Of a DNA stretch of 64,000 nt, positions 1 through 64,000 are shown one piece after another. Made by a program: the position numbers and the translations under genes. Below the pieces are notes generated by a model. The model ran no database searches, was not told where the DNA came from, and worked only from the letters and a program-made list of their open reading frames with translations. Position 1 is the stretch's first letter. Each line of letters begins with the position of its first letter. The stretch covers positions 9,080-73,079 of the forward strand of contig JAUSMR010000012.1 in assembly GCA_030645955.1 (NCBI GenBank), read 5' to 3'. The stretch is from Gallionella sp. Lineage in GTDB: Bacteria; Pseudomonadota; Gammaproteobacteria; Burkholderiales; Gallionellaceae.

Positions 1-2
1 AA

Positions 3-623
3 ACGCCGGTCATCGCCAACCTCACCGGTCCGGTGAGCCTGGCTTCCTCACTTATCGATCCGCTAATCTTTTACAAGGGTCTGATTACTGACAGCCAGAA
101 AGTCCACAAGCTGATGCAGACCGTCAACGAAAACCTTATCCGGTTTGGCGACGCGCTGGTTGAAGCGGGCGCCGACGTGATCTGCATCGCTGATCCGTCG
201 GCGTCGGGCGAGATATTGGGAAAAAAGGCTTTTGCCGAGTTTGCCCTGCCGTACATAAACATCCTGGTGAATTACTTTCGGAAAAAACACGGCATCCCGT
301 CCATCGTGCATATTTGCGGCGATGTGCGCTGCCTCGGCAGCCTGTTATCCGAGATTGCCGCCGAATCCATCAGCGTGGATGCAATGGTCAGCATCAAAAC
401 GCTCAAGGAGCTCGCTCCCGCCAAAGTGTCGATGGGCAACGTAAGCACCTACTTGCTGGAAAAAGGCGCACCGGATGAGATTAAGAAACACGGCGAACGG
501 TGCATGAGGGGCGGAGTGGGTATCCTCGCACCGGCCTGCGGCATCAGCCCCATCACCCCGGTTGCGAATATCAAAGGGCTTTCGAGAGCAGTCTTTGAAG
601 GCAGTTCAGCCGTAAAGATCTAA
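3..623 (+). CDS. MtaA/CmuA-type corrinoid methyltransferase (uroporphyrinogen decarboxylase family), 5' partial
   Basis: The reading frame is open from the left edge (frame beginning at base 3), so the start lies outside the window; the GTG at 33 is internal. The first residues (NLTGPVSLASSLIDP) match the URO-D fold family in which MtaA and CmuA move methyl groups between a methylcobamide and a thiol or corrinoid acceptor. A His-x-Cys pair (VHICGD) and a later Cys (APACGISP) are the expected zinc/thiol ligands of MtaA-type enzymes. The stop is followed after about 20 bp by a RACE-type activator gene, then hydantoinase and DUF1638 genes, the usual company of corrinoid methyl-transfer systems. 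Substrate is unknown: neither the corrinoid protein nor the substrate methyltransferase is in view. Confidence 0.85.
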   Translation, partial: TPVIANLTGPVSLASSLIDPLIFYKGLITDSQKVHKLMQTVNENLIRFGDALVEAGADVICIADPSASGEILGKKAFAEFALPYINILVNYFRKKHGIPSIVHICGDVRCLGSLLSEIAAESISVDAMVSIKTLKELAPAKVSMGNVSTYLLEKGAPDEIKKHGERCMRGGVGILAPACGISPITPVANIKGLSRAVFEGSSAVKI

Positions 624-643
624 TCAGTGTGTAAGGACAGGTG

Positions 644-2479
644 ATGGGTAAAGTAGAAATCCGGTTTCTGCCACAAAACAAGGTAGTGGATGCCGCTATC
701 GGCTCCTGCCTCATGCAGGTGGCGCGAGAAGCCTTTATCGATATTGAGTCGTCATGCAGCGGCAAAGGCACCTGCGGCAAATGCTTGGTCCAGCTTGTTG
801 ACGGAAGGGCGGACGAGCCGCACCCCGAAGAGATCAAGCATATCAGCGGTGAAAATCTCGCGCAGGGCGTGAGGCTGGCCTGCCGCCTGAAAGTCACCGG
901 TGTGGCCGACTACCAGGTGCTGGGGGTGGGCGGGAAAAAACACCGCATCCTGTCCGAAGGGCTGATGCCGGAGTTCAACCTGAATCCGAACATCCGCAAG
1001 GAATACATCGAGCTTGAAAAGCCGAAGCTGGAAGACAATCTGGACGACGTTTCGAGGCTGGAACGGGCACTCGGACTCAGCTTTAGCGAAAAACTTCCAC
1101 TCTCCTTGCTGCAACAAATCCCCGGCGTGTTGCGGAGCAGCGGGTTCAAGGCAACGCTTGTGTTGGCGGGCGGAGAACTTGTCGGCATCGAACCCGGCGA
1201 CACCACTTCTCTTTGTTACGGCGCAGCGGTGGATATCGGCACCACCACGGTGGTGGTCTCCCTGGTAAATCTTGTCACCGGCGAAGAATTGGCCGCGTGC
1301 ACGATGATCAACCCGCAGAAGAACCACGGCCTCGACGTGTTGAGCCGCATCCAGCATGTACGGGAATACACGGGCGGGCTTGATGAATTAAGCCGCATGG
1401 TGCGGGAATGCATTGATACGCTGATCACCGAGGCTTGCAAGGATGCGGAGGTGGAGCGGCACAACATTTACGAAATATCGGTGGCAGCGAATTCCACGAT
1501 GATGCATTTTTTTCTCGGCGTCGATCCGTCGGGCATTGGAAAATCCCCGTATGTTCCCGCTTTCACAAGGGGAGTGAATGTCGCGGCACAGCAACTGGGA
1601 CTCGCGATATCGCCTTTCGGTTCGGTCTACTGCTTGCCGTCCGTATCCGCTTACATCGGGGCGGACATCGTGGCGGGAATTCTCTGCGCGGAACTGGCCG
1701 ACAAGGATGAGCGTGCGCTTTTTATCGACATCGGCACCAATGGCGAAATCGCCTTCAGCTCGAAGGGAAAGATATGCTCCTGCTCCACCGCCGCAGGCCC
1801 GGCGCTGGAGGGGATGAACATAAGCTGCGGCATGCGCGCGGCCAACGGCGCGATTGAAAAAGTATTCATAAACGATGATGTCGAAGTCCACACCATTGGC
1901 GGTAAGGCGGCAGTGGGCTTGTGCGGCAGCGGCATCATCGATGCCGTGGGGGAGCTGATTAAAGCCGGGGTGGTCATGCCATCCGGGCGCTTCGTGAAAT
2001 TACAGCCGGGAGATACGCCGCCGTGGGCGCACAGGTTGCAAAGCGGCGATGGCCCGGCGAGCTTCTTACTCAGCGCCGGCAAAAAGGGTTATGGCCCCAT
2101 TGCGATAACGCAGAAGGACATCCGGCAGGTTCAGCTTGCGAAGGGAGCAATACTTTCAGGCATATTGGCGCTGTTAAGCGAGCTCGGCATCGGCCTGCAG
2201 GACATTGACCGCGTTTACATTGCCGGCGCGTTCGGTTTTCATGTGCGCATGGAAAGTTTCGCCCGCTTGGGTGTGATTCCGAAGGAGCTGCTCGACCGCA
2301 TCAGCCTTATCGGCAATTCGTCCAAATCCGGCGCTATCCTGTGCCTGCTCTCGAAGGAGAAACGGGAAGAGGCGGCGCGCCTCGCGCGGAAAATAGAATA
2401 CACCGAGCTGTCGTGCTTTCCGGATTACGACAAGTTGTTCACCAAGTGTCTTTCATTCCCCAGCGTCGAACCGGCATGA
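644..2479 (+). CDS. RACE-type ASKHA protein with N-terminal 2Fe-2S domain (DUF4445)
   Basis: This is a reductive activator of corrinoid enzymes: ATP hydrolysis by an ASKHA domain drives reduction of inactive Co(II) corrinoid. Residues 1-90 are a plant-type ferredoxin domain with cysteines at about 38, 44, 47 and 80 (CSGKGTCGKC ... LACRL). A linker follows, then the ATPase with a phosphate loop (AVDIGTTTVVVSLV) and a second glycine-rich strand (FIDIGTNGEIAF). Length of 611 aa is normal for the family. ATG 644 is preferred over GTG 641 because AAGGA at 633-637 then has a 6-nt spacer. The stop overlaps the next start (ATGA at 2476), so the two genes are translationally coupled. Soluble and cytoplasmic. 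Confidence 0.9.
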   Translation: MGKVEIRFLPQNKVVDAAIGSCLMQVAREAFIDIESSCSGKGTCGKCLVQLVDGRADEPHPEEIKHISGENLAQGVRLACRLKVTGVADYQVLGVGGKKHRILSEGLMPEFNLNPNIRKEYIELEKPKLEDNLDDVSRLERALGLSFSEKLPLSLLQQIPGVLRSSGFKATLVLAGGELVGIEPGDTTSLCYGAAVDIGTTTVVVSLVNLVTGEELAACTMINPQKNHGLDVLSRIQHVREYTGGLDELSRMVRECIDTLITEACKDAEVERHNIYEISVAANSTMMHFFLGVDPSGIGKSPYVPAFTRGVNVAAQQLGLAISPFGSVYCLPSVSAYIGADIVAGILCAELADKDERALFIDIGTNGEIAFSSKGKICSCSTAAGPALEGMNISCGMRAANGAIEKVFINDDVEVHTIGGKAAVGLCGSGIIDAVGELIKAGVVMPSGRFVKLQPGDTPPWAHRLQSGDGPASFLLSAGKKGYGPIAITQKDIRQVQLAKGAILSGILALLSELGIGLQDIDRVYIAGAFGFHVRMESFARLGVIPKELLDRISLIGNSSKSGAILCLLSKEKREEAARLARKIEYTELSCFPDYDKLFTKCLSFPSVEPA

Positions 2480-4428
2480 AATACGGAATCGGAATTGATA
2501 CCGGAGGCACGTTCACCGACAGCGTAATTGTCGATTTCAACGAACGGCGGCTTGTTTCCAAGGCGAAGGCGTTGACCACCAAGCAGGACTTGCGGATAGG
2601 GATACAAAACTCCCTCGCCGCGCTGGATAACAGCCTGTTTCCCGACGTGAAGCTGGTGTCGCTCTCCACCACGCTTGCCACCAACAGCGTGGTGGAAGGG
2701 AAAGGCTCCAGGGTCGGCCTGATAATCGCCGTGCCGGATGAAAACAGTTTCAAGCTTCCCGCGAACATCCCGGCGGAGGATGTTGCCGTCATCCGCGGCG
2801 CGCACAACCTCGGCGGGGACGAGACCGCGCCTCTCGATATCGACGCCGCCCACAAGGCGATCCGGCGCATGAAAGACAGGGTGGATGCGTTCGCGGTATC
2901 GGGATATTTCAGCATCTACAATTCCGCGCAGGAGCTGCAATTGAAGGAGCTGATAGCGAAGGAATGCGGCCATCCGGCTGTCTGCGGCCACGAGCTTTCC
3001 AGCGGCGTGGGGATGGTGGAGCGGGCCGTTACCGCGGCGCTTAACGCAAGCCTGCTCCCCGTCATCGGTGAACTGCTGGACGCGGTGATGCATATCCTGG
3101 CGGAAAAGAATATACAGGCTCCCCTGATGGTGGTGCGCGGTGACGGCTCGCTCATCAGCGAAAAATCGGCGCGGAACAGACCCGTCGAAACAGTCCTGTC
3201 CGGCCCCGCAGCAAGCGTGATCGGAGCATGCTGGCTCACCGGCCTGAACGACGCGGTGGTGGTGGACATGGGCGGAACCACCACCGACATCGGTGTTATC
3301 ACCGGTGCCATTCCGGCTGCCAGCGAGAACGGCGCGGTTGTCGGCGGATGGCGGACGCGCGTGCGGTCGATTGACATGTGGACCGCCGGCCTCGGCGGTG
3401 ACAGCAGGATACTGGTGAAATCGGCGGATGAAATCCATATCGGCCCGCGCCGGGTGGTGCCACTGTCGCTGGCGTCAAGCCAATGCCCGGCGTTGAATGA
3501 TGCCATGAGAGCGCTGGCCGCCACGCAGGGCCCGGCGCTGAAGGAGCTCGACCTGGATTTTTTCACGCTGTTGAAAATGCCCCCGTTTGCGGTTGGTAAA
3601 TATGAGCGGCTGATGCTGGAGGCGCTGGATGGCAAAGTGCTTCACCGCGCCGACATCGAAAGGATATCCGGACCGTCGGTAAACATAGACCAGTTCGTGA
3701 AGCTCGGTTTCGTGGCCGAGGTCTCCTTTACGCCAACCGACCTGCTTCATGTAAAAGGGGCGCTCCAATTGTGGGATAGCACCTCCTGCGAAGAAGCGAT
3801 GAAATTTTATGGAAACAAGACCGGACTGGACCGGGAAAAACTGATCGCGCTGTTCTTCGATGAAATAATCGCAAAGCTCAAATTCAATATTGCCGCGAAA
3901 TCTCTGGCGGAAGAAGGGATCGCGCTGCCCACGCGCGAAAGCCGTGAACTCCTCGGCGGTCTTCTCCGGTTGGACGGCAATGGGGGCATCGCGGCTCGCT
4001 TCAGCATGAAAAGGCCGCTGGTGGCGGTCGGTGCGCCCGTAAAAGCATATTTCCCCCAGGTGGCAAGCGATCTCGGCGCACAACTGGTGGTGCCCGAACA
4101 CGCGGAAGTGGCCAACGCGGCGGGAGCCGTTACCGGCCGGGTTACCGCCATGGCGCAGGTTTTCGTAAGACCGCTACGCCCCGTCGGCTTTGCCGTGGTA
4201 GCCGCCGATGAACACAAAGTCTTCGATGATGTTGAACCTGCGATCATTTACGCCGAGCAGATTGCGCGCGCAACAGCGGAGCGCCATGCAACGGAAACCG
4301 GCGGGAAAAATCTGGAAACCACCGTGCACACCGAAGAAAAATCCGCCCCTCTCGCCAGCGGCTGGGGAAAAACCATTTTTCTGGAGCTCAAAATAACCGC
4401 AATGGCCATCGGCCAGCCGTACGTATGA
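2476..4428 (+). CDS. Hydantoinase/oxoprolinase (HyuA)-family protein
   Basis: A 650-aa ASKHA-fold protein of the hydantoinase A/acetone carboxylase beta family. The N-terminal phosphate loop GIDTGGTFTDSVIV begins at residue 5 and the second signature VDMGGTTTDIGVI lies near residue 265. Classical members carry out ATP-dependent amide or ring opening, but copies next to RACE and DUF1638 genes are common in corrinoid methyl-transfer loci and may be accessory activators there; that role is an inference. The start at 2476 overlaps the upstream TGA. Longer readings of this frame begin inside the preceding gene and are rejected. Confidence 0.85.
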   Translation: MKYGIGIDTGGTFTDSVIVDFNERRLVSKAKALTTKQDLRIGIQNSLAALDNSLFPDVKLVSLSTTLATNSVVEGKGSRVGLIIAVPDENSFKLPANIPAEDVAVIRGAHNLGGDETAPLDIDAAHKAIRRMKDRVDAFAVSGYFSIYNSAQELQLKELIAKECGHPAVCGHELSSGVGMVERAVTAALNASLLPVIGELLDAVMHILAEKNIQAPLMVVRGDGSLISEKSARNRPVETVLSGPAASVIGACWLTGLNDAVVVDMGGTTTDIGVITGAIPAASENGAVVGGWRTRVRSIDMWTAGLGGDSRILVKSADEIHIGPRRVVPLSLASSQCPALNDAMRALAATQGPALKELDLDFFTLLKMPPFAVGKYERLMLEALDGKVLHRADIERISGPSVNIDQFVKLGFVAEVSFTPTDLLHVKGALQLWDSTSCEEAMKFYGNKTGLDREKLIALFFDEIIAKLKFNIAAKSLAEEGIALPTRESRELLGGLLRLDGNGGIAARFSMKRPLVAVGAPVKAYFPQVASDLGAQLVVPEHAEVANAAGAVTGRVTAMAQVFVRPLRPVGFAVVAADEHKVFDDVEPAIIYAEQIARATAERHATETGGKNLETTVHTEEKSAPLASGWGKTIFLELKITAMAIGQPYV

Positions 4429-4531
4429 AGCGCTCATTTATGGAACATTTTTTGAAACTGATTTCGTGTGGCAAGTTAATGGGGCCGCTTAAGAATGGGT
4501 GGCATACCCTGCAATCCTGGAGTGACCAACC

Positions 4532-5173
4532 ATGAGAATCGGCGTTGTTGCCTGCGACATAATGAAGCTCGAGCTGGACAAGCTATTAAGCAAAACCCCC
4601 GGTATCACCGAGGTCATTTATCTTGAGGCGGCGCTCCACTGCTATCCGAAAAAGATGAAAGCAACCATCCTGGAAAATGTGAATGCCATCAAGGATAAGG
4701 TGGATGTGATCTTCCTCGGCTACGGTTTTTGCAATGCGCTGGAAGGGATAGAGGACGAGATCGACATACCGGTAGTGATGCCACAGATGGATGACTGCAT
4801 CCAGATATTCATGACGCCACAAAAATATGGCGAAGCAATACGCAAAGAGGTCGGAACCTGGTTCATGAGTCCCGGCTGGGCAGAAATTGGGGTCGAAATG
4901 GTTATCAAGGAGAACCATCTGGACAGGGTCGTGAAATACGGCAAAGACCCGATGGAAATGGCCAAGAGACTTTTTACGCACTACCGGCGCGGACTCTTCA
5001 TCGATACCGGGGTGGGGAATGACGACTACTATATCGGCAAGTCGAACGAGTTTTGCGACGTCTTCTCGCTGACGCTGGAGAAGACGACGGGAACTTCCGC
5101 AGTGCTGAAAGAACACCTGGAAATAACCCAGAAGATCGCCGCAAAAGCGGCAACAGCGCGGGAAAAGGCGTAA
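4532..5173 (+). CDS. DUF1638 domain protein, copy 1
   Basis: A 213-aa soluble protein beginning MRIGVVACDIMKLEL, with conserved Cys/Gly/Asp signatures (FLGYGFC, PQMDDCIQIF) typical of DUF1638, a family of unknown biochemistry that co-occurs with MtaA-like methyltransferases and RACE proteins. GGAGTGACCAACC lies just upstream of the ATG. It is the fourth gene of the corrinoid cluster, about 100 bp after the hydantoinase gene. A second copy, roughly 85% identical by eye, sits at 17774-18436 on the other strand beside a CobW GTPase. A corrinoid-linked role is inferred from context only. Confidence 0.85.
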   Translation: MRIGVVACDIMKLELDKLLSKTPGITEVIYLEAALHCYPKKMKATILENVNAIKDKVDVIFLGYGFCNALEGIEDEIDIPVVMPQMDDCIQIFMTPQKYGEAIRKEVGTWFMSPGWAEIGVEMVIKENHLDRVVKYGKDPMEMAKRLFTHYRRGLFIDTGVGNDDYYIGKSNEFCDVFSLTLEKTTGTSAVLKEHLEITQKIAAKAATAREKA

Positions 5174-5213
5174 GAAACCTGTAATGCTATTTTTAAATTA
5201 AACATGCTTTTTT

Positions 5214-5265
5214 GTAGGGCGGGTTCCACCCGCCGGATAAAGCTGTCGGGCGGAGCCCGACCTAC
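5214..5265. repeat. Interspersed palindrome (REP-like)
   Basis: Imperfect inverted repeat with arms gtagggcgggttccacccg and its near complement ending cccgacctac, separated by a short loop. It lies just past the DUF1638 stop and could stop transcription or be a REP-type element. Confidence 0.7.
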
Positions 5266-5392
5266 GAATTAACTTCCTTTTTGAATGGAATATCTTGGTC
5301 GCGGGAAGAATGTGAGTGCATTTTTTTATAGAGGATACTTGTTTACATCATCAAAGCAATTAATTCCATTTCTCCATCCATAGTGAAATATC

Positions 5393-5443
5393 GTAGGGTG
5401 CATTTTATGCACCAACAGCTACGGTGCATAAAATGCACCCTAC
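5393..5443. repeat. Interspersed palindrome (REP-like)
   Basis: Near-perfect inverted repeat: gtagggtgcattttatgc is mirrored about 10 bp later by gcataaaatgcaccctac. Together with the palindrome at 5214 it fills most of the 358-bp gap before the arsM gene. Confidence 0.75.
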
Positions 5444-5532
5444 ATTGTTATTGCTGTTTTGAAAGAGAAATGGAATATCAACCAACACGGCAAACAAAAG
5501 CTTTTCCGAAAACTCTGAGAGGAGAACAAATA

Positions 5533-6363
5533 ATGAAACCCGAAGAAGTCCGTCAAGTGGTGCGGGAACGCTACGGCAAATTTGCGGAATCAGCCGGTCA
5601 CGCCGAGGATTCATGTTGCACTAAGCCGGCTATCAAGGCTTGCTGCGCGCATGAGCAGGCCATCTATAGCGGGTCAGAGCTCTCCTCGGTACCGGAGGTT
5701 GCGCGAAATCTTTCGCGCGGTTGCGGCAACCCGACCGGCTTTGCGAATTTGCAGCCGGGCGAGGCCGTCGTTGACCTCGGTTGCGGAGGCGGCATCGATG
5801 TGATCCTGGCTGCGCGCAAGGTGGGTGCAGGCGGCAAAGTGTACGGGGTCGATTTCACGCTGCAAATGATTGAACAGGCGAAACAGGCTGTGGCGCAGGC
5901 CAGCCTGCCGGATCGCAGCGTCGAGTTTTGCCATGCATCCCTGGAGGACACGACGCTGCCGGACGCCAGTGCCGATGTGGTGATCTCCAATTGCGTCATC
6001 AATCTGTGCCCCGACAAAAACGCGGTTTATCGAGAGGCGTTTCGCATACTTAAACCGGGCGGGAGGCTCGCCATCTCCGATATCCTGTTGACCGGGCCGA
6101 TTGACGCAGCGTTGCGCGAGCGGCTGCAAACGGACTGGGCGGGTTGTACCGGCGGCGCGATACCGGAAGGCGAATACTGGGATACGTTGAAGAACGCGGG
6201 ATTTTCCGAAATTATAATCGTCGCACGTCACCTACTCTCCGACCCCGAACTCGACGGGATGGCGTGCTGCCCCGGCAAGGAATACACACCGGCCCCGGCG
6301 GGCGATGACTTAAGCCAGGTACAAGGCAAAGTGATAAGCGTCAAATTCACCGCAATCAAATAA
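5533..6363 (+). CDS. arsM: Arsenite S-adenosylmethionine methyltransferase (ArsM), short form
   Basis: A 276-aa SAM-dependent methyltransferase. Motif I (VVDLGCGGGIDV) follows an N-terminal region with a Cys pair (DSCC) and RGCGNP, then SNCVINLCPDK and WAGCTGGA, which place cysteines where ArsM holds As(III). A CCPG segment lies near the C-terminus. It should methylate arsenite in the cytoplasm. ATG 5533 is chosen because GAGGAGAACAAATA precedes it; the 50 codons open upstream run into the palindrome at 5393 and look non-coding. A second, longer ArsM is at 27011-28048. The gene stands alone, between the corrinoid cluster and VapBC. Confidence 0.85.
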   Translation: MKPEEVRQVVRERYGKFAESAGHAEDSCCTKPAIKACCAHEQAIYSGSELSSVPEVARNLSRGCGNPTGFANLQPGEAVVDLGCGGGIDVILAARKVGAGGKVYGVDFTLQMIEQAKQAVAQASLPDRSVEFCHASLEDTTLPDASADVVISNCVINLCPDKNAVYREAFRILKPGGRLAISDILLTGPIDAALRERLQTDWAGCTGGAIPEGEYWDTLKNAGFSEIIIVARHLLSDPELDGMACCPGKEYTPAPAGDDLSQVQGKVISVKFTAIK

Positions 6364-6440
6364 TTCCATTGGCTAGTTGTTCCATCAATAACCCTGTTTT
6401 AACCTGATGGATTAATTGGCTTGAATGCCTCGTCAACAGA

Positions 6441-6464
6441 TGGTATAAATCACGGTATATACCA
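6441..6464. promoter_or_regulatory. Putative vapBC operator
   Basis: Inverted repeat tggtata ... tatacca just before the ribosome binding site of the antitoxin gene, with an inner palindrome ggtatatacc. Type II antitoxins of the AbrB/VapB type commonly bind such sites to autorepress. Confidence 0.5.
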
Positions 6465-6484
6465 ATCAGAAAAGGAGCCTCACT

Positions 6485-6739
6485 ATGCATACCGCCAAGC
6501 TTTTTAAGAATGGCCGCAGCCAGGCTGTGCGTCTGCCGGCCGAGTTTCGCTTCGAAGGCGACGAAGTGTTGATCCGGCGCGATCAAGCTACCGGTGAAGT
6601 TATCTTGACTCCGCGCAACCGGAAATTCGAAGAGTGGATCAAGCTGCGTGACCGCCTGATCGCCGAAGCGCCCGAGGAATTCGAGAGCTTTGAAATACCG
6701 CGCGACCCCGCGCCGCCCGTTGACCGGAATTGGTCATGA
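6485..6739 (+). CDS. vapB: VapB-type antitoxin (AbrB/MazE fold)
   Basis: An 84-aa protein with the N-terminal swapped-hairpin DNA-binding motif ([20 protein letters not shown]) and an acidic C-terminal tail that would wrap the toxin. AAAAGGAG precedes the ATG with good spacing. The stop overlaps the toxin start (ATGA, 6736-6739), giving coupled synthesis. The inverted repeat upstream at 6441 is a likely autoregulatory operator. Confidence 0.9.
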
Positions 6740-7293
6740 GCATCGCGCATCCCTATATGCTGGACACCAACGCCGCGTCCACGCTGATTCGCGGGCGCGT
6801 CAGCGAGGGTTTGCAGAACTTGCTGATGGAACACAGCGCCTGCGTTTCCGTGATCACCGAAGCGGAGCTGCGTTTCGGCGTGAAGCGGAGGCCGGATGCC
6901 ACCCGGCTGGCAAAAGCCGTCGAAGCTTTCTTGCAGGACACACCGGTATTGCCGTGGACATCCTCCACCGCGCACGCCTATGCCGAATTGCGCACCCACA
7001 TGGAAACCCAGGGCATCGGCCTGTCGGCCATGGATATGCTGATTGCCGCCCATGCCATTGCCGCAGGCTGCACGCTGCTCAGCGCCGACCGCGCCTTTAT
7101 GCAAGTGCCCGATCTGCGCGTGATCGACTGGTCCTCAAACAGTGCTGCAACACCCGCACAGAAAGTGCGCGACAAGCTTGCCCGTGCAGGCATCACAACA
7201 CGCGATATTAAAGATGCCATCGCTCAGACTCGAACCGCTGGGCGACATGCGGCCCCAAAAACCAAAGCCGTAAAAAAAGCCAAAGCGAAGTAG
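6736..7293 (+). CDS. vapC: VapC-type PIN-domain ribonuclease toxin with basic C-terminal extension
   Basis: PIN domain from residue 1 to about 133 with the acidic metal ligands: D in YMLDTNA, E in [12 protein letters not shown] in SAMDMLIAA and D in LSADRAF, ending PDLRVIDW. VapC toxins usually stop there (about 130-140 aa). This one runs about 50 residues further and ends in a lysine-rich tail ([11 protein letters not shown]). The extension could help nucleic-acid binding or be a read-through fusion. It follows vapB with a 4-nt overlap. Confidence 0.85.
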
Positions 7294-7329
7294 GCGGCAC
7301 GCCACTCGCTTTTCGCTGAAGCTGAACCC

Positions 7330-7410
7330 ATGACCACAAATCGACTCCGAACTTTTCATCCAAAGACCGCCAGGGAATATTGGCAAGATTGGAAAAGGAG
7401 ACAAACATGA
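7330..7410 (+). pseudogene. Possible C-terminal remnant of a RelE/HigB-type toxin
   Basis: A short frame, open from about 7294 with an ATG at 7330, ends at a TGA overlapping the ATG of the antidote gene (7407-7410). It reads ...FHPKTAREYWQDWKRRQT. Addiction killer proteins paired with this antidote family often end in a similar YW-x-D-basic tail. It is interpreted as what is left of a deleted toxin gene; too short to be sure. Confidence 0.3.
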
Positions 7411-7739
7411 ACAAAAAAATAAAAGCAGCGGTATCACACCATGAACGCGAAGTGGCCGAACTGCGCGCAGATCGCGAGCTGGCTGTCGAATATCTCAAAG
7501 CCGCCATGGAATCGCTCGACGACCCGGATGATCGTGCAGCAGGACTACTCGCACTGCGCACCGTTGCGGAAGCGTATGGCGGCCTTGGGGCAGTTGCGGC
7601 TGAAGCCGGGATCAGCCGCGAAACACTGTATCGCACACTCTCTGCCAAGGGCAACCCGACACTGAAAACGCTGCTTGCTGTACTGAAAGCCGTGGGTATG
7701 AAACTCTCGGTAGAGCCAGACCAGCACGCTGCGGCATAA
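7407..7739 (+). CDS. Addiction-module antidote protein (HTH, HigA-2-like)
   Basis: A 110-aa protein whose second half carries a helix-turn-helix (GAVAAEAGISRETLYRTLSA) followed by GNPTLKTLLAVLKAVGMKL, the signature of the putative addiction module antidote family. AAAAGGAG lies 6 nt before ATG 7407. Full-size relatives pair with an upstream RelE-like killer protein; here only a 26-codon remnant may survive, so this antitoxin looks orphaned. Confidence 0.75.
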   Translation: MNKKIKAAVSHHEREVAELRADRELAVEYLKAAMESLDDPDDRAAGLLALRTVAEAYGGLGAVAAEAGISRETLYRTLSAKGNPTLKTLLAVLKAVGMKLSVEPDQHAAA

Positions 7740-7897
7740 GCCGGAAAATTATTTCGAACACGACCCGTTTAATTCGTCCAATTTCGGTTAAGCGGCGGTT
7801 GTGAGTATCCGCTTCCCAGCAAGCAATTTTGAAACATGCAGTTCTGCTGAGTGCTAGAAGCGGAAGCACATGCTGATAGCTGGGATAGTCGGTTCAT
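7740..7897. other. Intergenic flank of the RIT element
   Basis: No gene recognised between the antidote gene and the first palindrome of the RIT element. Confidence 0.5.
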
Positions 7898-7927
7898 CGG
7901 CCTTATGTGAAGCTTCACATAAGGCCG
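7898..7927. repeat. 30-bp perfect palindrome at RIT left end
   Basis: Centre between 7912 and 7913 (TTATGTGAAG then CTTCACATAA with matching flanks). Likely recombinase-binding or crossover region. Confidence 0.85.
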
Positions 7928-7955
7928 ATTATGCACAGTTCTCGATTATGTGAAG
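7923..7955 (+). repeat. RIT terminal inverted repeat, left
   Basis: 33 bp identical to the reverse complement of 11080-11112, from ggccgattatg to attatgtgaag. Confidence 0.9.
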
Positions 7956-8076
7956 TTTGGGATCGAATTGTGCTGAGAGGTAGGATGTAAGCGGCAAGGC
8001 AGGGTTTGATGCAAATGTAAGCTGGACATAATTTCTGCGGTAGTCTGAAGTAGTAGTCCCACTTCAGGAGACTATT

Positions 8077-9036
8077 ATGGCTCACACCACTACGCACCGT
8101 GCCGCGTCAGATGCACGGAAACCGACTGCATACACGGATCACATTACAGAGGAACTACGCCGCTACGAAGAGCACCTGCGCGATATGCGAGGGCTGGCAG
8201 AAGGTAGCTGCCGACAGCGGGCTCGCATCGTAGGACGTTTGCTTCATAAGAAGTTTGCCGGGCGTCCGGTCGATATTGCCGAACTGCGAGCAGAAGATGT
8301 GCGGCGTTTCCTTGCCGACCAGTTGGATGCCCGCCGAACCCCTTCCAACGCATTGCAACTGGCATCGGCATTGCGTAGCTACTTTCGTTATCGGACCACC
8401 TGTGGTGACCAAGTCGGCAAGCTGATTGCCGTCATCTCGAACCCGGTGCATTGGAAGCTGGCATCATTGCCGCGCGCCCTCAAGCCTGAAGAAGCCGAAC
8501 GCCTGCTGAATTCCTTCACTGCAAACTTGCGCTTGCCGAAACGTGGTTACGCAATTGTGCGTTGCGCATTGGACATGGGATTGAGGTCCGCCGAAATCGC
8601 TCATCTCATGATCAGCGATATTGACTGGCGTGCTGGCACGGTAATTCTGCGAGGGACGAAATCGCTGCGCCAGGACATCCTGCCATTGCCGATGGAAACT
8701 GGCCAGGCGCTGGCCGATTACCTGCAACATGAACGACCCGCCACCCGGAACCCTGCCATCTTCGTCCGGCAGAATGAAGGGCGCGACTACCCCATCACCT
8801 CCACGGCGATACAGAAGGTGATCAAGCGCGCCTGCCGTCGTGTAGGTTTGCCACATTCCAGCGCACACGCACTTCGGCATACCCTGGCGTGTCGCCTTGT
8901 TGATAGCGGCAGTTCGCTCAAGGAAGTCGCTGACCTGCTGCGTCACCGGTCGCTGAACACCACCCTGATTTACGCCAAGCTCGACACACCGAAGCTCTCG
9001 GCCGTTGCTCTGCCGTGGCCGGGGAGCAAATCATGA
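8077..9036 (+). CDS. Tyrosine recombinase A of RIT element
   Basis: A 319-aa tyrosine-type site-specific recombinase with an N-terminal SAM-like core-binding domain and a C-terminal catalytic domain. Catalytic residues seen: R in DMGLRSAEI, H-x-x-R in HALRHTLA, H/R in LLRHRSLNTT and the nucleophile Y in LIYAKLD. CAGGAGACTATT gives a good ribosome binding site. It opens a three-gene operon; its TGA overlaps the next ATG at 9033. Probably transcribed from the 121-bp leader between the left inverted repeat and the start. Confidence 0.9.
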   Translation: MAHTTTHRAASDARKPTAYTDHITEELRRYEEHLRDMRGLAEGSCRQRARIVGRLLHKKFAGRPVDIAELRAEDVRRFLADQLDARRTPSNALQLASALRSYFRYRTTCGDQVGKLIAVISNPVHWKLASLPRALKPEEAERLLNSFTANLRLPKRGYAIVRCALDMGLRSAEIAHLMISDIDWRAGTVILRGTKSLRQDILPLPMETGQALADYLQHERPATRNPAIFVRQNEGRDYPITSTAIQKVIKRACRRVGLPHSSAHALRHTLACRLVDSGSSLKEVADLLRHRSLNTTLIYAKLDTPKLSAVALPWPGSKS

Positions 9037-10007
9037 GTGCGCACATCAGCTTGCAGAGAAGGATCGATGACTATCTTGCGGAACGCCGTCGTCTTGGGTT
9101 CGTGTTGCGATCACGTGACACATTTCTGGCAGATTTTGCCAGCTATGTGGCCAGACGCCATCATCGTGGGCCACTGACAGTCGAACTTATGGCCGATTGG
9201 GTACGCCAAGGCAAAGATGGGCAAGGTTCGCCGGAAACATGGGTTCGCCGTCTAGGGAAGTTGCGATCATTTATCCGCTACCTGAAACAGTTCAAGCCGG
9301 ATACCGAGGTGCCAGACGAGTCTATCTTTGGACCGGAACCTGGTCGCGTGGCGCCGCATATTTACCATGAAGATGAGATCGTCGAATTGCTGGCGGCGGC
9401 TCGCCAGCTTGGGCCACACGGTAGTTTGCGTCCGATGACCTTCGAGACTTTGTTCGGTCTGATGGCATCAACCGGACTGCGGGTCTCTGAGGCGATTCAC
9501 TTGCGTGATGATGATGTCGATCTCAAGCATGGGATGCTGACCATCCGGCAAACCAAATTTGCTAAGTCTCGCCAGTTGCCTTTGCACCCGAGTACCGTTA
9601 CGGCGCTGAGGCTTTACCGCCGGCGGCGTACACGGTACGTTCCCACTACAGCTGACAGTTCATTCCTTATCGGTAGTCGTGGCCAGTGCCTTGGGCAACC
9701 GCTCGGGGAACGTCAGGCACATCGCGTCTTCAACTCGCTGCGCGTCAGTTTGGGCTGGACGAATCGCGGTGCACATGCGGCACCACGGCTGCATGACCTG
9801 CGCCACACCTTTGCCGTCAGGCGCATGTTGCTCTGGCATGCCGATGGCACCGACATCGACCAAATGATGCTGGCGTTATCGACCTACATGGGGCATGCCG
9901 AAATATTCTACACCTACTGGTATCTCTCGGCTGTCCCGGAATTGATGGCCATGGCCGGTGGGAAGTTCGAGCGTTTCGCCGATATTGTAGGAGGCAACGA
10001 TGAGTAA
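9033..10007 (+). CDS. Tyrosine recombinase B of RIT element
   Basis: A 324-aa tyrosine recombinase. Catalytic residues seen: R in STGLRVSEAI, H-x-x-R in RLHDLRHTFA, H in YMGHAEIFYTYWYLS and a nearby Tyr. The insertion between the HxxR box and the Tyr box (LLWHADGTDIDQMML) is longer than in ordinary XerC/D proteins and fits RIT middle recombinases. ATG 9033 overlaps the previous stop; the upstream GTG at 9015 is less likely. Overlaps the third gene by 8 nt. Confidence 0.9.
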   Translation: MSAHISLQRRIDDYLAERRRLGFVLRSRDTFLADFASYVARRHHRGPLTVELMADWVRQGKDGQGSPETWVRRLGKLRSFIRYLKQFKPDTEVPDESIFGPEPGRVAPHIYHEDEIVELLAAARQLGPHGSLRPMTFETLFGLMASTGLRVSEAIHLRDDDVDLKHGMLTIRQTKFAKSRQLPLHPSTVTALRLYRRRRTRYVPTTADSSFLIGSRGQCLGQPLGERQAHRVFNSLRVSLGWTNRGAHAAPRLHDLRHTFAVRRMLLWHADGTDIDQMMLALSTYMGHAEIFYTYWYLSAVPELMAMAGGKFERFADIVGGNDE

Positions 10008-11013
10008 GCAAACAAAGTCACCCCCTTCATTTGCCGCGCTCGTCCAAGCCTACTTTGCCGAGTACCTGGTTCAGCAGCGTGCGCTCAGCGCGCAGACCAT
10101 CGCCGCCTATCGCGATGGCTTCGTGCTCTTCCTCGGCTTTGCAGAATCTCGCCTTGGCAAGTCACCGACCGCAATAACCTTGGCTGACATTACGCCAGAT
10201 ATGATCATGGCCTTCCTCGATCATCTGGAACGTCAGCGACATAATTCCGTCCGCAGCCGCAATGCACGGCTGGCGGCGTTGAGGTCATTCCTGAAGTTCG
10301 CAGCGCACCGCGATGTGGCATCACTACAGGTGATCGAACGCGCGTTGGGAGTTCCGGTAAAACGGTTCGAGCGCCCGATGTTCGGCTATTTATCACGCGA
10401 GGAAATGCAGGCGGTGATCGGCAACCCGGATGAATCATGGGTAAGTCAGCGGGATCATGTTCTGTTCCTGCTGATGTACAACACCGGTGCGCGCGTGTCG
10501 GAGATCACGGGTGTCAAAGTCAGTGAGGTGGTGCTTGATGAGGGTTCCGCCTGCGTTCATCTGCATGGCAAGGGCCGCAAGCAGCGCAGCGTTCCTCTGT
10601 GGCACTCGACCGTCAAGGTAGTCCGGGCATGGTTGAGGTTGAATCCGCAGTTCGATGCCGCATCACCGTTGTTGCCGAACCGTAGCGGACATGCGATGAC
10701 GCGAAACAATGTTACCCAAAGACTCGCATTGGCGGTGGTGGCAGCAACAGAGAACAACCCCGGCTTGGCAAAGCGACGAATCTCTCCACATACGATCCGT
10801 CACACAACTGCGATGCATCTATTGCAGGCCGGCGTAGACATCAGCGTCATCGCCCTTTGGCTCGGTCATGAAAGTCCAGTCACCACGCATCACTACGTCG
10901 AGGCTGATCTGACTATGAAGGAGCATGCCTTGTCCATGCTTCACGAACCGGAGGCCAAGCCTCATCGCTACACGGCTCCCGACTCTCTGATCGACTTCCT
11001 GAAGAGGCTGTAA
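10000..11013 (+). CDS. Tyrosine recombinase C of RIT element
   Basis: A 337-aa recombinase close to XerC/XerD in layout. Catalytic residues seen: R in NTGARVSEI, K in HGKGRKQR, H-x-x-R in HTIRHTTA, H in WLGHESPVTT and Y in HHYVEADL. GGAGG at 9990-9994 precedes ATG 10000. The stop is directly followed by a TTATGTGAAG motif that begins the right-end repeat structure. Confidence 0.9.
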   Translation: MSKQTKSPPSFAALVQAYFAEYLVQQRALSAQTIAAYRDGFVLFLGFAESRLGKSPTAITLADITPDMIMAFLDHLERQRHNSVRSRNARLAALRSFLKFAAHRDVASLQVIERALGVPVKRFERPMFGYLSREEMQAVIGNPDESWVSQRDHVLFLLMYNTGARVSEITGVKVSEVVLDEGSACVHLHGKGRKQRSVPLWHSTVKVVRAWLRLNPQFDAASPLLPNRSGHAMTRNNVTQRLALAVVAATENNPGLAKRRISPHTIRHTTAMHLLQAGVDISVIALWLGHESPVTTHHYVEADLTMKEHALSMLHEPEAKPHRYTAPDSLIDFLKRL

Positions 11014-11017
11014 TTAT

Positions 11018-11080
11018 GTGAAGGTCGGAATTTGCGCTAGTCACCAGCAGTCTGCGCTTGGTGCAGATTCCAACCTTCAC
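11018..11080. repeat. RIT right subterminal imperfect inverted repeat
   Basis: GTGAAGGTCGGAAT at 11018 faces ATTCCAACCTTCAC ending at 11080 (one mismatch), enclosing a loop of about 35 bp next to the terminal repeat. A candidate recombinase-binding site. Confidence 0.65.
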
Positions 11081-11112
11081 TTCACATAATCGAGAACTGT
11101 GCATAATCGGCC
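11080..11112 (-). repeat. RIT terminal inverted repeat, right
   Basis: 33 bp, reverse complement of 7923-7955 without mismatch. Confidence 0.9.
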
Positions 11113-11328
11113 AAAGCAGCCGCTGGCAGATAATCAGATTCCATCGGCTACGAACGTCTGCTTATTTGAACATCGAGCGGCAGTTCCCGACTCCAAAGGG
11201 GACCTTGGATTTGGAGGAAATTCTGGACACCCTCGATACTGGCAGCTAATTGATGGCCCCTTAGCTGTCATTGTTTCTTTGGTGCTAAACTTTACTCATC
11301 CGCAACTGAGACAGATACAATTTTATTG

Positions 11329-11667
11329 ATGCCTTTAGAAATCGCTTTTGCCGAAAAGTCAGACCGACAACTCTGCGAAAATGAGGCTATAGCAGTGCGC
11401 AAACTTGGGACCAAGGTGGCTGATAAGCTTAAACGGCGGCTGGCTGACTTGCGTGCCGCTACAAGCGTAAAGGATATTGTGGCTGGTAAACCTGAGGTGC
11501 TCTTTGGAAAGTATAAGCATCAAATTGCAGTGGAGCTTTGTGACGGGTATTGTTTGGTTTTTTGCGCCAATCACAACACGAATCCTTTACTCGAGTCGGA
11601 TGAACTAGATTGGTCTCGTGTTAGTCGCATCAAAATTCTACGGATCGAAAATCTTTATGGTAAATAA
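11329..11667 (+). CDS. HigB/RelE-like toxin candidate
   Basis: A 112-aa protein with a basic N-terminal half (TKVADKLKRRLADLRAATSVKD) and a hydrophobic C-terminal half, resembling proteins annotated as plasmid-maintenance killer (HigB-like, RelE superfamily). No catalytic residue is diagnostic. Its stop overlaps by 11 nt the start of an HTH-ImmA/IrrE gene, the standard order toxin then antitoxin in HigBA-type pairs. No strong Shine-Dalgarno is seen before ATG 11329; the TTG three bases earlier is an alternative. The 216 bp between it and the RIT element hold no gene. Confidence 0.6.
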   Translation: MPLEIAFAEKSDRQLCENEAIAVRKLGTKVADKLKRRLADLRAATSVKDIVAGKPEVLFGKYKHQIAVELCDGYCLVFCANHNTNPLLESDELDWSRVSRIKILRIENLYGK

Positions 11668-12745
11668 CGACACATTTCTGCCCAACTGGATTTCGCCACC
11701 CGGTGAGACTATTTCCGACATTCTTGGAGAGATGAATTTATCTCTAGTCGAATTTGCGGACCAAATCGGTTATTCGCTGAATCAGGCAAAAGATTTGGTA
11801 CAAGGAAAAGCTCCTCTCACAAATGAATTGGCTGCACAGCTTGAGTACACACTAGGTGCCTCTGCTGAATTCTGGTTGAATCGAGAAACCCAATATCGAA
11901 CAGACGTTTCACGCCTTCGCAGCGAGCTATCGAGCCCAAATGACGAAAACTGGCTAAAAGAACTGCCGCTGAAGGACATGATCTCGTTTGGCTGGCTTAA
12001 TCCTGTAAACAACACCAAAGCAAAGGTGGCGGAATGTCTCCGGTTCTTTGGTGTGCCAAATGTTGCTGCATGGCGAGAAACATACCATAACGTTCTTGAA
12101 ACGGCTGCGTTCAGAAAATCGACTTCATTTGATTCGCAATCAGGCGCTGTTGCTGCTTGGCTTCGACAAGGAGTAATCGAGAGCGCATCATTAGATTGCA
12201 AGGCTTGGGACAGTGCGGATTTCGAAAGATCCCTTCAAGCCATTCGAACGCTGACACGCAAACGAGACCCCAATCTATTTATTCCAGAACTCCAAAAGAT
12301 TTGTGCGGAGGCCGGTGTGGCAGTGGTAGTTGCCCGTTTGCCATCAGGCTGCAGGGCAAGTGGAGCAACTCAATTCATATCGCCTAATAAGGCGCTTTTA
12401 TTGCTCAGTTTTCGGTATCTCACTGACGACCATTTCTGGTTTACCTTCTTTCATGAAGCAGGCCATCTTTTGCTTCATGGAAAAGATGATATGTTTTTGG
12501 AAGAGATGGGTCAGTGCTCAAACAACGAAGAGCATGAGGCCAACGAATTCGCAGCCAGCGTGCTTATTCCAGAGGGGTGCCAAACAGAGCTAGAAAATCT
12601 ACCTCTTGATGGTCGTGAAGTGATTCGGTTTGCAAGAAAAATAGGTGTGTCACCAGGCATCGTTGTTGGGCAACTCCAACACCGCGGGTTAATCACACCA
12701 AAACAACTTAATAACCTTAAAACGCGCTTTAGTTGGTCTGAATAA
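11657..12745 (+). CDS. HTH (HigA-like) plus ImmA/IrrE metallopeptidase protein
   Basis: A 362-aa protein. The N-terminal 80 residues are a HigA/XRE-type helix-turn-helix (SLVEFADQIGYSLNQAKDLV ... ALTGASAEFWLN-like segment). The C-terminal part is an ImmA/IrrE (M78/COG2856) peptidase with zinc motif HEAGH at about residue 266 and a downstream Glu in EHEANEFAASVLIP. Such proteins act as regulators that cut a repressor, or as antitoxins with built-in protease. ATG 11657 is chosen by overlap with the upstream stop. It ends 2 bp from the convergent pyrophosphorylase-like gene. Confidence 0.8.
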   Translation: MVNNDTFLPNWISPPGETISDILGEMNLSLVEFADQIGYSLNQAKDLVQGKAPLTNELAAQLEYTLGASAEFWLNRETQYRTDVSRLRSELSSPNDENWLKELPLKDMISFGWLNPVNNTKAKVAECLRFFGVPNVAAWRETYHNVLETAAFRKSTSFDSQSGAVAAWLRQGVIESASLDCKAWDSADFERSLQAIRTLTRKRDPNLFIPELQKICAEAGVAVVVARLPSGCRASGATQFISPNKALLLLSFRYLTDDHFWFTFFHEAGHLLLHGKDDMFLEEMGQCSNNEEHEANEFAASVLIPEGCQTELENLPLDGREVIRFARKIGVSPGIVVGQLQHRGLITPKQLNNLKTRFSWSE

Positions 12746-12747
12746 TA

Positions 12748-13692
12748 TTAGCCGCGAAATGATTTGAATTCTTCGGGACTCTTTTGCCAATTGCAAAGAG
12801 CATCCTCCATCGCTTGCATGCCAACAACAAGATACCCTTCAAGTTGAACTAATCTCGCATCAAGTTCAGAACAACTAAGGTTTGCTTTCGGATTTCCAGT
12901 AAATAGCAGTTTTGCGCCAGTGAGTGGTCCAGTTGCCTTATCCATATAAGCGGAACCTGGCTCAATTGGAGCTAATCCTAATTTTCCAACCATAGTTAGA
13001 TAATCAAACTTTGCGGTTCTTCCAAATGAAGTCACCGCATCCATTGATCGATAGAGATAGTGAAACATTGCACGTGGGCTACCATCGGTTTTTGTGGCTG
13101 CATCCTGAAGGAGCAAATCGTGAGATCCGAATTGGTTAACCCAATTCACATAACTTTCGATAGCAGCCCCTGTTCCAGTTGCGGAATATGGGTGAAGACT
13201 CTGATATTTACGATGATTGCCGAAGCTGCGCTTAACTCCGTCCCCACCATTCAATGTGGTCAAATTTGCTGACAACCATTGACGAAATAAAGCTGGGTTA
13301 GCGCTGGTTTGCTTCCAATCCCAAAATGTACCATCGCCTAATTTTCCGTAAATATCACGAACAAAACGCCACTTGGTGCGCAAATTCTTTCCAAAATGAA
13401 TGGAGAGAAACACTAACCAAAATGCTTCATCGCTATTGCCATTGCGATGGTTAAGCACTGCTGCCCGTTCTGGGTCAAATAGTTCACTGGATGGTTCGTT
13501 CCGTACATTACTAATGTCTCGTAATGCAATGCTGGTGTAATACCTGTTCCGGCGTAAGCTATCAATAAACTGTAGAACTAATGCTTGCCGAAATTTTGCA
13601 TCGCCGATGCCAGTAAGAATACGAACTTCCTTTTCGTATAACTTTAGACCAGTTTTGAGTTGTTGCTCTTTTAGTAAATCGTGTTTGTTCAT
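12748..13692 (-). CDS. Alpha-glutamyl/putrescinyl thymine pyrophosphorylase clade 3-like protein
   Basis: A 314-aa all-alpha-looking protein. The block DEAFWLVFLSIHFGKN ... RDIYGKLGDGTFWDWKQTS is the hallmark of the clade 3 alpha-GPT pyrophosphorylase family, relatives of phage enzymes that process hypermodified pyrimidines (5-hydroxymethyl-dU derived) in DNA. The bacterial clade 3 function is not established. ATG at 13692 overlaps the stop of the upstream gene (ATGA), so the 11-codon extension is rejected. Last gene of a minus-strand set with a UDG-like and a thymidylate-synthase-like gene, supporting a joint role in nucleotide or DNA base modification. Family recognised from memory of its signature; moderate confidence. 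Confidence 0.65.
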   Translation of the reverse strand: MNKHDLLKEQQLKTGLKLYEKEVRILTGIGDAKFRQALVLQFIDSLRRNRYYTSIALRDISNVRNEPSSELFDPERAAVLNHRNGNSDEAFWLVFLSIHFGKNLRTKWRFVRDIYGKLGDGTFWDWKQTSANPALFRQWLSANLTTLNGGDGVKRSFGNHRKYQSLHPYSATGTGAAIESYVNWVNQFGSHDLLLQDAATKTDGSPRAMFHYLYRSMDAVTSFGRTAKFDYLTMVGKLGLAPIEPGSAYMDKATGPLTGAKLLFTGNPKANLSCSELDARLVQLEGYLVVGMQAMEDALCNWQKSPEEFKSFRG

Positions 13693-14489
13693 GCGAACAA
13701 TTCCTCGACAGATTGTGTAACCCAATTCCGAATCGAAGTTTTGACTTGGGTAGTTACACCGAAGCTACTTTGGATATTGTGGTTAAATCCAAGTATATGA
13801 ACTTTCCGATTGAGTCGAACACCGGCAACTTCGTTGATTGTTCCTCTATATGAAAACCCCTTTACGCCGTCTCCAGCCTTTCTTGGGAGCGTCCAATCCG
13901 AAATCGTATCTCTTTCAAAACTTACTCCAGTGATCCTTTGCAAATTTTCTATGACAGTTTTTCCATTGAGAATGAGAACGCGAACTGGAGAATCTTTAAG
14001 TAAAAGGCCAAGAGTATCTCCAGCAAAGTCCAAAAGTAATGTTCGTTGCTGAGAAGTGAGCTCTGTCCACTTACATGCTGTTGCATAAGGAATGAGGTCA
14101 AGGTGGCATGCCTTGATTGAATCATCGTAGTAGGAAGCTCTTGTACCAGAAATAATTTTGTCGAGACCTTTAAACCAGCCGTCGTATGGATTTTGATGAA
14201 AATATCGACTACAGGATTCCAATATCAATTTTCGATGATGTACATTTGTATCAGACCACTTTCTAATGCCAAGTGATTTAAGCGTGTGGAAACGACGAAA
14301 GCTACCATCAAGTTCTTTACCGTTTATATCAACAAATTCTCGATTACTTGGGTTCAGACCAAGTGTGGCTATTGTTGAACATGTTAAGTCACCAAAGGAT
14401 GGGATAGGGCTACTCCACGGTATAACTTGAGCTTTTGATAGAGCTTTGTTATCTAACCGTTCTAGAAGCGATGTCAGCGTGGTATGCAT
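13689..14489 (-). CDS. Uracil-DNA glycosylase-superfamily-like protein
   Basis: A 266-aa protein. IATLGLNPSNREFVD resembles UDG motif 1 (G-x-N-P/S), LDLIPYATACKW and VRVLILNGKTVIENL match the core strands of the fold, and VHILGFNHNIQSS may supply the C-terminal His motif. Catalysis cannot be concluded: motif 1 lacks a clear water-activating Asp immediately after GLNPS, although E and D follow. It could excise or sense a modified pyrimidine. Eight bases separate it from the thymidylate-synthase-like gene, and its stop overlaps the pyrophosphorylase-like start. Confidence 0.55.
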   Translation of the reverse strand: MHTTLTSLLERLDNKALSKAQVIPWSSPIPSFGDLTCSTIATLGLNPSNREFVDINGKELDGSFRRFHTLKSLGIRKWSDTNVHHRKLILESCSRYFHQNPYDGWFKGLDKIISGTRASYYDDSIKACHLDLIPYATACKWTELTSQQRTLLLDFAGDTLGLLLKDSPVRVLILNGKTVIENLQRITGVSFERDTISDWTLPRKAGDGVKGFSYRGTINEVAGVRLNRKVHILGFNHNIQSSFGVTTQVKTSIRNWVTQSVEELFA

Positions 14490-14497
14490 TAATTTCT

Positions 14498-15499
14498 CTA
14501 GGGTTGGTCAACAAACAACTTCTTCTGTTCAGGGGTATTGCTCTTGGCAAGTTTGGCCGCATGTCGTTTATTAATGTATGGATTGTAGATAGATGATGAC
14601 ATTTTCTTCTTGATTTGTGTCGCTCTACTGATGGTCTCTCTACTGTTTGTGAATTGAAAAATTTGAAGAATGCGAACCAAGTCAGCCCAATACGGCGCCA
14701 ACTTGAGTGCTTCAGTGTCGATTTCTTTTCCGCTACGAATTACAGACTCTGCTCTGAGAAGTTTTGTAAGTGCAGGCCACGGATTGCCGAAAGGCATAGG
14801 TGGCATCGAGACTTTAGATTGCCAACCTTCATCAAGATATTGTTGAGCGCTATTTCTGTTTTCATCATACATGTGGAGGCTTCCAACGGCGTGCTTATAT
14901 GATCCAAGCTCTACCCCGAGTGAACGCGCGATGATTTCCTGGAGCATAGTAAATGCAAATATGTCATGCGGTAGCCCGATGAACACGTCGTTTGATCGCA
15001 TGTTGGTAAACATATGTAAACGACCTTTGCGAATCATGAATTGCATAGTGCAAGTGCAAGGTATGTCTTTGTGCTCTTCAATAATGTCTGCCGCATCAAA
15101 TAGCTGTATGACAGCTTGCCTCGACTCGCTCTTCTTCTCCAATATTTTAATTATGTTTTTGATCTGATGATTGCCATCTTTGCTACACATTCGAGGACCA
15201 TAGCCGCCATAAATGGTTTTGCCGTCGTCAGAATGTTTAATGTACTCAGGCAAATAGTAACTAATAAAACTGACACTATTCGTGCCTGCCAAATACCAAA
15301 GTAGTTCACCCAAACAGCTAAAGACTGTCCCCTTTTTCTCAGTTCTGCTTAGGCGGGCGCGAGGATCGGAAATATTGAGCAAAACTCCAATCAATTCCGT
15401 TGCGGGCCCTTTAGTGGGCACAATGTGATTTTTGCTCTTGAGTAATTTCTCGTAAATACGCCTTAACAGATCATCTAGTGTGGGCGCAGATATGTACAT
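14498..15499 (-). CDS. Thymidylate synthase-fold nucleotide hydroxymethylase/methylase candidate
   Basis: A 333-aa member of the thymidylate synthase superfamily. The catalytic Cys is C148 in IPCTCTMQF (PCH in ThyA), followed by RSNDVFIGLPHDIFAFTML and the sugar-binding GSLHMYDEN. In ThyA the segment reads GLPFNIASY; the Asn that selects dUMP is here Asp (D179), the change found in T4 dCMP hydroxymethylase and known to shift specificity to dCMP. His after the catalytic Cys is Thr. This predicts a cytidylate (hydroxy)methylase rather than housekeeping ThyA. It is the second gene of the DUF4031/TS/UDG-like/pyrophosphorylase set and has an extra basic C-terminal tail. Confidence 0.75.
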   Translation of the reverse strand: MYISAPTLDDLLRRIYEKLLKSKNHIVPTKGPATELIGVLLNISDPRARLSRTEKKGTVFSCLGELLWYLAGTNSVSFISYYLPEYIKHSDDGKTIYGGYGPRMCSKDGNHQIKNIIKILEKKSESRQAVIQLFDAADIIEEHKDIPCTCTMQFMIRKGRLHMFTNMRSNDVFIGLPHDIFAFTMLQEIIARSLGVELGSYKHAVGSLHMYDENRNSAQQYLDEGWQSKVSMPPMPFGNPWPALTKLLRAESVIRSGKEIDTEALKLAPYWADLVRILQIFQFTNSRETISRATQIKKKMSSSIYNPYINKRHAAKLAKSNTPEQKKLFVDQP

Positions 15500-15608
15500 T
15501 TATAGCTCAGACTGGAAACAGGAAGGATTGCAACATGTACAGTCTTGCATCTTATGCCGGCAATGCATTCTAAGGTAATGTAATGTGCACCATAACGTCA
15601 TATGTAGC

Positions 15609-15929
15609 TTATGACCAAGAATAACTAAAGAAGGAAAGCTGTTCCGGCTGAGAGCTTACCTGCTTATGTAGTAATAACTCTGTTTTTAGGGTGCGCGCGC
15701 ACGTAATAATTTCTGCTCTACTCCCTTCTATTGCGCCCATAGAAAGTGCGATTTGCCGAACTTCCAAAGTTACGTCGTAGTGCGGATATGATGCCGTATG
15801 TTGAAACCAGTTTCTCCGCAAACCTAATTTTTTCGCGAATTCATGCAATTCCTCGATGGAATCGGCAAGCAAGTGACACCAAAGTCTGCCACGCCACTTC
15901 ACCCTTGCATTGTCAACGTATACGGCCAT
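15609..15929 (-). CDS. DUF4031 domain protein
   Basis: A 106-aa protein starting MAVYVDNARVKWRGRLWCHL with HTASYPHYDVT further on, the DUF4031 signature. Function is unknown; conserved His, Asp and Cys residues suggest a small enzyme. It lies 109 bp upstream of the thymidylate-synthase-like gene on the same strand and may begin that transcription unit. The intervening 109 bp contain no other gene. Confidence 0.75.
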   Translation of the reverse strand: MAVYVDNARVKWRGRLWCHLLADSIEELHEFAKKLGLRRNWFQHTASYPHYDVTLEVRQIALSMGAIEGSRAEIITCARTLKTELLLHKQVSSQPEQLSFFSYSWS

Positions 15930-16432
15930 ATTTTGAATTATATGAAAACTTGTTGCCAGGAGAAACGGGGACGTCTTTCGCGAACTTCATTTATGCCAAA
16001 CTTGCTAAACAGCAGGATAACTCATGAATATGGTTTCACCAAGCGGTGTAGTAAAAAAGGTATGCTGTTGGCCGACCTGTGCACATCAAATATTTGTCGG
16101 CCTGAATCGCCCCAGAGTTAGTAGTCCCCTTTCAGCCTTTAATCAGTGTCTGCTATTGGCACGTAGTGACTATAGCGCCATGCTAATAGCTTGCAACAAA
16201 GCGGGCTCCATAGCCTTGAGTGCAGGCGACCGTGACCGTCTGGATAGGCCGAGGAGGAGACGCTCGTGGCACCCACCCTGAACTTCCGCATCGTGTCGTA
16301 TGCGGCATGTCACGACATGCAGCTTTCGTTCAGCGTAATTCCAAATTGCATGGAGTGATTGGGCAAAAACAGAAGCTGCAATCTGACAGTTTGTGTCAGG
16401 CAAAATTTGAGCTACTACACGCTACGCGAGTT
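15930..16432. other. Gene-free region
   Basis: About 500 bp with only short unsupported frames. No recognisable gene, RNA or repeat seen; codon pattern does not favour any frame. It separates the modification module from the CobW gene. Confidence 0.5.
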
Positions 16433-17305
16433 TCACTTTAATCGTACCGCCTGTCCAATTCCCGCGTCATCCAGATTCTCCCCGATGACTACCATCCTGC
16501 CGGCTGTAACGTCCTTATCAAAGCGGACCGCGTCTGTTTTCCCGAAGGCGCTATCAAAGCGATAGGGGCCGTTCGTTGTGCTGACCAGCGCCTTCGCCCG
16601 CGCCACACGCCCGAATTTCCCGCGTGAAAGATCACCGAATATTTGTTGCACCAAAGCAAACTCCATCTTGTCCGCAAGCGGGAAGGAATATGTTTCAAAA
16701 TGAAGGTGGGTGTTGCCGGGAACGATCATTCGCTGCAGTGGTGCGTCCGGCAGAGGTAAGTCGATTTTGGCATTGACAGTGCGGAACAGGATGGCCCTTG
16801 GATTGACTGTGCTGATCAGGCGTTCTGCGGCGTCGATGGCTGACGGTTCTGCAAGGTCGGTCTTATTCACCAGGATAACATCGGAGTTCACGATCTGGTC
16901 CTCGAAGAAGCTTCCGTACATTCCTGATTCGTAGAACTCCGCGAACTCTGTGGCGTCGACGATGCCGATGACCGTTGCGAAGCCGGTGCCGGCACTTTCG
17001 ATTGCCTCCAACACGCCCGACGGTGAGGCCACACCGCTCGGTTCGATCAGCAAGTGCTCGGGCGAGAACTGCTCCACGATATTCTGGATGGTCGTGACAA
17101 GGTCGAGCTTGAGTGTGCAGCAGATGCAACCGCTCGGCAGTTCCACCGTTTCGATGCCGCCTGCGGAGAATATCTCGCCGTCGATGCCTGCCTTCGCGAA
17201 GTCATTGACGAGCACCACGGTTTTCTCCGACTTGCCAATCACGAAGTTCCTGATGAACGTCGTCTTTCCTGAACCCAGAAATCCGCACACTACCGTCGTT
17301 TTCAT
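16433..17305 (-). CDS. CobW/HypB/UreG-family GTPase (COG0523 metallochaperone)
   Basis: A 290-aa P-loop GTPase. Walker A GFLGSGKTTF, the metal-binding SGCICCTL (CxCC) motif, the ELPSGC guanine region and NKTD base-recognition motif are all visible, followed by a C-terminal CobW domain. Such proteins move metals or support metal-cofactor assembly; close relatives occur with corrinoid methyltransferase genes. ATG 17305 is preferred to 17311 because AGGA then has a 5-nt spacer. It lies downstream of the second DUF1638 gene on the same strand, though 470 bp apart. Confidence 0.85.
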   Translation of the reverse strand: MKTTVVCGFLGSGKTTFIRNFVIGKSEKTVVLVNDFAKAGIDGEIFSAGGIETVELPSGCICCTLKLDLVTTIQNIVEQFSPEHLLIEPSGVASPSGVLEAIESAGTGFATVIGIVDATEFAEFYESGMYGSFFEDQIVNSDVILVNKTDLAEPSAIDAAERLISTVNPRAILFRTVNAKIDLPLPDAPLQRMIVPGNTHLHFETYSFPLADKMEFALVQQIFGDLSRGKFGRVARAKALVSTTNGPYRFDSAFGKTDAVRFDKDVTAGRMVVIGENLDDAGIGQAVRLK

Positions 17306-17311
17306 AATCAT

Positions 17312-17773
17312 CCTAAGCCGGACAAGCCGGTATCAAAATTCCATTGATAAACGCATTAGTTAAATTACCACCGGCAAAGCCGGTGGCCGCTTCGCCCTTC
17401 GATACCTCAGGAGGCTCAGGACAGGCTTATTGGTTGAGCCCCTCAAAGGCGCCGATAAAACCTTGAGCCGCCTTGGGCGGCTGGTTTTCACCCCTTCCCC
17501 CTGTCAGGGGGAAGGTAGGGATGGCGGCCATGACACGGCGTTGCGAAGCATCCGGGGCGGGAATGGCCGCCTCACACCCGCTCCCGCAATCGGCTGGCTT
17601 CGCCAGTAACGTGTCGCGGGATGTGGGGGTACAAACTGATGACTGCATTCATGCTTAAATTTCTACCCCCACCCTAGCCCTCCCCCTGCAAGGGGGAGGG
17701 AATGATGTTGCTTTGTTGTAATTTACTTTTTATGGCCACCGCAAAGGTCATACCCTTGTGAGTCCCAACTTAA
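17312..17773. other. Gene-free region with palindromic repeats
   Basis: No gene. Contains several stem-forming repeats: accaccggcaaagccggtgg near 17370, ccttccccctgtcaggggga near 17493-17515 and ccctccccctgcaagggggag at 17678-17700. These are common intergenic palindromes and may act as terminators between DUF1638 and the CobW gene. Confidence 0.6.
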
Positions 17774-18436
17774 TTATTTGGTGCTTGGGGTTTTTGACTC
17801 CGTTGCCCGCGCTGCTGCCGCCTGTGCGGCGATCTTCTGGGCTTTTTCCAGATGCTCTTCGAGCACGGCGGATGTTCCCGTTGTCTTCTCCAGCGTCAGC
17901 GAGAAGATGTCGCAAACCTCGTTTGCCTTGCCGATATAGTAGTCGTCGTTTCCCACCCCGGTGTCGATGTAAAGCCCGGTGCGAAAAGCAGACATAATTC
18001 TTTTGGCCATTTCTATCGGGTCTTTGCCGTATTTCACAACCCTGTCCAGATGGTTTCCCTTGATGACCATTTCGGCCCCGATCTCCGCCCAGCCGGGACT
18101 CATGAACCACGTCCCTATTTCTTTGCGGACTGCCTCGCGATGTTTTTCCGGCGTCATGAATATCTGGATGCAGTCATCCATCTGTGGCATCACCACCGGG
18201 ATGTCGATCTCGTCCTCTATCCCTTTCAGCGATTGGCAATAACCGTAGCCGAGGAAGATCACATCCACCTTATCCTTGAGGGCCTTCACCTTTTCCAGGA
18301 CGGTCTCTTTCATCTTTTTCGGACTGCTGTGGAGCGCCGCCTCAAGATAAATGATCTCGGTGATACCGGGAGTTTTACTCAATAGCTTGTCCAGCTCAAG
18401 CTTCATGATGTCACATGCAACAACGCCGATTCTCAA
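17774..18436 (-). CDS. DUF1638 domain protein, copy 2
   Basis: A 220-aa paralogue of the protein at 4532-5173, with the same MRIGVVACDIMKLEL start and PQMDDCIQIF core; differences are scattered, with a distinct C-terminus (SKTPSTK). Duplicate DUF1638 genes about 13 kb apart and in opposite orientation frame the mobile/defence block at 6.4-16.4 kb, suggesting an older duplication or that the corrinoid locus was split by insertion. Function unknown; corrinoid association inferred from the first copy. Confidence 0.85.
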   Translation of the reverse strand: MRIGVVACDIMKLELDKLLSKTPGITEIIYLEAALHSSPKKMKETVLEKVKALKDKVDVIFLGYGYCQSLKGIEDEIDIPVVMPQMDDCIQIFMTPEKHREAVRKEIGTWFMSPGWAEIGAEMVIKGNHLDRVVKYGKDPIEMAKRIMSAFRTGLYIDTGVGNDDYYIGKANEVCDIFSLTLEKTTGTSAVLEEHLEKAQKIAAQAAAARATESKTPSTK

Positions 18437-18560
18437 AGCCGATACCTCCAGAATTGCAGGACATGCCGCCCATTCTTCAGCGACGCTTATTAAGTTAACT
18501 CACGGAATCAGTCCCAGGAAACACACAGCTTTGATGCCCGCAATATTGAAATTATTTTAG

Positions 18561-18691
18561 GGAAACGCAGATTTATTCACTCAATCCGTCATTGCGAGCG
18601 AAGCGTGGCAATCCAGTTGTTTGATATCAAACGAACTTCTGGATTGCCACGTCGCTACGCTCCTCGCAATGACGATTTAATCTGCGTTTCC
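18561..18691. mobile_element. MITE-like palindromic element, copy 1
   Basis: A 131-bp element with 13-bp terminal inverted repeats (ggaaacgcagatt / aatctgcgtttcc) and a long internal hairpin (cgtcattgcgagcg ... cgcaatgacg). TTAG lies on the left and TTAG on the right. A nearly identical 131-bp copy is at 47833-47963. No coding capacity. Confidence 0.85.
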
Positions 18692-18860
18692 TTAGCTTGC
18701 CTTCTCCCGATGCAAGCTACGCGAAACATGTCAAATGATAGCACTCCAGAATGAAATGAGCGACACATCGAATCTGCGCCCCGCACGCCCATTGGATTGC
18801 GGGCTGTTGACCATCATTAATAAATTCCAACAAAACCTGATTAAAATTTGATATTATTTG

Positions 18861-19231
18861 TTTTGCTGCCGTATTGGTTCCTGGTTGGCTCGCCGTAACG
18901 CCGTATTTATCTTCTTGTTGGAAGGTGGATCGGGTCTGACGGCCAGCGTGTAGCTGACCTGATTCGAGTGCGACGGAATGTACCGTATCAAAGCGCTGCC
19001 AGCGAGCAGGTCAGCAGATCCTATGAGGTGCGAGGCTCCAACCGTTCGCGACGAATCAGTCGCCCAATCGAGCTGCCGGAGCTTTTCAATACGCGCGAAT
19101 CCCGTTACGGAGTTTGGCGTAGACGTCATCCTATCTGTCTTAACTTCGCGAGTTCTGGCTGTGCCCTTTCTAATAATTAACAGGGGGAAGCCATGTCTCA
19201 TCTTGAAAAATTCGATGCCGTCATTCACGAC
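18861..19231 (+). repeat. ~370-bp long repeat, left copy (inverted copy at 63322-63690)
   Basis: About 90% identical by eye to the reverse complement of 63322-63690. It includes the ribosome binding site (cagggggaagcc), ATG and first 13 codons of the rhodanese gene at 19193. Both strands are open over long parts, but no known protein was recognised. Confidence 0.8.
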
Positions 19232-21910
19232 AAAATCGGAACCGCAGCAAAACCAACTTTAACCACTCCTTTTATCAGGCTGTTTGCTGACATAAAGAAA
19301 CTGGTTGGGGGCCTTGTTTTCCTGTTTGCCGGGGTACTCGTTCTTGCCTCGTGCGGAAGTACGACCACCACTACCAGCACCGCGACTGCCTACCCCAATG
19401 CCACTCTGCTGGTAAGCGGCGCAGCGCTGAATGTCAATGCAACGAATCAGGTGATTATAGACACCCGAAGCGCGACCCTTTACGCCGCCGGTCACATCAC
19501 AAACGCCATCAATATGCCCCCCTCGGCGCTTGACACCACCGCCACCTCGTTTGAGCTTAACACCCCATCCGCGGCCGCAGCCGTTCTCAGTGCAGCCGGT
19601 GTTTCCAATACCACAAACATCGTCCTGTACGATGCCGATGTTTATGCCAACGTGGGACGGGTATTCTGGGCGCTGGAATATCTGGGCGCCACAAATGTCC
19701 AGGTTCTTGATGGCGGATACACCAAGTGGGTTGCCGATGGCCGCACGGTGGTTACCACCCCCACCACGCTGGCGGCAGCGACATTTACGCCTACTGTGGA
19801 TGCCACCAGGCTCGCCACGATGGCGCAGGTGGCCACTGCCTCTACCGACACCACCAACTACGCAATCGTCGACTCCCGTAATGCAGTTGATTTCGTCGCC
19901 GGACACATCCCCAATGCCATTAACGCCCTTGTCGGCGATTTCCTGAATAGTGACAAAACCGTATTGTCCTACACCAAACTCAAAAGTTTGCTGGATTTCA
20001 GGGGAATAACGGCCGGCAAGAGTGTCATTACGAACTGCTACGTTGGCTATCGCTCCGCACAGGAATATTTTATCCTCAGGCTGATGGGCTTCAACGTGAG
20101 CAATTACGACGGCTCCTGGACCGAATGGAACGCCGCCACCGCCTACCCCAATGCCGGTTTGCTGGTGGACAAGACGGCTCTGGCTGGCGCCGCAGTGATA
20201 ATCGATGCCAGAAGCGCGGCCCAATACGCCGCAGGCCACATCCCCGGCGCCATCAATGTCCTGAATAGCGACTACTGGACCGCCGGCACCGGGCTGAAAG
20301 CCACGGCAACCCTGGAAGCCCAGTTGGGAGCCGCCGGTATCACCCCCACCAGCAATATCGTGATTTATGACGACACCACCGCCTCATGGGGCGCCGCTGG
20401 ACGGCTCTTCTGGATGCTGGAATATCTGGGCAGCACCGATGTGCATATCCTCAACGGCGGCTGGGACAAATGGGTAGCCGATGTGGCAAACACACCGACA
20501 ACCACCGCGACGACACTGCCAACCGCGACCTTCACCGCTTCGGTGCAGCCTGCCAGGATTCTGTCAGGAGCTCAAATAGCAACCAAGCTTGGCAATGCCA
20601 ACTTTGCGGTCATTGACGCCCGCACTGACGAGGAATTTAACGGCTGGCAGCTTTATGGCGAAACCCGGGGCGGACACATCCCCGGCGCGTACAACATTCC
20701 GTACGCTACGTTCTACAATGCCGACAAGACTACGCTCAGCTATCAATCCCTGAAGCAGATGTTCGAGTCACGTGGCATTACCACAGGCAAGGAAGTAACC
20801 TCTTACTGCACCGCCGGTATCCGCAGCGGCCATGTCTATTTCTTGCTCCGCTTGATGGGCTACACACAGGCCTCCAACTATGACGCTTCCATGTTCGAAT
20901 GGAGCGCCGATGCCACCAAGCCAGAGGAGAAGGCAGCCAACTTCAAGGATCTGGTTTACCCGGCATGGGTGAACTCGTTGATTGCTTATCACGCACCAGG
21001 CAGCGTCACTGCGGCACCACCCGAGTACAAGGATGCTGGCGGAGTTACCTACGACCGTGCAACCCACAAGTATCTTATTCTTGAAAACCAGTGGGGAATA
21101 ACGGCGGATCAAACCACTGGCTACCTTGCCGGTCATATCCCCGGAGCCATACACTCCGACACCGATCCCTGGGAAAGCGGCGCAACTGACCCGCTCTACA
21201 GCCTGCTTCCCGATGCTACCCTTATAGCCCATGCTGGCGAATTGGGGATCACCCCCGACACCACCGTGGTCGTTTACAGCAATGATCTGGTGTTTGCCGC
21301 GCGGCTGTGGTGGCTGCTCAAATACCTTGGCGTAACTGATGTGCGGATGCTGAACGGCGGATATGCCGCCTGGACAGCCGCTGGCTATGCAGGGGAAACA
21401 ACCACCAACAACCCGGTGGCGACGACCTACACCGGCACGGTAAACGCGGCAGTGATCGCGACGACTGCCAATGTACTCTCAACCTACTACACCTCCGCAT
21501 CGACCAAGATGGTGGATGTGCGCAGCGATAAGGAGTATCTGGGAACATCGAGCGGTTACAGCTATCTGGACCTCATGGGGCGCATTCCGGGCGCGGTGTG
21601 GGCATACGATGGCAGCAGCGCATCCTACGCCGACGCCGATGGCACCCTCCGCGACTACACCCAAGTCAAGAGCATGTGGAGCACACTGGGAATCACATCC
21701 ACCGGTACCGCGACACTACTCGACAAGGATGCCGTGTTCTATTGCGGTGGCGGCTATCGCTCCGGACTGTCCTACTTCTACGCCCATCTCATGGGATACA
21801 CCAACATCCGCAACTACGCGGACGGATGGGCTGGCTGGAGCACCGTTCCTTCGGCATGGGGAACGACACAGGTACCGACAGGTCGGCCTGTGGCGAGCGG
21901 CACTCCTTAA
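19193..21910 (+). CDS. Lipoprotein with six rhodanese (sulfurtransferase) domains
   Basis: A 905-aa exported protein. After about 40 cytoplasmic-looking residues comes a membrane segment ending in a lipobox (VLVLASC-GS), then a Ser/Thr stretch and six rhodanese-like domains in three tandem pairs. The first domain of each pair lacks the active-site Cys (for example IIDARSAAQYAAGHIPGA), while the second has it: NCYVGYRSAQ, SYCTAGIRSGH and FYCGGGYRSGL. This mirrors thiosulfate/mercaptopyruvate sulfurtransferases, repeated three times. The TAYPNA segment starts two of the units, showing internal duplication. Predicted periplasmic persulfide handling. RBS GGGGGAA precedes ATG 19193, but RBS and the first 13 codons lie within a 370-bp repeat. 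Confidence 0.88.
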   Translation: MSHLEKFDAVIHDKIGTAAKPTLTTPFIRLFADIKKLVGGLVFLFAGVLVLASCGSTTTTTSTATAYPNATLLVSGAALNVNATNQVIIDTRSATLYAAGHITNAINMPPSALDTTATSFELNTPSAAAAVLSAAGVSNTTNIVLYDADVYANVGRVFWALEYLGATNVQVLDGGYTKWVADGRTVVTTPTTLAAATFTPTVDATRLATMAQVATASTDTTNYAIVDSRNAVDFVAGHIPNAINALVGDFLNSDKTVLSYTKLKSLLDFRGITAGKSVITNCYVGYRSAQEYFILRLMGFNVSNYDGSWTEWNAATAYPNAGLLVDKTALAGAAVIIDARSAAQYAAGHIPGAINVLNSDYWTAGTGLKATATLEAQLGAAGITPTSNIVIYDDTTASWGAAGRLFWMLEYLGSTDVHILNGGWDKWVADVANTPTTTATTLPTATFTASVQPARILSGAQIATKLGNANFAVIDARTDEEFNGWQLYGETRGGHIPGAYNIPYATFYNADKTTLSYQSLKQMFESRGITTGKEVTSYCTAGIRSGHVYFLLRLMGYTQASNYDASMFEWSADATKPEEKAANFKDLVYPAWVNSLIAYHAPGSVTAAPPEYKDAGGVTYDRATHKYLILENQWGITADQTTGYLAGHIPGAIHSDTDPWESGATDPLYSLLPDATLIAHAGELGITPDTTVVVYSNDLVFAARLWWLLKYLGVTDVRMLNGGYAAWTAAGYAGETTTNNPVATTYTGTVNAAVIATTANVLSTYYTSASTKMVDVRSDKEYLGTSSGYSYLDLMGRIPGAVWAYDGSSASYADADGTLRDYTQVKSMWSTLGITSTGTATLLDKDAVFYCGGGYRSGLSYFYAHLMGYTNIRNYADGWAGWSTVPSAWGTTQVPTGRPVASGTP

Positions 21911-21932
21911 GCGATAGTTTCACCAATCAGGA

Positions 21933-21957
21933 GGGCGCCTTTCAAAGGCGCCCTTTT
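21933..21957 (+). terminator. Rho-independent terminator
   Basis: Stem gggcgccttt / aaaggcgccc with a single-base loop followed by TTTT, 22 bp after the rhodanese stop. Confidence 0.85.
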
Positions 21958-21984
21958 CACTATCAACACAACAAGAAGTGACCT

Positions 21985-22800
21985 ATGAAAATGCGCATTG
22001 TCATCAAAAGAATTATCGTCATAGCGGTTATGGCGGACATCTTGCTTGCAAACTACTGCTTCGCGGGGGCGTGGACGCTGCCGGAAGGAAAGCTGTATGA
22101 CAAGGTTTCCCTGAATCGTTACGCTGCGAATCCCAATTTTACCGACATGAACATCGGCAACTATATTGAATACGGCCTTACCGATACCGTCAGCATCATC
22201 AATTCCATTTACCTTAAACAAATCAGGAATACTTTCGCCGTTTCCGGTAACACCACTACCACGACGACCACCGGAATCGCGGATATTGAAATAGGCTTGA
22301 AACATAAACTGGCGGAAGGCCCCAATGGCATTTTTTCACATCAGGCCATCGTGAAAATTCCGGGTGCCTACGACAAGAACAGCATATTGCCGCTCGGCAA
22401 CGGCCAAGTCGACGTGGAATACCGCATTTTGTACGGGCTTTCGTTGTCGCGCTGGTTTCCCGGATACGCCAATTTCGAGGCGGGTTACCGCTACCGGGCC
22501 GAAGCGCCTTCGGACGAGTTCCGCTATCTTGCCGAAATCGGCACCGACATCACCGAACGGCTTTATGCACGGGTGAAACTGGACGGCATTCAAAGCATGA
22601 ATAACGCCGACAACACGGCGAACATAAGCGGCAACCCCACAACGGTATCTCAGTTTGACCTGCAAAAGCTTGATACGGCACTGGGGTATAAATTGACCGA
22701 CACATGGGGACTGGAGTTTGGCTATACCCCGACGCTTTACGCAAGGAACACGGCTAAAGGGACAACCTATTCGGTGGGCCTCACCTATTTGCTCAAGTAA
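21985..22800 (+). CDS. Outer-membrane beta-barrel protein (XagA/phenol-MetA-like)
   Basis: A 271-aa protein with a signal peptide (IVIAVMADILLANYCFAGA) and alternating hydrophobic strands ending in a final beta strand YSVGLTYLLK, as in outer-membrane barrels. The mature start AWTLPEGKLYDKVSLNRY resembles XagA-like and MetA-pathway transporter families. Its ligand is unknown. It follows the rhodanese lipoprotein after a terminator, so it probably has its own promoter or relies on read-through. Confidence 0.65.
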   Translation: MKMRIVIKRIIVIAVMADILLANYCFAGAWTLPEGKLYDKVSLNRYAANPNFTDMNIGNYIEYGLTDTVSIINSIYLKQIRNTFAVSGNTTTTTTTGIADIEIGLKHKLAEGPNGIFSHQAIVKIPGAYDKNSILPLGNGQVDVEYRILYGLSLSRWFPGYANFEAGYRYRAEAPSDEFRYLAEIGTDITERLYARVKLDGIQSMNNADNTANISGNPTTVSQFDLQKLDTALGYKLTDTWGLEFGYTPTLYARNTAKGTTYSVGLTYLLK

Positions 22801-22912
22801 GCGCCCTCTGCCTGATAGCTTATGGTGCCCCCTTCCCGGCGGTTTCAAGCTCGCCGGTTTTGCATGGCCAGCGCCACGGCGTTTAACTGATAAAAAAAAG
22901 GATAGCAATAAA

Positions 22913-23605
22913 TTGAGACCGATCAAAATTCTTTTCCTCTTTCTGCCAATCTTCGCGCTCGGCTACGGGATTTGGGCCTTCAAATCGGGAAACTTCATGA
23001 CGATTGCGGAGCTTCGCGGCTGGATTTGCGGCTATGGGGTATTTGGTCCGCTGGTTTTTATTTTAATGTATGGGTTGCTGGCCACATTCGGCTTGCCCGC
23101 CGTGCTTTGCTCCGCCGTGGGTGGGCTGGTATTCGGGCGGTTTTATGGAACCGCGTACAACCTGTTCGGAGCCTGCCTGGGAGCCAGCGGCGCTTTTTGG
23201 ATAGCCCGGCTGATGGCGCGGGACTTCATCGCGAAAAAATTCGCCGCCGCAAAGTGGTTCGACAGTTTTTCCAGGGGTATCGAAAAAGACGGCTTTTACT
23301 ACATGCTTTTCGTGCGGTTGTTGCCGGTGTTTCCTTTCAACGGAACAAACTACGCTTCCGGCGTCACAAACATCCGCTACCGGCATTTTCTTCTTGCCAC
23401 GATGATAGGCATGTTGCCTTACGACTTCGCGTTGACGAATGCCGTGGTGGAGGTGGGGGAAGCTGCCGCCCACGGATTTAAATTGAGTCCTGGCCTGATA
23501 GCGGCGCTTACCCTGCTGGCGTTTGTCAGCCTGGTGCCCATACGCATCAAAAAATATTTGGATAAACAAAAAGCGCAAGAGGCCGCCGAAGGGAATCCGG
23601 CCTGA
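22913..23605 (+). CDS. TVP38/TMEM64 (DedA-type VTT) membrane protein
   Basis: A 230-aa integral membrane protein with about five hydrophobic segments and the VTT-domain signature: GLPAVLCSAVGGLVFGRFYG, LGASGAFWIARLMARDFI and RLLPVFPFNGTNYASG. A TTG start at 22913 is chosen: AAAAAGGAT precedes it with a 10-nt spacer, while longer readings would overlap the barrel gene deeply. Family members are putative lipid scramblases or small-molecule transporters and often sit with rhodanese, selenite or arsenosugar genes. A second family member is at 52598-53263. Confidence 0.85.
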   Translation: MRPIKILFLFLPIFALGYGIWAFKSGNFMTIAELRGWICGYGVFGPLVFILMYGLLATFGLPAVLCSAVGGLVFGRFYGTAYNLFGACLGASGAFWIARLMARDFIAKKFAAAKWFDSFSRGIEKDGFYYMLFVRLLPVFPFNGTNYASGVTNIRYRHFLLATMIGMLPYDFALTNAVVEVGEAAAHGFKLSPGLIAALTLLAFVSLVPIRIKKYLDKQKAQEAAEGNPA

Positions 23606-23644
23606 GACAACGGGAAGTCTTTTTCCGTTTGATGCAAATGATGA

Positions 23645-24505
23645 TCAACCGCTGATGCCAGTCACATATGCCGCCGTCAATTGATGTTTGGGTGAGTCGA
23701 ATATCGCCTGGCTGCGCCCGAACTCGATGAGTTGTCCCACCTGTTCAGTCATCCAGAAAAAAGCCGCATAATTCGCGACGCGGCGTGCTTGCGCGAGATT
23801 GTGCGTCACGATGACAACCGTATAGCGATTGCGCAGGCGCAGGATCAGTTCTTCGACGACGGCTGAAGCAATCGGATCCAGCGCACTGCACGGCTCGTCC
23901 ATCAGCAGTATGGAAGGCTTCAGCGCCAACGCACGGGCGATGCAGAGACGTTGCTGCTGCCCTCCCGACAACGCCAGCGCGGGCGCATCCAGCCGGTCGC
24001 GCACCTCTTCCCACAGCCCCACATCAACCAGCACGCGTTCGACACGTTCTTCGATGTCGGTACGGTGACGCATTCCATGCTCGCGCAGAGGCATCTCGAT
24101 GTTGCGCCGTATTGACAATGGAAACGGGTTGGGCTTCTGGAAAATCATGCCAACCTTGCGGCGCAGCGCCAGCACATCGAGACCGGGATCGGTCACGTCC
24201 ACGCCATCAATCCGAATATGGCCTTGCACGCGGCTGCCCGGGATCAGGTCGGCAAGACGATTCAACGTGGAGAGGAAGCTGGTTTTACCGCAGCCGGATG
24301 GGCCGATCAGCGCGGTGATACAGCCTTTGTTGATGTCCAGCGATACTCCTTCGAGCACAGTCTTGTCGTGATAGGAAACGGTCAGGTTTTCGACCTGAAT
24401 GTGCGGCACCGGTATGCAGCATGCCGCGCCCTGTTCAATGTCGCTCAACGTATATGAAGCTGGTGAAGGCGCGCAGCGCAACAATTCTTTTTCATCAGTC
24501 GTCAT
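23645..24505 (-). CDS. pstB: Phosphate ABC transporter ATP-binding protein PstB
   Basis: A 286-aa ABC ATPase: Walker A GPSGCGKTSF, Q-loop FQKPNPFPLS, signature LSGGQQQRLCIARAL, Walker B ILLMDEPCSALDP and switch His VTHNL. The PFPLSI and MTEQVGQLIEFG stretches are typical of PstB. An extra 45-residue N-terminal segment with CC is unusual. ATG 24505 overlaps the pstA stop. Last gene of an operon that begins with a flavoprotein and arsM, so phosphate/arsenate handling may be co-expressed with arsenic methylation. Confidence 0.92.
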   Translation of the reverse strand: MTTDEKELLRCAPSPASYTLSDIEQGAACCIPVPHIQVENLTVSYHDKTVLEGVSLDINKGCITALIGPSGCGKTSFLSTLNRLADLIPGSRVQGHIRIDGVDVTDPGLDVLALRRKVGMIFQKPNPFPLSIRRNIEMPLREHGMRHRTDIEERVERVLVDVGLWEEVRDRLDAPALALSGGQQQRLCIARALALKPSILLMDEPCSALDPIASAVVEELILRLRNRYTVVIVTHNLAQARRVANYAAFFWMTEQVGQLIEFGRSQAIFDSPKHQLTAAYVTGISG

Positions 24506-25353
24506 AATGCAGTGATCCTTTGGCTCAGGAAGCGTTCGGAAAGACTGGCGGCAATGCTGTTGATCACGACCAGCAACACGATTAATACCAGTGCTGCGCC
24601 ATATGCCGATTCGTCGCCCCCGGTTACGTTCATGGATAAATCGTAGATATGCACGGCCAGTGCGCGCCCCGAATCGGAGAGCGAACCGGGCATCCGGTCC
24701 ACGTAGCCGCTGGTGAATATCAGCGCGGCAGTCTCCGCGAGCGCGCGTCCGATACTCAGCATCAACCCCGCAGTCATGGCGGGTGCGGCAGCGGGTAACA
24801 GCACATGCCAGAGCGCCGCTGCGCGGGTAAGTCCCAAAGCAGCCGCGCCATGCCGCCACTCGCCCGACACGGCAGACAGCCCCGCCTCGGTCGAGCGGAT
24901 AAAGATGGGGAGCATCATGCAGGCCAGTGTCAGACCGCCGGACAGGATCGAGAAACCGAGTCCCAGCCAGACGCAGAATAGCGCATTGCCAAATAGTCCG
25001 AACACGATGGACGGCACCCCTGCCAGCACATCCAGACTCATGCGGATTGAAGCTGCCAACGCATTGCCGTGATGGGTGTATTCACCCAGATAAACCGCCG
25101 TGCCCAGGCCCAGCGGAATAGTTGCCAGCAGCGCCACACCCAGAATGAGCAGCGTGGAAACCAGAACAGGCCCGATGCCGCCATCGCGACCCGCATTCTC
25201 CGGTGCATCAACCAGGAAAGACCAATTGAATTTGGCGATGCCGTGCATGGTGATATCCGTCAGCAACCAGAAAAACACGCTGACCACCAGCGCGGTAGCG
25301 AGCCAGACGATGATCGTCATCAGCGGGTCATTCGGGCGGAAACGATCAAGCAT
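24502..25353 (-). CDS. pstA: Phosphate ABC transporter permease PstA
   Basis: A 283-aa inner-membrane permease with six hydrophobic segments. The EAA loop (ALGLTRAAALWHVLLPAAAPAM) and PFAM BPD_transp pattern are visible, as is GVPSIVFGLFG, which is shared with PstC. Overlaps pstC by 8 nt and pstB by 4 nt. Pairs with PstC in the channel. Confidence 0.92.
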   Translation of the reverse strand: MLDRFRPNDPLMTIIVWLATALVVSVFFWLLTDITMHGIAKFNWSFLVDAPENAGRDGGIGPVLVSTLLILGVALLATIPLGLGTAVYLGEYTHHGNALAASIRMSLDVLAGVPSIVFGLFGNALFCVWLGLGFSILSGGLTLACMMLPIFIRSTEAGLSAVSGEWRHGAAALGLTRAAALWHVLLPAAAPAMTAGLMLSIGRALAETAALIFTSGYVDRMPGSLSDSGRALAVHIYDLSMNVTGGDESAYGAALVLIVLLVVINSIAASLSERFLSQRITAL

Positions 25354-26218
25354 TGGAATGTGCTCCGCTACGCGCCGCCAGCCAGGCCAACAGGGTGACG
25401 ATCAACATCAGCAGCAACCCCGAGGCGAACAGTGCGGCACGGTGATCGCCCGTGGCGTAAGGCATTTCCAGCGCAATGTTCGCGGTCAGCACCCTGACCG
25501 GATCAAACAGGCTGGACGGTGTTTGCACCACGTTTCCCGCCACCATCAGTACCGCCATGGTTTCACCGAGCGCCCGCATCACGGCGAGCAGCACACCGGT
25601 CAGGATACCGGCGCGTGCCGCAGGCAAGGCCACGCCGAGAACGGTGCTTTTGCGATTGAGGCCCAGCGCGGCCGCGCCAAGCAAATTGGACACCGGCACC
25701 GCAGCCAGTGCGGCTTCGCTGGTCAGTGCCACGGTGGGTAAAATCATCAGCGCGAGTATTAGCATTGCTCCGAGCAGGCTGGCACCGGGCGGCTCCCAGC
25801 GTGCGATCAATGGCACCAGCACGGTCAGCCCCCAAAGTCCATACACCACCGAGGGAATGCCGGCCAGCAATACCATGACACGGCGTAACGGCTTGACCAG
25901 CCAGCCGGGCGAGTAGAAGCGGCTGAATACCGCACTCAACACCCCCAACGGCACGGCAATCAACAGCGCGCCGCCACTTGCAGCCAGGCTCGCCCACAAC
26001 ATCGGGAGCAGATTGAACTGGCCGCTCACCGGAAACCAGCCTTCTCCAACAAAGAAACGCGACCACCCACCACCCAGAACCGGCCATGCTTCCCTGACCA
26101 ACAACAGCAGCACCAGGCCGAGCAAAACCGCCACCGCCAGCGCAAGGCTCCCGGTCACCCTGGCGAGCATGGCATCAGCGCGCGAGGGGGACAAAATATT
26201 GTGCCGTGACCAGATCAT
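25346..26218 (-). CDS. pstC: Phosphate ABC transporter permease PstC
   Basis: A 290-aa inner-membrane permease with an N-terminal hydrophobic helix (LALAVAVLLGLVLLLLVREA), GIPSVVYGLWGL and an EAA loop (ALGLNRKSTVLGVALPAA). The start is uncertain: ATG 26218 keeps the RADAMLARV segment seen in PstC N-termini but overlaps pstS by 44 nt; TTG 26239 and ATG 26170 are alternatives. Length is slightly below the usual 300 aa. Confidence 0.88.
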   Translation of the reverse strand: MIWSRHNILSPSRADAMLARVTGSLALAVAVLLGLVLLLLVREAWPVLGGGWSRFFVGEGWFPVSGQFNLLPMLWASLAASGGALLIAVPLGVLSAVFSRFYSPGWLVKPLRRVMVLLAGIPSVVYGLWGLTVLVPLIARWEPPGASLLGAMLILALMILPTVALTSEAALAAVPVSNLLGAAALGLNRKSTVLGVALPAARAGILTGVLLAVMRALGETMAVLMVAGNVVQTPSSLFDPVRVLTANIALEMPYATGDHRAALFASGLLLMLIVTLLAWLAARSGAHSNA

Positions 26219-26999
26219 CGACCGCCGCCGATTGTGCAAACTCTATAAACCGTTTGGCCAGGCCATTCGGCGCGCCTTTGCTGACCAGATTCAACGTGCG
26301 CGACAAGGGGAAGCGGCCATCGCGCACGTTGGCTGCGGTGGCTGCCACCCCGCCCATAGCCAGCAGATGGACAGGCGTGCCGTGTGCTTCCTCATACTCT
26401 GCCGTGCCTATCGAGACATAGCCTATCGCACCGACATTGCCCGCCACGGTCTTGATGCCTTGCTGGTTGTCGCCGATTACCACATGCGCACGGATTTCCG
26501 GATTCTTGAGCTGGAAATGGTGCAGGAACAATTCCAGCGTGGAACGGCCTTCGGCCTTGTTGATCACGGTGATCTTGCGATCCTCGCCGCCGACCTCGCG
26601 CCAGTTGGTAATCTGTCCGGTATAGATTTGTTTGATCTGCTCGTCGCTGAGTGACTTCACCGGATTCTTCTGATGCAGGATAATACCGATGCCATCCGTC
26701 GCAATGCGGTGCGCCGTCAAGTCGCTTTCCTCCGGCTTGAGCGCGCGCGATGCCATGCCGATGTTCGCCAAACCCGCCCGTGCATCGTTCACCCCGCGCG
26801 TCGAACCGCCGCTTTGCACATCAACACGTATGCCGGGGTTCAGTTTCTCGAAACGTTTGCCAATCTCCAATACCAGCGGGGCAATGGTGCTGGAGCCGGT
26901 CAATACGAGTTTCTGTCCATCAGCCAACGCATTGCTGTTCAACCCCGCCACGATGCAGGCCACCAAAACCCATCGCCAGTTTCGTTGCGCATGACTCAC
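26175..26999 (-). CDS. pstS: Phosphate-binding protein PstS
   Basis: A periplasmic substrate-binding protein of about 274 aa with a signal peptide (VLVACIVAGLNSNALA) and the phosphate-binding loops TGSSTIAPLV and SGGSTRGVND. A GTG start at 26999 is preferred because GGAACGAAA precedes it; TTG 27020 would overlap arsM. The gene follows arsM by 11 bp. Some PstS paralogues near arsenic genes discriminate or sense arsenate; that is only a possibility here. Confidence 0.9.
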   Translation of the reverse strand: MSHAQRNWRWVLVACIVAGLNSNALADGQKLVLTGSSTIAPLVLEIGKRFEKLNPGIRVDVQSGGSTRGVNDARAGLANIGMASRALKPEESDLTAHRIATDGIGIILHQKNPVKSLSDEQIKQIYTGQITNWREVGGEDRKITVINKAEGRSTLELFLHHFQLKNPEIRAHVVIGDNQQGIKTVAGNVGAIGYVSIGTAEYEEAHGTPVHLLAMGGVAATAANVRDGRFPLSRTLNLVSKGAPNGLAKRFIEFAQSAAVDDLVTAQYFVPLAR

Positions 27000-27010
27000 T
27001 TTCGTTCCAT

Positions 27011-28048
27011 TCAGCAGCAACCGGAAGTCGCGGTGCTTTTATCCTGTGCAAACGGGATGTCGCTGCCGCAACCGGGAAAAATTCCGTAATGCTGGCTGAA
27101 GTCGCCGATGAACTCGAAGTGCTGCCGGAAGCGTGTGTCACGCAGCATGTGCCAGGTATTGCCGCAAACCGGGAAAACACGCCCGGCTTCGATGTCATGA
27201 TGCCGGTCGAGGATAAAGCGATGCGCATGATCGGGGATCGTGCCGCGATAGATCACTGCCTGCCCGTAATCCTCGCAAGCCGATTCCAGTCCATCCAGTT
27301 TGAACAGCCGATAGGTGGCCGAGTAGAAACGCAAATTACCCACGCGTGGAGTAAGCTTCGGATCGGTAATTTCCAGCGGACGGCTTTCGACCAGACGCGG
27401 GTCGGCAAAGCCATGGCGGTGCGCCAGCCGCAAGAAATCGTTCCAGTACAGCGCGCCACCCAGACATTCCCCGTAGAGCACGGGATCGTTGCGCACCGCG
27501 TCAGGCACTCTGCGGTCGGCATAGACATCCGAAAAATAGAATTCACCACCCGGCTTGAGCAGACGATGCACCTCGCGCAGCACTGCATCTTTGTCCGGCG
27601 ACAGATTGATCACGCAATTCGACACGATGACATCGAAACTATTTGGCTCCAGCCCAAGCTCATCGAGTTTCTCGATATAGCCCTGCTTGAACATGACGTT
27701 GTCAAAACCAAACGCCTCCGCATGATAGGCGCGATGGCTTTCCGCAACCCCAAGCTGTTCTTCCGTCATGTCGACACCGACCACCTGACCGCGCGCCCCC
27801 GCCAGTTGCGCCAGTGCATAGACATCCCGCCCGGAGCCGCTGCCCAAGTCCAGAATCCGGCAGCCCTCCAGCAACGGCGGGCAAACCAGACCGCAACCGT
27901 AATAGCGCGACATCACTTCGGGGTGGATGCGCGCCAGTAGCGGCTTGAGCCAGACCGGCACCTGTGTAGCGTCGCAACAGGCAGAGGTCTTCAGGTCGCC
28001 TGAAGTCTGAAGCTGTTTGCCGTAATAATCCTTGACGATTTCATGCAT
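27011..28048 (-). CDS. arsM: Arsenite methyltransferase ArsM, long form
   Basis: A 345-aa SAM methyltransferase. Motif I ILDLGSGSGRDVYAL, and As(III)-binding cysteines in YYGCGLVCP, SNCVINLSPDK and GECLGGALY, the trio that defines ArsM. An extra N-terminal CC (TSACC) and a C-terminal SGCC pair could bind arsenic or pass it on. The start ATG 28048 is preceded by AGGGGAATGCC. It sits between a mercuric-reductase-like flavoprotein and pstSCAB, all on the minus strand with short gaps, implying coordinated arsenic methylation and phosphate uptake. Confidence 0.92.
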   Translation of the reverse strand: MHEIVKDYYGKQLQTSGDLKTSACCDATQVPVWLKPLLARIHPEVMSRYYGCGLVCPPLLEGCRILDLGSGSGRDVYALAQLAGARGQVVGVDMTEEQLGVAESHRAYHAEAFGFDNVMFKQGYIEKLDELGLEPNSFDVIVSNCVINLSPDKDAVLREVHRLLKPGGEFYFSDVYADRRVPDAVRNDPVLYGECLGGALYWNDFLRLAHRHGFADPRLVESRPLEITDPKLTPRVGNLRFYSATYRLFKLDGLESACEDYGQAVIYRGTIPDHAHRFILDRHHDIEAGRVFPVCGNTWHMLRDTRFRQHFEFIGDFSQHYGIFPGCGSDIPFAQDKSTATSGCC

Positions 28049-28050
28049 GG

Positions 28051-28091
28051 CATTCCCCTGAAATGATTGTATGGTGATGAGGCTATCGTTG
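28051..28091 (-). repeat. Leader repeat upstream of arsM
   Basis: On the transcribed strand: atagcctcatcacc ... tttcaggggaa, including the Shine-Dalgarno. The same leader, with few changes, precedes the flavoprotein gene at 29613-29653. Confidence 0.65.
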
Positions 28092-28181
28092 CGTATCGTA
28101 TCAGACAAACTGGCGCACGGGGAAGTTCGAGAGCAATAATTCGACGATCAGTTTTGACCAGCCCCTCACCCGGCTTCCGGT

Positions 28182-29609
28182 TTATCGGATGACTTTTTTC
28201 AGCAATTTGATAATCGGGTTGTTCCCCATTTTTGCGGCGTAGTGGTACTTCGAGGGCTGCCGTATGACATCGGAGTAGCTGGGATACAGGTGGATCGCCT
28301 GCCATATCCGCTCAAAGGGGATGTTGAAATGCTTTGCCAATTGTATTTCGTGCAGCACCTCGGAGGCATGCATGCCGAGTATGTGTGCGCCGATGATTTT
28401 CCCCTTTTTGTCCAGGATGATCTTGCTCATGCCGAACTCTTCGATGTCCGTCCGCGCCCTGTCGATCTTGCTGTAGTCGAAGCGAAGTACCTTGATCGCA
28501 TCACCGTGTGCGGTCCGCGCCTCCTCTTCCGTGAGACCGGCATGCGCCAGTTCCGGATCGGTGAAGGTGCACCAGATCACATCGCTGTAATTAGCCCGCC
28601 GCTTTATCGGCAAAAACGCGTTGGAACAGGCGAGGATCGCCTGGTATTCAGCCATGTGGCTGAAACGGTACGGCCCGGCAACGTCGCCGCAGGCGTAAAT
28701 GTTGTCCGCTGCAGTCCGCAGCCATTCGTCCACCTCGATGCCGCTGCTGTTGTAGCGGACTCCCGCTTTTTCGAGGTCTAGCCCTTCCATGTTCGGTTTC
28801 CGCCCCGAGGCGATAAAGATGCTTTGCGCGGTGATGTCTTTACGCTGGCCGTCCTGCGTTTCCACAGTAAGGATGATCCGCGATGCATCTCCCGACAGCT
28901 TTACCGCTTTGGCCGACGTTACGATGTTCAGCCCTTCGCCCCGCATTTTGCCGGCAAGCATGTCCGCAAGCTCCCGGTCTTCCCGGAAAAGTATCCGGTC
29001 GAACGTTTCCACCACCGTGGTCTCAACGCCCAGCCGGTTGAAGGCCGACGCCAGCTCTATCCCGATCGGACCGCCGCCGAGCACCACCAGCGAGCGCGGC
29101 AATGTATCGAGGGCGAACACCGTGCTGTTGGTGAGATAGGGTGTTTTGTCTATCCCTTCGATGGAAGGGATGAGCGGGCTGGAGCCGGTGGCAATGATGA
29201 TCTTGTTCGCGGTGATCGTCTTGCCACCCATCACGACCGTGTGATTATCGGTAAACTGCGGGTCGCCGAAAAACAGGTCGATTCCCAGCGCCTTGAAGCT
29301 TGCGGGGAGGTGGGTGTTGTAAACCTTTTCAACGATGGAGCGGACGTGCCGCATTACGCCGCCGGTATTAATGGCGATGGGTGCTTCGGTCGTGAGGCCC
29401 AGCGTGTCAAGCTGTTTCAATTCGTGGGCTGCTTTGGCGGTTCTGATCAGGGCCTTGCTCGGTATGCAGCCGAAGTTGGTGCATTCCCCGCCCAGCTTCC
29501 CTTTTTCTATCACGGCGACGCTTTTGCCGAAACCCCGCGCCACTTTGGAAGAAACCAACCCGGCCGCGCCGCCGCCGAGTACTAACAGGTCATAGTCGAA
29601 TTTTGCCAT
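28182..29609 (-). CDS. Mercuric reductase-like/class I pyridine nucleotide-disulfide oxidoreductase
   Basis: A 475-aa FAD protein of the dihydrolipoamide dehydrogenase/MerA family. FAD site VLGGGAAGLVSS, redox disulfide GGECTNFGCIPSK, NAD(P) site VLGGGPIGIELA and FAD site 2 YACGDVAGPYRF are visible. There is no N-terminal HMA domain and no C-terminal CC pair, so it is not a true MerA; near the C-terminus HLYPSYSDVIRQP replaces the lipoamide dehydrogenase HPTLSE box. Substrate unknown, possibly a thiol or metalloid compound. First gene of the arsM-pst run. Confidence 0.85.
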   Translation of the reverse strand: MAKFDYDLLVLGGGAAGLVSSKVARGFGKSVAVIEKGKLGGECTNFGCIPSKALIRTAKAAHELKQLDTLGLTTEAPIAINTGGVMRHVRSIVEKVYNTHLPASFKALGIDLFFGDPQFTDNHTVVMGGKTITANKIIIATGSSPLIPSIEGIDKTPYLTNSTVFALDTLPRSLVVLGGGPIGIELASAFNRLGVETTVVETFDRILFREDRELADMLAGKMRGEGLNIVTSAKAVKLSGDASRIILTVETQDGQRKDITAQSIFIASGRKPNMEGLDLEKAGVRYNSSGIEVDEWLRTAADNIYACGDVAGPYRFSHMAEYQAILACSNAFLPIKRRANYSDVIWCTFTDPELAHAGLTEEEARTAHGDAIKVLRFDYSKIDRARTDIEEFGMSKIILDKKGKIIGAHILGMHASEVLHEIQLAKHFNIPFERIWQAIHLYPSYSDVIRQPSKYHYAAKMGNNPIIKLLKKVIR

Positions 29610-29612
29610 CTT

Positions 29613-29653
29613 TGCTTTCCCCTGAAATAATTGTTTGGCGATGAGGCTATAGC
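29613..29653 (-). repeat. Leader repeat upstream of the flavoprotein gene
   Basis: Transcribed strand reads atagcctcatcgcc ... tttcaggggaa, matching the arsM leader at 28051-28091. Confidence 0.65.
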
Positions 29654-29740
29654 CGAGCCAAAGAATTCATTTTACCGATTAACCGGAAAAAGAGGCCTTC
29701 GGGGTTAGAAAATAACCCGCAGCTGGCGAGGTGACCATAC

Positions 29741-30397
29741 CTATCGAATTTTTGCCACTTCCCATTCCGCGACGCCATCCCGCAAATGTGCAGACTTAAA
29801 ACCCTCCTTGCGCAACAGCTCTACTGCATCTATCGCCATCAGGCAATAAGGGCCGCGGCAGTAGGCAACAATTGGCCTGTCCTTTGGCAGTTCCGCAAGC
29901 CGTTGGCGCAGCTCGTCGATTGGAATGGAGCGAGCGAATGGAAGATGTGTCTCCAGGTACTCCTCCGTTGGGCGTACATCCAGCACGACCACTTCCCCAC
30001 GGCGTGCCATCTTCATCAGCGTTTCACGATCATTGGGCACCAGATCGCTCGGTTGCGTAGCGATTTTCTGTAATTCCATTTGCAGCTCAATCAGTCGATC
30101 TTCGGCTAGAGCATGGATATGCACCCATAAATCGGCGACCGCCTTGTTGGCCAGACGGTAGAGGATGTTCTTGCCCCGCCGCTCGGTTTCAACCAGATGG
30201 GCACCCCGCAACTCGCGCAGATGGGCACTGGCCAGCTTCATGCTGATAGAAGCCTCACGCGCAAGCATTTCTACCGTCTTTTCACCCTGACAAAGCAACT
30301 CGATCAACTCCAGCCGCTTGGGGCTTGAGAATACCTTGCCTATCCGGGCTACCTGTTCATAAAGCAGGTCTTTGATCTTGCGTGCGTCTTTCACCAT
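29741..30397 (-). CDS. ArsR/SmtB-family regulator fused to a rhodanese domain
   Basis: A 218-aa protein. Residues 1-100 are a winged helix of the ArsR type (PKRLELIELLCQGEKTVEML, then MKLASAHLRELRGAHLVE). Residues 125-218 are a rhodanese domain with active-site Cys in VAYCRGPYCLMA. This fusion is typical of regulators that sense reactive sulfur or persulfide. It is divergent from a DsrE gene, and an imperfect palindrome overlaps the start region of that promoter, so it probably represses both. Confidence 0.9.
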   Translation of the reverse strand: MVKDARKIKDLLYEQVARIGKVFSSPKRLELIELLCQGEKTVEMLAREASISMKLASAHLRELRGAHLVETERRGKNILYRLANKAVADLWVHIHALAEDRLIELQMELQKIATQPSDLVPNDRETLMKMARRGEVVVLDVRPTEEYLETHLPFARSIPIDELRQRLAELPKDRPIVAYCRGPYCLMAIDAVELLRKEGFKSAHLRDGVAEWEVAKIR

Positions 30398-30436
30398 AAC
30401 AATCCGATAATTATTTGATTGCGAATTATAACAGCA

Positions 30437-30447
30437 AACAATTTGTT
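30437..30447. promoter_or_regulatory. Short palindrome in divergent promoter region
   Basis: aacaa-t-ttgtt, 11 bp perfect, between the regulator gene and the DsrE promoter; a possible operator half-site. Confidence 0.35.
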
Positions 30448-30457
30448 GATGATTCTA

Positions 30458-30486
30458 TTGACATCGTGTGCGGATATTGTTTTAAT
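30458..30486 (+). promoter_or_regulatory. Sigma-70-type promoter for the DsrE gene
   Basis: TTGACA (30458-30463), 17-bp spacer, TTTAAT (30481-30486); 44 bp upstream of the DsrE ATG. Confidence 0.65.
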
Positions 30487-30489
30487 CAT

Positions 30490-30505
30490 TCTAACAATCG
30501 TTGGA
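30490..30505. promoter_or_regulatory. Putative ArsR-type operator
   Basis: Imperfect palindrome tctaacaatcgttgga immediately downstream of the -10 box, where a repressor would block initiation. Confidence 0.4.
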
Positions 30506-30529
30506 TTATTATAACCAAGAGAGGTAATT

Positions 30530-30880
30530 ATGAAATACCTGATGATCCTGAATGACGCTCCTTATGGCACGGAGCGCAGCTATAACGGATTGCGGCTTGC
30601 GCGCACGTTGCTCAAGACGGGCGAAGCGGAGGTCAAGATGTTCCTGATCGGTGACGCGGCCACATGCGCCAAAAATGGTCAGAAGGTGCCGCAAGGTTAT
30701 TACAACATCGGCGACATGCTGGGCATGGTCGCGCGGAATGGTGGAGAAGTCGGCGTGTGCGGAAGTTGCCTTGATGCGCGCGGCATCGCTGCCGGGGAGC
30801 TGATCGACGGCGCGTCGCACAGCACTATGGATCAAGTTACTGCATGGACGCAGTGGGCCGACAAAGTTATCGTTTTCTGA
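30530..30880 (+). CDS. DsrE/DsrF-family sulfur carrier protein
   Basis: A 116-aa cytoplasmic protein of the DsrE/YchN fold (MKYLMILNDAPYGTERSYNG) with a conserved Cys pair in VGVCGSCLDARGI that could carry persulfide. AGAGG precedes the ATG. It has a good promoter and is divergent from the ArsR-rhodanese gene, so the two probably form a persulfide sensing/relay unit. The stop overlaps a dispersed 62-bp repeat. Confidence 0.88.
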   Translation: MKYLMILNDAPYGTERSYNGLRLARTLLKTGEAEVKMFLIGDAATCAKNGQKVPQGYYNIGDMLGMVARNGGEVGVCGSCLDARGIAAGELIDGASHSTMDQVTAWTQWADKVIVF

Positions 30881-30938
30881 TGAAACAACTAGCCATTCCA
30901 CTAGGTTGCCAAAAGACTGCAACCAAGTGTCTGGTTAT
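30877..30938 (-). repeat. Dispersed 62-bp repeat, copy A
   Basis: On the minus strand it reads ataaccagacacttgg ... tttggcaacctagtggaa, then tggctagttgtttcatcag. It matches 34469-34530 at about 80%. A shorter relative (ggctagttgttccatca) is at 6371. Confidence 0.7.
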
Positions 30939-30949
30939 AGAGGGATGAG

Positions 30950-31184
30950 ATGAGTCGCACGGTATTGGTATTGGGCGCGGGGATCGGCGGCATCGTTGCC
31001 GCCGAGACGTTGCGCAAGCTACTGCCCGCTTCAGGCCGCGTGATTGCGGCGGTCGCGCGGGCATCGCGGCAAGGGGAATTTCTACGCTGAGCCTACACCG
31101 CAAGTAGAGATGCGCGGGCCAAATCGCTTCTGGCACGAAGGCAAAATACTCTACGAGAAATACTGGCTGTACCGCCGCTTCTGA
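30950..31184 (+). pseudogene. Remnant of a sulfide:quinone oxidoreductase-type flavoprotein
   Basis: The first 30 codons from ATG 30950 (TVLVLGAGIGGIVAAETLRK) are an FAD-binding N-terminus. About 40 codons later, in another frame, the sequence reads GNFYAEPTPQVEM and ends FWHEGKILYEKYWLYRRF, the C-terminus of SQR-like proteins. The whole middle, about 1 kb, is missing and the junction shifts frame. A related intact gene lies at 48225-49352. Confidence 0.8.
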
Positions 31185-31228
31185 AGCAATGCATCGCATT
31201 CGGCAACAACCAATTTAAGGGAAAAACC

Positions 31229-33580
31229 ATGTTCAAGTTTTCGCTCGTCGAATTTTCCATCCGTCGTCCGAAGCTGGTTATCTGGGCGACAGTAGCACTC
31301 ACGCTGCTGTTTCTCACCCAGTTTCCGCGCATCGCCACGGACACCAACCCGAAGCACATGCTGCCGGAAAACTCAGACGTGCGTGTCTGGAACGATGAGG
31401 TGGACAAGACCTTCGCTCTCTACGAGGACACCATTGTCGTCGGCGTGGAAAACAATGCGGGCGTGCTCAACCGGGAAACGCTGACTCGCATCGCCCGCGT
31501 CACCGACGCAATCATCAAGCTGGAAGGCGTGGCGAGCCGCGATGTAAACAGCTTCACCACCATCACCAATGTCACGGCGGAGGCCGGCACATTGAAAGTC
31601 GGGCCGCTCATGCCGGGCGCGCCACAGACAGATGCGGAAGTGGAAGCGCTACGCTCAGCGCTGTTCGGCAACCCGCTGCTGGTTGATCGCGTGATCTCGA
31701 AGGACGGCAAGACCACGGCCATCTATGTGCCGCTGGAGAAGGGCTCCAATGGTGCCGTCATCGCCGCCAATATCCGCGAGATTGTGTCCAGGGAAAAAGG
31801 GCCGGAGCGCTACTACGTCGCAGGCGACCCGGTGGCACGCGATACCTTCGGCGCCGAGATGTTCAAGCTGATGGCTATCTTTGCGCCCATCGCCGGCATG
31901 ATCATGTTCGCCGCGATTCAGCTTATGTTCCGCAACCTTGCGCTCTCCTTCGCCATGATGGGCGTCTCCATGGCGGCGATCATCTGGAGCATGGGGGCGC
32001 TGATCGGCGCCGGCTATCCGGTGCATATCATGAGCTCGATGGCGCCGGTCTTTCTGATGGCGATTGCCACCGACAGCATCCACATCTTCAACGAATTCTA
32101 TTTCCGCTACCGCGAGAAGCATGACAAGCTCGCGGCGATCCGCGAGACCATGGCGACAGTGAGCCGCCCGGTGCGCTTCACGGCGCTCGCCACGGCAGCC
32201 GGCTTCGCCGTGCTGCTGTTCATGAACATCGTGCCTGTGCAGGTATTCGGCGGGCTGATCGCCTTCGGCACAGTGGTGTTGCGGCTGTTCTCCTTCAGCC
32301 TGATTCCGGCCATCCTCACCTTCGTCAAGGAAGAAAAAATCGCCCGCGCCGTCGAGCACGAAAACATAAAACTGGATCGTACCGCGAGCTTCCTGCGCCG
32401 CATTGCCGAAGTGGGCGCGATACGCCCGCTGGTCACCGCGCTGGTGGGCATGGTACTGGTGGCGGTGGCCATCGTCGGCACCACGAAGATTCACGTCAAC
32501 AACAATCTGGTGGCCTGGTTCAAGCAGTCGAGCGAAATCCACATAGCCGACACGGCAATGAACCAGGCCTTGGGCGGTACATCGCTCGGCTATCTGGTGG
32601 TGCAATCCAAAGAGCCGGAGTTCATGAAACGGCCGGAAGCCATGCACTGGCTGGAGGGGCTGCAACGCCATCTGGAAACCATGCCGGTAGTGGGCAAGAC
32701 CTTCTCTGTCGCCGATTACGTGAAACGCATCAACCGCGTCCTGCACGATAACGACCAAAAATTCGACACGGTTCCGGAAACTCAGGATACGGTCGGTCAA
32801 TATCTGTTCCTGTTCAGTATGTCGGCCAAACCCGCAGACCTGGATAACGTGGTCGATTCCACCTTCCAGAAAGCTAATCTGTGGGTACAACTCAAGACAT
32901 GGGATGCGGAAGCCATGCGTCAGGTGATTCAGGCAGCGGACTCCTACCAGAAGACCCACCCGCTGGCGGTGACAGTGAAACCGGCCGGCATCGCCTACTT
33001 CAACCTGGTGTGGAACGACGAGGTGCTGGGTGACCTGGTGCTCGGCCTCATGCTGGCACTGGTGGTGGTGTACGCCATCCTGGCGCTGGACTTCCGCTCG
33101 GCCAAGTGGGCGCTGGTGGCCTATGTGCCGCTGCTGTTCACTATCCTGCTGATCTACGGCGTGGTCGGCTTCGTCGGCAAGGACTTTGACATGCCGCTGT
33201 CGGTGATGAGCACGCTGTCGCTCGGCATGGCGGTGGATTTCTCCATACACTTCATCAGCCGCTTCCGCCAGCGCCTGGCCGAAACGGGCGGTGGCACGAG
33301 TGAAGGGGCGTTGCGGGAGGCGCTACTGTGGACAGCAGCACGCCCGGGCAAGGGCATTCTGCGCAATGCGCTGCTGTTCGCTGCGGCCTTCTCGGTGATG
33401 CTGTTCGCACCCCTCACGCCCTACATCGCGGTGGGCGCCTTCATCGTCTCGATGATGCTGCTCTCTGCGCTGCTCACTATCCTTTATCTGCCCGCTCTGG
33501 TGATGCTGGGGAGAAATTGGCTGTTCGACCAAACCCCCTCCAACTCCCCCTTGTCAGGGGGAGAGCCGCTCCTCCCCTGA
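31229..33580 (+). CDS. RND/MMPL-family exporter
   Basis: A 783-aa inner-membrane protein in two similar halves, each with one N-terminal helix, a large periplasmic loop and a five-helix sterol-sensing-like bundle (for example GMIMFAAIQLMFRNLALSF and MPLSVMSTLSLGMAVDFSIH). It belongs to the hydrophobe/amphiphile exporter MMPL class. Together with the following LolA-like and beta-barrel genes it forms a common three-gene export set. The last 15 codons (QTPSNSPLSGGEPLLP) are encoded by an intergenic palindromic repeat that replaced the original end. Confidence 0.9.
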   Translation: MFKFSLVEFSIRRPKLVIWATVALTLLFLTQFPRIATDTNPKHMLPENSDVRVWNDEVDKTFALYEDTIVVGVENNAGVLNRETLTRIARVTDAIIKLEGVASRDVNSFTTITNVTAEAGTLKVGPLMPGAPQTDAEVEALRSALFGNPLLVDRVISKDGKTTAIYVPLEKGSNGAVIAANIREIVSREKGPERYYVAGDPVARDTFGAEMFKLMAIFAPIAGMIMFAAIQLMFRNLALSFAMMGVSMAAIIWSMGALIGAGYPVHIMSSMAPVFLMAIATDSIHIFNEFYFRYREKHDKLAAIRETMATVSRPVRFTALATAAGFAVLLFMNIVPVQVFGGLIAFGTVVLRLFSFSLIPAILTFVKEEKIARAVEHENIKLDRTASFLRRIAEVGAIRPLVTALVGMVLVAVAIVGTTKIHVNNNLVAWFKQSSEIHIADTAMNQALGGTSLGYLVVQSKEPEFMKRPEAMHWLEGLQRHLETMPVVGKTFSVADYVKRINRVLHDNDQKFDTVPETQDTVGQYLFLFSMSAKPADLDNVVDSTFQKANLWVQLKTWDAEAMRQVIQAADSYQKTHPLAVTVKPAGIAYFNLVWNDEVLGDLVLGLMLALVVVYAILALDFRSAKWALVAYVPLLFTILLIYGVVGFVGKDFDMPLSVMSTLSLGMAVDFSIHFISRFRQRLAETGGGTSEGALREALLWTAARPGKGILRNALLFAAAFSVMLFAPLTPYIAVGAFIVSMMLLSALLTILYLPALVMLGRNWLFDQTPSNSPLSGGEPLLP

Positions 33581-33604
33581 CAAGGGGAGGCCGGGAGGGG
33601 TTTT
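33530..33604. repeat. Paired palindromic repeats at the 3' end of the MMPL gene
   Basis: Two hairpins, ctcccccttgtcagggggag (33544-33563) and cctcccctgacaaggggagg (33571-33590). The first codes for the C-terminus of the exporter. Confidence 0.75.
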
Positions 33605-33624
33605 AACAATCTAAGGAGGCTGAC

Positions 33625-34419
33625 ATGAAGAAAATACTGATAATCGCCGCTCTGCTGCCACTGGCATTCACGAGCCAGGCTTTGGCGATGCCGGGCGAAG
33701 AGGTGATGAAAAAATCGCAGGCCGCCTTCCTCTATCCGGGCAAGGATTTCAAGGCGCGAGTGGTGATGAAGCTCATCAATAAGGACGGGCAGGAGCGGGT
33801 GCGCGAGATGACCATGCTGCGCAAGAACATGGGCGAAGCAGGTGGCGACCAGAAGTACTTCATGTATTTCTTTCAGCCGTCCGACGTCAAGGACATGACG
33901 TTCATGATCCACAAATACCCCGTCAGGGATGACGACCGCTGGATGTTCATTCCAGCCATCAGCATGGTCAAGCGCATCGCCGCGCAGGACAAGCGCTCCA
34001 GCTTTGTCGGCTCCGACTTCACCTACGAGGATGTCTCCGGCCGCGACATCGAGGACGACACCCACGTCGTCGAGCGCGAGGAGAAAGTGAGCGAACGCGA
34101 CTGCTACGTGGTGAAGAGTACGCCGAAAGGCGCGGATTCGGACTTCGGCTACAAGTTCACCTGGGTGGACAAGGCCAATTTCTTGCCGCTCAAAGAAGAG
34201 CAATACGACAGGAAGGGCGCCCATTACAAGCAATTCACCGCCGATGAAATCGCCGATGTGAAGGGCATCCCCACGGCGGTCAAGCGCACCATGAAGAATT
34301 TGCAGACCGGCCATCGCACCGAGGTGGCTTACCTCAAGACTGACTATGACCTCGGCATCGAGGACAGCCTGTTCTCTGAACGCTTCCTGCGCCAGCCGCC
34401 ACGCAAGTGGGTTGACTGA
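33625..34419 (+). CDS. LolA-like outer-membrane lipoprotein-sorting protein
   Basis: A 264-aa periplasmic protein with signal peptide (LLPLAFTSQALA) and a LolA/LolB-like half-barrel, including KYFMYFFQPSDVKDMTFM and DRWMFIPAISMVKRI. AAGGAGG precedes the ATG. Members of this COG2834-like family accompany MMPL exporters and probably carry a lipid or hydrophobic cargo to the outer membrane. Confidence 0.88.
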   Translation: MKKILIIAALLPLAFTSQALAMPGEEVMKKSQAAFLYPGKDFKARVVMKLINKDGQERVREMTMLRKNMGEAGGDQKYFMYFFQPSDVKDMTFMIHKYPVRDDDRWMFIPAISMVKRIAAQDKRSSFVGSDFTYEDVSGRDIEDDTHVVEREEKVSERDCYVVKSTPKGADSDFGYKFTWVDKANFLPLKEEQYDRKGAHYKQFTADEIADVKGIPTAVKRTMKNLQTGHRTEVAYLKTDYDLGIEDSLFSERFLRQPPRKWVD

Positions 34420-34432
34420 TGCCAATCAAAAC

Positions 34433-35761
34433 ATGCGCCCTTCACGTTTGCCCCTCTCCCCCTGCGGGATAACCAACGACTTGGCTGCGGGGTTTGGCAG
34501 CTTAGTCGAATGGCTAGTTGTCTCATCCAGAGGGTTGGGGAGAGGGGTTGTTGCCGCGTTCTGCTTCATTGTGCTGCTGGTGCCGCTGGCGGCGAGTGCG
34601 GAGGTCACGCTCTCCGGCTTCATACAGCAGAACACAGCCTTCAACACCGCCGGGCAAAATCCCGATGGCCGTCATTACAAATGGCTGGAGGAGCGCGCCC
34701 AGATCAAGCTCGACGCCACCAGCGATGCCTGGCGGCTGCTGGCGAAGGGCGATCTGGCCTACGATCATCTTGGTCGCCAGAATGAGGGTGAATTGCGCGA
34801 GGGCTACATCGACTATGCGGGAGGTAACTGGGATTGGCGCCTTGGCCGGCAGGTCATCACCTGGGGCTTGGGCGACCTGGTGTTCGTGAACGACTTCTTT
34901 CCCAAAGATCATGAAGCACTCTTCGCCGGGCGACCGCTGGAATACCTCAAGCGCGGCGTGGATGCCGTGAAGCTGGGTGCCTATCCCGAGTTTGCTTCGT
35001 TCGAGCTGGTGCTGGCGCCGAATTTCCAAGAGAGCCGCATCCCGGACGCGCGCCGATTCCGGCTTTACGATCCGATGCCAATGGTCATCAACCGCGAAAC
35101 CGTCAAGCCGGCGCAAGGGGACGTTGCGTTGCGCGCTTACCGCGATATTGCTGGCTATGATGCGGCGCTCTACTTGTATCGCGGCTTCCAGCGCACGCCT
35201 TCGATGCGACCGGACAGCATGGTGTCGCCGACGAAGATCACATATTTCTACCCCAAGCTCTCAGTCTACGGCGCCAGCTTGTCCGGGCGTGCGGGCGAAG
35301 GGGTGCTGAGTCTGGAAGCGGCTTATTACGATTCGCGCGAGGATCGTGCGGGGAACGACTTTGCCGTGCCTAACTCCCAGACGCGGCTGCTCGCCGGCTA
35401 TCAAATTCAGCCGGCTGAGGATGTCTCGCTTGGTTTCCAGTACTACGCAGAAATCATGCACGACTACGACGCCTACCTCGCCACGCTGCCCACCGGCTTC
35501 CCGGTCGACAAGCGCTGGAGCCATACCGTCACGGCGCGCCTGACGCAGTTCTTTCTGCATCAGACGCTGCGGCTTTCCGCCTATGCCTCGTACAACGCCA
35601 GCAACGGCGACCACTTCGTAAACCCGGAACTGCGCTATAGTTTCACCGACAAGGTATGGGGCGCGGCCGGCGCCAACTTCTTCGGCGGCAAACCGTGGGG
35701 CCAGTTCGGGCAACTCTCGCGCGACGACAACGTGTATATCCAGGCCCATTACGAATTCTGA
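34433..35761 (+). CDS. Outer-membrane beta-barrel protein of the MMPL/LolA export set (DUF1302-like)
   Basis: Signal peptide (FCFIVLLVPLAASA) then a beta-rich protein with Tyr/Phe strand ends up to NVYIQAHYEF, a typical barrel C-terminus; WLEERAQIKLDATSDAWRLL and LGRQVITWGLGDLVFVNDFF are DUF1302-like. The start is unclear. A 62-bp repeat has been inserted inside a palindromic repeat just upstream of the signal peptide, so ATG 34433 gives an odd repeat-encoded N-terminus; TTG 34535 would give a clean 22-residue signal peptide but poor RBS spacing. Its 3' end is duplicated at 47969-48074. Confidence 0.8.
   Translation: MRPSRLPLSPCGITNDLAAGFGSLVEWLVVSSRGLGRGVVAAFCFIVLLVPLAASAEVTLSGFIQQNTAFNTAGQNPDGRHYKWLEERAQIKLDATSDAWRLLAKGDLAYDHLGRQNEGELREGYIDYAGGNWDWRLGRQVITWGLGDLVFVNDFFPKDHEALFAGRPLEYLKRGVDAVKLGAYPEFASFELVLAPNFQESRIPDARRFRLYDPMPMVINRETVKPAQGDVALRAYRDIAGYDAALYLYRGFQRTPSMRPDSMVSPTKITYFYPKLSVYGASLSGRAGEGVLSLEAAYYDSREDRAGNDFAVPNSQTRLLAGYQIQPAEDVSLGFQYYAEIMHDYDAYLATLPTGFPVDKRWSHTVTARLTQFFLHQTLRLSAYASYNASNGDHFVNPELRYSFTDKVWGAAGANFFGGKPWGQFGQLSRDDNVYIQAHYEF
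34469..34530 (+). repeat. Dispersed 62-bp repeat, copy B
   Basis: Reads ataaccaacgacttgg ... ggcagcttagtcgaa then tggctagttgtctcatccag. It splits an intergenic palindrome whose halves remain at 34449-34469 (cccctctccccctgcggg) and 34530-34548 (gagggttggggagagggg), showing it is an insertion. Confidence 0.75.
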
Positions 35762-35772
35762 CTTCGAGCATG
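35628..35772 (+). repeat. Left boundary repeat of defence island (3' end of barrel gene)
   Basis: The last codons of the barrel gene plus gacttcgagcatg; repeated, with a 38-bp internal deletion, at 47969-48074. The two copies bracket 36-48 kb. Confidence 0.75.
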
Positions 35773-35936
35773 GGGCGCAAGACCCAATCTCAATACGCCG
35801 GAGACAACCGCTGAAGCGACTGCAACGCATGTTGTTCGTGAGCCTTGCCACCTTCGATATACTTCGCAAGTCGTGCAGGGCTTGGTTGCCGACCCTTATA
35901 ATTCTAATGCTCAGGCCGCATCAATCGGAGTAAGGT

Positions 35937-36586
35937 ATGTCTCAAATGTCCGACGATCATAATCAGCCGCAGCCGGTTTCAGCGCCGCCGCCAATTGCCC
36001 CGAAAAAATCCTGACCAATCAGGGCGACAACACCCTGAGCAAGCGGCTGGAGAAAATTCTGCTGCTGACGCATGACTTCGATTGCCTTGTCGGTTACTTT
36101 TTTATCAGCGGGTTTTTCCGGCTCTATCCCGCACTGGAGAAGGTAAAGAAAATCCGCATTCTCATTGGCCTGATGAATGAACAGGTCATACACGGCTTGA
36201 TCCAGATTGCCAAAGACTCCCCGGAAGAAAATCCCCCGTCCACTGCCGAGGTTAAAAACACCTTTGGCGGAATGTTGCGCAGGGAACTGGTTGAGGCGCA
36301 GGATTCTCTTGCCATCGAGACCGGCATCCAGAAATTTATTGAGTGGATTCGTTCTGGCAAGCTGGAGGTAAAGCTGTATCGGGAGCAGAACATCCACGCC
36401 AAGATTTACATCATGACCCCCGAACAGGCCACGCCTGATGTGCATCACGGCTACGTCATTACCGGGTCAAGCAACTTGTCCCATAGCGGACTGGAGGGCA
36501 ACCTGGAATTCAATGTTCTGCTCAATGAACCGGAAGAGCACGACTACGCGCTGCATCGTTTCAATGCCAATTCAATCCCCACTTAG
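35937..36586 (+). pseudogene. N-terminal fragment of a PLD-domain helicase, frameshifted and truncated
   Basis: ATG 35937 opens MSQMSDDHNQPQPVSAPPP, then a one-base shift is needed to enter CPEKILTNQGDNTLSKRLEK and a phospholipase-D-like domain (REQNIHAKIYIM, ITGSSNLSHSGLEGN: the HxK and GSxN elements). Such domains lead SNF2-type helicases of defence islands. It stops abruptly after DYALHRFN, abutting the restriction gene, so the helicase part was lost when the type III system joined. From ATG 36173 a 137-aa piece could still be made. Confidence 0.75.
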
Positions 36587-39394
36587 ATGAGCAATAATGT
36601 CATGCACCTTGGCTGGCTCAAACGCAACATCCCAACACCAGACCCCAAACCCACCTCGGCTATTGACCGCTCTCACCCACGCATCCAGCGTCGAACGCTT
36701 GGCTTTGTTCTGGTCAGAATCATGCCCTTTGATTTCGAGGATCAAGTTCTTTCCGTTCGCCAAACGAACAATGAAATCTGGAATGAATCGCCGACGACTC
36801 CCGTTCCATAAATAGTAAATCTGGAATCCCAAATGATCGTTTTTGGCATATGCCAACACTTCCGCGTGTTTCTCTAATGCTTGCACGGTGTATTGCTCCC
36901 AAGTGCTGTCAGCAACAGCATAATTGATGTGCGACTTGGTCGTGTCTTCACAGTGCTTGGTGCTATACCAAGTACGCATCTTGCCGGTTGAACCGATGGG
37001 GTACTCCTGATCGAAAACTGGCTCGATACGCTCTACATTTTGTTCATGCACTTGCGCCAAGACGTGCTGCACGATGACATCCATCGATAGGGCAATCAGG
37101 ATACGTTTGCGCAACGGCTCCTGATGAAACAGCGAAGGAATGTCGAGGCGGTCTGACTCGAAAAATTGTTCCACCAATCGCACCAGTTGGTAGAGCAGGT
37201 ATTCTCTACTACCCGTGAAGTTGTGATTGAGCTGCTCAAAAGCCCGCTGCGCGGCGATGAACAGCAAGCGCTGCACACGAAACTCATCGGGAAGTTTTTC
37301 AAGATCAATGGATACAGCCTTGGCCATGTCAGCGGCTCCGCCCAAGGCCGGTGCCAAATCGGCACTTACATGAATCTGAGCGGGATCGAGTTTAAGCAAC
37401 GGCATCTTGCCCCAGTCCACGCTCAATTCAGGTTGCACGACTACATCAATGCGCAGCACATTAGGCCAGCTAATTTCCAGTTCGCTACGCTCCTGCACCA
37501 CTTCAATCTGCTTGCTGTGCTTGGGCGGAGGCGGTGGATCGCCACCATCACCCACATCTTCAAAGATGGAAAGTGGCACACCAAACACATTCACATATTC
37601 AGGAATGAACAGCTCGCGTTCCACACCATCCGGGCAGACCACCGTTTCCTTGTCGTATGAAACACGGCGCAGGCCACGGCCAATTACTTGCTCGCATAAC
37701 AACTGGCTGGTGAAGGCGCGCAGTCCCATGATGTGCGTTACATTCTTCGCGTCCCACCCTTCGGACAACATCGCCACGGAAATGACGTTCTGTAAATCTT
37801 GACCAGCCGTGCCGCGCTTGCCGACGTTATCGACAATCGCACGCAGCAAATCCTCTTTCTTCAAACCACGCAGTTCGGCTTTTTTCGTTTCAGAAATATG
37901 GGCGGCATCCACGATGCCTTGCAGCACTGCCTCATATTCCTTGTCAGTGCCGGATGATTCGCCAATCTCAGCCTTGTCGAGCACCTTGGAATCCACTCGC
38001 AGCGTTTTCTCTGGCGCCTTCAGCTCCGGCCAATAGGCATTCCCTTGCCGGAAATAATGCTCGATCCGCGCAGCCGTCTCGGTACGGTTACACACCGTCA
38101 GCATCACCGGCGGCGAGGCGTGCCCGTCTTCTTTCCATTTGATCGCAGCTTCTCGCCAGTCTGCGCCCAGCAAGGTGTAGGCTTCTTGCACGATTTGCGG
38201 CAACGCTTCATGTGCCTCTGCACCTCTCCGATTCAAGTCTTCACCCACTTCCGGCTCGCGGTAAAGATGGTATAGCTTGCTACGGTACGTTTGCGCATTG
38301 GGCAGCGCACTATCGCGAATCACCACTCGCGGCGTCTTCACCAACCCAGCCTCAATCGCATCATTCAAACCAAAGTCAGACACCACCCACTCGAACAAAG
38401 CTGATTCCGTGCTGGTCTTGCCACTTGGCGCAAACGGGGTTGCAGACAAATCGAAGCAACGAATAATCCGACGCATCTTATGAATACGATCCAGACCTTC
38501 TATCCAGCGGGTCGCCTCATCCAAGTCTATGCCCAGCTCGTCCGCTTCTTTTTTGCTGATCTTAATTTCGGCACGTTGCCGGTAGGCATGATGCGCTTCA
38601 TCGTTGATGATCAGCAGATCACGATAACCGGAAAGTTTGCCCAGCACCCGCCGCACATAAGCTTCGTCCGACTCCGCCCCTTTCTTTACCACCGACCGAT
38701 CAACTTCCTTGAGCGGCATCAGGCTGTGCCAATTCTCAATCAGCAATTCCATTTGATTGAGTTTTTGCCGCTGCGCTTCATTCGGGCAAAGCGAGAATTC
38801 ATCGTAGTAATTATTCGGATGGCCGGGATGCAAAACCTGCAAACGCTCTTTCACCGTCAGACCGGGCGCTACGATAAAAATAGCTCGGGAGAAATCCTTG
38901 ACTCTCTTGGGATAGGACAGCGCATTCAATACCTGCCAAGAGATAATCATTGCCATCACGGCAGTCTTGCCGCTGCCCGTCGCCATCTTGCTGCACAAGC
39001 GTTCCCACGTGCCACCGTCCCCCGGAATAGCAATTCCCTGCTTAAATTCCGGTGGCGCCTCAATATTCCAAATCAGCGTTTCAATGGCTTCAATCTGGCA
39101 GAAGTAAAAAGAATGCTGCCGCGCACTTGGGTCATTCCAGTGCTCCAACAATCGTCGAGTGACGGAAGTAATGCCGGGATATTCCGCCGCACGCCATTCA
39201 TCTACGCGAGTGCGAATACGATTCACCAGCTCCAGCTCGACGCCACGAATGGTGTTGTTCCGCGTGTCGAAAATCTCGTACCCAGCTGGGCGACGCCCCG
39301 TTTCAATTTCCAGTTTTTTATCTCCCGCCTTGCGCCAATAATGTGTTGGGCGCTCGAAGGGCGAATTGATGATAAGGGATTTGGGTGCAGTCAA
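36572..39394 (-). CDS. res: Type III restriction endonuclease subunit (BPTD_3080-like)
   Basis: A 940-aa SF2 helicase-nuclease. Walker A ATGSGKTAVM at residues 138-147, DEAH box in LLIINDEAHHAY, helicase motif III SATPF and motif VI QVIGRGLRR, then a C-terminal PD-(D/E)XK nuclease (RFIPDFIVRLANGKNLILEI). It would translocate or switch on DNA and cut when paired with Mod. It ends 10 bp after the mod stop on the same strand, so mod-res is an operon. The 3' end overlaps the PLD-helicase fragment by 15 bp. Confidence 0.9.
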   Translation of the reverse strand: MTAPKSLIINSPFERPTHYWRKAGDKKLEIETGRRPAGYEIFDTRNNTIRGVELELVNRIRTRVDEWRAAEYPGITSVTRRLLEHWNDPSARQHSFYFCQIEAIETLIWNIEAPPEFKQGIAIPGDGGTWERLCSKMATGSGKTAVMAMIISWQVLNALSYPKRVKDFSRAIFIVAPGLTVKERLQVLHPGHPNNYYDEFSLCPNEAQRQKLNQMELLIENWHSLMPLKEVDRSVVKKGAESDEAYVRRVLGKLSGYRDLLIINDEAHHAYRQRAEIKISKKEADELGIDLDEATRWIEGLDRIHKMRRIIRCFDLSATPFAPSGKTSTESALFEWVVSDFGLNDAIEAGLVKTPRVVIRDSALPNAQTYRSKLYHLYREPEVGEDLNRRGAEAHEALPQIVQEAYTLLGADWREAAIKWKEDGHASPPVMLTVCNRTETAARIEHYFRQGNAYWPELKAPEKTLRVDSKVLDKAEIGESSGTDKEYEAVLQGIVDAAHISETKKAELRGLKKEDLLRAIVDNVGKRGTAGQDLQNVISVAMLSEGWDAKNVTHIMGLRAFTSQLLCEQVIGRGLRRVSYDKETVVCPDGVERELFIPEYVNVFGVPLSIFEDVGDGGDPPPPPKHSKQIEVVQERSELEISWPNVLRIDVVVQPELSVDWGKMPLLKLDPAQIHVSADLAPALGGAADMAKAVSIDLEKLPDEFRVQRLLFIAAQRAFEQLNHNFTGSREYLLYQLVRLVEQFFESDRLDIPSLFHQEPLRKRILIALSMDVIVQHVLAQVHEQNVERIEPVFDQEYPIGSTGKMRTWYSTKHCEDTTKSHINYAVADSTWEQYTVQALEKHAEVLAYAKNDHLGFQIYYLWNGSRRRFIPDFIVRLANGKNLILEIKGHDSDQNKAKRSTLDAWVRAVNSRGGFGVWCWDVAFEPAKVHDIIAHLSGD

Positions 39395-39404
39395 GGCATT
39401 CCCC

Positions 39405-42323
39405 TCAAGGCAGCAGCATCACTTTGAGTGATTCAATGCCACGGTCATCCACAATTTTTACTGCAATCTTGCGATTCTCGCCCGCTTCAAAAGGCAAGCT
39501 CACCGTGCCGTGAAATTGGCCGATCAAGTCTTCATTGAGTTCGGCGCGGATGTTCTTTTTCAACTTATCCCAGCCTTCACCCTTGCCTGCCATTGGAAAA
39601 AATACTTGGCGCGGAAACAGTGAGCGTTCGTCGTAATCGGTATCCAGTGACCACATCGCAATCCGGCTCTTGCCACCGGAGACCAATTCGCCTTTAACGG
39701 TATCGAAGTAGTCGAAGCCATGCACTTCAACCTCAAACTTACCATCCTTGCGTGGACGCACCTCGACCTCGGGCTGCCCCATTAGCCAGAAACTCTGATT
39801 GCTGGATTTGGCTTTTTTCAGGTCTTCGGTCAGCAAGTCAGTATTCATCTGGGCTTTGAGCGCAATGATCCCGATAAACTGATCAATATCTTTGGCTGCT
39901 TCCGGGTCGAAAGTGAATGCGCAGAACACAATCATCTTGGGCAATGGAAACAGGCTGCCCGCCTCACTCATCGCATTGGCTACCTGACGCTGTTCGAGCG
40001 CAGCGTGCTCCGGGCCAAAACTCACCACCACTCGTTCGCCACTATCGAGATGCCCAACCGCATGGAGATTACGGATGCAGTCGTCGTAAGGCAGCGTTTC
40101 CAATTCCGCGAACTTCAGCATCTGATTATTCTTGCCGCGTATGCCCGCTTTCAGCAACTCCTCGCGCCATTGGTGTTGCCGACCGGATTCGCCGGTACGG
40201 GCGATGCTGGTATCGGCTTCAAACTCACCTCGTCCATTGGCGATGCCAATAGAGAGTGAGTTTTCCAAGCCCTTCACACTCGGAAACGGCACTGCCTCCA
40301 CTGTGAACGGCCCGGTGATGCGCAGCTTGTTTTTCGCCACCTGCGGCTGGTCATAAAGTGTTTCCTGATCGGCGTTCGCGGCGATGGAAGCGTCCATTTG
40401 TTTTTGCATGGACTGGCGAGCAGTGTGGAAAGCATCAAATGGTTTGCGCACCGCTTCCGACCAATCAACGGGTATCTCAAACGGCACTTCCCATTCTTTA
40501 AGTCCCTCGCCCGCTCGCGGGAGAGGGGTTGGGGAGAGGGTTTTGTTCAGCGCCATCAACGCTACCTCTATCGCCGGATGCATCCGCTCGTAAATCACGT
40601 CAATCTCTGGATTATTGGCGATGGATTTCAGCGTGACATGCGGTACGGTCTTGTAGATGAAGCCGCCCTTCAACCCCTCATGCGGATAGCGCAGTGAGAA
40701 ATAATCGTAACTTGCCGTCATCAGACGTTGCTTGGCCAACGTGACAGCGACGCGAGAAGTATCGCAAGTGATCCAGCGTCGCCCCCATTTTTCAGCGACG
40801 AAGGCCGTGGTTCCGCTGCCGCAGGTGGGGTCGAGCACCAGATCGCCGGGGTCGGTGGTCATGAGGAGGCAGCGTTCGATAACTTTTTCAGCCGTTTGAA
40901 CAACGTAGCGCTTGTCTTCGCCGGAAAATCCAGCGATTGCTGTGTCATCCCAGAAATTAGTTACCGGATGCACTGGAAAATCAGAAACAAACCTCTTGTA
41001 GTTAGGTAGAGAGCCAGAAACAATCAGCCTGCCCGCAATTGAAAGCCTTTGAAGACCATCAAGATGTGTTTTCCAGTTGTGGTTGTCCCCTGAGTAAAAT
41101 GATTTACCTTGGTGTTGAAAACTACACGTCGTGTTTGAACGAACCCCCTGAGAGCGAAGATTCTGAGCTGAAAAAATGGACCAATTTTCAGGCAAAATCC
41201 AATTTGACTGCTCCTCTCTCGTTAGCTTACGAACCGCCCCCGTGATTGTGTTCTGCGCCAATGAGTAACTCGCAAGGTCGCCTCCTTTCGGCCAAAACAT
41301 CTGACGGTATTTAACATTTTGTCTGTTTTTCGCGTACCAAACCAAGTAATCGTTAGTCTTGGGCAGTAGGTCAGAAGAGGTCGCAGTCGAGGTTTTGAAC
41401 TGAATCTCCGCAACAAAATTTGCTCCCCCAAAAATTTCATCCATCAAATTCCGAATGAGGTGCACGTTCTCATCTGAAATCTGCACAAATACGCTTCCCG
41501 ATTCGTTCAGCAGTTCCTTCGCCAGCAAAAGTCTGTCGCGCAAGTAGGTTAGATAGGAATGAACCCCCAGCTCCCAAGTATCTCGGAACGCCTTGATCAT
41601 CTCCGGCTCTTGCGTGAGGTCTTCGTCCTTGCGATCTTTCACGTCGCGCTTGCCGACGAAGGGCTGAAAGTTGGAGCCGTATTTGATGCCGTAAGGTGGG
41701 TCGATATAAATCATCTGCACCTTGCCCGCCATGCTCTCCTTTTGCAGCAAGGAGTTCATCACCAGCAGGCTATCACCGCTGACCAGCCGATTCGCCCAGC
41801 CGCGCTCATGGCGATAAAAGTCGATGGCTTCGCGCAGCGGTACGTTTTCAAACGGGGCATCAAAAAGTCCAGGCTGTATTGCCGGAGAAATTCCCTTGGC
41901 CTTGCCTTCTCCCTTCATCACTTTGCGCACGGCGGCAAGAATACTCGCCGGGTCAACTCGTTCGTGGACGTGCAAGGAAACAGTATCAATGTCAAAGCTG
42001 GTGCGCTCTGCCTTGCCCGCCCAATTGAGATAGGGCGATTGCTGGCGCTTGAGTTCTTGCAGGGCTGCGACCATTGCTGCTTGGTCGCCTGACACCAGCG
42101 CATCGTCAATCAGTTTTTCAATGGCGGCACGGCTGGGGTCGAATTGCAGGGCAGGATCAATATGTGGATCGTAAGCCCAGCGGGTTTTGCCTGCTTCAGG
42201 ATCAGTGGCGGGTGTGACAATGCCGACTTCAGGGTTGTTCTTGCGCTTGTCCGCATGACGGTAGGAAATGATTTGTGCAGCGCTACCATCTGGTGATGGT
42301 GCCGAACTTTTTTTCTTAGCCAT
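39405..42323 (-). CDS. mod: Type III restriction-modification methyltransferase subunit
   Basis: A 972-aa N6-adenine/N4-cytosine methyltransferase of beta order: catalytic DPPYG at residues 208-212, SAM-binding DPTCGSGTTAFVAEKW near residue 490. Region 40504-40540 is an intergenic-type palindrome inserted in frame and translated as LSPTPLPRAGEG, so the protein carries a repeat-encoded loop. Divergent from a small HTH gene, with two palindromes between that may control expression. Confidence 0.92.
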   Translation of the reverse strand: MAKKKSSAPSPDGSAAQIISYRHADKRKNNPEVGIVTPATDPEAGKTRWAYDPHIDPALQFDPSRAAIEKLIDDALVSGDQAAMVAALQELKRQQSPYLNWAGKAERTSFDIDTVSLHVHERVDPASILAAVRKVMKGEGKAKGISPAIQPGLFDAPFENVPLREAIDFYRHERGWANRLVSGDSLLVMNSLLQKESMAGKVQMIYIDPPYGIKYGSNFQPFVGKRDVKDRKDEDLTQEPEMIKAFRDTWELGVHSYLTYLRDRLLLAKELLNESGSVFVQISDENVHLIRNLMDEIFGGANFVAEIQFKTSTATSSDLLPKTNDYLVWYAKNRQNVKYRQMFWPKGGDLASYSLAQNTITGAVRKLTREEQSNWILPENWSIFSAQNLRSQGVRSNTTCSFQHQGKSFYSGDNHNWKTHLDGLQRLSIAGRLIVSGSLPNYKRFVSDFPVHPVTNFWDDTAIAGFSGEDKRYVVQTAEKVIERCLLMTTDPGDLVLDPTCGSGTTAFVAEKWGRRWITCDTSRVAVTLAKQRLMTASYDYFSLRYPHEGLKGGFIYKTVPHVTLKSIANNPEIDVIYERMHPAIEVALMALNKTLSPTPLPRAGEGLKEWEVPFEIPVDWSEAVRKPFDAFHTARQSMQKQMDASIAANADQETLYDQPQVAKNKLRITGPFTVEAVPFPSVKGLENSLSIGIANGRGEFEADTSIARTGESGRQHQWREELLKAGIRGKNNQMLKFAELETLPYDDCIRNLHAVGHLDSGERVVVSFGPEHAALEQRQVANAMSEAGSLFPLPKMIVFCAFTFDPEAAKDIDQFIGIIALKAQMNTDLLTEDLKKAKSSNQSFWLMGQPEVEVRPRKDGKFEVEVHGFDYFDTVKGELVSGGKSRIAMWSLDTDYDERSLFPRQVFFPMAGKGEGWDKLKKNIRAELNEDLIGQFHGTVSLPFEAGENRKIAVKIVDDRGIESLKVMLLP
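40504..40540. repeat. Palindromic repeat inserted in frame in mod
   Basis: ccctcgcccgctcgcgggag then aggggttggggagaggg; same class as the repeat split at 34449/34530. Confidence 0.75.
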
Positions 42324-42352
42324 TTTCCGAGCACCCTAAATATTTTTCGGCA

Positions 42353-42370
42353 TTCCTACAGTTGTAGGAA
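42353..42370. promoter_or_regulatory. Operator-like palindrome 1 (mod side)
   Basis: ttcctaca-gt-tgtaggaa, arms perfect over 8 bp, 30 bp upstream of the mod start. Confidence 0.55.
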
Positions 42371-42395
42371 GACGTAATGATAGGGTAAAGATGTA

Positions 42396-42418
42396 ATTCC
42401 TCCAACTATGGGAGGAAT
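42396..42418. promoter_or_regulatory. Operator-like palindrome 2 (controller side)
   Basis: attcctcc-aactatg-ggaggaat, arms perfect over 8 bp. The right arm doubles as the ribosome binding site of the HTH gene, so a bound protein would also mask translation signals in DNA. Confidence 0.55.
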
Positions 42419-42420
42419 GC

Positions 42421-42663
42421 TTGGACGCTGGGATTGCTTTTGGGAGGGTATTGCGCCGACTGCGAGAGGCAGCGGGATTAACGCAAGAGCAGCTTGGCTT
42501 TGAAGCTGACTTGCGGCGCACTTACGTCAGCATCCTTGAACTCGGCCAGCAGCAACCCTCACTAACGACCATTCTCAAAATTGCTCAGGCACTCAATTGT
42601 TCGCCTGGAAGCTTGCTGGATATGGTGTCTGAGGAAATCAACCGTCCAAAGGAGAAAAAGTAA
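42421..42663 (+). CDS. XRE-family HTH protein, putative RM controller (C protein)
   Basis: An 80-aa protein that is essentially one helix-turn-helix (LREAAGLTQEQLGFEADLRR, TYVSILELGQQQPSLTTILKIA). GGAGGAAT precedes a TTG start at 42421. Size, divergence from mod and the two flanking palindromes fit the controller proteins that time restriction-modification expression. No restriction gene lies downstream of it, however; res follows mod. Confidence 0.75.
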   Translation: MDAGIAFGRVLRRLREAAGLTQEQLGFEADLRRTYVSILELGQQQPSLTTILKIAQALNCSPGSLLDMVSEEINRPKEKK

Positions 42664-42713
42664 AGCTGTGAGTAGCGGCGATGAGGGGGTGTCCGCACGA
42701 AGATATAATGCGC

Positions 42714-42870
42714 CAACTTGATGATAGCTACCGAAGCCGCTAATGCCCGCCTCTCGCCTTTCTCCCGCCAAAGACCAGCAAGTGATTGTCGTGTGCGATT
42801 CTGCCTCGATCACCGCTGGCGACATATCGGGAGTGCTACCCGCGCTCAAAAGCCTGTCCGGTGACCGCTC
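42714..42870 (+). repeat. 157-bp direct repeat, left copy
   Basis: Covers the leader and first 42 codons of the gene at 42743; copy at 47610-47766 with about 90% identity. Brackets a 5-kb segment. Confidence 0.8.
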
Positions 42871-43246
42871 TTCCGCCATGAATGCCGAGGGTGCGGTAAC
42901 GCTGGTGTTCCACGGCTACGACGACGATCCCCGCGAGCTTGAGGCCATTCCCGAAGTGCGAGAATGGTTTGCCCAACTGTTTGCGGCATGGCCGTACTGG
43001 TCTTTCTTCGCCAGCCGCATTGAACAGACCGTGCCGCTCGTCCTTTCGCTGCTACTGTCCGGTGAGGCCGTGGCCGGTGAACCGGGCATGGTCGGATGGT
43101 GTTTCGATCTGGACGAACTGAAGCCGTTGCTGCTGGAAATGTTTTGTCACCAAAACGAGCTGATCGAAAGGCTGGAAATCGGCGAGGATGTGAACGTGCG
43201 CGTCACTCAAGACTTCCTTGAAGCGGTGCAGGCGTTCTTCAACTAA
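42743..43246 (+). CDS. Conserved hypothetical protein (possibly CRR6-like)
   Basis: A 167-aa soluble protein with VIVVCDSASITAGDISGVL, TLVFHGYDDDPRELEAIPEV and FAAWPYWSFFASR. I recognise it as a conserved protein found in mobile/defence loci and sometimes labelled chlororespiratory reduction 6-like; function is not known. The first 42 codons with their leader are duplicated at 47610-47766. A weak upstream signal only; ATG 42743 is conserved in the duplicate, which supports it. Confidence 0.6.
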   Translation: MPASRLSPAKDQQVIVVCDSASITAGDISGVLPALKSLSGDRSSAMNAEGAVTLVFHGYDDDPRELEAIPEVREWFAQLFAAWPYWSFFASRIEQTVPLVLSLLLSGEAVAGEPGMVGWCFDLDELKPLLLEMFCHQNELIERLEIGEDVNVRVTQDFLEAVQAFFN

Positions 43247-43338
43247 GCCACCTACTTGCCAGGCCGCGTAGAGCGCAATCGTTTTTGCACCAAAGGTAGG
43301 CAATTCTCTAAGCTCTTCGAGTTTGAGAAGTTGACACC

Positions 43339-43412
43339 GCCGAATGAAACATCCGGTGCAATGCGCTTCGCTTATTGACACCCTACATTACGCCCTACGC
43401 GAGTTAAATGGC
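43339..43412 (+). repeat. Direct repeat flanking ATPase-Dam module, left
   Basis: First 45 bp (gccgaatgaaacatccgg ... gacaccc) identical to 46184-46228; the rest similar. Confidence 0.85.
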
Positions 43413-43510
43413 ATTAGCACCGCGATACATTCAACCAAGGTTGCGACTATAATCGCCAGTATCAACCACCCGCATCTGGCATCATAAATAAGGAAGCAAG
43501 GGGGAGCAAA

Positions 43511-45177
43511 ATTCCGTCAATCAAGTTGAAATCGCTGAGCTTCGAGCTGCCGCCGTTTCGCAAACTCGGTAGCATCTCTATCCCGTTTGCCGAGCGCATC
43601 ACTGTTATTGCCGGTCACAATGGCATTGGAAAATCGACGATCCTCGGCCTTGTTGCTAACGGCTCGGGTATTCGCGATGCGTCAAATCAAAGCTACCTCA
43701 ATCGGGCGTTCGATGCGAACTTAAACGAAATTGTTCATTTGGATTTCGCCAAAGAGTACGAAGAATACAAGAGTAGCGAGGCGCAGTTCCATCGCCGTTT
43801 ATTGAATATGATATTGATGGGATTCCGCTAATCAAACGATGCTCCATCACTGGCCGCACTGAAAGACGAGAGGTGCGTGTCGTTCCGCGAAACGATCCAC
43901 ACAAAGACATGCTCAGCCCCGTAAAAGTAGGGAAGGATGCGAAGGTTCCGCTACCCACTTTGTACTTGGGAATGACGCGCATGCTTCCTGTGGGTGAAAG
44001 CAACCCGTCGTGGGTGACAAGCTCCATGGACAAAACGATTCATGAGGATGATGCAGAGTTTATTCAGTCTTTCATTAACAGTGTTATCGCTTCTGGGCGT
44101 TCGAGTGACGGTTCAAAAAACATCACCACACAAAGCATCAAGGGTACAGGGAAGACTGCCAAGCATCCCGATTACGCACATAGCGCGAAGTGCATCTCCC
44201 TAGGGCAGGACAGCTTGAGTGCTATTGCTACTGCGCTGGCTTCGTTTCAAAAGCTCCAGCGTGAATGGCCGGACTACCCAGGCGGCCTTCTAGTTGTTGA
44301 TGAACTGGATGCCGGATTTCACCCTCATGCACAGCAACGGCTAGTCAAAGCACTAGCAAATGCAGCAAAGAAACTACATCTGCAAGTATTGGCCACAACT
44401 CACTCGGTGAATCTCATTGCAGCGATTCACCCTGACGCAAATCCTGTAGGCCCTGGCGGAAAACATATTGATGCTGTGTTGTACCTCACGGATACACTCA
44501 AGCCGAGAGTTGCCGAAGGCTACACACTGCAAGACATCCAGCGAGACATGAGCCTCGAACCGCCGCCAGTGACACCTCCCATAAAGGCCAAGATACTGAA
44601 GATATACCTTGAGGATGCAGAGGCACACTTCTTCTTAAAGCGCCTCCTCACACCTGCATTGAAAAAACGTGTCAAGCGCGAGGCTGGAGTCGGTCTGAAA
44701 GCAATCCCTCTCAGCGTTGGGTGTGAAAACTTGAAGGGACTGCACAAGCATGACCCGCATTTCAAAACCGTCCTGATCGCTCTCGATGCAGATGCCTCCA
44801 TTACCGGGCCGCGCAGACAAAATCAGAACATCATCAAATTGCCTGGCGCTTTGGACGCAACCAAAAAAGGACTCTCGCCTGAGCGTACGCTGTACACCTT
44901 TATCCAATGCCTTGCCAGCAATAACAGCCAATTCCCAGCATCACGCGCCGCGCTGGTGAAGATGAAACTCAGCAGCGATCAACTTCGCGCCCATTTCCTT
45001 GATGGTGAAACCAACATCAACAAGCGAGAATCTGCTAAGAGTTGGATGAAAGCAAGACTCACGCTCATCGAACAATATAATTTTGTCGAGCTCTGGCTGA
45101 GGGAGCATGATGACCAAGTCAAGGCGTTTGAAAATGCGCTGGTCGCTGCGGCAATCGCCACAGCCAAGCTCGCATGA
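43511..45177 (+). pseudogene. AAA/OLD-like ATPase, interrupted by one frameshift
   Basis: Part 1 (to 43831) has Walker A VIAGHNGIGKSTILGL; part 2 (to 45177) has the ABC-like signature region ISLGQDSLSAIA, Walker B LLVVDELDAGFHPHAQQRL, ATTHSVNLI and a possible TOPRIM-like LIALDADASI. A one-base shift near 43795-43801 joins SSEAQFHRR to FIEYDIDGIPLIKR, giving one 550-aa protein. The start is unusual: with GGGGAG at 43501 the first in-frame codon is ATT (43511), and TTG 43526 is next. It may be dead, or the frameshift may be an assembly error or be bypassed. Partner of the downstream Dam-type gene. Confidence 0.7.
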
Positions 45178-45222
45178 TTGCGGGCTGGCCAAGCCGTGCC
45201 AATCCTGCTAAAGTGACGGCAC

Positions 45223-46098
45223 ATGTATTCAAATAAACTCTACTCCCCGTTGCGCTATCCCGGCGGCAAGGCACGCTTCGCGCCTTTTATTGCTGAGGTG
45301 ATGCAGAGTAACGGATTGGCGAAGGGGCACTACTTTGAGCCTTACGCAGGCGGAGCGGGCGTGGCGCTGGAGTTGTTATTTCACGGTCACGCCAGCCATG
45401 TGCACATCAATGATCTCGACCCGGCGGTGAACGCATTTTGGGTGGCCGTCACTAGACACCCCGAAGCGATATTGAGACTGCTACACGACACGCCGGTGAC
45501 GATGGAACAATGGCACCACTGGCGAGCCGTCATGCGTGGGGAACTGCCAGCTGATGCTATTGAGCACGGGTTCTCCACCCTTTTCATGAACCGCACGAAT
45601 CGCTCCGGCATTCTGAAGGGGGGAGTGATCGGCGGCAAAGCGCAGGCTGGTGACTACAAGCTCGATGCGCGACTCAAGAAAGATGTTCTTGCCTCGCGCA
45701 TCGAGCGTATCGCCACACACGCAGGAAACATCACGGTTTATTGCGAGGATGCAAACCAACTTCTGCTCCGCTGCACGGAATTTCTGCCACCAAAGTCGCT
45801 GATCTACCTTGACCCGCCCTATTACGTCAAAGGCCGTGGGCTCTATCGGAACTATTATGCTCATGACGACCACGTGGCCATCGCCGAAGTCTTACAGTCG
45901 AGCGCCTTCAAACGGTCATGGGTTGTGTCCTACGACAACGTTCAAGAGATATGCCAGATGTACCGGGAGAGCCAGGGATTGACCTATGGTCTGAACTACA
46001 CTGCTCAGGAGCGCTACGTGGGTAACGAGGTTATGTTCTTTAGCCGCAAGCTCCGTATTCCAGAAGCTGAACTGCCCGTCATACCTCTCGCCGCTTAA
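45223..46098 (+). CDS. DNA adenine methylase (Dam family)
   Basis: A 291-aa alpha-order N6-adenine methyltransferase: RYPGGKARFAPFI, SAM-binding FEPYAGGAGVALELL at about residue 38, and catalytic DPPYYV near residue 195. It follows the AAA ATPase gene by 45 bp, and both lie between 72-74-bp direct repeats. Standalone Dam-like enzymes of this kind with an ATPase are a plausible modification-guided defence pair, or a phage-derived orphan methylase. Recognition sequence unknown. Confidence 0.88.
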   Translation: MYSNKLYSPLRYPGGKARFAPFIAEVMQSNGLAKGHYFEPYAGGAGVALELLFHGHASHVHINDLDPAVNAFWVAVTRHPEAILRLLHDTPVTMEQWHHWRAVMRGELPADAIEHGFSTLFMNRTNRSGILKGGVIGGKAQAGDYKLDARLKKDVLASRIERIATHAGNITVYCEDANQLLLRCTEFLPPKSLIYLDPPYYVKGRGLYRNYYAHDDHVAIAEVLQSSAFKRSWVVSYDNVQEICQMYRESQGLTYGLNYTAQERYVGNEVMFFSRKLRIPEAELPVIPLAA

Positions 46099-46183
46099 TT
46101 ACTATTTCGCCACCAGTCCGTAGTTCCAAGCAAGAAGTGCTGAATTGGGAACGAAATCAGTCTGCGGGTGCAATCGTTATTGC

Positions 46184-46255
46184 GCCGAATGAAACATCCG
46201 GTGCAATGCGCTTCGCTTATTGACACCCATTATGCCTTATGCGAGTTAAACTGCA
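46184..46255 (+). repeat. Direct repeat flanking ATPase-Dam module, right
   Basis: Matches 43339-43412, the first 45 bp without mismatch. Confidence 0.85.
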
Positions 46256-46307
46256 TTTCACGAGTTGAGGAAAATGCCCGCACCCACCAATTTTTAGAGA
46301 TACATCT

Positions 46308-46787
46308 ATGCGAAAACAGGAATTAGGTTCGCTCAAAAATCAAACCAAGCGTCTAACCGCTGTTCAATTCCGCACATTTAAGCGCGGCATGTTACCTCGC
46401 CCGCTCGATAAAGTCGGCGGGAAACGTTATCTGGCTGTGGGGCCGGTGCAAGTCGCAGAAAACTTGGTGGTTATTTTTTTGGTGCGCGACGGCGAAACCT
46501 TGGAACGTCGTGCATTCTATGCATACCTATTTCAAAACGACCCATCAGGTGGTTTGCTCCCACTCGCAAATTTGCATTATCATCCCAGCCACAAAGGGAT
46601 ACATATCGTGCTTAACTGCCAAACTGACCGCGACTACTTAGACCGCTTGTTGCCCGGCGCGCCAGAACTCGCCCTCAACACTCCGCCAGGCTTAAATCCT
46701 GCCAATGACACAGACCGTTTGCGGCTTGTAGATATTTTTTGCCGCCGCTGTGGCATTGCCTTGGGTGAAGGAGATTTGTTGTCATGA
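46308..46787 (+). CDS. Hypothetical protein paired with DUF1828
   Basis: A 159-aa soluble protein with HYHPSHKGIHIVLNCQTDRD and a Cys-rich C-terminal end (DIFCRRCGIA). I do not recognise the family. The stop overlaps the start of the DUF1828 gene by 4 nt, so they work together. Such pairs occur in plasmid and prophage accessory regions. Confidence 0.6.
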   Translation: MRKQELGSLKNQTKRLTAVQFRTFKRGMLPRPLDKVGGKRYLAVGPVQVAENLVVIFLVRDGETLERRAFYAYLFQNDPSGGLLPLANLHYHPSHKGIHIVLNCQTDRDYLDRLLPGAPELALNTPPGLNPANDTDRLRLVDIFCRRCGIALGEGDLLS

Positions 46788-47530
46788 AACCAGATTTTTG
46801 CAAATCGTTGGTATGGCGCGAAACGCCTGAAGGCGGACAACTCGTCACCCCGTTTCGCTTTGATGATGGCGATAATGTCGTAGTTTTTGCCCACCGCTTA
46901 TCACAAGGCTGGCGATTGGATGACAATGGCGAGGCTTTATTTCGCCTTGCCACAAGCGGTGTTGATCCTGAGTCCGAACGGGTACAAGCGCGTATTGCAG
47001 ATTTACAGTCATTGCTGGGGGTGCAGTGTGACGAGGACGGAGAAACGCTCTACTCGCTGGCAGACAATACAACTATCTCCGAGCGAGCCTTTGCCGTTGC
47101 CGAAGCCGCTGCGCAACTCATTGCGCTTTCCTGTTTACGGCAACAAACACGCCAGCCTTCCGGTTTTCGTGAGCATGTGATGGATATCGTTGAGCAAGTT
47201 GCAAAGTCTGCCAATATCACCATGCGCCGCGATGTGCCAGCCGACGAAAGCCAATCCATTCTGGTAGATGCTTACCTCGTGGCACCCCGCCCAATAATGA
47301 TTATTGCCGCAACCACCACACTGCGACTGATGGAAGCCGAGATGATCTTTCTCGATTGTGCGCGCCGCAAAGAACCAACTTACGTTTTAGCTTTAGTGGA
47401 AGATGCTCGCGCAATCGGCATCAAACAATACACCCGCGCAAACTACTACACCGACAAAACTGTGGAGTTCGCCAGCGATAAAGCCATTGCCGATTTAATT
47501 GGCAGCCAGATTTCTTTGTCAGTACATTAG
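46784..47530 (+). CDS. DUF1828 domain protein
   Basis: A 248-aa protein. The N-terminal half (TPFRFDDGDNVVVFAHRLS, GWRLDDNGEALFRLATSGVD) is DUF1828; the C-terminal half (VDAYLVAPRPIMIIAATTTL, MEAEMIFLDCARRKEP) resembles the DUF1829 nuclease-like companion region. Function unproven. Translationally coupled to the preceding gene. Confidence 0.75.
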   Translation: MKPDFCKSLVWRETPEGGQLVTPFRFDDGDNVVVFAHRLSQGWRLDDNGEALFRLATSGVDPESERVQARIADLQSLLGVQCDEDGETLYSLADNTTISERAFAVAEAAAQLIALSCLRQQTRQPSGFREHVMDIVEQVAKSANITMRRDVPADESQSILVDAYLVAPRPIMIIAATTTLRLMEAEMIFLDCARRKEPTYVLALVEDARAIGIKQYTRANYYTDKTVEFASDKAIADLIGSQISLSVH

Positions 47531-47609
47531 CCCGCGTAACTTGCCCAGCGCGGGCTGGTGTGCTGACTGCACACACTGGTCTCGTGTCTCGCACGATTAT
47601 TTAATGCAG

Positions 47610-47766
47610 CAACTTGTTAATAGCTACCGCAGTCGCTAATGCCCACCTCTCGCCTCTCTTCCGCCAAAGACCAGCAAGTGATTGTCATTTGCGATTTTGC
47701 CACGATCACCGCTGGCGATATATCAGGAGTGCTGGCCGCGCTAAAAAGCCTGTCCGGTGACCGCTC
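47610..47766 (+). repeat. 157-bp direct repeat, right copy
   Basis: Same length and about 90% identical to 42714-42870. Confidence 0.8.
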
Positions 47767-47829
47767 AACCACCAAAGGAACATCATCAGTGGACTTTAAG
47801 CATCACTCTACGCTCCACGTTATGCCTCT
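47639..47829 (+). pseudogene. Truncated copy of the 42743 gene
   Basis: The first 42 codons (VIVICDFATITAGDISGVLA) match the intact gene, then homology ends at the repeat boundary (47766) and the frame runs into unrelated sequence and the MITE. Confidence 0.75.
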
Positions 47830-47832
47830 TAG

Positions 47833-47963
47833 GGAAACGCAGATTTATTCACTCAATCCGTCATTGCGAGCGAAGCGTGGCAATCCAGTTTTTTGATTTC
47901 AAACGAACTTCTGGTTTGCCACGTCGCTACGCTCCTCGCAATGACGATTTAATCTGCGTTTCC
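47833..47963. mobile_element. MITE-like palindromic element, copy 2
   Basis: 131 bp, same length and ends as 18561-18691, with only a few substitutions. It is wedged between the truncated gene at 47639 and the barrel fragment at 47969. Confidence 0.85.
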
Positions 47964-47968
47964 TTAGT

Positions 47969-48074
47969 GAACTCCGCTATAGTTTCACCGGCAAGGTATG
48001 GGGCCAGTTCGGGCAACTCTCGCGCGACGACAACGTGTATCTCCAGGCCCGTTACGAATTCTGACTTCGAGCAT
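47969..48074 (+). pseudogene. 3' fragment of the DUF1302-like barrel gene (right island boundary)
   Basis: Encodes ELRYSFTGKVWGQFGQLSRD and so on to YEF-stop at 48064, matching 35628-35761 but lacking 38 bp between two gtgggg/atgggg sequences, and continues through the downstream cttcgagcatg. Confidence 0.85.
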
Positions 48075-48095
48075 GAAACGCAGAGGCGGCATAAC

Positions 48096-48221
48096 ATGAT
48101 AAGTGACTGGGGTAGTTTCGGTTGGTGGGGCATGGGTTTTGGCTTCGTGCTCATGCTTCTATTCTGGATATTCGGTGAAGAAACACATCCACGCATCAAT
48201 CCAACGACATCAGGGGGATAA
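48096..48221 (+). CDS. Small membrane protein, truncated relative of the SHOCT protein
   Basis: A 41-aa peptide with a Trp/Gly-rich membrane helix (WWGMGFGFVLMLLFWIF). The leader and first 25 residues match the intact SHOCT protein at 49491, but the C-terminal SHOCT domain is missing. It sits 3 bp before the flavoprotein gene and may be coupled with it. Confidence 0.6.
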   Translation: MISDWGSFGWWGMGFGFVLMLLFWIFGEETHPRINPTTSGG

Positions 48222-48224
48222 GTC

Positions 48225-49352
48225 ATGAAGCGAATCACTATCATCGGCGCCGGCTTTGCCGCGCTGTCGGCGGCACACAAGTTGCGCCAGCTCGATGCCG
48301 GAGCCGAAATCACTCTCATCGCGCCCAAAGCGGAACTGGTATTCCTGCCGAGTTTGATCTGGATACCTTCCGGCATGCGCAAAGCGGATGACCTGCGCAT
48401 TCCGCTCGACCGCTTCATGCGCGACTACCGCATCCGTTTCGTCGCGGGCGAAGCGACCGGGCTGGAGAACAGCGGTCGCATTGTGCTGACGAGCAACGGC
48501 AAGGTAGTAAACGACGGCCTGATCATCGCCTGTGGCGGGCGCTTCATCAAGAAGCTGCCCGGCATCGAGCATGCCATCCTGCCTTGCGAAGGTATCGCTG
48601 CCTCAGAAAAGCTCCGCGAGCGGGTGGCCGCGCTCGAACAAGGCAACATCGCGCTGGGATTTTCCGGCAACCCGAACGAACCATCCGCCATGCGCGGCGG
48701 CCCGATCTTCGAGTTTCTGTTCGGGCTGGATACCCAGTTGCGCCGCGAAGGAAGACGGGAAAAGATCGGCCTCACCTTCTTCAATCCCATGCCCAATCCC
48801 GGCAACCGCCTCGGTGAGCGCGCCGTAAAACGCCTGATGGCGGAGATGGAGCGCCGCGACATCAAGAAGCAACTCGGTCACAAACTGGTCGGTTTCGAGG
48901 TGGATAAAGTAAAGACCGAAGGCGGCGAATTCGCCGCCGACCTCATCATTTTCATGCCCGGTTTAACCGGCAACGCCTGGTTCGACCAGACCAGCCTGCC
49001 GCGCTCAGCAGGCGGACTCGTCAAGGCCGATGCCCAGTGCCGTGTCGAAGGATTTCCGGCAACCTATGTCGTCGGCGATTCCGGCAGTTTTCCGGGACCG
49101 GACTGGATGCCGAAGCAGGCGCATATGGCCGATCTGCAAGGCGAAACAGCAGCCGCAAACCTGCTGGTGGAATTGGATGGAAAAATTCCACAGCAGACAT
49201 TCAAGGTGGAACTGCTCTGCATCGTCGATAGCCTCGATGCAGGCATACTGGTGCGGCGCACGCCGGACAGCGACATGTCATTACCGCCGCTCGGCCTGAT
49301 GCATAACGCCAAGTCGTTCTTCGAATCCTGGTACCTGCGCAAATACCGATAG
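48225..49352 (+). CDS. Sulfide:quinone oxidoreductase-like NAD(P)/FAD oxidoreductase
   Basis: A 375-aa flavoprotein of the SQR/FCC-B/NDH-2 family: FAD site ITIIGAGFAALSAAHKL, second site VVGDSGSFPGPDWMPKQAHM, and C-terminal membrane-associating FFESWYLRKYR. Cysteines suited to SQR catalysis are few (ILPCEG, LLCIVD), so the electron donor may be sulfide or another reduced compound. AGGGGGATAAGTC precedes the ATG. The pseudogene at 30950 belongs to the same broad family. Confidence 0.8.
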   Translation: MKRITIIGAGFAALSAAHKLRQLDAGAEITLIAPKAELVFLPSLIWIPSGMRKADDLRIPLDRFMRDYRIRFVAGEATGLENSGRIVLTSNGKVVNDGLIIACGGRFIKKLPGIEHAILPCEGIAASEKLRERVAALEQGNIALGFSGNPNEPSAMRGGPIFEFLFGLDTQLRREGRREKIGLTFFNPMPNPGNRLGERAVKRLMAEMERRDIKKQLGHKLVGFEVDKVKTEGGEFAADLIIFMPGLTGNAWFDQTSLPRSAGGLVKADAQCRVEGFPATYVVGDSGSFPGPDWMPKQAHMADLQGETAAANLLVELDGKIPQQTFKVELLCIVDSLDAGILVRRTPDSDMSLPPLGLMHNAKSFFESWYLRKYR

Positions 49353-49490
49353 GGCAAGCCGATGTGAGAGCTCTTCGGTATGCCGTTTCGACGTACCTGT
49401 CAGGCGCCATACTCTGGCTATTCGGCGCGGTAATGCATCCACGGCAAAACCCATTCTGGCTTCGACCATGAAACGCAGAGGAGATATGAC

Positions 49491-49733
49491 ATGATGAGCG
49501 ATTGGAACGGTTTCGGCGGGTGGGGAATGGGCTTGGGTTTCGTGTTCATGTTGCTGTTCTGGGGGCTGGTCATTCTTGGAATCGCGGCGCTGATCCGATG
49601 GCTGATGACGCAGTCGCCGCCAAGTCGCGGCTCGCGCGACAAAACGCCATTGGAGATCGTGCAGGAGCGCTATGCGCGCGGCGAGATAGACCGGGAGGAA
49701 TACGAGCAGAAAAAGCGGGATCTGGAGCCGTGA
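49491..49733 (+). CDS. SHOCT-domain small membrane protein
   Basis: An 80-aa protein with one membrane helix (FVFMLLFWGLVILGIAALI) and a C-terminal SHOCT motif (LEIVQERYARGEIDREEYEQ). GAGGAG precedes the tandem ATGs at 49491/49494. The domain mediates oligomerisation; role unknown. Its last codons are repeated at 51188-51222. Confidence 0.85.
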   Translation: MMSDWNGFGGWGMGLGFVFMLLFWGLVILGIAALIRWLMTQSPPSRGSRDKTPLEIVQERYARGEIDREEYEQKKRDLEP

Positions 49734-49740
49734 GCGTGAG
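49706..49740 (+). repeat. Short direct repeat, left (SHOCT gene 3' end)
   Basis: 35 bp, three differences from 51188-51222; the pair brackets the cytochrome gene. Confidence 0.7.
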
Positions 49741-49920
49741 GGTACCGTACCGACTAGCGTTCCACTGTCGCGGCCCGGTTGCTGTCCGGGAAGGAATTTC
49801 CTGACATCAGTGTGACGCGCGGGGGAATGACAGCCTGAAACCGAAACGGTTTCCCGGTGGAAAGATGAAGCCACAGCAATGATCGGGGACTATCGTGATT
49901 CTTTACTTTTGAGACATACC

Positions 49921-51177
49921 ATGATGTTTGTCCGTAAAAAAAAGACCGTAGTTGTTGGCATCGTCCTGGTCGCCTTGATTACGTTCCTGGCTTGGCGGCT
50001 GATCCGGCCGATGAACGTCTTCGTGGTATCGGAGGCGTTTGAACGTCCGGTCTCAACCGCCGGCATGCCTCCATCGCTCCAGTCCTTAAACGCTAACGGC
50101 TGTGCCGGTTGCCACCAGGAGTTTTACGAAGAGTGGTCGACGAGCATCCACAGCCAGGCCTGGACCGATCCCTATTTTCAGGCGGATTGGGCGTTTGACG
50201 GCAAACCGCAAATCTGCAAGAACTGCCATATCCCGCTCGATCGCCAGCAGGAGCACAAGGTCGTTGGATTCAACGACCAGGAAAAATGGCAACCAATCCT
50301 GGAGCCCAATCCGGCGTTTGATAAGCAACTGCAGCATGAGGGCGTCACCTGTGCAGCCTGCCACCTCCGGAATGGCAAGATTCTCGGGCCTTACGGCAGC
50401 GGGAGTGCGGCGCATCCCGTGGAAAAACTCGCCAATCCCAACGAGGTCTGCTTCAAATGTCACGTCGTGGGCGGAAAGCGATGGGACACGTTTCTCCGGT
50501 TCCCGCCATGTGGAACTGTCGCCGAGATTCGTAACACCCCGGGCGCGACAAAGGACACCCCGCATGTTGCTGCGAACGGCACCGCTGGCCGCGAAGCCGT
50601 CGGGCCGGGCGACGCGTCCCCCGACTGCGTCCAATGCCACATGCCGCTCGCTGAGCGACCCCTGGTCGCGGGCGGGCAAGTTCGGACGGTGCGCAGACAT
50701 CTGTGGCGCGGCGGGCACGATCCGGAAATGGTGAAACAAGGACTGGAAGTTGCACTTCGCGAAGCGCCAGCACCTTCACCTGACAAACGCTCCTTTACGC
50801 TGACGCTAACCAATGCCGGAGCAGCGCATTATCTTCCGACCGGGACGCCGGATCGACAACTGACTGCATCCATCCGTCTTGTGGATCAGAGTGGCGCCGT
50901 GCTGCGCGAAGACCACCATGTCCTGAAGCGGAGCATCCTGTGGCGCCCCTTTATCGTCGATCTGCGGGATACCCGCTTGCCGCGAGGGCAGCCGAGAGTC
51001 TTCCAGTTTGATGTCGATCCCCGTCGCGATCCAACGGCGGTGGCGATGGAGGCGCAGGTACAGTATCACCTGCTCGGCGAAGACCGCAGACGGCGAATCG
51101 GCTATGAGAACAAGGAGCCCATTGCCTATGACGTATTTCGCGCCCGTATCACGCTAAATAGAGAGAAGACGAATTGA
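49921..51177 (+). CDS. Membrane-anchored pentaheme cytochrome c (c554-like)
   Basis: A 418-aa protein anchored by one N-terminal helix (VVVGIVLVALITFLAWRLI) with five CXXCH heme sites: CAGCH, CKNCH, CAACH, CFKCH and CVQCH. The C-terminal 150 residues are a heme-free beta-rich domain. The pattern matches the cytochrome c554/multiheme family. Electron partner unknown; SQR-like flavoprotein upstream is a candidate. ATG 49921 puts a charged RKKK before the helix; no strong RBS. Confidence 0.88.
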   Translation: MMFVRKKKTVVVGIVLVALITFLAWRLIRPMNVFVVSEAFERPVSTAGMPPSLQSLNANGCAGCHQEFYEEWSTSIHSQAWTDPYFQADWAFDGKPQICKNCHIPLDRQQEHKVVGFNDQEKWQPILEPNPAFDKQLQHEGVTCAACHLRNGKILGPYGSGSAAHPVEKLANPNEVCFKCHVVGGKRWDTFLRFPPCGTVAEIRNTPGATKDTPHVAANGTAGREAVGPGDASPDCVQCHMPLAERPLVAGGQVRTVRRHLWRGGHDPEMVKQGLEVALREAPAPSPDKRSFTLTLTNAGAAHYLPTGTPDRQLTASIRLVDQSGAVLREDHHVLKRSILWRPFIVDLRDTRLPRGQPRVFQFDVDPRRDPTAVAMEAQVQYHLLGEDRRRRIGYENKEPIAYDVFRARITLNREKTN

Positions 51178-51187
51178 CTACCACTGG

Positions 51188-51222
51188 GCAGAAAAAGCGG
51201 GGCCTGGAGCCGTGGGCGTGAG
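51188..51222 (+). repeat. Short direct repeat, right
   Basis: Copy of the SHOCT gene 3' end (gcagaaaaagcgg ... gcgtgag) downstream of the cytochrome gene. Confidence 0.7.
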
Positions 51223-51261
51223 AACGCCGCTTTACCTCGGTTACAACGCCGCCACAGCAGA

Positions 51262-51876
51262 TTATTTCCATTGACCGGTCAGGTATTTCAAATCCTGCGG
51301 CTCATCCACATCGTGCAGTATCTGTCCGACATGCAGCGACAGACCGAGTTGCCCGATGCGGGCAATGGTGATGTCGGCAACCGCATCGGTACTCCAGGGC
51401 ATATCGCTGAACAGGAATGGGCTGTATCGCCGGAGTCCCAGCAGCGCATAGCCGCCGTCGGCAGTGCGATGAATAACCGCATCGTGTTGCTGCAATATTT
51501 GCGCGGCTTCGCGCAACAAACCGCCGGACATTTCAACGCAGTCCGTGCCGATCAACAGAACCTGTTCAGCATTGGCCAAGGCGCGTTCCGAGGCTCGCGC
51601 CAGCCGCGCGCCGAGGTCGCCTTCGCCCTGATCGGAAATTTCGATGCCTTCCGGGAATGGAATGCCGCGCCATGCGGGATGCCATGAGGGATGATTGATA
51701 GCCGGAGTGACACACAATTCGACCGTGCCGATCTCTGCGGAAATAGCCTCGTGCAGCGTGTTGAACAGCATCTGCTGCGCCAGCTCGGCAGCCCCCGTCG
51801 CACCCAGTGCCAGGATCAGGCGCGTCTTGGCAAAACCGGGCAGGGGCGCCTTGGCAAAGATGATTACCCTGGTCAT
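51262..51876 (-). CDS. TIGR04282-type (DUF2064) glycosyltransferase of arsenosugar clusters
   Basis: A 204-aa GT-A fold protein (MTRVIIFAKAPLPGFAKTRL, LLIGTDCVEMSGGLL, TADGGYALLGLRR) of the family found in arsenosugar biosynthesis loci and in other contexts. ATG 51876 overlaps the stop of the upstream glycosyltransferase gene, so the 46-codon extension is rejected. Last gene of the operon arsS-TVP38-GT-GT. Confidence 0.88.
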   Translation of the reverse strand: MTRVIIFAKAPLPGFAKTRLILALGATGAAELAQQMLFNTLHEAISAEIGTVELCVTPAINHPSWHPAWRGIPFPEGIEISDQGEGDLGARLARASERALANAEQVLLIGTDCVEMSGGLLREAAQILQQHDAVIHRTADGGYALLGLRRYSPFLFSDMPWSTDAVADITIARIGQLGLSLHVGQILHDVDEPQDLKYLTGQWK

Positions 51877-52559
51877 CGGTATGATTTGGTCAGTTCGCCA
51901 GCAGGCACGCCACGCCAGTATAACCAGCGCAAGCGCCACATCAGCCATATCGCTTTCCATACTCCATGCGCCTCCCAACGGCGTCCGGAGGTGACTACCC
52001 GGTCCGTCAGGCAAATTGGCCCGGACAGCGCCAACAGCCGCCTGGACAACTCGATATCCTCCATCAATGGCTGATCCGGAAAACCTCCCGCTGACTCGAA
52101 GGCACGGCGCGTCATAAACATGGCCTGATCGCCGGTAGCGATTCCGGTAAGGCGCGAACGCAAATTCATCAGGCTGGCGACCACCGGCAACATGAATGAG
52201 CGGCCTGCGATGCGCACATCAAAACGCCCCCATGCATATTCGCGGGCTCCTCCGCCACGCCGAATGGCGGTTTCGATGGCCCGCTCCGCGGAGGGTGGCA
52301 GCGCGGTGTCGGCATGCAGAAACAGCAAAATATCGCCCCGGGCGACTGCCGCGCCGGCATTCATTTGCCGCGCTCGTCCGCGCTCGCTGCGAATTACCTG
52401 TGTGCCCGCGCGTAAAGCTGCCTGCCGGGAATCATCCACGCTCCCTCCGTCCACGACAATTACTTCAGTGTCGCGGCCGCATAACGACGCGAGATGCCCG
52501 AGCATGCTTGGCAAGCCTTCTGCTTCATTGAGCACCGGGATAATGATTGAGAGTCGCAT
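51873..52559 (-). CDS. TIGR04283-type glycosyltransferase of arsenosugar clusters
   Basis: A 228-aa family 2 glycosyltransferase: LSIIIPVLNEAEGLPSML, VVDGGSVDDS, FLHADTALP (DxD-like) and GDQAMFMTRRAFESAGGF, the signature of the TIGR04283 group linked to ArsS/ArsM. ATG 52559 starts at MRLSIII. It would attach or build the sugar part of an organoarsenical. Confidence 0.9.
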   Translation of the reverse strand: MRLSIIIPVLNEAEGLPSMLGHLASLCGRDTEVIVVDGGSVDDSRQAALRAGTQVIRSERGRARQMNAGAAVARGDILLFLHADTALPPSAERAIETAIRRGGGAREYAWGRFDVRIAGRSFMLPVVASLMNLRSRLTGIATGDQAMFMTRRAFESAGGFPDQPLMEDIELSRRLLALSGPICLTDRVVTSGRRWEAHGVWKAIWLMWRLRWLYWRGVPAGELTKSYR

Positions 52560-52597
52560 GTCCGATAAACTGGAAACAGTCATTGAAAATGGTCACG

Positions 52598-53263
52598 TTA
52601 CTTTTGCATCGCCTGGACAATTCGTTTGGCGATCAACGGAAACACGCCAAGCAACGCGAAGGACAGCAACACCTGCGCCGACATGATGTCGGACAGGCTC
52701 TCGATGTGCGCCAATTGCGTGCCCGCATTCACATACACCATAGTGCCGGCCAACATGCCCAGCTGGCTGACCCAGTAAAAGGTGCGTGTAGGGATTTGAG
52801 TCAGGCCCATCAGCAGGTTGATCAGGAAGAACGGAAAGAGCGGCACGAGGCGAAGCATGAAAAGATAAAGCGCTCCATCCTTCGCCATACCTTCATTGAT
52901 TCCTTTTAGCTTGTCGCCAAAGTGGCGCTGGACATAGTCGCGCAACAGGTAACGCGAGGTCAGGAACGCAAGGGTCGCGCCAATAGATGACGCAAAAGAC
53001 ACCAGCAGCGTGCCCTGCCAAAGACCGAATAAGGCGCCTATCGCCAACGACATGATCGTCGCACCCGGCAAGGACAGCGCCACGACGATAACGTACAGCA
53101 CAAAAATAATCAGTGTGACCTGCCAGGGGGACTGCGCTAGCATGGCCGCGAATTTCCCCTGGCTCTCCTTTAGCGCGCTTAGTGTCAGGTATTGATCAAG
53201 ACCCATGCCAAAAAACAGCGCAATGGCCGCGACAACCAGCAAGGCAAGAATTGCTTTTTTCAC
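52598..53263 (-). CDS. TVP38/TMEM64-family membrane protein of arsenosugar operon
   Basis: About 221 aa, several membrane helices and VTT motifs (LSLPGATIMSLAIGALFG, SIGATLAFLTSRYLLRD, RLVPLFPFFLINLLMG). The GTG at 53263 giving MKKAILALL is chosen; GTG 53272, right after the arsS stop, is also possible. Common partner of ArsS genes, perhaps an exporter or lipid scramblase for the arsenical product. Confidence 0.88.
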   Translation of the reverse strand: MKKAILALLVVAAIALFFGMGLDQYLTLSALKESQGKFAAMLAQSPWQVTLIIFVLYVIVVALSLPGATIMSLAIGALFGLWQGTLLVSFASSIGATLAFLTSRYLLRDYVQRHFGDKLKGINEGMAKDGALYLFMLRLVPLFPFFLINLLMGLTQIPTRTFYWVSQLGMLAGTMVYVNAGTQLAHIESLSDIMSAQVLLSFALLGVFPLIAKRIVQAMQK

Positions 53264-53272
53264 GCCACCCAC

Positions 53273-54235
53273 TCAGTTGTGCAGCGCACCGCCGCAACTG
53301 CTGCCCTGTCCCGCAGTACAGCCATAGCAGTGATCGGCGACACGAACAAGGTTGCCCTGCAAACCGGTTTGCAGCAGGTCGCGCAGATGCGGACGTCCTT
53401 CACCCGGCAGCGCCAGCCCGAGCTGCTGGTTGAAATCACAGTCATACAGATAACCCTGCCAATCCACGCTGACAAGATTGCGGCACATTACGCTGGCGGC
53501 ATTGGCGGCGGAAAAATTTTCCTTCAGCAAGAGCATGTAATCATTGAATTGCCCCCTGGAGATCAGCGTGCTGCCAAAACGCTGGATGGGCATATTGGTC
53601 ATCACGAACAGCTGATTGAAGACGATGCCAAAACGTTCGAACAATTCGCGCTTGTAAGCCGCCTGCAACGCCACTTGATCGGGGGGCAGTGAGGAGCCTT
53701 GCGGGTTGTAGACCAGATTCAGGGTGAGGCCGCTGTCTTCGCGTCCATAACCCAGTGCGTTGAGTTGCAATAGCGCCGTGATGCTTTTATCAAACACGCC
53801 CTCTCCGCGTTGCCTGTCTACATTTTCTGATAAATAACACGGTAGCGATGCCACCACTTCCACCTTATGGCCGGCCAGGAATTCGGCGAGGCCATCCTGT
53901 CCGTGCTCAAACAGGATTGTCAGGTTACAGCGGTCGATCACACGCACACCCAGGGCGGTTGCCTTGCCTACCAGATCGCGGAACTTGCGATGCAGTTCCG
54001 GCGCCCCACCGGTCAGGTCGAGCGTCCCAATCTGGCGCGCTGCCAGCACCTGAAGGATGAGTTCCAGCGACTCCTCATCCATCATTTCCTTGCGGTTGGG
54101 GCCAGCGTTGACGTGGCAATGCAAACAGGTCTGATTGCATTGATAGCCCAAATTGACCTGTAGCGTGTCGAGTTTACCGCGATGCAATACAGTGAATTCG
54201 GTGACTTGTAGCAGGGGTAAAACGGCGCGCATCAT
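53273..54235 (-). CDS. arsS: Arsenosugar biosynthesis radical SAM protein ArsS
   Basis: A 320-aa radical SAM enzyme: 4Fe-4S motif CNQTCLHC in NLGYQCNQTCLHCHVNAG, then DLTGGAPELH, and C-terminal cysteines (YDCDFNQQ, CYGCTAGQGSSCGG) of the DUF3641 domain that bind extra clusters. ArsS works with ArsM to join dimethylarsenic to a deoxyadenosyl-derived sugar. No arsM is in this operon, but two lie elsewhere in the window. Tandem ATGs at 54235/54232. Confidence 0.93.
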   Translation of the reverse strand: MMRAVLPLLQVTEFTVLHRGKLDTLQVNLGYQCNQTCLHCHVNAGPNRKEMMDEESLELILQVLAARQIGTLDLTGGAPELHRKFRDLVGKATALGVRVIDRCNLTILFEHGQDGLAEFLAGHKVEVVASLPCYLSENVDRQRGEGVFDKSITALLQLNALGYGREDSGLTLNLVYNPQGSSLPPDQVALQAAYKRELFERFGIVFNQLFVMTNMPIQRFGSTLISRGQFNDYMLLLKENFSAANAASVMCRNLVSVDWQGYLYDCDFNQQLGLALPGEGRPHLRDLLQTGLQGNLVRVADHCYGCTAGQGSSCGGALHN

Positions 54236-54301
54236 GTTCCTCGGTGTGATCGGTGAAGCCCTTTCGAAACCATTTCTCCTGCAAACCGGCCAACACCAGG
54301 T

Positions 54302-55156
54302 TCAAGGAACCAACCCAACGGTGATTATCGCTTCATAGGTCCCGTTTTTGCCATAAAGGTTTGAAAAAGCATACTTTGGCAGCGTTGTCATGGCCATCTC
54401 AAGCACATCGTCCAGTCCAGAATCGATCATAACGAATCTGTCATGCACGTCCGGGGTATCTGGATTGTCATGCAGCTGGGCAAATATATGCATCTGATAA
54501 TGAGACGCAAAAAAGGAGTCCGGATACTTTAAACTGACCGTAATATCGGTTTTTGGCGCCTTGTTCCCCGTGTTTATCCTGATCTCATATGGCAAACGAG
54601 GCCCTGTGGCATCTGCCTCAAAAATATTCTGCTTTGAAAGAGAAGTGGTAATGGACATCCTGACATTCTGAGTGCCGTCAAAAGCGCCAGCAGGAAATTC
54701 GATAGTTGCATATTCCTTAAGAATAACCTTATCTCCAAGAGGAGGTATTTTAGTGGTCACAGTCTGCTCTTTCAGGCTCATTATGGTCAAGATAATCGGT
54801 GCATCACTTGCCCACTCAACCGAAACAACATTTTTCTTTTGGAGTTTTACGGGTTTTGTAAGCATCTTGAACTGCTTACCAAGTTCGGCAGACGAGAAAA
54901 TGGTCTTCCCGTTCATCTTGACTGCGCCCTTGCCTGCCCCCTGCCCACTGTCCTTTCCGTTTTGCACAGAAACGATAAATTTTTGACTGGTATCATGAAC
55001 GGAAAAACGCTTAACCACCCGCTGGGATTTGCCGCTCTCACTGGAAAACAATTCCGGGCCGAAGACCAGAGAGTGTCCATAGGCAAAAGAAATGAGGCCA
55101 TTGCAGAAGAACAATGACAGCGCAGCCAAAATAAACGTGCCTGATATCTTTCCCAT
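54302..55156 (-). CDS. Secreted protein with ZU5-like domain, unknown function
   Basis: A 284-aa exported protein with a signal peptide (ILAALSLFFCNGLISFAYG). The middle part KVILKEYATIEFPAGAFDGT resembles ZU5-like segments. AGGAG lies 9 nt before ATG 55156. I do not recognise a function. It is the distal gene of the minus-strand cytochrome maturation/copper cluster, 85 bp after a thioredoxin lipoprotein gene. Confidence 0.65.
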   Translation of the reverse strand: MGKISGTFILAALSLFFCNGLISFAYGHSLVFGPELFSSESGKSQRVVKRFSVHDTSQKFIVSVQNGKDSGQGAGKGAVKMNGKTIFSSAELGKQFKMLTKPVKLQKKNVVSVEWASDAPIILTIMSLKEQTVTTKIPPLGDKVILKEYATIEFPAGAFDGTQNVRMSITTSLSKQNIFEADATGPRLPYEIRINTGNKAPKTDITVSLKYPDSFFASHYQMHIFAQLHDNPDTPDVHDRFVMIDSGLDDVLEMAMTTLPKYAFSNLYGKNGTYEAIITVGLVP

Positions 55157-55241
55157 GATCAAGAACTCCTCTAAAGATGCCGGTTTCGGATGACCACCTG
55201 TGACGTGCTTTTAAAATACAAACTGGCCTGCAGTTATTGGT

Positions 55242-55751
55242 TCAAAGTAACTTGTCGATTTCATGCTTCAACAATGCTTCAGTAACGACCCCTGCGTGGA
55301 AATAACTTACCTTGCCATTTTTATCTATAAAGAAGGTGGTTGGCATGCCATATATTCCATAGGCATCTTTGATTTTCCCTGTTTTATCCAGGCCCGCAGG
55401 GATAGTCAGGCCCATTTTCTTCATGAAGGCTTTCGCCTTTTTTTCCGTGTCATCGACGGCAATGGCCAAAAACGCCACTGTCTGTGGCGAATAGGTATGA
55501 GAAAGTTTCTCAATGATAGGTGTTTCTTCGCCACAGGAAACGCACCAGGAGGCAAAAAAATTGATCACGACGACTTTTCCTTTTTGGGCGCTTAACTGAA
55601 AATCGCCGCCCTCAAAGAGTGTCATATTAAAATCGGGGGCCGCTTCCAGTGCGGCTATTGGGGCTGTTGCATTGTCGCTACATCCCTGAATGAGCAATAA
55701 ACTGCTCATGAGAAGCGCAAGCAAGAAACTGCGAGATTTAAGTTTCAACAC
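55242..55751 (-). CDS. TlpA/ResA-type thioredoxin lipoprotein 1
   Basis: A 169-aa lipoprotein (lipobox LLIQGCS) with a thioredoxin fold: FFASWCVSCGEETPII active site, then GIYGMPTTFFIDKNGKVSYF with the cis-Pro. Predicted periplasmic disulfide reductant for heme-site cysteines or copper-site assembly. Two further paralogues are in the same cluster. Confidence 0.9.
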   Translation of the reverse strand: MLKLKSRSFLLALLMSSLLLIQGCSDNATAPIAALEAAPDFNMTLFEGGDFQLSAQKGKVVVINFFASWCVSCGEETPIIEKLSHTYSPQTVAFLAIAVDDTEKKAKAFMKKMGLTIPAGLDKTGKIKDAYGIYGMPTTFFIDKNGKVSYFHAGVVTEALLKHEIDKLL

Positions 55752-55832
55752 TATATTCCTTTAAGCATCCATACCTTGTTAGGCTGGTAATGGGTCATAT
55801 GTGACATATTGCAGCTCCTGATGCTTAGGGTT

Positions 55833-56318
55833 TTAATGCCCGGAATGGTTCATATGCTGGTGATCTTCCATACCCTCCATTTGGCCGGCACGAATTATTG
55901 CTTTAACTTCGATCTTTTCCCCACTTTGGAAGGTCAACGTCATGGGAACTTGATCGCCGATCTGGAGCGGCTTTTTTGCATTCTCCAACATAAAATGCAA
56001 TCCGCCCGGCTTCAACACTACTGAAGCATGAGGAGGAATGGTTAATTCCTTCAACTGTTCCATGTGAACCATATTTCCATGCATAACACTCCGATGAATT
56101 CCAACTTGATCGAAAGCAGGGCTGGAAACGTTAGTGAGTATTCGTGGATTCCCGCCGTAGTTTTTAATTTCCAAATAAGCGGCCAGGGTCTTTACGCCAG
56201 GTGGCGCGGCCAGTACCCAGGGATTCAGTATCTTAATATCCACGCCATCGGCAGATGCGTTCAGGGCAACGAATCCAAGCATCAGTGCAATTAATGTTTT
56301 CAAAAAAAACCTCATCAT
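55833..56318 (-). CDS. PCu(A)C-type periplasmic copper chaperone
   Basis: A 161-aa protein with signal peptide (ALMLGFVALNASA) and the H-x(n)-M...H-x-M copper signature (HRSVMHGNMVHMEQL, then LKPGGLHFML). The His/Met-rich tail (MEGMEDHQHMNHSGH) may bind extra copper. Tandem ATGs at 56318/56315 overlap the SCO1 stop. Together with SCO1 it metallates the CuA site of a terminal oxidase. Confidence 0.92.
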   Translation of the reverse strand: MMRFFLKTLIALMLGFVALNASADGVDIKILNPWVLAAPPGVKTLAAYLEIKNYGGNPRILTNVSSPAFDQVGIHRSVMHGNMVHMEQLKELTIPPHASVVLKPGGLHFMLENAKKPLQIGDQVPMTLTFQSGEKIEVKAIIRAGQMEGMEDHQHMNHSGH

Positions 56319-57001
56319 TTTTTAACCCTTTCATTGTAGAACGTACGGATTTTAATAAACACCTCAGCAATTTCCTGTGGAAGTTGAGGTGGTGGGAATC
56401 GGCCATAGAGCCTTCCCTGCGGATCAACGAGAAAGATCGTCGAAGTATGGGTTACCTGGTAGTTATCTCCGGGTTTTCCAGGATCCTTTGGTTGAATTGT
56501 GTACAGCGCGCTCATTTGCCGGGAAAGTGCATCCAGCTGAGTGGTATCCCCGGTGACACCCGTAAATTTATTATTGAAATAGGAAGCATATTCTTTTAGC
56601 AATTCTGGTGTATCCCGCTTGGGATCGACAGAAATAAAAATGCCCTGAATCTCTTGATAAGCAGCCGGATTTTTCTCCATGAGCTTGAACGCCTGCCCCA
56701 ATATCCCCATCGTGAGGGGACAGACATCGGGGCAGTGTATATAACCAAAAAAAATAAAACTCCATTTTCCCTTCAGGTCATTCAAGACTAGTGTTTTACT
56801 GTCGGCGCCTATCAATTTGAAATCCGTCAAGTCCTTAGCCTGCCAGAAGAGGTAATCCTCAATCTCTTCGGGTGGTTTAACGACGGCATCATTGCCTGGC
56901 CGCAAACTAATAAAGACGGAGATGGCCACGGAACTGGCCACGGCGACAGCCAGTAAAAATGCGAGGCCCTTTCTGGTAAGAACCCCACTTTGGTTTTTCA
57001 T
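56315..57001 (-). CDS. SCO1/SenC copper chaperone
   Basis: A 228-aa membrane-anchored thioredoxin-fold protein with copper ligands CPDVCP in GYIHCPDVCPLTMG and the distant His in VTHTSTIFLVD. Coupled to the PCuAC gene by a 4-nt overlap. Implies a copper oxidase target, which is not in the window. Confidence 0.93.
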   Translation of the reverse strand: MKNQSGVLTRKGLAFLLAVAVASSVAISVFISLRPGNDAVVKPPEEIEDYLFWQAKDLTDFKLIGADSKTLVLNDLKGKWSFIFFGYIHCPDVCPLTMGILGQAFKLMEKNPAAYQEIQGIFISVDPKRDTPELLKEYASYFNNKFTGVTGDTTQLDALSRQMSALYTIQPKDPGKPGDNYQVTHTSTIFLVDPQGRLYGRFPPPQLPQEIAEVFIKIRTFYNERVKK

Positions 57002-57076
57002 CTATTTTCCTTTCAGCTTGAGATGGTTAATCGCCGTGTATTGAAACCCTTGGCCTCATCGGAGCCGGTTAGTTTG

Positions 57077-57256
57077 TCAATTTATGCTGTTTTTTTGTAT
57101 GGTGCCATACAGAAACAGGCCGGCTCCAATAATGCTGATAACAACATAAAAAATATCCAACTCAAAACCAATTGTTCTGGCTAACAATGCCGTCATTGCG
57201 CCCAGGCAGAGAAGTAAACCGCCGAGAACCTGCTTTTTTATTCCTTTGTGCGGCAT
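57077..57256 (-). CDS. Small two-helix membrane protein
   Basis: A 59-aa protein, start MPHKGIKKQVLGG, with two hydrophobic segments (LLLCLGAMTALLA and IFYVVISIIGAGLFLYG). It lies 2 bp after the CcdA-like gene stop, in the same operon. Function unknown; size and position suggest a cytochrome-assembly accessory. Longer readings overlap the upstream gene. Confidence 0.65.
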   Translation of the reverse strand: MPHKGIKKQVLGGLLLCLGAMTALLARTIGFELDIFYVVISIIGAGLFLYGTIQKNSIN

Positions 57257-57258
57257 GA

Positions 57259-57957
57259 TTACAACACAAGACCGAGAACAAACGCCTTGTAATGCCGCAT
57301 CAGGCCGGTAATATTCATCACGGCAAGGATAAGCAGAATTGTGCCGCAAATATTTATTATTAAATTGGCATTGCGTAAGACAATTTCACGCCTTCTTGTA
57401 AACAAGACGAGGGCAATGGATGTCATGCAGAGGGCTATGCTGGTACCGAGTCCATAAAAGAATGCCAGATACCACCCTTCAACCGCTGTGCTCCGCTGAG
57501 ACGCTATACCCATGATGTCAGAGAGCATCGGAGTAATGCAGGGGGAATATACTAGGGCGAAAGTAACCCCGACAAACAGGAATAGCGTACTTAACAGCAG
57601 GGGAAGGCGTATTTTGCTCAGGAATGATATGCGATTAACCAGTAAAATATACAGGCCGACAAGCAGTATGATGAAGCCTGAAACCACTCTCAGATTGCTG
57701 ATGTTATGGATCAGGGGCCGACTGAAGTTCAATCCGGATGCGATTAGCAGCGAATAGAAAACAGCAAAACCAATTCCATAGGTGATGCAAGGGATAATCA
57801 TCCACCGGCGAATTTCCGGATTAGCCTTTTTGCCAATTGTTGCCAGGTAAATGCCAACAAAAAAAGCGACAAAGAACGGGCTGATTTGCAGAAGGCATAT
57901 CTGCCAGATTGAAAAAAAAGAGGCAAACCCTCCCCAAAACGCATTGCCGCCTCCCAT
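57259..57957 (-). CDS. CcdA/DsbD-type membrane thiol transporter
   Basis: A 232-aa six-helix protein with two membrane Cys (MIIPCITYG and VYSPCITPML) that would carry reducing equivalents across the inner membrane, as in CcdA. It receives electrons from thioredoxin and passes them to the TlpA proteins encoded alongside. The start overlaps the upstream TlpA stop (TAATG). Confidence 0.82.
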   Translation of the reverse strand: MGGGNAFWGGFASFFSIWQICLLQISPFFVAFFVGIYLATIGKKANPEIRRWMIIPCITYGIGFAVFYSLLIASGLNFSRPLIHNISNLRVVSGFIILLVGLYILLVNRISFLSKIRLPLLLSTLFLFVGVTFALVYSPCITPMLSDIMGIASQRSTAVEGWYLAFFYGLGTSIALCMTSIALVLFTRRREIVLRNANLIINICGTILLILAVMNITGLMRHYKAFVLGLVL

Positions 57958-58472
57958 TATAAAATCTCCTCAATCCATTGCTGAAACTCATCCGGTTTCT
58001 TCGCTATGTTTCCATAGAAAGCACGTTTCACGATTCCGTTTTTGTCGATAAAAAAGGTGGTTGGCGGGGAGCTGACACCGTAGTCTTTGGCAATTCGATC
58101 GCCTTTGTCGTATCCGGCCGGGAATGGCGCATCCCACTTCTTAACATATTTTTCAAACTTTGATCTGGAGTCCTGGATGCCGACCATAAGAAATACGACT
58201 GGATCGTTTTTATGTTTCGAGTAGGCCTGTTTCATCAATGGCATGGAGTCATTGGAACAGGGACACCACGAGGACATAAAGGTGATGACGAGTCCCTTTC
58301 CGGCATATTGTTCCAGACTGCTTTGTTTTCCGTCGAGCAGTTCGAGAGTAAAAGGCAGGGCTTTTTCGCCGACCTGAAGTAATGGCTTGCTAACTTCTTC
58401 ACTGCATCCCGACACAAATGCAATGAGAAAAAAAACAGCACAAAAATTTTTAAAGCAGTTTATCGAGTTCAT
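57957..58472 (-). CDS. TlpA-like redoxin lipoprotein 2
   Basis: A 171-aa lipoprotein (lipobox AFVSGCS) with thioredoxin-type site FMSSWCPCSNDSMPLM and GVSSPPTTFFIDKNG. The WCPCS motif (CxC rather than CxxC in its first two cysteines) is unusual. ATG 58472 overlaps the upstream thioredoxin gene by 23 nt. Confidence 0.85.
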   Translation of the reverse strand: MNSINCFKNFCAVFFLIAFVSGCSEEVSKPLLQVGEKALPFTLELLDGKQSSLEQYAGKGLVITFMSSWCPCSNDSMPLMKQAYSKHKNDPVVFLMVGIQDSRSKFEKYVKKWDAPFPAGYDKGDRIAKDYGVSSPPTTFFIDKNGIVKRAFYGNIAKKPDEFQQWIEEIL

Positions 58473-58992
58473 GTTGCAACAGCTCCTCTGTAACACTGCC
58501 TGAATGGGAGTAGTTGATTACCCCTTCTTTATCAATAAAGTAAGTGGTGGGTATGCCATATATACCAAAGGATTTTTGGATTGCTGCTGTTTTATCAAGA
58601 CCCACCGGGAAGGTAACGCTATATCTTGCTACGAAATCTTTCATCTTTGCTTCGGTATCGTCGATAGCGATTCCCAAAAATACCACGCCTTTGGGTCCGT
58701 ATTCATGGACAATTTTTTCAAGAACCGGCATTTCTTCCCTGCATGGCAAACACCAGGAAGCAAAGAAATTAATCAGAACAGGTTTCCCTTTGTAGTCGCT
58801 GAGATGAAAATCTTTGCCGTCAAGAAGCTTGAATGTGAAATCAGGGGCCGATTCCTTTTTTTCTGATGAGGCTTTGGGAAAAAATTCATTCCCTGCATCT
58901 CCTCGCGTAAGCAATAGGCCTGCGACGACAAGAGCAAGCACCAAGCCGACGATGCCGAGAATAATAAGTAGTTTGTAAGTTTTGATGTTCAA
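58450..58992 (-). CDS. TlpA/ResA-type thioredoxin 3, membrane-anchored
   Basis: A 180-aa protein with an N-terminal helix (LLIILGIVGLVLALVVAGLLL) and active site FFASWCLPCREEMPVL, followed by GIYGIPTTYFIDKEG. Most like ResA, which keeps apocytochrome cysteines reduced for heme attachment. Confidence 0.9.
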   Translation of the reverse strand: MNIKTYKLLIILGIVGLVLALVVAGLLLTRGDAGNEFFPKASSEKKESAPDFTFKLLDGKDFHLSDYKGKPVLINFFASWCLPCREEMPVLEKIVHEYGPKGVVFLGIAIDDTEAKMKDFVARYSVTFPVGLDKTAAIQKSFGIYGIPTTYFIDKEGVINYSHSGSVTEELLQHELDKLL

Positions 58993-58999
58993 GGTGTTC

Positions 59000-59827
59000 T
59001 CACTCAGGTAAAGGGGGTACGGGTAGGCTCCACTGGAACGTTCTCACTCCCACCAGTCCTGGCAGGCTCATTTTAATTTCCAGCTCGGTCACTTTGTTGG
59101 TGTCAATATCGGGAAAAGTGAGAGTCCCTTGATTATGGTGGCGCTGGCCATCCTGATAGAGAACATCCCAGCCGATAGCTTTTTGCGAATGGCCGTTATT
59201 GTCATGAAGCGTCGCCAATTTCGCCAGGTTCCATGGCGGTACCGACCCTTGATGGGTATTTATATAGACCACAAAAAGAGCGGCTTGCTGATCTAACGGT
59301 GTACTACGCACTCCAAGATAGCGTAACAAACTGGAGTGCTCGCGAGGCACATAAATAACATCCAAATACAAGTCATCGTCCCCGAAATCGCTTCTCCATA
59401 GATACCGCTTAACAAACTTCATGGTCTTCTCTGGAAGGACCGTTGGCACATTGCTCAAAAAATGACTTTGAAGATACCGGGTAATTGTCTCTGCATGGCG
59501 ATCAGTAATTCCAGCCCGGTCAGGTGCCTTCATGCGGGCGATAACTGATTCCCATTCTGCGGCGGTTCTGGGTTTTTTTTCGATCACGTCTTTGCCGTGA
59601 CATTTTTTGGTGCAAGTATCTTGATAGAGGCGCTTAATTTCACTGGCGGATAATTTTTCGACCATGCCGTACTTATACAGAGAGAATTTCCCTGTATTGT
59701 AAATATCATTTATCACGCCCTCTGGTGTCTGGTCGGTCAGGTACATAAATACGAGAAAGAGGATTGCCCCGCTTAGCATCAAAAATACAGTAATACTGAC
59801 AAGTAAGGACTTCACTGGCACTCTCAT
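59000..59827 (-). CDS. Membrane-anchored monoheme cytochrome with CXXXCH motif
   Basis: A 275-aa protein with an N-terminal helix (LLVSITVFLMLSGAILFLVF). Its only heme-type motif is CTKKCH, three residues between the cysteines rather than two, in YQDTCTKKCHGKDVIEK; ARMKAPDRAGITD may hold the distal Met. The C-terminal half is heme-free. CXXXCH sites exist in some anaerobe cytochromes but are rare. It lies next to thioredoxin genes of heme attachment. Confidence 0.75.
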   Translation of the reverse strand: MRVPVKSLLVSITVFLMLSGAILFLVFMYLTDQTPEGVINDIYNTGKFSLYKYGMVEKLSASEIKRLYQDTCTKKCHGKDVIEKKPRTAAEWESVIARMKAPDRAGITDRHAETITRYLQSHFLSNVPTVLPEKTMKFVKRYLWRSDFGDDDLYLDVIYVPREHSSLLRYLGVRSTPLDQQAALFVVYINTHQGSVPPWNLAKLATLHDNNGHSQKAIGWDVLYQDGQRHHNQGTLTFPDIDTNKVTELEIKMSLPGLVGVRTFQWSLPVPPLPE

Positions 59828-59908
59828 ATTTTATCTTTTCTTGTCAGCCAAAGAAGAAGGCGTTTCCCTGAAATAAACATAGACTTTATTTTTAGTAATT
59901 TTACTACA

Positions 59909-60237
59909 CTACCCTAGGATTTTTAGCCCTGATATTCGACGACGGTGGGATATTGCAAAACCCCTGCGCGCTACATTCAGTGCCGAATTGAACTTGCTGG
60001 ACTGGGATTGGAACGCTATCAGCGCGGTAAGTTCAAAGATAGCGGCTTCGTTAAAATGGTTTTTGAGGCGAGCCATCAGGTTGGCATCCACCCTGGCTCC
60101 AGTCACAGTGACGGCGACAGCGTAAGCCAGCGCTGCCTTGGTGAACTCATCAAACAACAGAGAGGCTTCAAACTCGCTACCATAACGCCGCCGCTGATTG
60201 GCAAATAACAGGCGGACATACCAGGAAAACGGTGGTC
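59909..60237 (-). pseudogene. Carboxymuconolactone decarboxylase-family gene fragment
   Basis: The frame reads WYVRLLFANQRRRYGSEFEA then jumps to FDEFTKAALAYAVAVTVTGA ... ELTALIAFQSQSSKFNSALN, which are separate parts of AhpD/CMD-like proteins, so an internal piece is missing. It splits the cytochrome maturation cluster between ccmH and the CXXXCH cytochrome gene. Confidence 0.5.
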
Positions 60238-60310
60238 AGGCGGGGTTGCGATATAGCTCATGAGATAACTTTCAGGTCTATGTTTTTTCCGCAGGTCTGG
60301 ATTGAGCCTT

Positions 60311-60757
60311 TCAGGCATCCTGCGATTTGTTAAAGAAAATCTTTTTAACACCAATATAGACGCCAAAAAACATCAGCAATATCCATACAATTATTCCTGC
60401 CCACAATAATACCCAATCTGCGGTATCAAAGCTTCTTGTATATTGGTAAATCTTTCCGTGAATTCTCTGAGTGGGGGTAATGCGGGCTTCGTCTCCATAT
60501 TTACCGATAAAATAATCAATGATCTGTTGCTTGGTCATTCCCTTATTGATCATTTCGCCAACTTGATTCTTCCATTCAAGACCACAGGTCATATTGCAGT
60601 CCTCCAGGACGAGTGGGCATTCGCAGGGACAGGCGAGATCCTTTACAACCTCGTTAACGGTTAGCGCAAACGCGCTGGATGGAATTGCGACATAAGCTAT
60701 TGTCATGAATAAACAGAAAAATAGAAATGCCTTACGAATGGGGAATAGCATATTCAT
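60311..60757 (-). CDS. ccmH: CcmH-type cytochrome c maturation protein
   Basis: A 148-aa protein with a signal helix, the CcmH-like site LACPCECPLVLEDC, GMTKQQIIDYFIGKYGDE and a C-terminal membrane helix (WVLLWAGIIVWILLMFFGVY). The cysteine pattern (CPCEC plus two more Cys) differs from the simple CxxC of enterobacterial CcmH and fits the CcmH forms of other phyla. ATG 60757 overlaps the upstream stop. Confidence 0.78.
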   Translation of the reverse strand: MNMLFPIRKAFLFFCLFMTIAYVAIPSSAFALTVNEVVKDLACPCECPLVLEDCNMTCGLEWKNQVGEMINKGMTKQQIIDYFIGKYGDEARITPTQRIHGKIYQYTRSFDTADWVLLWAGIIVWILLMFFGVYIGVKKIFFNKSQDA

Positions 60758-61590
60758 GCTGCTTTGCTCCGCTTTTTTTTCCGGGATCGAATGAACCATG
60801 CAACTACCGCCATTATGGCTGTGGCTCCCGTTCCAAATAATATGTAGATTATTGTTTTTATGTTTCTCTGGGTTTCATATGGCGCAGTCTGAGTCTGCGG
60901 GGTTTTCATGGAGGTATATTTGATATCGACCGATGGATTGGGATCGCTCTTGATATAGTCGATTTTAAATGCGCTTTCCTGGCCTTTGGAAACGCCCTCA
61001 AACTTGTAGGTAAAATGATTAAACCCTTTGAGTATACTTATCGTGCCACTTTTTTCTGACAGGGCAGCGTTTCCCGGTGGGGATATATTGAATGCAGTGC
61101 TCCGCAAAGGTTGTTGAATATCGACTTCCATGATTTTCACAGGGTGATTTGTTTTGATCAGGTAGTCAAATTCCTTCCTTTCACTTTTTACTTCAAACCG
61201 CGGTGTGTGAAAGCTGAGATAAAAATTTGGGTAGGGCAATAGTAGGCTCACTTCATCATGCTCGCCTCTATTGACAGTTTTATAAAGTTGGCAAAAATGC
61301 TGGCCCTCATGTGAGAGACTGCAAGCATCGCTGATGACCGAACCTTTGGGTATGAGAAAGCTTGTCTTGATGGGGTAGCTTGAAACGTCCTCAAATTTGC
61401 CGTCATAAATTGCCAGCACACTGGGGTCGTCATACTCCGGCATTATGGCCACCTTCATGCGGCCTATAAACAGGTCTTTTGTGGGCGCGCCGGACCCCAG
61501 CGTATTTTCAGCACCCCTATTACATCCGGAGTTGAAGATCACTAGGAAAAAAACAATGGCGAAAAGTTTGATGCAACTTACCGTGTTCAT
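60754..61590 (-). CDS. Lipoprotein with C-terminal membrane helix, cytochrome cluster
   Basis: A 278-aa exported lipoprotein (lipobox VIFNSGCN), a beta-rich periplasmic part and a C-terminal helix (IIYILFGTGATAIMAVVAWF) followed by RSRKKKRSK. I do not recognise the family by name. As first gene before ccmH and coupled to it by a 4-nt overlap, it is probably an accessory of cytochrome assembly. Confidence 0.7.
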   Translation of the reverse strand: MNTVSCIKLFAIVFFLVIFNSGCNRGAENTLGSGAPTKDLFIGRMKVAIMPEYDDPSVLAIYDGKFEDVSSYPIKTSFLIPKGSVISDACSLSHEGQHFCQLYKTVNRGEHDEVSLLLPYPNFYLSFHTPRFEVKSERKEFDYLIKTNHPVKIMEVDIQQPLRSTAFNISPPGNAALSEKSGTISILKGFNHFTYKFEGVSKGQESAFKIDYIKSDPNPSVDIKYTSMKTPQTQTAPYETQRNIKTIIYILFGTGATAIMAVVAWFIRSRKKKRSKAA

Positions 61591-62190
61591 GTGTTGATGA
61601 CCTTATGGCATAAGTACTAATTCTGTTTAGTTACGACAACGCGCATGCCCCCTCAAGATGTGTCGGCACTTTTGATCTACAATTAAATCCGTAAACTGCT
61701 GCAAATACTTGGTGGGCAGCCACCGTTCCGATTTGGTAAATTGACGTGGACGAAGACGTTTCACAAACCAAAGGAAAAGAGGCGATGGTTGGGCACAATA
61801 CTAGCGTAGGCAAGGAATTGTTGCCAGAATTATTGGGACACCCGCCCGTTCGGTCAGACCCACGATCTCGCCAAACAAGGTGCGAGCCACCTAAAACCCT
61901 GCGTCCATCCGTTTCAGCGCCGCATTGAGGGGGTCGCGAGTGGCGCGCAAGGAATGCGCCTTCTGCACAAAATCCTCCTGCCACTTCAGCATAATTAACG
62001 ATTCTTGCATTACATCAGCACCGCGCATCATGTTACCCCCGCACCAAGATTTACTACTTTGTATGACCCGGCAAACTTCAATTAGTTGCGGGAGAAATTC
62101 AACAAACTGTTAACGAACCGGTTCTAAATGGCATCGGTACGAAAACCGGGAAATACATGGCCAGCAATCAGGTTACAGGGGCGCCCTATT
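61591..62190. other. Gene-poor region with a broken gene fragment
   Basis: On the minus strand from about 62009 a frame reads MQESLIMLKWQEDFVQKAHS, then LNAALKRMDAGF, an in-frame stop, and VARTLFGEIVGLTERAGVPI. It looks like a decayed protein end, possibly hydrolase-like, but I cannot name it. The sequence near 61680 (aaatccgtaaactg) recurs near 63712. Confidence 0.35.
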
Positions 62191-62985
62191 CTACTGCGTC
62201 ACCCCTATATGCTTCAGTGATACCACTACCTCCTGACCTTCCGGACTTAGAGCAAAACTTACAAAAGCCTTTGTATCGCTGTTTGCATCCGTCCTTGTGA
62301 CAACGTTATAGTCTTGATAGAAGTCATATTTGGAAGGAAAGGTTTTCCCATCAGGCAGGTATCCATCTATAGTTAGAACTTTGACACTAGTGCTTTCGTA
62401 GCCGTAAATCTGAAGCCCCATAGCTCCTTCATTTTCCTCAACCATCTTGTTGGTTCCCGCCACGGGGTTCCCCGGCTTTTCAGGTGTCAGCCTCTTTATG
62501 TCTTTGCCGAATGGAGCTGACCTTTTGGGAAAAATTGTGGTTGTGCAGGGTTGCAGGAGAACATTCTGTATTTCCAGGTCGTTGCCACCTACCTCCTTCC
62601 AGTTCTTTATTTTGCCGGAGAGAATGTCCTTGAGTTGCTGTAGCTTCAGGTCGTTTACCGGATTTTTCTGGTTAACCAGCACAACCGTAGGCGCCTTGGC
62701 TATAACTGTATTGACGGTTCCTGTTGGAAGATATGCAAGCACCACTTCATGGGTGCTCACGCCGATATTTACATCTCCCTGGCTGGCCTTGTAAATACCG
62801 GAGGCGCAAGCTGCTGTCTCAATCTTCACATCTTTCCCAGTCTTCTTTGTAAACGCTTCCCCTAATTTTTGGGCTAACGGTGCGGTACATGGATCACCAG
62901 AAATGGTGACAACCTCTGCAGCCATCGCGCTCTGTACCCCTATCATAGAGAAGACCAACGTTGCAACAAATACAAGCTTTTTCAT
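62191..62985 (-). CDS. PstS-like periplasmic phosphate/oxyanion-binding protein, orphan
   Basis: A 264-aa substrate-binding protein with signal peptide (LVFSMIGVQSAMA). Binding-loop regions VTISGDPCTAPLAQK and TAACASGIYKASQG differ from the canonical TGSST and SGGS loops of PstS, and contain cysteines. ATG 62985 has GGAG upstream. No permease or ATPase gene is adjacent. It may bind a different oxyanion, such as arsenate or molybdate-like, or act as a sensor; unproven. Confidence 0.78.
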   Translation of the reverse strand: MKKLVFVATLVFSMIGVQSAMAAEVVTISGDPCTAPLAQKLGEAFTKKTGKDVKIETAACASGIYKASQGDVNIGVSTHEVVLAYLPTGTVNTVIAKAPTVVLVNQKNPVNDLKLQQLKDILSGKIKNWKEVGGNDLEIQNVLLQPCTTTIFPKRSAPFGKDIKRLTPEKPGNPVAGTNKMVEENEGAMGLQIYGYESTSVKVLTIDGYLPDGKTFPSKYDFYQDYNVVTRTDANSDTKAFVSFALSPEGQEVVVSLKHIGVTQ

Positions 62986-63178
62986 AACCATCTCCATTTA
63001 AAAAATTACGCACACTTTTGATATTTACATTGTTGCTTGGTTACCGGTTGCAAAAAATCTTCAGCAACCGGATTGACCACACCTTTTTTGCAGGCCGTGA
63101 CGCATTATCAAACTTGATATGTTTGGCATTCCGAAGCCATATGCCGGGAGCATGCCCGCCTACTGCCACGAAAGGTGA

Positions 63179-63364
63179 GCGCCATATCCCCAATATGTCC
63201 AGCGCCCTCACAGGAAGACTCGTTTGCCATTGTTCAGCGCGCCTGATCCGGCGGCAAAATTGAGCATAAATGGCAGTGCGTGAAATATGGTGTCGCAACC
63301 GATGGCTGTGGGTTCAATCATGTCGTGAATGACTGCGTCGAGTTTTTCAAGATGTGCATGGCTT
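63179..63364 (-). pseudogene. Degenerate reading frame led by the repeat-encoded leader
   Basis: On the minus strand the repeat's RBS and ATG are conserved, but a one-base loss shifts the frame. In the leader frame it reads HLEKLDAVIHDMIEPTAIG and continues to GALNNGKRVFL-stop. The leader equals that of the rhodanese gene at 19193; the rest does not match it. Confidence 0.5.
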
Positions 63365-63690
63365 CCCCCTGTTAATTATTAGAAAGGGCACGGCCAGAAC
63401 TCGCGAGGAAAGACAGATATGATGACGTCTACGCCAAACCCCGTTATGGAATTCGCGCGTATTGAAAAGCTCCGGCAACTCGATTGGGCGACTGATTCGT
63501 CGCGAACGGTTGGAGCTTCGCACCTCATAGGATCTGCTGACCTGCTCGCTGGCAGCGCTTTGATACGGTACATTCCGTCGCACCTGAATCAGGTCAGCCA
63601 CACGCAGGCCGTCAGACCCGATCCACCTTCCAACAGGAAGATAAATACGGCGTTACGGCGGGCCAACCAGGAGCAAATACGACAGCAATA
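63322..63690 (-). repeat. ~370-bp long repeat, right copy (inverted)
   Basis: Reverse complement of 18861-19231 at about 90%. Together the copies form a long inverted repeat pair around 44 kb. Confidence 0.8.
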
Positions 63691-63742
63691 TGCAGATTAA
63701 CAGATAGGATTAAGTCCGTAAACTGTGAAGTGGGCACCAGCC

Positions 63743-63863
63743 ATGGATGAGGTGATTGACTGGTTGATGCTCTATACAGAAAACTGCACTCGACGTGGGT
63801 TATATCAGCCTTATGCAGTTCGAGCAAAACTGGTTTGCGGCACAGTTGAATGCTGCCGCATAA
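63743..63863 (+). mobile_element. IS3-family transposase C-terminal remnant
   Basis: MDEVIDWLMLY followed, after a frame change, by DVGYISLMQFEQNWFAAQLN and a stop: the end of an IS3-type OrfB (usually HSTLGY-SPMQFE). Only the last 40 codons remain. Confidence 0.65.
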
Positions 63864-64000
63864 TGCGCGCGTCAAGAAATCCGGGGCGCGGGGAGCAAGG
63901 TCGCTTCTGTGTCACTGCTGTAATACAAAAGCCCTTTCCCCACCCTCACCCTTTTTTATTTTGCAGATGGCAGGATGTTTTACCGGCATGTTTTCCGAGG
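63864..64000. other. Unassigned right edge
   Basis: No gene recognised in the last 137 bp. Confidence 0.4.

Follow-up and report, generated by a model that had tools for sequence, protein, structure and literature searches.

A putative mobile anti-phage cassette predicted to make 5-hydroxymethylcytosine under a HigB-like/M78 switch

What do a TS-fold enzyme, a UDG-like protein and a clade 3 aGPT pyrophosphorylase, encoded side by side in the 64,000-nucleotide stretch of DNA analysed here (the window), do together? A preliminary description had proposed a conserved gene set for nucleotide or base modification that comprised these three genes and a DUF4031 gene, and comparison with other loci bears out such a set: the module genes are genuine and correctly placed, their linkage is well above chance, and TS-fold, UDG-like and aGPT genes co-occur elsewhere. 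The composition, however, has to be revised. The core consists of four genes, encoding the TS-fold enzyme, the aGPT-Pplase3/ADDT protein, a HigB-like small protein and an HTH-M78 metalloprotease (Table 1). The HigB/HTH-M78 pair, omitted from the earlier composition, is nearly constant, whereas the UDG-like gene is optional, being present in 5 of 38 aGPT-anchored loci and missing from the other 33. DUF4031 is an occasional neighbour: it lies near the module in only 8 of the 35 genome loci and 4 of the 26 viral ones, which rules it out as a core component.

Table 1. Genes of the cassette and its accessory neighbour, in positions of the window
Feature	Position	Strand	Remark
HigB-like small gene, 112 aa	11329..11667	+	First of convergent pair
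HTH-M78 (ImmA/IrrE-like) protein	11657..12745	+	HigA-like HTH and zinc metalloprotease domain
aGPT-Pplase clade 3 / amino acid:DNA transferase (ADDT) family protein	12748..13692	-	
UDG-superfamily protein	13689..14489	-	Optional component
TS-fold protein, predicted dCMP 5-hydroxymethylase	14498..15499	-	
DUF4031 gene	15609..15929	-	Occasional accessory; PF13223 5e-27

Next to the aGPT gene, a TS-fold gene was found in 36 and an M78 gene likewise in 36 of the 38 aGPT-anchored loci. The HigB-like and HTH-M78 genes stand tail-to-tail with the TS-fold and aGPT genes, and in 40 of the 47 loci from genomes and plasmids the TS-fold gene, the UDG-like gene where present and the aGPT gene follow each other in this order and converge with the M78 gene, while three other loci end before M78. 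An exceptionless tail-to-tail rule is ruled out by loci L010 and L012. The 47 loci do not include L037, L040 and L042 (repeats of L009, L003 and L006, respectively) or L041, and near-duplicates are retained among the 26 viral and the 38 aGPT-anchored loci (L105/L106, L107-L109, L117/L118, L123/L125 and L126/L127, the last pair on one contig). Partial and weak aGPT matches were seen at L041, L138 and L139. Distances among M78 proteins follow those among aGPT proteins (Mantel r 0.85, 63 loci), and the M78 tree groups the 65 aGPT-linked rows in a single clade, apart from the 13 others (support 100/99). The longest word common to the TS and HigB promoters in 33 loci had 11 nt and, as mismatched pairs used as a control shared words of up to 13 nt, an operator common to both promoters was rejected. 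Searches of the window with Rfam at gathering thresholds and for tRNAs gave no matches. No methyltransferase or endonuclease family was found among the core proteins, and the cassette therefore falls outside the definition of a restriction-modification (RM) system.

The TS-fold protein is probably a dCMP 5-hydroxymethylase, as judged from its residues. Its top sequence match in the PDB was the CMP hydroxymethylase MilA (2.5e-47), and the letters at E65, Y100, R127, C148, S169, D179, H209 and Y211 are identical to those of T4 gp42. It shares its catalytic and cytosine residues with T4 gp42 and MilA, and its deoxy-type R and S with T4 gp42; unlike both, it is host- or prophage-borne and lies outside a base-replacement or antibiotic cluster. 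C148, S169, D179, H209 and Y211 are present in 71 of 71 TS-fold family rows, R127 in 66 of 70 aligned rows (K in four) and the catalytic Glu (E65) in 68 of 69 aligned rows. The protein has the Cys nucleophile, the catalytic Glu, the cytosine-recognising Asp and the deoxy-type Arg/Ser that are given as determinants of a dCMP hydroxymethylase in excerpts of PMC5175136 and PMC6400193. At position 179 it carries the cytosine-specifying Asp where PaMx11 gp51 has N. Because Asp occupies this pyrimidine-specifying position in all 71 rows, the substrate base is predicted to be cytosine, not thymine, and, as the uracil-recognising Asn is absent, the protein does not qualify as a thymidylate synthase sensu stricto. 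A phage-type 5hmdU DNA kinase (HMUDK_hel) was detected in none of 14 host genomes, the positive control being phage PhiW-14 (2.8e-27). The thymine chemistry first assumed for the module is disfavoured by this Asp, by the deoxyribose-type residues and by the failure to detect the kinase in those genomes.

The aGPT-Pplase assignment, in turn, passed the HMM check, as the protein far exceeds the Pfam gathering thresholds of aGPT-Pplase (367.4 bits vs 25) and ADDT (240.2 vs 26.2). Comparison of the aGPT profile with the PDB by sequence gave no links, and Foldseek alone found no PDB match of the aGPT model at E<=0.001. In a VIA second look at this model, the phage glycinyltransferase PUGT came first and HhH-GPD glycosylases were also found, and a separate fold comparison ranked a phage ADDT model first. 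Judged by its fold and family, the aGPT protein would be a transferase built on the fold of HhH-GPD glycosylases and would act on a base in DNA. Phage thymidine hypermodification (aGPT-Pplase/ADDT; PUGT, gp46 of PaMx11) likewise combines a TS-fold pyrimidine enzyme with an ADDT-family protein, and the predicted fold of the cassette protein is similar to that of gp46. In contrast to the phage pathway, the cassette has a cytosine instead of a uracil determinant, its 14 host genomes yielded no HMUDK kinase, and it is carried by bacteria and prophages together with a TA-like pair. When the UDG-like and aGPT proteins of the window were compared with 50,697 phage records, no match was obtained, although viral contigs carry both; the cassette DNA of L126 gave no match to phage records either. 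For the UDG-like protein, the assignment is confirmed by the predicted fold but not by HMM: the Pfam UDG profile matched one of 52 family members, at E 0.19, and the family profile retrieved nine rows from PDB sequences at E<=10 (best 0.23), with no glycosylase among them. The anti-phage glycosylases Brig1 and Brig3 resemble it in superfamily and in a proposed action on modified cytosine; the cassette protein differs in its company, a hydroxymethylase that would produce this base.

The HigB-like profile was detected in 32 of the 35 UDG-anchored loci and in 32 of the 38 anchored on aGPT, and 7 of the 9 loci without a match lie at contig ends. Similarity to HigB-like_toxin is weak (PF05015, E=0.02 for the window protein and 0.0068 in 1 of 28 family members). 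Its partner matched PF06114 (1e-10), TIGR02607 HigA (7e-13; 48.3 bits vs 47.7) and HigA chains (4e-11), and has the HigA-type HTH expected of the HigB partner in HigBA toxin-antitoxin systems; HExxH is invariant across 27 aligned M78 rows. With PADLOC, this HTH-M78 protein matched PD-Lambda-2_B (4.5e-27) and capP (5e-8). PD-lambda-2, an anti-phage precedent for the pair according to part of PMC9519451, likewise has a HigB-like gene and a HigA-HTH/M78 peptidase. Its three components were, however, not all matched: only the B model recognised any of six window proteins, 28 HigB-like members gave no match to PD-Lambda-2 models at E<=0.01, and in the cassette the partners are modification enzymes, mostly convergent. 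The CapH/CapP and RosmerTA regulators also have HTH and M78 peptidase domains, whereas the cassette joins both domains in a single protein that has a HigB-like gene as its partner. Relatives of the pair occur within a type I RM operon (hsdM...hsdS) at L085 and beside hsdM and Gabija at L088.

The module had been called chromosomal, a term that proved too narrow, as cassettes were found in bacterial genomes including E. coli, on plasmids (7 loci examined of 8 records with an aGPT match, H8 being left out) and on viral, mostly prophage-like contigs (26 loci, near-duplicates among them). A near-identical TS-aGPT-M78 stretch is present in 226 of 5,426 E. coli genomes, which brings the question within immediate reach of experiments in a laboratory strain. 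Type I RM genes adjoin the cassette at all three loci examined among the E. coli matches, one of these being a tRNA-Leu locus with an integrase and type I RM. A MazG-like neighbour is annotated in all three; with 3 of 26 viral and none of 47 genome and plasmid loci (several of only ~4 kb), this gene is not core, and it was rejected as the dCTP hydrolase of the system. Defence genes lie near the cassette in several loci. A PADLOC flank test compared the flanks of 15 loci with arbitrary stretches of 8 genomes, and 25 of 84 families appear in its table among the matches listed, the ORF not being indicated, so that neither an ORF count nor a ratio is drawn from it. The locations of the cassette are mobile or defence-rich, and the defence role suggested earlier for the module is plausible. 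Portions of the DefensePredictor study predict an aGPT-Pplase system as defensive and describe a thymidylate synthase domain within a system that was validated. For the system of its Fig. 6F (predicted, not validated), aGPT-Pplase is given as a predicted defence domain, and the legend also mentions UDG and HTH; the four-gene core and the assignment to cytosine are both absent from those portions of the text.

With moderate confidence, we regard the cassette as a putative mobile anti-phage system that makes 5hmC under a HigB/M78 switch. The TS-fold enzyme would convert dCMP to 5-hydroxymethyl-dCMP with methylene-tetrahydrofolate, a step strongly suggested by its residues, and host or phage kinases are assumed to phosphorylate the product, part of which would enter DNA. 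There, the aGPT-Pplase3/ADDT protein may act on 5hmC, as its fold and family suggest, and the UDG-like protein, where present, might excise the base in its hydroxymethylated or only partly processed form, leaving abasic sites, as its fold and the precedent of Brig3 suggest. The convergent HigB-like/HTH-metalloprotease pair would serve as control and killing arm, keeping the set quiet and, by analogy with its PD-lambda-2 and CapP relatives, firing upon disturbance by infection or damage.

Among the alternatives, the cassette might place a 5hmC derivative on the DNA of its own host, HigB/M78 killing the cell upon loss of the mark or its writer, in analogy to the guard nucleases of some RM systems, and the UDG-like protein removing unfinished 5hmC. 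Writer-like enzymes and a TA-like pair are indeed nearly constant, and relatives of this pair reside in the modification operon of L085, but the core has no sequence-specific writer or base-replacement machinery, the mark is putative and the UDG-like gene is missing from most aGPT-anchored loci (33/38), and we consider such guarded self-marking unlikely. Rather unlikely, too, is that 5hmdC is made only on infection and enters phage DNA, where the aGPT protein, as a glycosylase, and the UDG-like protein would create abasic sites that block replication. The models of both proteins resemble glycosylase folds, the kinase of the transferase route was not found (0/14 host genomes) and the M78 relatives are of the CapP/IrrE type; against this, the top fold match of the aGPT protein is a transferase, and both the glycosylase Asp and inducibility are putative. 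It is improbable that the aGPT and UDG-like proteins target phage-modified bases, as in Brig3-BapA, with the TS-fold enzyme working in reverse on phage 5hm-dCMP or being auxiliary: some phages do carry 5hmC and hypermodified pyrimidines, and the UDG superfamily offers a precedent, but the conserved hydroxymethylase would be superfluous and the UDG-like gene is usually missing (33/38). A selfish addiction module without immune benefit agrees with the TA-like pair and the carriage by plasmids and prophages, yet is quite improbable, since stabilisation of mobile elements needs neither a hydroxymethylase nor a transferase and defence genes lie near several loci. That hypermodified thymine is made from 5hmdUMP, as the Pfam family name and the role of aGPT proteins in phages would suggest, is hardly credible, since all 71 TS-fold rows have the Asp and the 5hmdU kinase was not found in 14 host genomes.

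For the family, these comparisons link the bacterial clade 3 aGPT pyrophosphorylases, named after a phage thymine pathway, with a dCMP hydroxymethylase, as predicted here, and with an HTH-metalloprotease pair of the TA type, put the label 'thymidylate synthase' of the TS-fold enzyme in question and show the glycosylase to be optional. More tentatively, the cassette may embody a new immune logic, in which a host-made cytosine modification chain (synthesis of 5hmdCMP and an HhH-fold transferase, the glycosylase being optional) is coupled to a HigB/HTH-metalloprotease switch of its own; during phage infection, the condition of the modified base would then determine whether the outcome is tolerance or, instead, death or the destruction of DNA. 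If the anti-phage reading is true, bacteria would make 5hmC themselves as part of their immunity.

Scanning of genome contigs with an alignment of the UDG-like protein yielded 35 loci, which span Pseudomonadota, Bacteroidota, Acidobacteriota, Myxococcota, Planctomycetota, Verrucomicrobiota, Chloroflexota and Actinomycetota. The aGPT-Pplase clade 3 gene (aGPT) is adjacent to the UDG gene in all 35 and the gene for the TS-fold protein (TS) in 34, which upholds the association of these three genes claimed in the preliminary description. The composition proposed there has to be revised, as it included DUF4031, which is nearby in only 8 of the 35 loci, and omitted a HigB-like/HTH-M78 pair that belongs to the unit. 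The HTH-M78 gene (M78) was detected beside 32 of the loci by single-sequence search and 33 by profile, the HigB-like gene at 31 and 32, respectively; at L002, L011 and L035 the contig stops within or just beyond aGPT. In the window, the pair occupies 11329-11667 (HigB-like gene) and 11657-12745 (M78), and only 2 nt separate the end of M78 from the stop of aGPT in a tail-to-tail arrangement.

Another 38 loci were found via aGPT alone (5 new genome matches, 7 of 8 matching plasmid records and 26 viral-contig loci, near-duplicates counted), and next to aGPT they contain TS (36/38), M78 (36/38), the HigB-like gene (32/38) and UDG (5/38). Two exceptions lie at contig ends, L129 beginning inside aGPT and lacking TS, and L110 ending with aGPT and lacking M78. 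The third, L093, has a divergent, solitary aGPT-Pplase3 gene (1651-2559) with neither TS nor M78 alongside. Because UDG-anchored loci almost always have the core and aGPT-anchored loci rarely have UDG, UDG depends on the core and the core does not depend on UDG. The distribution of UDG over the aGPT tree requires 6 changes, and well-supported branches force two or more of them. Of 47 genome and plasmid loci, 40 have the order TS, (UDG,) aGPT, convergent with M78. The other seven are three loci whose contig stops ahead of M78; L010 and L012, where the pair is not convergent but runs in the same direction; L028, which has no TS and only a short ORF for UDG; and L039, the lone aGPT. Full-length aGPT is rare, occurring in 5 of 1,520 genomes sampled from six phyla, a count that leaves out six centre genomes known to carry it and three weak partial matches. 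Split genes were seen for aGPT in a Leptospira plasmid (L051), for TS in L004 and L114, and for M78 in L015, and these copies are possibly inactive.

The best match of the TS-fold protein among sequences of solved structures is the CMP 5-hydroxymethylase MilA (2.5e-47). As described for MilA (PMC5175136) and T4 dCMP hydroxymethylase (PMC6400193), Asp selects cytosine and Asn uracil, and Arg with Ser selects deoxyribose and Lys with Ala ribose. In an alignment of 71 rows (the window, 45 genome or plasmid and 25 viral sequences, some near-duplicates), Asp179, Ser169, Cys148, His209 and Tyr211 do not vary. Position 127 carries Arg in 66 rows and Lys in 4, the last row having a gap, and Glu65 occurs in 68 rows, the other three being two gaps and a different letter. 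T4 gp42 has identical letters at the tested positions, whereas the comparison protein PaMx11 gp51 has the uracil-type Asn at 179. The residues make the TS-fold protein very probably a dCMP hydroxymethylase, and the cytosine-type Asp179 in all rows speaks against the thymine originally proposed as the base. Because Asp179 and the deoxyribose-type residues are conserved as in T4 gp42, the annotation 'thymidylate synthase' in the plasmid and E. coli records examined is probably wrong.

The M78 protein fuses a HigA-like HTH (TIGR02607 barely over cut-off; HigA chains 4e-11) to a peptidase domain whose HExxH motif is invariant in 27 aligned rows, and its top PADLOC model is PD-Lambda-2_B (4.5e-27; capP, 5e-8). 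The similarity of the small gene to HigB is weak. For PD-lambda-2, the overexpressed peptidase-bearing component is reported to be toxic and the HigB-like component to rescue (PMC9519451), and therefore it should not be taken for granted which member of the cassette pair is the toxin and which the antitoxin. M78 matches better than E 1e-80 occurred in 15 of 299 Pseudomonadota genomes, 13 of them without aGPT, and relative to those 13 all 65 aGPT-linked rows form a single clade (support 100/99, the bootstrap not being fully settled). Distances of M78 and aGPT are correlated (Mantel r 0.85, p 0.0005, 63 loci), and the correlation of TS with aGPT is lower (0.72, 67 loci). Correlations of this kind are inflated by shared transfer history, but they favour M78 as an integral part of the unit. 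That the HigB/M78 pair is integral is very likely. Contexts tested with profiles among the 13 outside relatives were L085, L087 (one HsdM), L088 and L080. The pair sits inside a type I RM operon, hsdM-hsdM-[HigB-M78]-hsdS-hsdR, in L085, in the same layout by inspection in L087, and between hsdM and Gabija gajA-gajB in L088; two neighbours of M78 in L080 gave no clear profile match. In L085, L087 and L088 such pairs possibly guard modification systems. An operator shared by the TS and HigB promoters was looked for in 33 loci and none was found.

The cassette has a GC content of 44%, against 53% for the whole window. Directly beside it lies a tri-recombinase element, which we take to be of the RIT type, and two similar inverted ORFs bracket both.

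Features surrounding the cassette in the window
Feature	Position	Strand	Remarks
Tri-recombinase element	7923-11112		directly beside cassette
Three tandem tyrosine recombinases	8077-11013		within the element
Inverted repeats of the element	7923-7968 and 11067-11112		46 nt, 89% complementary
Two similar ORFs	4532-5173 and 17774-18436	+ and -	bracket element and cassette
Arms of the ORF pair	5000-5179 and 17789-17968		180 nt, 87% complementary
905-aa ORF	19193-21910		resembles, by sequence, a multi-repeat rhodanese-type secreted protein

Plasmids of Roseomonas, Pantoea, Neorhizobium, Arthrobacter, Agrobacterium, Rhizobium and Leptospira carry the cassette. The Pantoea plasmid (94 kb; L046) has head-processing, ddrA and lysis genes, names that suggest a P1-like phage-plasmid, and an IMG/VR viral contig of 118.6 kb contains the cassette twice (L126/L127), about 93 kb apart, a spacing that would fit a circularly redundant P1-sized genome. 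In these two cases the cassette appears to be cargo of P1-like phage-plasmids. Integrase and replication-initiation families were among the 25 of 82 families listed for viral-locus flanks (70 ORFs scanned). In E. coli, 226 of 5,426 complete genomes contain 80% or more of the TS-aGPT-M78 stretch, on chromosomes. The best-matching places reach at least 99% identity in 226 records, and a second type is found at this level in 4. The three E. coli loci examined (L142, L143 and L144) possess TS, aGPT, M78 and a HigB-like ORF, with type I RM genes near, and one is located at tRNA-Leu beside an integrase. A MazG-like gene (~88 aa), which could supply dCMP, adjoins the cassette in these three and in viral L123, L125 and L130. 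When 135 flanking ORFs of 15 loci were searched with PADLOC (E<=1e-15), type III RM mod and res, AbiEi, AbiEii, HamA and DruM were among the 25 of 84 families listed. None of these was among the 14 families (including mad3, PDC-S01, RtcR-type, AriA and Cas4) obtained with 120 control ORFs taken from arbitrary regions in eight of the genomes.

Searches of open-licence literature found no description of the TS-aGPT-M78-HigB unit. Parts of it may be treated by Iyer 2013 and Burroughs 2015. The legend to Fig. 6F of the DefensePredictor paper (PMC13092281) places aGPT-Pplase among predicted, unvalidated defence domains and also names UDG and HTH; a defence prediction for aGPT-Pplase has therefore already been published. 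According to the same paper, the domains for which a defence role was newly validated include a thymidylate synthase and a 5-hydroxymethyluracil kinase. Glycosylase precedents are described for Brig1 (PMC11078745) and Brig3-BapA (PMC13160076).

In the cassette pathway, dCMP would be hydroxymethylated, the resulting base would be handled in DNA by the ADDT-like aGPT protein and, where UDG is present, be removed by it, and the modification genes would run under the HigB/M78 pair. Confidence in any specific trigger or sequence of events is low, and it is moderately likely that aGPT acts on the base in DNA. A role in conflict with phages is likely, and a defence cassette is the best reading of the unit.
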